Assembly (NCBI GenBank): GCA_002377645.1
Contig: DFQF01000024.1
Location: forward strand, 1 to 8,508
DNA: 8,508 bases
From: Nitrospinaceae bacterium UBA3496
GTDB lineage: Bacteria; UBA8248
Reading direction: 5' to 3'
The notes under the pieces are model-generated. The model was not told the DNA's origin. It was given only the letters and a program-made list of their open reading frames with translations, and searched no databases. The translations under genes and the position numbers were made by a program. Below are positions 1 through 8,508 of the stretch, piece after piece (the stretch's first letter is position 1; each line of letters starts with the position of its first letter).

Positions 1-92
1 TAAATAGGAACAGCAACAGCATTGGTAGTCGGATCACTTCTATGTCCAGCGTGTAAAACAATTGTTTCATTATTTTTTGATTCAAAAGTCAT
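1..92 (-). CDS. metY: O-acetylhomoserine sulfhydrylase-type PLP enzyme, N-terminal fragment
   Basis: Only the first 30 codons are in the window; the gene continues past the left edge. The start is the ATG at 90-92, with AGGAGA at 101-106 eight bases upstream. The visible N-terminus contains ETIVLHAGHRSDPTTNAVAV followed by PI, with the next codon beginning TA (probably Tyr). This matches the family opening 'ET-LALHAG--PDPTTGA-AVPIY' of Cys/Met-metabolism PLP-dependent enzymes, closest to O-acetylhomoserine aminocarboxypropyltransferase (MetY). Such enzymes make homocysteine from O-acetylhomoserine and sulfide in the cytoplasm. The catalytic lysine and PLP-binding region lie outside the window, so cystathionine gamma-synthase or another member of the fold cannot be fully excluded, though the HAG--DPTT--AVPIY signature favours MetY. 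Confidence 0.8.
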   Translation of the reverse strand, partial: MTFESKNNETIVLHAGHRSDPTTNAVAVPI

Positions 93-128
93 TTTTATAT
101 TCTCCTATAATGAGAATCAAAATAATAA

Positions 129-145
129 AGGACGCAACACGCCCT
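129..145 (-). terminator. Terminator-like hairpin in the metY leader
   Basis: Read on the minus strand, AGGGCG-TGTTG-CGTCCT forms a 6-bp stem (one G-U pair) with a 5-base loop, followed by the T-rich stretch TTATTATTTT at 119-128. It lies 111 bases after the dacA stop and 37 bases before the metY start. It could end the dacA transcript or act as an attenuator in the metY leader. I do not recognise a known SAM riboswitch here. The stem is short, so confidence is moderate. Confidence 0.4.
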
Positions 146-181
146 AGTCGTATAAAAGATTCAAGTTAAAATAATAAGGAG

Positions 182-210
182 GATGTAACATAACAAATAA
201 CGTTAGTCAA
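182..210 (-). promoter_or_regulatory. Possible promoter for metY
   Basis: On the minus strand TTGACT (205-210) is followed after 17 bases by TACATC (182-187). The -35 box is good (5 of 6) and the -10 box poor (3 of 6). The 8-base palindrome TAACGTTA (198-205) lies in the spacer and touches the -35 box, a place where a repressor could bind. It would place the transcript start upstream of the leader hairpin at 129-145. This is a weak call in AT-rich DNA. Nothing else is supported in the 163-base gap 93-255. Confidence 0.25.
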
Positions 211-255
211 ACAAAGAATTAATGAACAACAAAGGAAAAGATTTTCTTAGAATAG

Positions 256-1422
256 TTATTTAGACATCAACCATTCTATCCAACCCATTGCAGGAATTTC
301 TTCTGGAACAATTAAAGAGGTAGAAGCAATAAGATTGCCATTCATCATTACATTCAAAACGCCAATTTTCTGCCCTCTCTTTAAAGGTGCTTTTAAAGAT
401 TTAGGCAAAACGAACTGAGTCTTAAATTCCTTCAATCTAATTCTTTTAATAACAAGAGAAATTGGCTCTGAAGTGACTGCTCTTATTTTATCCTTTCTCC
501 CCCATGAGACTGGAATTGCTTCACCAACTGATTGATGTTTCACAAACAAACTATGCTTTTTATAAACTCTAAAACCTCCAAGTAAGAGTTTCTTTGTCTC
601 TCTGTCTCTTGCCTTTTTGTTAGAAGCTCCAAAAACTACAGAAATTAATCTCATCGACCCTCTTCTAGCAGTCGCACATAGATTGTAGCCGGACTTCGTA
701 TAATATCCAGTTTTTAAACCATCTAACCCTTTGAATGTTTTTAATAATTTCCGATTTGTATTGTAAAGAACAAATTTCCCATCCCTGAACGAATCTATTT
801 GCCTCTTAGAAAAATTAAGAACTTCTGAAAACTTAACTAATTCCCGAGCCAAAATAGCCGTATCAAAAGCAGTTGTATAATCCTCTTCTCTTAAAGAATT
901 TTTTGGAGGAAGACCATGAACACTTGAGAATTTCGTATTATGCATTCCCAGCGATTTTGCTCTTTCGTTCATCAACTTGACCATTTCTTTTTCATCACCT
1001 GCTATGTGTTCAGCTATTGCATGAGCAGAATCATTTGCAGAAGAGATAGCAACTGTTTTTATCAGTTCTCTCAGTGTAAAAACTTCTCCTTCTTTGAGAT
1101 ATACTTGACTGCCACCTATCCTACTTGCATCAAGACTTATATGTACTTTTTCATCAAATGAAAAAGTACCTTTTCTTTCTGCTTCGTAAGCCAAAAGAAG
1201 TAACATCATTTTCACAATAGACGCAGGGATCATCTTCTCGTTAGATTTAAACTCATTGAGAACTTTGCCAGTTTCCGCCTCGACTAAGATAGCGGCTTTA
1301 TATTTTTTTAGATTATCGATTTTAGTTTCTGAAAAAGCAAAATTGGTGAATTCAGAAATAAAAACGAAAGATAAAATTAGAATATTAAAAACTCGAAAAA
1401 ACTTTTTTTTAAAAATTTTCAA
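256..1422 (-). CDS. dacA: D-alanyl-D-alanine carboxypeptidase (PBP5/6 type, peptidase S11)
   Basis: A periplasmic low-molecular-mass penicillin-binding protein that removes the terminal D-Ala from peptidoglycan pentapeptides. Residues 1-31 form a signal peptide (Lys/Arg-rich start, hydrophobic core 14-23, likely cleavage after AFS). All three serine-hydrolase motifs are present: S68-I-V-K71 (nucleophile and general base), S128-A-N130 and K237-T-G239. The C-terminal PBP5 beta-domain follows from about 290 to 375, and the last residues (GWIEWLMSK) look like the membrane-anchoring amphipathic tail. At 388 residues it is full length for the family (E. coli PBP5 is about 400). The start is TTG at 1420-1422: TGA lies in frame two codons upstream, the next residues give a proper signal peptide, and AGG lies 9 bases upstream. 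Which DacA/C/D paralogue it is cannot be told. Confidence 0.93.
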   Translation of the reverse strand: MKIFKKKFFRVFNILILSFVFISEFTNFAFSETKIDNLKKYKAAILVEAETGKVLNEFKSNEKMIPASIVKMMLLLLAYEAERKGTFSFDEKVHISLDASRIGGSQVYLKEGEVFTLRELIKTVAISSANDSAHAIAEHIAGDEKEMVKLMNERAKSLGMHNTKFSSVHGLPPKNSLREEDYTTAFDTAILARELVKFSEVLNFSKRQIDSFRDGKFVLYNTNRKLLKTFKGLDGLKTGYYTKSGYNLCATARRGSMRLISVVFGASNKKARDRETKKLLLGGFRVYKKHSLFVKHQSVGEAIPVSWGRKDKIRAVTSEPISLVIKRIRLKEFKTQFVLPKSLKAPLKRGQKIGVLNVMMNGNLIASTSLIVPEEIPAMGWIEWLMSK

Positions 1423-1469
1423 ACCTCAAAACCTAAATTTTAATTTTTTCAGGAAAAAAATTCTTCATG

Positions 1470-1497
1470 TATATAAGAGAATTCTTGAAAATCTTAA
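1470..1497 (-). promoter_or_regulatory. Possible promoter for dacA
   Basis: On the minus strand TTAAGA (1492-1497, 4 of 6 to TTGACA) is followed after 16 bases by TATATA (1470-1475). It sits in the 130-base gap between the hidden selenoprotein gene and dacA, about 50 bases before the dacA start. The area is very AT-rich, so chance matches are easy. Confidence 0.3.
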
Positions 1498-1552
1498 CTC
1501 TTGATTCTGAAATAATTATGAATAAAATTAAAAGATAAAAATTAATTTTCGT

Positions 1553-1843
1553 TTATCTCTTTTTTAAAGACCCTCCATACCCTTCAGAAACCAGAGCATC
1601 TATCATTTTTCTTGCATTAACTTTTTTTTCATTGAATTCGACAATTGCTTCTTTAAGTTGAAAAGATACACGTGCCTTTTTCACTCCATCGAGTTCTTCC
1701 AGAACTCTTTTAACCCTTACAGGTCACGATGAAGGTCAGGTCATACCAGTAATATTTAAAATGATTTCAGCTGCAAAAAGAGAAACACTCATTGCCAAAG
1801 TAACAAAAATAAAAGTGAGATAAAACGAAATTCTCTTCATCAT
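1553..1843 (-). CDS. Candidate double-selenocysteine heavy-metal-associated (MerP-like) periplasmic protein
   Basis: This gene appears only if two in-frame TGA codons (1736-1738 and 1724-1726) are read through. The result is a 96-residue protein. Residues 1-25 are a signal peptide (MMKR, hydrophobic core, cleavage after FAA). The mature ~71 residues form one HMA domain, the length of MerP: strand (EIILNITGMT), metal loop, helix (VRVKRVLEEL), DGVKKARVSF, AIVEFNEKKV, helix (ARKMIDALV), SEGYGG. The metal motif reads GMT-U36-P-S-S-U40-P, with UGA where cysteine is expected. The stop is TAA. Start is ATG 1841-1843 (a second ATG follows); AAAGGA lies about 11 bases upstream. A SECIS-like hairpin follows at 1691-1707. 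It lies 62 bases after the sugar isomerase on the same strand. By family analogy it would bind soft metals (Hg, Cu) or do thiol/selenol redox in the periplasm; that role is inference. The alternative is a pseudogene with two nonsense codons, less likely because no other damage is seen. Confidence 0.8.
1691..1707 (-). promoter_or_regulatory. Candidate bacterial SECIS hairpin
   Basis: On the minus strand GAGTTC-TGGAA-GAACTC is a perfect 6-bp stem with a 5-base loop carrying GG. The loop begins 22 bases after the second TGA (1724-1726) and 34 bases after the first (1736-1738). Bacterial SECIS elements lie inside the coding region just after the UGA, with a small apical loop that has a G in its first two positions about 16-37 bases downstream, where SelB binds. 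Both UGAs fall within that range. The stem codes for part of helix 1 of the HMA domain, so some of the pairing could be chance. Confidence 0.6.
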
Positions 1844-1905
1844 CTATTAGGCTATCCTTTCAAATTAGAATGTAAAACTTATAACTAAGTGGTTTCCAAT
1901 CCAAA

Positions 1906-2715
1906 TTACATCAAACTTCTTAAGTTATCAATCCCACGTTTCGCAGCTGTTTCGAAATCAGGATCCATTTTTATTTGCAAAGACAAATAACCCTTGTAAT
2001 CAATTACCTGCAAAGCACTTATTAAATCACGCCAAGGAATATGACCAGCACCAGGATACATTCTATTACTATCTGCAATATGTAGAATCCCAAGATGATC
2101 TTTACAATCGAAAATACTTGCAGCAAACGAAGTATCTTCAACATTCATGTGGAAAGTATCCAGCATAATCCCAATACCAGGACTATTTATTTCTTGAATA
2201 AATTGTATTCCATCTTGTGTAGTAAAACCAAAATTAACACTAAACCTATGTTGAGGCTCAAATAAAACTCTAGTCCCTTTACTTGCAGCATAATCTGAGG
2301 ATTCTTTAAAAGCATCATGCATCCACTTTAATGATTCTTCACGCTCTTCACCATCACTTAGCATGCCTCTAAATGACCCTATAATTACTTCTACACCATA
2401 AAAAGAAGCAGCATCTAAACATCCTTTTAGTCGTTTCATCGCTACTTTTCGTATATTTTTATCAGGATGACAAAGCCATACTTTATCTTGGAAACCAATT
2501 CCTGCAGTATGAACAGCGGCTACTTCCATCCCACGACTCTCTGCTTGTTTTTGAATTAAATTTAAATCCAGTTCATCTGGTTTGCGCATTGAAACCTCTA
2601 CGCCATCGTATCCCAGTTTGGCTAGCACATCTAAATTTTCTTCAAAATTACCTTGTATAGCTGGAAGTCGCGGGGTATTAACTTCACTACTTGCTACCTG
2701 AAAGCTGATTTTCAT
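1906..2715 (-). CDS. Sugar phosphate isomerase/epimerase (AP endonuclease 2-like TIM barrel)
   Basis: A 269-residue cytoplasmic TIM-barrel protein of the xylose isomerase-like superfamily (PF01261 type), which uses a divalent metal to isomerise or epimerise ketoses, hydroxypyruvate or related compounds. Visible marks are LGYDGVEVSM (residues 34-43), VLFEPQHR with E153, MLDTFHMN with D186 and H189, ILHIADSNR with H212 and R218, and GAGHIPW (222-228). Compared with tagatose/psicose 3-epimerases, E153, D186 and H212 match metal ligands, but the fourth, usually Glu in a 'GYLSLE' strand, is Gln here (Q247, codon CAA). The start ATG at 2713-2715 has AGGAGA (2725-2730) nine bases upstream. The gene is divergent from rpoN and may be cotranscribed with the selenoprotein gene downstream. 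The substrate cannot be told. Confidence 0.85.
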   Translation of the reverse strand: MKISFQVASSEVNTPRLPAIQGNFEENLDVLAKLGYDGVEVSMRKPDELDLNLIQKQAESRGMEVAAVHTAGIGFQDKVWLCHPDKNIRKVAMKRLKGCLDAASFYGVEVIIGSFRGMLSDGEEREESLKWMHDAFKESSDYAASKGTRVLFEPQHRFSVNFGFTTQDGIQFIQEINSPGIGIMLDTFHMNVEDTSFAASIFDCKDHLGILHIADSNRMYPGAGHIPWRDLISALQVIDYKGYLSLQIKMDPDFETAAKRGIDNLRSLM

Positions 2716-2741
2716 TTTAAAATCTCTCCTATTTACAAAAA

Positions 2742-2771
2742 TTTACTGAGGAAACATAAATAAGATATAAT
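2742..2771 (+). promoter_or_regulatory. Possible promoter for rpoN
   Basis: TTTACT (2742-2747, 4 of 6) is followed after 18 bases by a perfect TATAAT (2766-2771), 44 bases before the rpoN ATG. It lies in the 100-base divergent gap to the sugar isomerase gene, in the right place and direction for a housekeeping-sigma promoter. Confidence 0.45.
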
Positions 2772-2815
2772 TCATAACTGTAATACATAAAATAATACGA
2801 GTTCAAGGTGCGATT

Positions 2816-4171
2816 ATGTCAAACAATTTTGAAATTGAACAACAAATCGAACAAAAACTTTCTATCACACCAAAAATGATACAAAGAATTAGTATTCTAT
2901 CATCTACAAGCACAGAAATTGGAGAAATGATTACAAATGAGCTAGAAAATAATCCTGCTCTAGAAGAAAACAGTACCGAAAACGAAGAATTTAAAACTGA
3001 AAATTATGAAATTGAATACAAAGAAAATTATCGGGAAAAAATTATTGCAAAAAAAATTAATTTTTATGAATTCCTTGAAAATCAAATTGGGGAATTGAAG
3101 GTATCCAGTGAACAAAAAACAATACTTATAGAACTAATTTATAATCTTAATCAGAATGGCTATTTCCCAACAGATTTTAATTTAAAAGAAATAGCAAAAG
3201 AAAAAAAAATATCTGTTGAATATTTAGTAGATGCAATAAAAATTTTACAAAATCTAGAACCCTCTGGGATCGCTGCAAGAAATATAACCGAATGTTTAAA
3301 TATTCAAATAGAACGCTTGCAAAATGATCTTTATCCTAAGAAAACCATTCTCCTTGCAAAAAAACTCATAAAGAACAACTTGGAAAAATTAAAAAGAAGA
3401 TCATTAAAGTCTATGTCTAAAGAATTTCGGGTATCAATAGAAGAAATTGAAAAATCTATTGAACTAATTAAGAAACTGAAAATAAATCCTGCTGAGGACT
3501 TTGTAGAATATAAAGAGGAATTGAAAATTCCAGATATTTTGATTTCTATCAAAAATGAAAAAATGAATGTTAAATTAAATGAAGAAAAATTTAAGTCCGA
3601 TGGGATAAAACCTCTAATTTGCAATCAAGAATATGTTGAAATATCGAAAGACCTAGGAAAATTAAACCTTAAAGACCAAAAACATATTAAAGAAAAATTA
3701 GGACAAGCTAAGGATTTCATTGAAAGCGTTAAAAATTGGAAAGATACTCTTTTAAGAGTAGGAACTGTAATCGCAAAAAATCAAAACAATTTTTTTGAAA
3801 ATGGTATCCAAGAGATAAAACCCTTGAAATTGGAAGATATTTCACATGAAACAGGGCTACATATTTCTACAATTAGCAGAACAATCAATGGAAAATTTTT
3901 AGAAACACCTTCAAAAGAAGTACTCTCTCTTAGATTTTTTTTCCATAATTCGATCCCAAATCTAAGTGGAGAAGAAATTTCAACACGTTATATACAAAAT
4001 ATAATTCGTGAATTGATTAATAAAGAAGATAAGACAAAACCTCTTAGTGATCAGAAAATATCTTTACTTCTTCTAGAAATGGGCATTCCTATTTCTAGAA
4101 GGACTGTATCTAAATATAGAGAAAATTTAAAAATACTGTCTTCAATAAAAAGAAATGAAAAAAATTATTAA
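2816..4171 (+). CDS. rpoN: RNA polymerase sigma-54 factor
   Basis: Sigma-54 directs RNA polymerase to -24/-12 (GG/GC) promoters and needs AAA+ activators to open DNA. Its 451 residues are about the usual length (E. coli 477). Region I, the activator-interacting part, is at about residues 5-50 with the typical LSITPKMIQRISIL and ITNELENNPALEE. The core-binding domain covers roughly 75-260, including LEPSGIAARNITECL. The -12-binding helix-turn-helix region is near 335-375 (LEDISHETGLHISTISRTING). The RpoN box that reads the -24 element is S427-RRTVSKYRE-436, one conservative change at each of two places from ARRTVAKYRE. AAGGTG at 2805-2810 fits the ATG start. The gene is very AT- and Lys-rich. 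The usual neighbours lptB, hpf and ptsN are absent from the window, so its genome setting is unusual. Confidence 0.95.
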   Translation: MSNNFEIEQQIEQKLSITPKMIQRISILSSTSTEIGEMITNELENNPALEENSTENEEFKTENYEIEYKENYREKIIAKKINFYEFLENQIGELKVSSEQKTILIELIYNLNQNGYFPTDFNLKEIAKEKKISVEYLVDAIKILQNLEPSGIAARNITECLNIQIERLQNDLYPKKTILLAKKLIKNNLEKLKRRSLKSMSKEFRVSIEEIEKSIELIKKLKINPAEDFVEYKEELKIPDILISIKNEKMNVKLNEEKFKSDGIKPLICNQEYVEISKDLGKLNLKDQKHIKEKLGQAKDFIESVKNWKDTLLRVGTVIAKNQNNFFENGIQEIKPLKLEDISHETGLHISTISRTINGKFLETPSKEVLSLRFFFHNSIPNLSGEEISTRYIQNIIRELINKEDKTKPLSDQKISLLLLEMGIPISRRTVSKYRENLKILSSIKRNEKNY

Positions 4172-4250
4172 ATTTCTTAAAAATAAAATATAATCTTTAA
4201 TTAATAACTAAAAAATTCGGTTCTTGGCTTAGAGTTTTTCGCAAAAAAAA

Positions 4251-4260
4251 GGGGGAGGTG
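4251..4260 (+). promoter_or_regulatory. Very strong ribosome binding site of the CocE-type hydrolase
   Basis: GGGGGAGGTG lies four bases before the ATG at 4265, and its core GGAGGTG matches the 16S rRNA 3' end over at least seven bases. This is far better than the sites of rpoN or dacA and suggests high translation. The 93-base gap after rpoN shows only a TATAAT-like string (4189-4194) without a good -35 box and no clear terminator. Confidence 0.6.
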
Positions 4261-4264
4261 TTCG

Positions 4265-5992
4265 ATGATCATAGAACGAGACTTACAAATTAAAATGGAC
4301 GATGGATTAGTACTGCGTTGTGACGTTTATAGACCAGATACTAAGAAAAAGGTTCCTATCGTAATGGCAGGTGGTCCATACGGTAAAGGAGTCAAATACC
4401 AAGAACATTATAAACCACTATGGGATTCACTAGTTAAAATGCACCCGAATATCTTAGATGGATCAAAACACCGTTGGTTGACCTGGGAAACCGTAGATCC
4501 TGAGATTTGGGTTCCCTGGGGATATGCATGCGTGAGATTTGACTCAAGAGGAGCAGGCCGTTCTCCTGGTTATCTTGATATTTTCTCTCCTAGAGAAACA
4601 AAAGATTACGCAAATGCAATAGAATGGGCTGGGCGTCAGAGATGGTCAAACGGGAAAGTAGGCCTCAATGGCGTCAGTTATTATGCAATTAATCAATGGC
4701 AAGTTGCCGCACTACAACCTAAACATTTGACTGCAATGATTCCATGGGAAGGAGCTGCAGATCACTACAGAGATTGGGCACGTCACGGAGGGATCTTATC
4801 CAATAAATTTATGGAGATTTGGTACCCAAGACAAGTAGAAGCGGTTCAACATGGAAACCCAAAGGGTCCAAGAGATCATTGGATGAAAACAAGAGCAACT
4901 GGCCCAGCAAACCTATCTGAAGAAAAATTAAAAGAAAACCGAGCAGATACACTTGAGAATTTTCTCGTACGTGAGATGAATGATGACTGGTACGAATCAC
5001 GTTCACCAGATTGGTCTAAAGTAACAGTTCCATTCCTAAGCGCTGCAAGTTGGGCTGGTTTTGGTCTTCATCCTCGTGGTAATTTTGAAGCTTTCACACA
5101 AGCGGCATCAAAAGAAAAATGGCTGGAATGTCATCCAGGACGACACGAAGAATGGTTTTATCTAGAGTATGGCATGCAATTACAAAAACGTTTTTTTGAC
5201 TATTACCTGATGGGCAAAAAGAATGGCTGGAAAAAAGAACCGAAAGTATGGATAAATCTTCGGAAACCATTTACGCAAGAAGTTACCTTACGTAAAGAAA
5301 GTAGCTGGCCATTGAAAAGCACAAAGTGGACAAAATTATTTTTAAACGTTGGAGGAAAAGGAAAACTTGAATGGACTGCTCCTAAATCAAATCGATCAAA
5401 AACATTTCGCGCGAAAACACGTGGAATAACCATTTTATCTCCACCTTTAAAAGAAGAAACAGAAATAACTGGACCATTAGCTGCTAAGCTATATATTTCT
5501 TCATCTACTAAAGATGCAGATCTCTTTGTTACTATGCAAGCTTTCTCACCTAAAGGAAAAGAAGTTTACTTTCAAGGAACAGTCGATCCTAAAACACCTC
5601 TTGCTCAGGGTTGTCTTCGTGCATCACACCGTAAACTCGATCAAAAAAATTCTACCCCTTGGCGTCCTTATCATACGCATGATGATAAACAACCGTTGAG
5701 CCCAGAGAAAATTTACGAACTAGATATAGAAATTTGGCCTCAATGTATCGTTTTGCCGAAGGGATTTCGTATTGCTTTAAATATTTCAGGACAAGACTTT
5801 GATCGACCAGGTCGTGCTGTAGGAGATTATGTTCTATCTCGTGGATGTGGACCATTTCTTCATGACCATCCTATCGACCGTTCTAATGAGGTTTTCAATG
5901 GGAGGACAACTCTTTATTCTGGCCCGAAACAATCCGGTTATTTGTTACTTCCAATTATTCCAAATAAAAAAAGTAAAGTGAAAAAAAAGTGA
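4265..5992 (+). CDS. CocE/NonD-family alpha/beta hydrolase (peptidase S15-like)
   Basis: A 575-residue cytoplasmic serine hydrolase of the X-Pro dipeptidyl-peptidase/cocaine esterase family, acting on ester or amide bonds; no signal peptide is seen. The N-terminal alpha/beta-hydrolase part (about 8-310) shows MDDGLVLRCDVYRP, VRFDSRGAGRSPG (oxyanion region) and the nucleophile elbow GLNGVS138YY. A histidine candidate is H294 (or H290) in CHPGRHEEW. The C-terminal jelly-roll domain (PF08530 type) runs from about 330 to 570 (ITGPLAAKLYISSSTKDADL; FRIALNISGQDFDRPG). The strand that ends in WYD with the acid residue in cocaine esterase reads SAASWAGFGLHPRGN here (residues 259-273), so the usual Asp is missing at that place. 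The stop TGA is followed two codons later by TAA. The substrate is unknown. The Lys-rich tail (KKSKVKKK) is unremarkable. Confidence 0.88.
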   Translation: MIIERDLQIKMDDGLVLRCDVYRPDTKKKVPIVMAGGPYGKGVKYQEHYKPLWDSLVKMHPNILDGSKHRWLTWETVDPEIWVPWGYACVRFDSRGAGRSPGYLDIFSPRETKDYANAIEWAGRQRWSNGKVGLNGVSYYAINQWQVAALQPKHLTAMIPWEGAADHYRDWARHGGILSNKFMEIWYPRQVEAVQHGNPKGPRDHWMKTRATGPANLSEEKLKENRADTLENFLVREMNDDWYESRSPDWSKVTVPFLSAASWAGFGLHPRGNFEAFTQAASKEKWLECHPGRHEEWFYLEYGMQLQKRFFDYYLMGKKNGWKKEPKVWINLRKPFTQEVTLRKESSWPLKSTKWTKLFLNVGGKGKLEWTAPKSNRSKTFRAKTRGITILSPPLKEETEITGPLAAKLYISSSTKDADLFVTMQAFSPKGKEVYFQGTVDPKTPLAQGCLRASHRKLDQKNSTPWRPYHTHDDKQPLSPEKIYELDIEIWPQCIVLPKGFRIALNISGQDFDRPGRAVGDYVLSRGCGPFLHDHPIDRSNEVFNGRTTLYSGPKQSGYLLLPIIPNKKSKVKKK

Positions 5993-6002
5993 GCTTAACG
6001 TG

Positions 6003-6042
6003 AAAATGACGACTTTCAACTAAATGTCAGTCGTCATTTTTT
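6003..6042 (+). terminator. Perfect 12-bp inverted repeat with T-run between the hydrolase and prpF
   Basis: AAAATGACGACT (6003-6014) and its exact reverse complement AGTCGTCATTTT (6029-6040) enclose a 14-base loop; the last arm runs into six T (6037-6042). It begins 10 bases after the hydrolase stop. It works on paper as a Rho-independent terminator, and because of the A-run on the other arm it could act on both strands. Its end touches the prpF Shine-Dalgarno site (6043-6048), so it may also control prpF expression. Confidence 0.75.
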
Positions 6043-6048
6043 GGAGGA
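6043..6048 (+). promoter_or_regulatory. Ribosome binding site of prpF, deciding an AUU start
   Basis: GGAGGA is the only good Shine-Dalgarno site near the start of the PrpF frame. It lies after the TTG at 6041-6043 that opens the longest frame, so that TTG cannot be its start. Seven bases downstream is ATT at 6056-6058, with another ATT at 6059-6061. The first ATG in frame, at 6092, is 43 bases away and has no site of its own. Confidence 0.55.
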
Positions 6049-6055
6049 TTCTAAA

Positions 6056-7309
6056 ATTATTACAAGCGTTCAGAATACACATTTACTGGATATGTCACCA
6101 CGTTTTCTTAACGGCGTGTTGGAAATACCCGTCTACCATATGCGAGGAGGCACTACGACGGGTGTCGTTCTTTTAGCAGATCATTTACCAAGCGATCTCA
6201 AACTACAGGAAGAAATTCTAAAACGTATTATGGGCGTCCCAATAAAAGGAAATTTGGATTTTAACACTCAAATCTCTGGGCTTGGGCGTGGAATTCCACA
6301 AAGTTGTAAGGTTTTTATTGTAAAATCGTCAGAACGAGACGACGCAGATATCGACAGCACGCTCGCTCAACTTGCGCCAACAAAAGCAGTAATTGATTGG
6401 AGTGTTAACTGTGGAAACATGTCGGCAGCACTGCCAATCTTTGCAGAAGAAATGGGTTTGATATCGCTGAAAACAGGCCGATCAAAAATCCGTATTCATA
6501 ATACTAATACTGGTGTAGTTGCACATGCGTTGATTGACATGCCGAAAACAGGTGAACCTATGGATGCCTCAACTGAAATACCTGGTGTGTTGGGTACATG
6601 GCCTGGAGTACAATTAGCTCTATTAAATCCAGTCGGATCCAAGACAAGCCAATTGCTCCCCACAGGAAATGTGGTCGACATATTTGACGGCATTGAAGCC
6701 TCCTGTTTAGACCTCGCAGTCCCTATGGTCATTATCCGTGCTACTGATCTCAGTAAAACGGCAGCAGAGTCACCCGAAGACTTGGATGCAGATCCAGTTT
6801 TCAAGACAAAGTTGCAACGGATTTGGATAGAAGCAGGTATAAAAATGGGTCTCACAGGGACTGATGGGAAGTACTTAACCCCTGAACAATTAGCTGTCAG
6901 CGAAACTATTCCAAAAGCCTGTATAATCTCGCCGCCTTCAGAAAAGGAAAAAACTCTCGGTGCCAATATTAGAGTGCGTTACTTCACACCTCAAGGTGCT
7001 CATAAGTCACTAGCGGTTACCGGCGGTGCTTGCCTTGCAGCCGGCTGTTTAGTACCAGGCACTGTAGCCCAAGAAATTGCTGAAAACATCTCGGTACTCG
7101 GTCAAGACTTAGCGGAACATGAGGTTAAAATGGCAAATCCGGCAGGTATTCTAAAAGCAACCATCGAAGGCAAGCAGGACGAAAATGATAATATATCGAT
7201 GCCTAGTGCCGCATACGAACGATCTACACAAATATTACTGCGGGGACATACGCCCATTTACAATGCTTCAGATGCACTTAAATCTTTCTATATAAAGCGC
7301 TTTCAATAG
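6056..7309 (+). CDS. PrpF-family isomerase (methylaconitate / oxalomesaconate isomerase-like)
   Basis: PrpF proteins have a diaminopimelate epimerase-like fold and move double bonds in tricarboxylates: 2-methylaconitate in the methylcitrate cycle, or 4-oxalomesaconate in gallate breakdown (GalD). Marks seen are IPVYHMRGGTTTGVVLL, SGLGRGIPQSCKVFIV with the lysine (codon 6308-6310), SVNCGNMSAAL with the catalytic-type cysteine (6410-6412), IRVRYFTPQG, and SLAVTGGACLAAGCLVPGT. No prpB/C/D or gallate genes are near, so the substrate is open. The start is uncertain: the frame opens at TTG 6041, GGAGGA points to ATT 6056 (417 residues), and the first ATG is 6092 (405 residues); all include the conserved core. 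The sequence is visibly richer in G and C than rpoN (one 60-base line counted by hand: about 43% at 6361 against 17% at 3001), which may mean a different origin. Confidence 0.87.
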   Translation: MITSVQNTHLLDMSPRFLNGVLEIPVYHMRGGTTTGVVLLADHLPSDLKLQEEILKRIMGVPIKGNLDFNTQISGLGRGIPQSCKVFIVKSSERDDADIDSTLAQLAPTKAVIDWSVNCGNMSAALPIFAEEMGLISLKTGRSKIRIHNTNTGVVAHALIDMPKTGEPMDASTEIPGVLGTWPGVQLALLNPVGSKTSQLLPTGNVVDIFDGIEASCLDLAVPMVIIRATDLSKTAAESPEDLDADPVFKTKLQRIWIEAGIKMGLTGTDGKYLTPEQLAVSETIPKACIISPPSEKEKTLGANIRVRYFTPQGAHKSLAVTGGACLAAGCLVPGTVAQEIAENISVLGQDLAEHEVKMANPAGILKATIEGKQDENDNISMPSAAYERSTQILLRGHTPIYNASDALKSFYIKRFQ

Positions 7310-7367
7310 GACCGACAACAAGTATATTAGCCGCTGACTTTTATGAAATTCTTAATTAAATTAAATA

Positions 7368-7384
7368 CCAAAAAATAGTTTTGG
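7368..7384. terminator. Weak hairpin between prpF and tRNA-Lys, possible two-way terminator
   Basis: CCAAAA-AATAG-TTTTGG is a perfect 6-bp stem with a 5-base loop, lying between two genes that converge. On the plus strand AAATTTTTTT follows; on the minus strand TATTTAATTT follows. It is placed to end both the prpF and the kamA-tRNA transcripts, but it is AT-rich and weak. Confidence 0.35.
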
Positions 7385-7398
7385 AAATTTTTTTAAAT

Positions 7399-7475
7399 TG
7401 GTGGGCAGCGTGGGAATCGAACCCACAACCTACGGATTAAGAGTCCGTTGCTCTGCCTGGTTGAGCTAGCTGCCC
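7399..7475 (-). tRNA. tRNA-Lys (anticodon CUU)
   Basis: A complete cloverleaf on the minus strand: acceptor stem GGGCAGC/GCTGCCC, TA at 8-9, D stem GCTC/GAGC, anticodon stem ACGGA/TCCGT with loop CTCTTAA (anticodon CTT at 7439-7441, Lys codon AAG), variable loop AGGTT, T stem GTGGG/CCCAC with loop TTCGATT, discriminator A and encoded CCA (7399-7401). It starts 26 bases after the stop of the radical SAM gene on the same strand, so they could share a transcript. Confidence 0.97.
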
Positions 7476-7501
7476 AGATTCTTGGATATAAAAAGTTGGA
7501 T

Positions 7502-8508
7502 TTACACTGTTTTTAAACTAATGGATTCTTTCATAGCGCTGAACTCATCTTCAAAAAAGAATTTTTGTTCACCAAAGGCAGGAGTTAAATCATTTAACCA
7601 CTTCGCATTTTCATCATACTTAGCGAAGAAAGGTTTTTGGACCCAATCAGGATTTCTTCCCTGAATGAATCTCAACACAAAAACTTTTTCCCCATTAATA
7701 TTAGAAACACCTTGAACTTCGATCTTTCCTGGTTCACTACTCATACTTGGCCCACGAACAGTTCTTCCTAATCCAGAAACCTGCATCAATGCTTTTCTAT
7801 ATATCTCGTAAGCTTTTACAAGAGGAATTTCAAAATAACATCGAGCACCAGTATCTCTTTCAACAAACATGTAATAAGGAATAATTCCAAGCTTTACCTG
7901 AGTAGTCCAAGTTTGTGCCCAAATATCTTCATGATCGTTTATATGAGCTAGAACAGGTCCTTGACTTCGAATAATTGTTCCAGTCTCCTGAACTCGATTT
8001 ATCGCTTTTCGGGCGATTTCTGTTTGCATTTCATGCCAGTGATTGTAGTGAGCCATAAGGGCGACATGTTTTCCTGATTTTACTAAACGTTCTAAAAGAC
8101 GAATCAAATCATCAGAATCCTTGTCACTAACAAAACGTTGCGGCCAGAAAGTCAAAGACTTTGTTCCTATTCTAATAGTTTGAACATGTTCTAAACGAGG
8201 ATCCTCAGCCAACGGTTGAAGATATTCTTCAAGATTCTTGGTTTTCATAACCATCGGATCACCACCAGTGATTAACAAATCGGTAACACCGGTATTCTGA
8301 GACAAATATTCATGTAGATTTTTAGCTTCATGAGAAGCAAACTTTAACTCTTTGTCACCAACAAACTGTGCCCATCGGAAACAAAATGTGCAATAGGAAT
8401 GGCACGTTTGACCTTGACTTGGAAAAAATAAAACCGTTTCCTTATACTTATGTTGCATTCCCTGCAAAATTTCTCCATCAAGGGCTGGAACATTTAGTTC
8501 CATTTGAC
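7502..8508 (-). CDS. Lysine 2,3-aminomutase-family radical SAM protein, N-terminus cut by the window edge
   Basis: A KamA-like radical SAM enzyme that would use a 4Fe-4S cluster, S-adenosylmethionine and PLP to shift an amino group. The cluster motif is C34-HSY-C38-TF-C41 (numbered from the Met at 8501-8503), followed by FRWAQF; the SAM-binding GGDP is near residue 81. K260 in PGKIEVQG lines up with the PLP lysine of the GGGGKI motif in lysine 2,3-aminomutase. The Met at 8503 is probably internal: MELNVPALDGE lies in the conserved part just before HKYKETVLFF, no ribosome binding site is visible, the frame stays open to the edge, and family members have about 100 more residues before this point. 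The FCFRWAQF motif differs from classical KamA and EpmB (CRHC or CRYC), so it is a separate subgroup whose substrate I cannot name. The stop is TAA at 7502-7504. Confidence 0.85.
   Translation of the reverse strand, partial: QMELNVPALDGEILQGMQHKYKETVLFFPSQGQTCHSYCTFCFRWAQFVGDKELKFASHEAKNLHEYLSQNTGVTDLLITGGDPMVMKTKNLEEYLQPLAEDPRLEHVQTIRIGTKSLTFWPQRFVSDKDSDDLIRLLERLVKSGKHVALMAHYNHWHEMQTEIARKAINRVQETGTIIRSQGPVLAHINDHEDIWAQTWTTQVKLGIIPYYMFVERDTGARCYFEIPLVKAYEIYRKALMQVSGLGRTVRGPSMSSEPGKIEVQGVSNINGEKVFVLRFIQGRNPDWVQKPFFAKYDENAKWLNDLTPAFGEQKFFFEDEFSAMKESISLKTV

What the first reader, a model, noticed from the sequence alone, without database searches (positions are those of the whole stretch)
1553..1843. 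Hidden gene: MerP-like metal-binding protein with two UGA-encoded selenocysteines
The gap between dacA and the sugar isomerase is coding on the minus strand if two TGAs are read through. The frame gives a signal peptide, the whole HMA domain and a TAA stop. Both TGAs fall in the GMTCxxC cysteine motif, and no other stop, frameshift or lost segment is seen. Random decay would not place its only two stops there. Exported HMA proteins with two Sec in one metal site would be rare. UGA-containing mercuric-transport-like proteins have, to my memory, been predicted in surveys, but I cannot say whether this form is described.
Basis: partly seen in the sequence, partly recalled or inferred. Interest (0 to 1): 0.93.

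Follow-up and report, generated by a model that had tools for sequence, protein, structure and literature searches.

The report
Two-selenocysteine MerP-like metal-binding protein
A gene that ordinary gene-finding misses likely makes an exported metal-binding protein in which both metal-gripping cysteines are predicted to be selenocysteine, set in a loop one residue longer than usual; the same two-UGA loop lies in bacteria of several distant phyla, in some of them beside mercury-transport genes.

Summary
The finding holds, with one correction. Window 1843-1553 (minus) is open except for TGAs at residues 36 and 40, and reads as a leader plus a MerP-like HMA domain. The genome has selA, selB, tRNA-Sec and selD. 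Close relatives keep both positions; distant homologues have Cys at both. A covarying hairpin lies 3' of the second UGA.

Correction: the motif is U-x-x-x-U, not the CxxC spacing. A DNA pattern scan found the same two-UGA loop in 20 HMA frames from 18 isolates of five phylum-level groups. None of 12 UxxxU proteins scanned reaches the cut-off of the catalogued UxxU family NF041115. In the nearest stand-alone relative the gene sits in a mer-like cluster whose glutaredoxin and MerT also carry a UGA.

Best reading: a periplasmic soft-metal carrier, most likely for mercury, with two selenolate ligands. No experiment supports this. In the window's own genome no MerT, P-type ATPase or second HMA protein was found. 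New variant of a known kind.

The parts
1553..1843 (-). Gene for the predicted 96-residue double-selenocysteine HMA protein, stop codon included
   Evidence: Open frame except for two TGAs; HMA PF00403 38.0 bits, cut-off 24.8; full-length relatives P0002-P0006 at 81-86% identity
1855..1859 (-). Possible ribosome-binding site AAGGA, 11 bases before the ATG
   Evidence: Read by eye from the sequence; not tested
1772..1843 (-). Predicted signal peptide (about residues 1-24)
   Evidence: By eye: K/R then a hydrophobic stretch and an AxA-like end; no signal-peptide program was available. The model has low confidence over residues 1-20
1736..1738 (-). First in-frame UGA (residue 36)
   Evidence: W or Cys at the aligned place in relatives
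1724..1726 (-). Second in-frame UGA (residue 40)
   Evidence: W or Cys at the aligned place in relatives
1691..1707 (-). Candidate SECIS hairpin GAGUUCU-GGA-AGAACUC; loop at +38 from the first UGA and +26 from the second
   Evidence: lower energy than synonymous versions, z -2.66, p 0.007; 5 of 7 pairs with kept two-sided changes in 14 genes
1711..1726 (-). Short stem that begins with the second UGA (UGACCU-GUAA-GGGUUA)
   Evidence: weak evidence, because the search pattern itself fixed TGACC and GT
1684..1734 (-). Closing helix around both stems (arms 1734-1728 and 1690-1684)
   Evidence: Fold of the window RNA; a similar helix one base out of register in L023; not in the consensus fold of 14 genes

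Best explanation
Window 1843-1553 (minus) is a gene predicted to encode an exported 96-residue HMA (MerP-like) protein in which two in-frame UGA codons are likely read as selenocysteine, so that a U-x-x-x-U pair would bind a soft metal ion, most likely mercury(II), in the periplasm. Shown: the frame, the two UGAs on the ligand positions, Cys at both positions in homologues, selA/selB/selC/selD in the genome, and a hairpin 3' of the UGAs that covaries between lineages. Predicted by model: a MerP-like fold. Inferred: SelB with Sec-tRNA decodes both UGAs with the help of one hairpin, seen at offsets +38 and +26; a signal peptide takes the protein across the inner membrane; two selenolates hold Hg(II) or another soft ion; the ion is handed to MerT where MerT exists. 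In the window's own genome no MerT was found, so there the protein would capture the ion or pass it to an unknown partner.
For: Frame and motif. Sec set in the same genome, with a TGA in SelD's own GGUGSKI site. Close relatives keep both positions and a 47% identical gene in another genus has 2 TGA at the same places. 20 of 34 pattern hits in genome contigs read on as HMA domains. selB over its cut-off in 19 of 22 UxxxU genome handles against 3 of 14 genomes of the non-HMA hits. CxxxC homologues. Local hairpin: mean z -1.91 in 23 UxxxU genes, -0.42 in 63 Cys HMA genes, p 1.0e-6; covariation. Model closest to MerP 1osd. Mer-type context: MerT, glutaredoxin, CopZ-N and MerR-type genes around the G001 relative; MerT-HMA fusions.
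Against: No experiment. Folding over 75 bases does not separate UxxxU genes from Cys HMA genes (p 0.24); the 20-base test was chosen after seeing the folds. One of 22 UxxxU genome handles (G200, Elusimicrobia) shows no selB. The window's genome has no MerT, P-type ATPase, CopZ-N or other HMA match, and the gene's own neighbours say nothing about metals. In Planctomycetota some relatives lie by CusB-type or thioredoxin genes instead, so the ion may be copper or silver, or the pair may be redox-active. The assembly is 91.6% complete with 5.5% contamination.
Confidence: 0.66

Rival explanations
1. The same double-Sec protein serves copper(I) or silver(I) and not mercury, as a periplasmic chaperone.
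For: CopZ-type models match nearly as well as MerP; CusB-type genes follow L102 and L104, and an RND pump gene lies upstream of L104; the MerR-type regulator by L111 is closest to CueR.
Against: The nearest stand-alone relative lies between MerT and CopZ-N, with a regulator closest to MerR; MerT fusions in L068, L076, L084 and L111; no copper ATPase in the window's genome.
Confidence: 0.2
2. The Sec pair is a diselenide/selenol redox couple, and the HMA domain is a scaffold for a redox relay and not for metal.
For: In L079 and L099 the frame runs on into a thioredoxin domain, a Thioredox_DsbH gene overlaps the end of L098, and a glutaredoxin with UAPC lies in the G001 cluster.
Against: The Sec sit on the metal-ligand positions of HMA; the MerT, CopZ-N and MerR-type neighbours are metal genes. 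A reductase partner may only keep the selenols reduced.
Confidence: 0.1
3. A decayed MerP gene whose two Cys codons became stops.
For: Two in-frame stops, and no metal partner gene found in the genome.
Against: Both stops are TGA and lie on the two ligand positions only; close relatives keep the frame; the same double UGA recurs in five phylum-level groups, mostly in selB genomes.
Confidence: 0.03
4. UGA is read as tryptophan, as the database proteins P0002-P0007 and P0009 print it.
For: W stands at both places in those records.
Against: Full Sec set in the genome; Cys and not Trp in homologues called without read-through; W is what a table-4 gene call would print (inference). A window gene that ends in TGA is weak evidence, since frames were defined to end there.
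Confidence: 0.01

Closest known systems
NF041115 UxxU_metal_bind, metal-binding (seleno)protein ('putative mercuric reductase' of PMC13188914 and PMC9312934)
   Same: HMA domain with two predicted Sec; best NCBIfam match of the window protein (67.4 bits)
   Different: Two residues between the Sec by its name and by the reviews, three here; none of 12 UxxxU proteins scanned reaches its cut-off of 95 (35.6-85.5 bits). The UxxU control L026, cut at 84 residues, scored 81.2, also below it, so the score alone does not separate the two kinds; the spacing does
MerP (TIGR02052), periplasmic mercury-binding protein
   Same: Leader plus one HMA domain, match over residues 2-95 (61.8 bits); best solved structure match 1osd
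   Different: Below the cut-off of 92.55; Sec for Cys; loop one residue longer
'Mercuric transport protein MerP' selenoprotein of the GOS survey (PMC2398784, table passage)
   Same: A MerP with UGA in marine metagenomes; may be this very family
   Different: Two sequences, no motif given; its dataset could not be opened, so the spacing is unknown
NF045683 MerT_CopZ_Se, MerT/CopZ fusion-like heavy metal transport selenoprotein
   Same: Same domain combination with Sec as in L068, L076, L084, L111
   Different: Those four score 30.9-60.8 against a cut-off of 375; the window protein has no MerT part

Membership tests
Bacterial selenoprotein | In-frame UGA aligned with Cys in homologues | tested here: met
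   Both UGAs align with Cys in P0010, P0016, P0044, P0011, P0012, P0019, P0060
Bacterial selenoprotein | selA, selB, tRNA-Sec, selD in the genome | tested here: met
   567.6, 401.9, 76.2 and 337.9 bits, each over its cut-off
Bacterial selenoprotein | SECIS hairpin just 3' of the UGA | tested here: met
   Local hairpin and covariation, post hoc; the 75-base test was negative
Bacterial selenoprotein | Selenium in the product | not testable with these tools
   Needs 75Se labelling or mass spectrometry
NF041115 UxxU metal-binding selenoprotein | Score over the curated cut-off of 95 | tested here: not met
   67.4 bits
NF041115 UxxU metal-binding selenoprotein | Two residues between the two Sec | tested here: not met
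   Three residues, PSS
MerP (TIGR02052) | Score over the curated cut-off of 92.55 | tested here: not met
   61.8 bits
MerP (TIGR02052) | HMA fold with an N-terminal signal peptide | tested here: inconclusive
   HMA over its Pfam cut-off and MerP-like model; the signal peptide was judged by eye only
MerP (TIGR02052) | Gene beside merT or merA | tested here: not met
   Not in the window, and no MerT match in the genome; met in the relative G001
MerP (TIGR02052) | Binds Hg(II) | not testable with these tools
   Needs an experiment

The most novel reading that the evidence does not exclude
A selenium-based mercury-handling line: bacteria of five phylum-level groups carry HMA proteins whose metal grip is two selenocysteines in a loop widened by one residue (U-x-x-x-U), and in one relative of the window organism neighbouring proteins of the same cluster (glutaredoxin UAPC, MerT with CU, HMA UPFGU) carry Sec as well. 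The two UGAs are decoded either by one hairpin read at two distances (+38 and +26) or, in many Planctomycetota, by two hairpins, which makes the family a natural test of how SelB picks its UGA.
Probability: 0.45. Interest if true: 0.8.

Novelty: new variant of a known kind. Interest (0 to 1): 0.66.

Why it matters
Double-Sec metal sites are rare (recalled), and no paper describing a U-x-x-x-U HMA loop came up in the library searches. Of 112 new database hits (P0010-P0121), 57 begin just after the place of the second UGA and lack the metal site; one, P0032, was traced to a two-UGA gene (L112), and several are named 'copper chaperone CopZ', so public annotation likely cuts this family in half. 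If the reading is right, it gives a soft-metal carrier with selenolate ligands to set against MerP, and a small system for asking how one or two hairpins serve two UGAs twelve bases apart.

Tried and rejected
Whole-region folding as the SECIS test: no difference between UxxxU and Cys HMA genes. The 20-base local test was chosen after seeing the folds, and the split into two hairpin classes was made after seeing the folds; both are post hoc. Pseudogene and UGA=Trp readings were rejected (see rivals). Rfam found only a tRNA in the window. Viral contigs: 5 stretches matched a peptide pattern and none encoded a relative; 0 matches to the DNA pattern. A planctomycete-wide draw gave 5 of 294 genomes with the strict pattern, all five already found. 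A tree of 82 HMA rows is poorly resolved: 25 of 25 UxxxU and 6 of 7 CxxxC rows fall in one 46-row group (91/84) with 14 CxxC rows and the UxxU row; CxxxC P0010 is sister to UxxxU L102 (100/84); UxxxU needs 9 changes on it, so a single origin is not shown. Alignment A4 held one row (L092) in a wrong frame through my coordinates; it was not used further.

Full report
What is in the sequence. On the minus strand, window 1843-1553 is one frame of 96 codons and a TAA stop, interrupted only by TGA at residues 36 and 40. The other five frames of the stretch hold 2 to 10 stops each. Read with TGA as U it gives a hydrophobic leader and an HMA domain (PF00403, 38.0 bits, cut-off 24.8). The motif is ITGMT-U-PSS-U-PVRV. 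The one printed alignment to a PDB chain has a one-residue gap there in each of six domains. Against NF041115, 10 of 12 UxxxU proteins scanned span one residue more than model positions and two (L111, L103) span equal numbers; the UxxU gene L026 spans 67 for 67.

Is it conserved. Eight database proteins match at E 2.1e-29 or better. P0002-P0006 are full length, 81-86% identical; P0007 and P0008 are shorter, and P0009 departs from the family after about residue 72. Seven print W at both places and P0008 prints W then C; W is what a table-4 gene call would print for TGA (inference). In another genus of the same family, genome G001 has a 47% identical frame with 2 TGA, GMFUPFGUP. In the same phylum G005 has two genes with GMTUPFTUP and G014 one with GMSUPFTUP; one of the G005 genes and the G014 gene are fused to a MerT-like part. 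Of 18 genomes of the phylum, the two-TGA form was listed in four: G000, G001, G005 and G014.

Wider spread. The pattern GGNATGWBNTGACCN7TGACCN7GT over genome contigs gave 34 stretches. Read in frame and judged by eye, 20 go on as HMA domains (L079, L081, L084-L088, L092, L096, L098-L100, L102-L104, L106, L109-L112) and 14 do not. The 20 come from 18 isolates, since L079/L099 and L088/L109 share one each. By record title they are Planctomycetota, Nitrospinota, Armatimonadaceae, Elusimicrobia and Methylomirabilis.

Sec machinery. In the window's genome selA, selB, tRNA-Sec and selD are over their cut-offs, and the SelD frame has its TGA in GGUGSKI. I gave 22 handles for UxxxU genomes (G014 and G198 being one assembly; L099 and L109 left out as repeats) and 14 for the non-HMA hits. 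selB is over the cut-off in 19 of 22. G193 and G196 have selB pieces that begin at contig ends, below the cut-off; G200 (Elusimicrobia) has none. Of the 14, 3 are over the cut-off (G214, G217, G224).

RNA. The window RNA folds into a short stem that begins with the second UGA, a hairpin GAGUUCU-GGA-AGAACUC and a closing helix (z -2.6 to -2.9 against dinucleotide shuffles). Over 75 bases the energy against synonymous-codon versions is no lower in 23 UxxxU genes than in 63 Cys HMA genes (mean z -0.87 and -0.68, p 0.24). For the best 20-base hairpin it is lower: mean z -1.91 with 15 of 23 under -1.5, against -0.42 with 12 of 63 (p 1.0e-6). I chose that test after looking at the folds. In 13 of the 14 genes that I put in class A the loop of the best hairpin lies at +37 or +38 from the first UGA (L084: +21); in the 9 planctomycete genes of class B it lies at +28/+29 (6) or +50 (3). 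Four planctomycete genes (L081, L084, L110, L111) are in class A. For class A, with two helices given, the covariation score is 0.358, reached by 0 of 500 shuffles; 6 pairs changed on both sides (5/500), of them 5 of 7 in the hairpin; further pair types are not unusual (153/500); every slid version scores lower. The UGA stem is partly fixed by the search pattern. For class B, two hairpins have 2 of 7 and 4 of 8 such pairs; score 0.322, 0 of 500. That tool warns that related sequences can exceed its shuffles. One hairpin would serve both UGAs in class A (+38 and +26); class B has one hairpin for each UGA (inference).

Cys forms and missed genes. A profile search with ten UxxxU proteins gave 150 proteins at E <= 0.001, 120 listed. 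Cys forms with the same three-residue gap are P0010 (GMTCDKGCPP), P0016 and P0044 by script, and P0011, P0012, P0019, P0045 and P0060 by eye. P0013 prints W at both places. Of the 112 new proteins P0010-P0121, 57 begin 2-8 residues before the AL of helix 1 with no Cys near the start. P0032 is, after its first residue, the tail of L112, whose contig has the same length (26,734). I infer that most of the 57 are truncated calls of UGA-containing genes; a few (P0104, P0111, P0115) resemble the UxxU gene L026 instead.

Structure. The model, made with Cys for Sec from 16 sequences, has E24-32 H40-50 E54-60 E65-71 H77-86 E90-93, mean pLDDT 82.6. The best solved match is oxidised MerP 1osd, E 3.4e-7, TM-score 0.94 by target length.

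Context. In the window the neighbours are a Peptidase_S11 and an epimerase-like TIM barrel. In G001 the + strand of L023 holds in order a glutaredoxin with UAPC (PF00462 56.7 bits; a later TGA is probably its stop), a MerT with SACUIGP (PF02411 41.3 bits, cut-off 32.9, 1 TGA), the HMA with UPFGU, CopZ_Nterm_CC (112.4, cut-off 100) and a MerR-type regulator (best model MerR, 139.8, below its cut-off of 150.85). MerR-type genes lie beside the domain in L084, L096 and L111 (142.6 and 127.0 for MerR, 115.1 for CueR in L111, all below cut-off). In the 18 genomes of the phylum CopZ_Nterm_CC was found in three, G001, G005 and G014, each time on the contig of the UxxxU gene; it was not found in G000. 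In Planctomycetota, CusB/HlyD-type genes follow L102 and L104, L079 and L099 run on into a thioredoxin domain, and beside L098 (Methylomirabilis) lies a Thioredox_DsbH gene. The window's genome has no match to MerT, P-type ATPase or CopZ-N and one HMA match only, this one; it is 91.6% complete.

What is known. PMC13188914 (passages read) lists 'Metal-binding protein (putative mercuric reductase), NF041115, UxxU, 2 Sec' and a MerT-family selenoprotein; PMC9312934 (passages) lists the UxxU one as well; PMC2398784 (passages) lists MerP as a selenoprotein with two sequences and no motif. A search for 'UxxxU' returned one mathematics paper. Searches with MerP, mercuric transport, MerT, HMA and organometal terms brought no description of this loop (listings and abstract starts, beyond the passages named). 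The library lacks most subscription papers, so absence from print is not shown.

Verdict. A real, conserved gene, very likely a double selenoprotein (about 0.93 in my estimate); a soft-metal carrier likely, mercury the best guess. It is a new spacing variant of a catalogued kind.

Noticed in passing
L023 474-728 and 1079-1465 (G001): A glutaredoxin with UAPC and a MerT with SACUIGP, each with an in-frame TGA at a Cys position, upstream of the two-UGA HMA gene: a cluster with three predicted selenoproteins.
   Followed up: partly
G004:C1:973-1278, G012:C134:7078-7371, G014:C247:10040-10339: Further MerT-like frames with 2 TGA each in the same phylum.
   Followed up: no
L086 near 6381; L099 5963-6048: A second two-UGA motif (UVGUP) in a second HMA-like domain of the same frame, so four UGAs in one gene if all are read.
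   Followed up: no
L017 (G000:C31:29303-30262): SelD of the window's genome has a TGA in its GGUGSKI site.
   Followed up: partly
L026 (G090:C46) and L049 (G049:C163): A UxxU (GMVUGAUP) and a UxxC (GMSUPFC) HMA frame in other families.
   Followed up: partly
window 7402-7475 (-): tRNA gene by Rfam (71.9 bits) between the PrpF-like and KamA-like genes.
   Followed up: no
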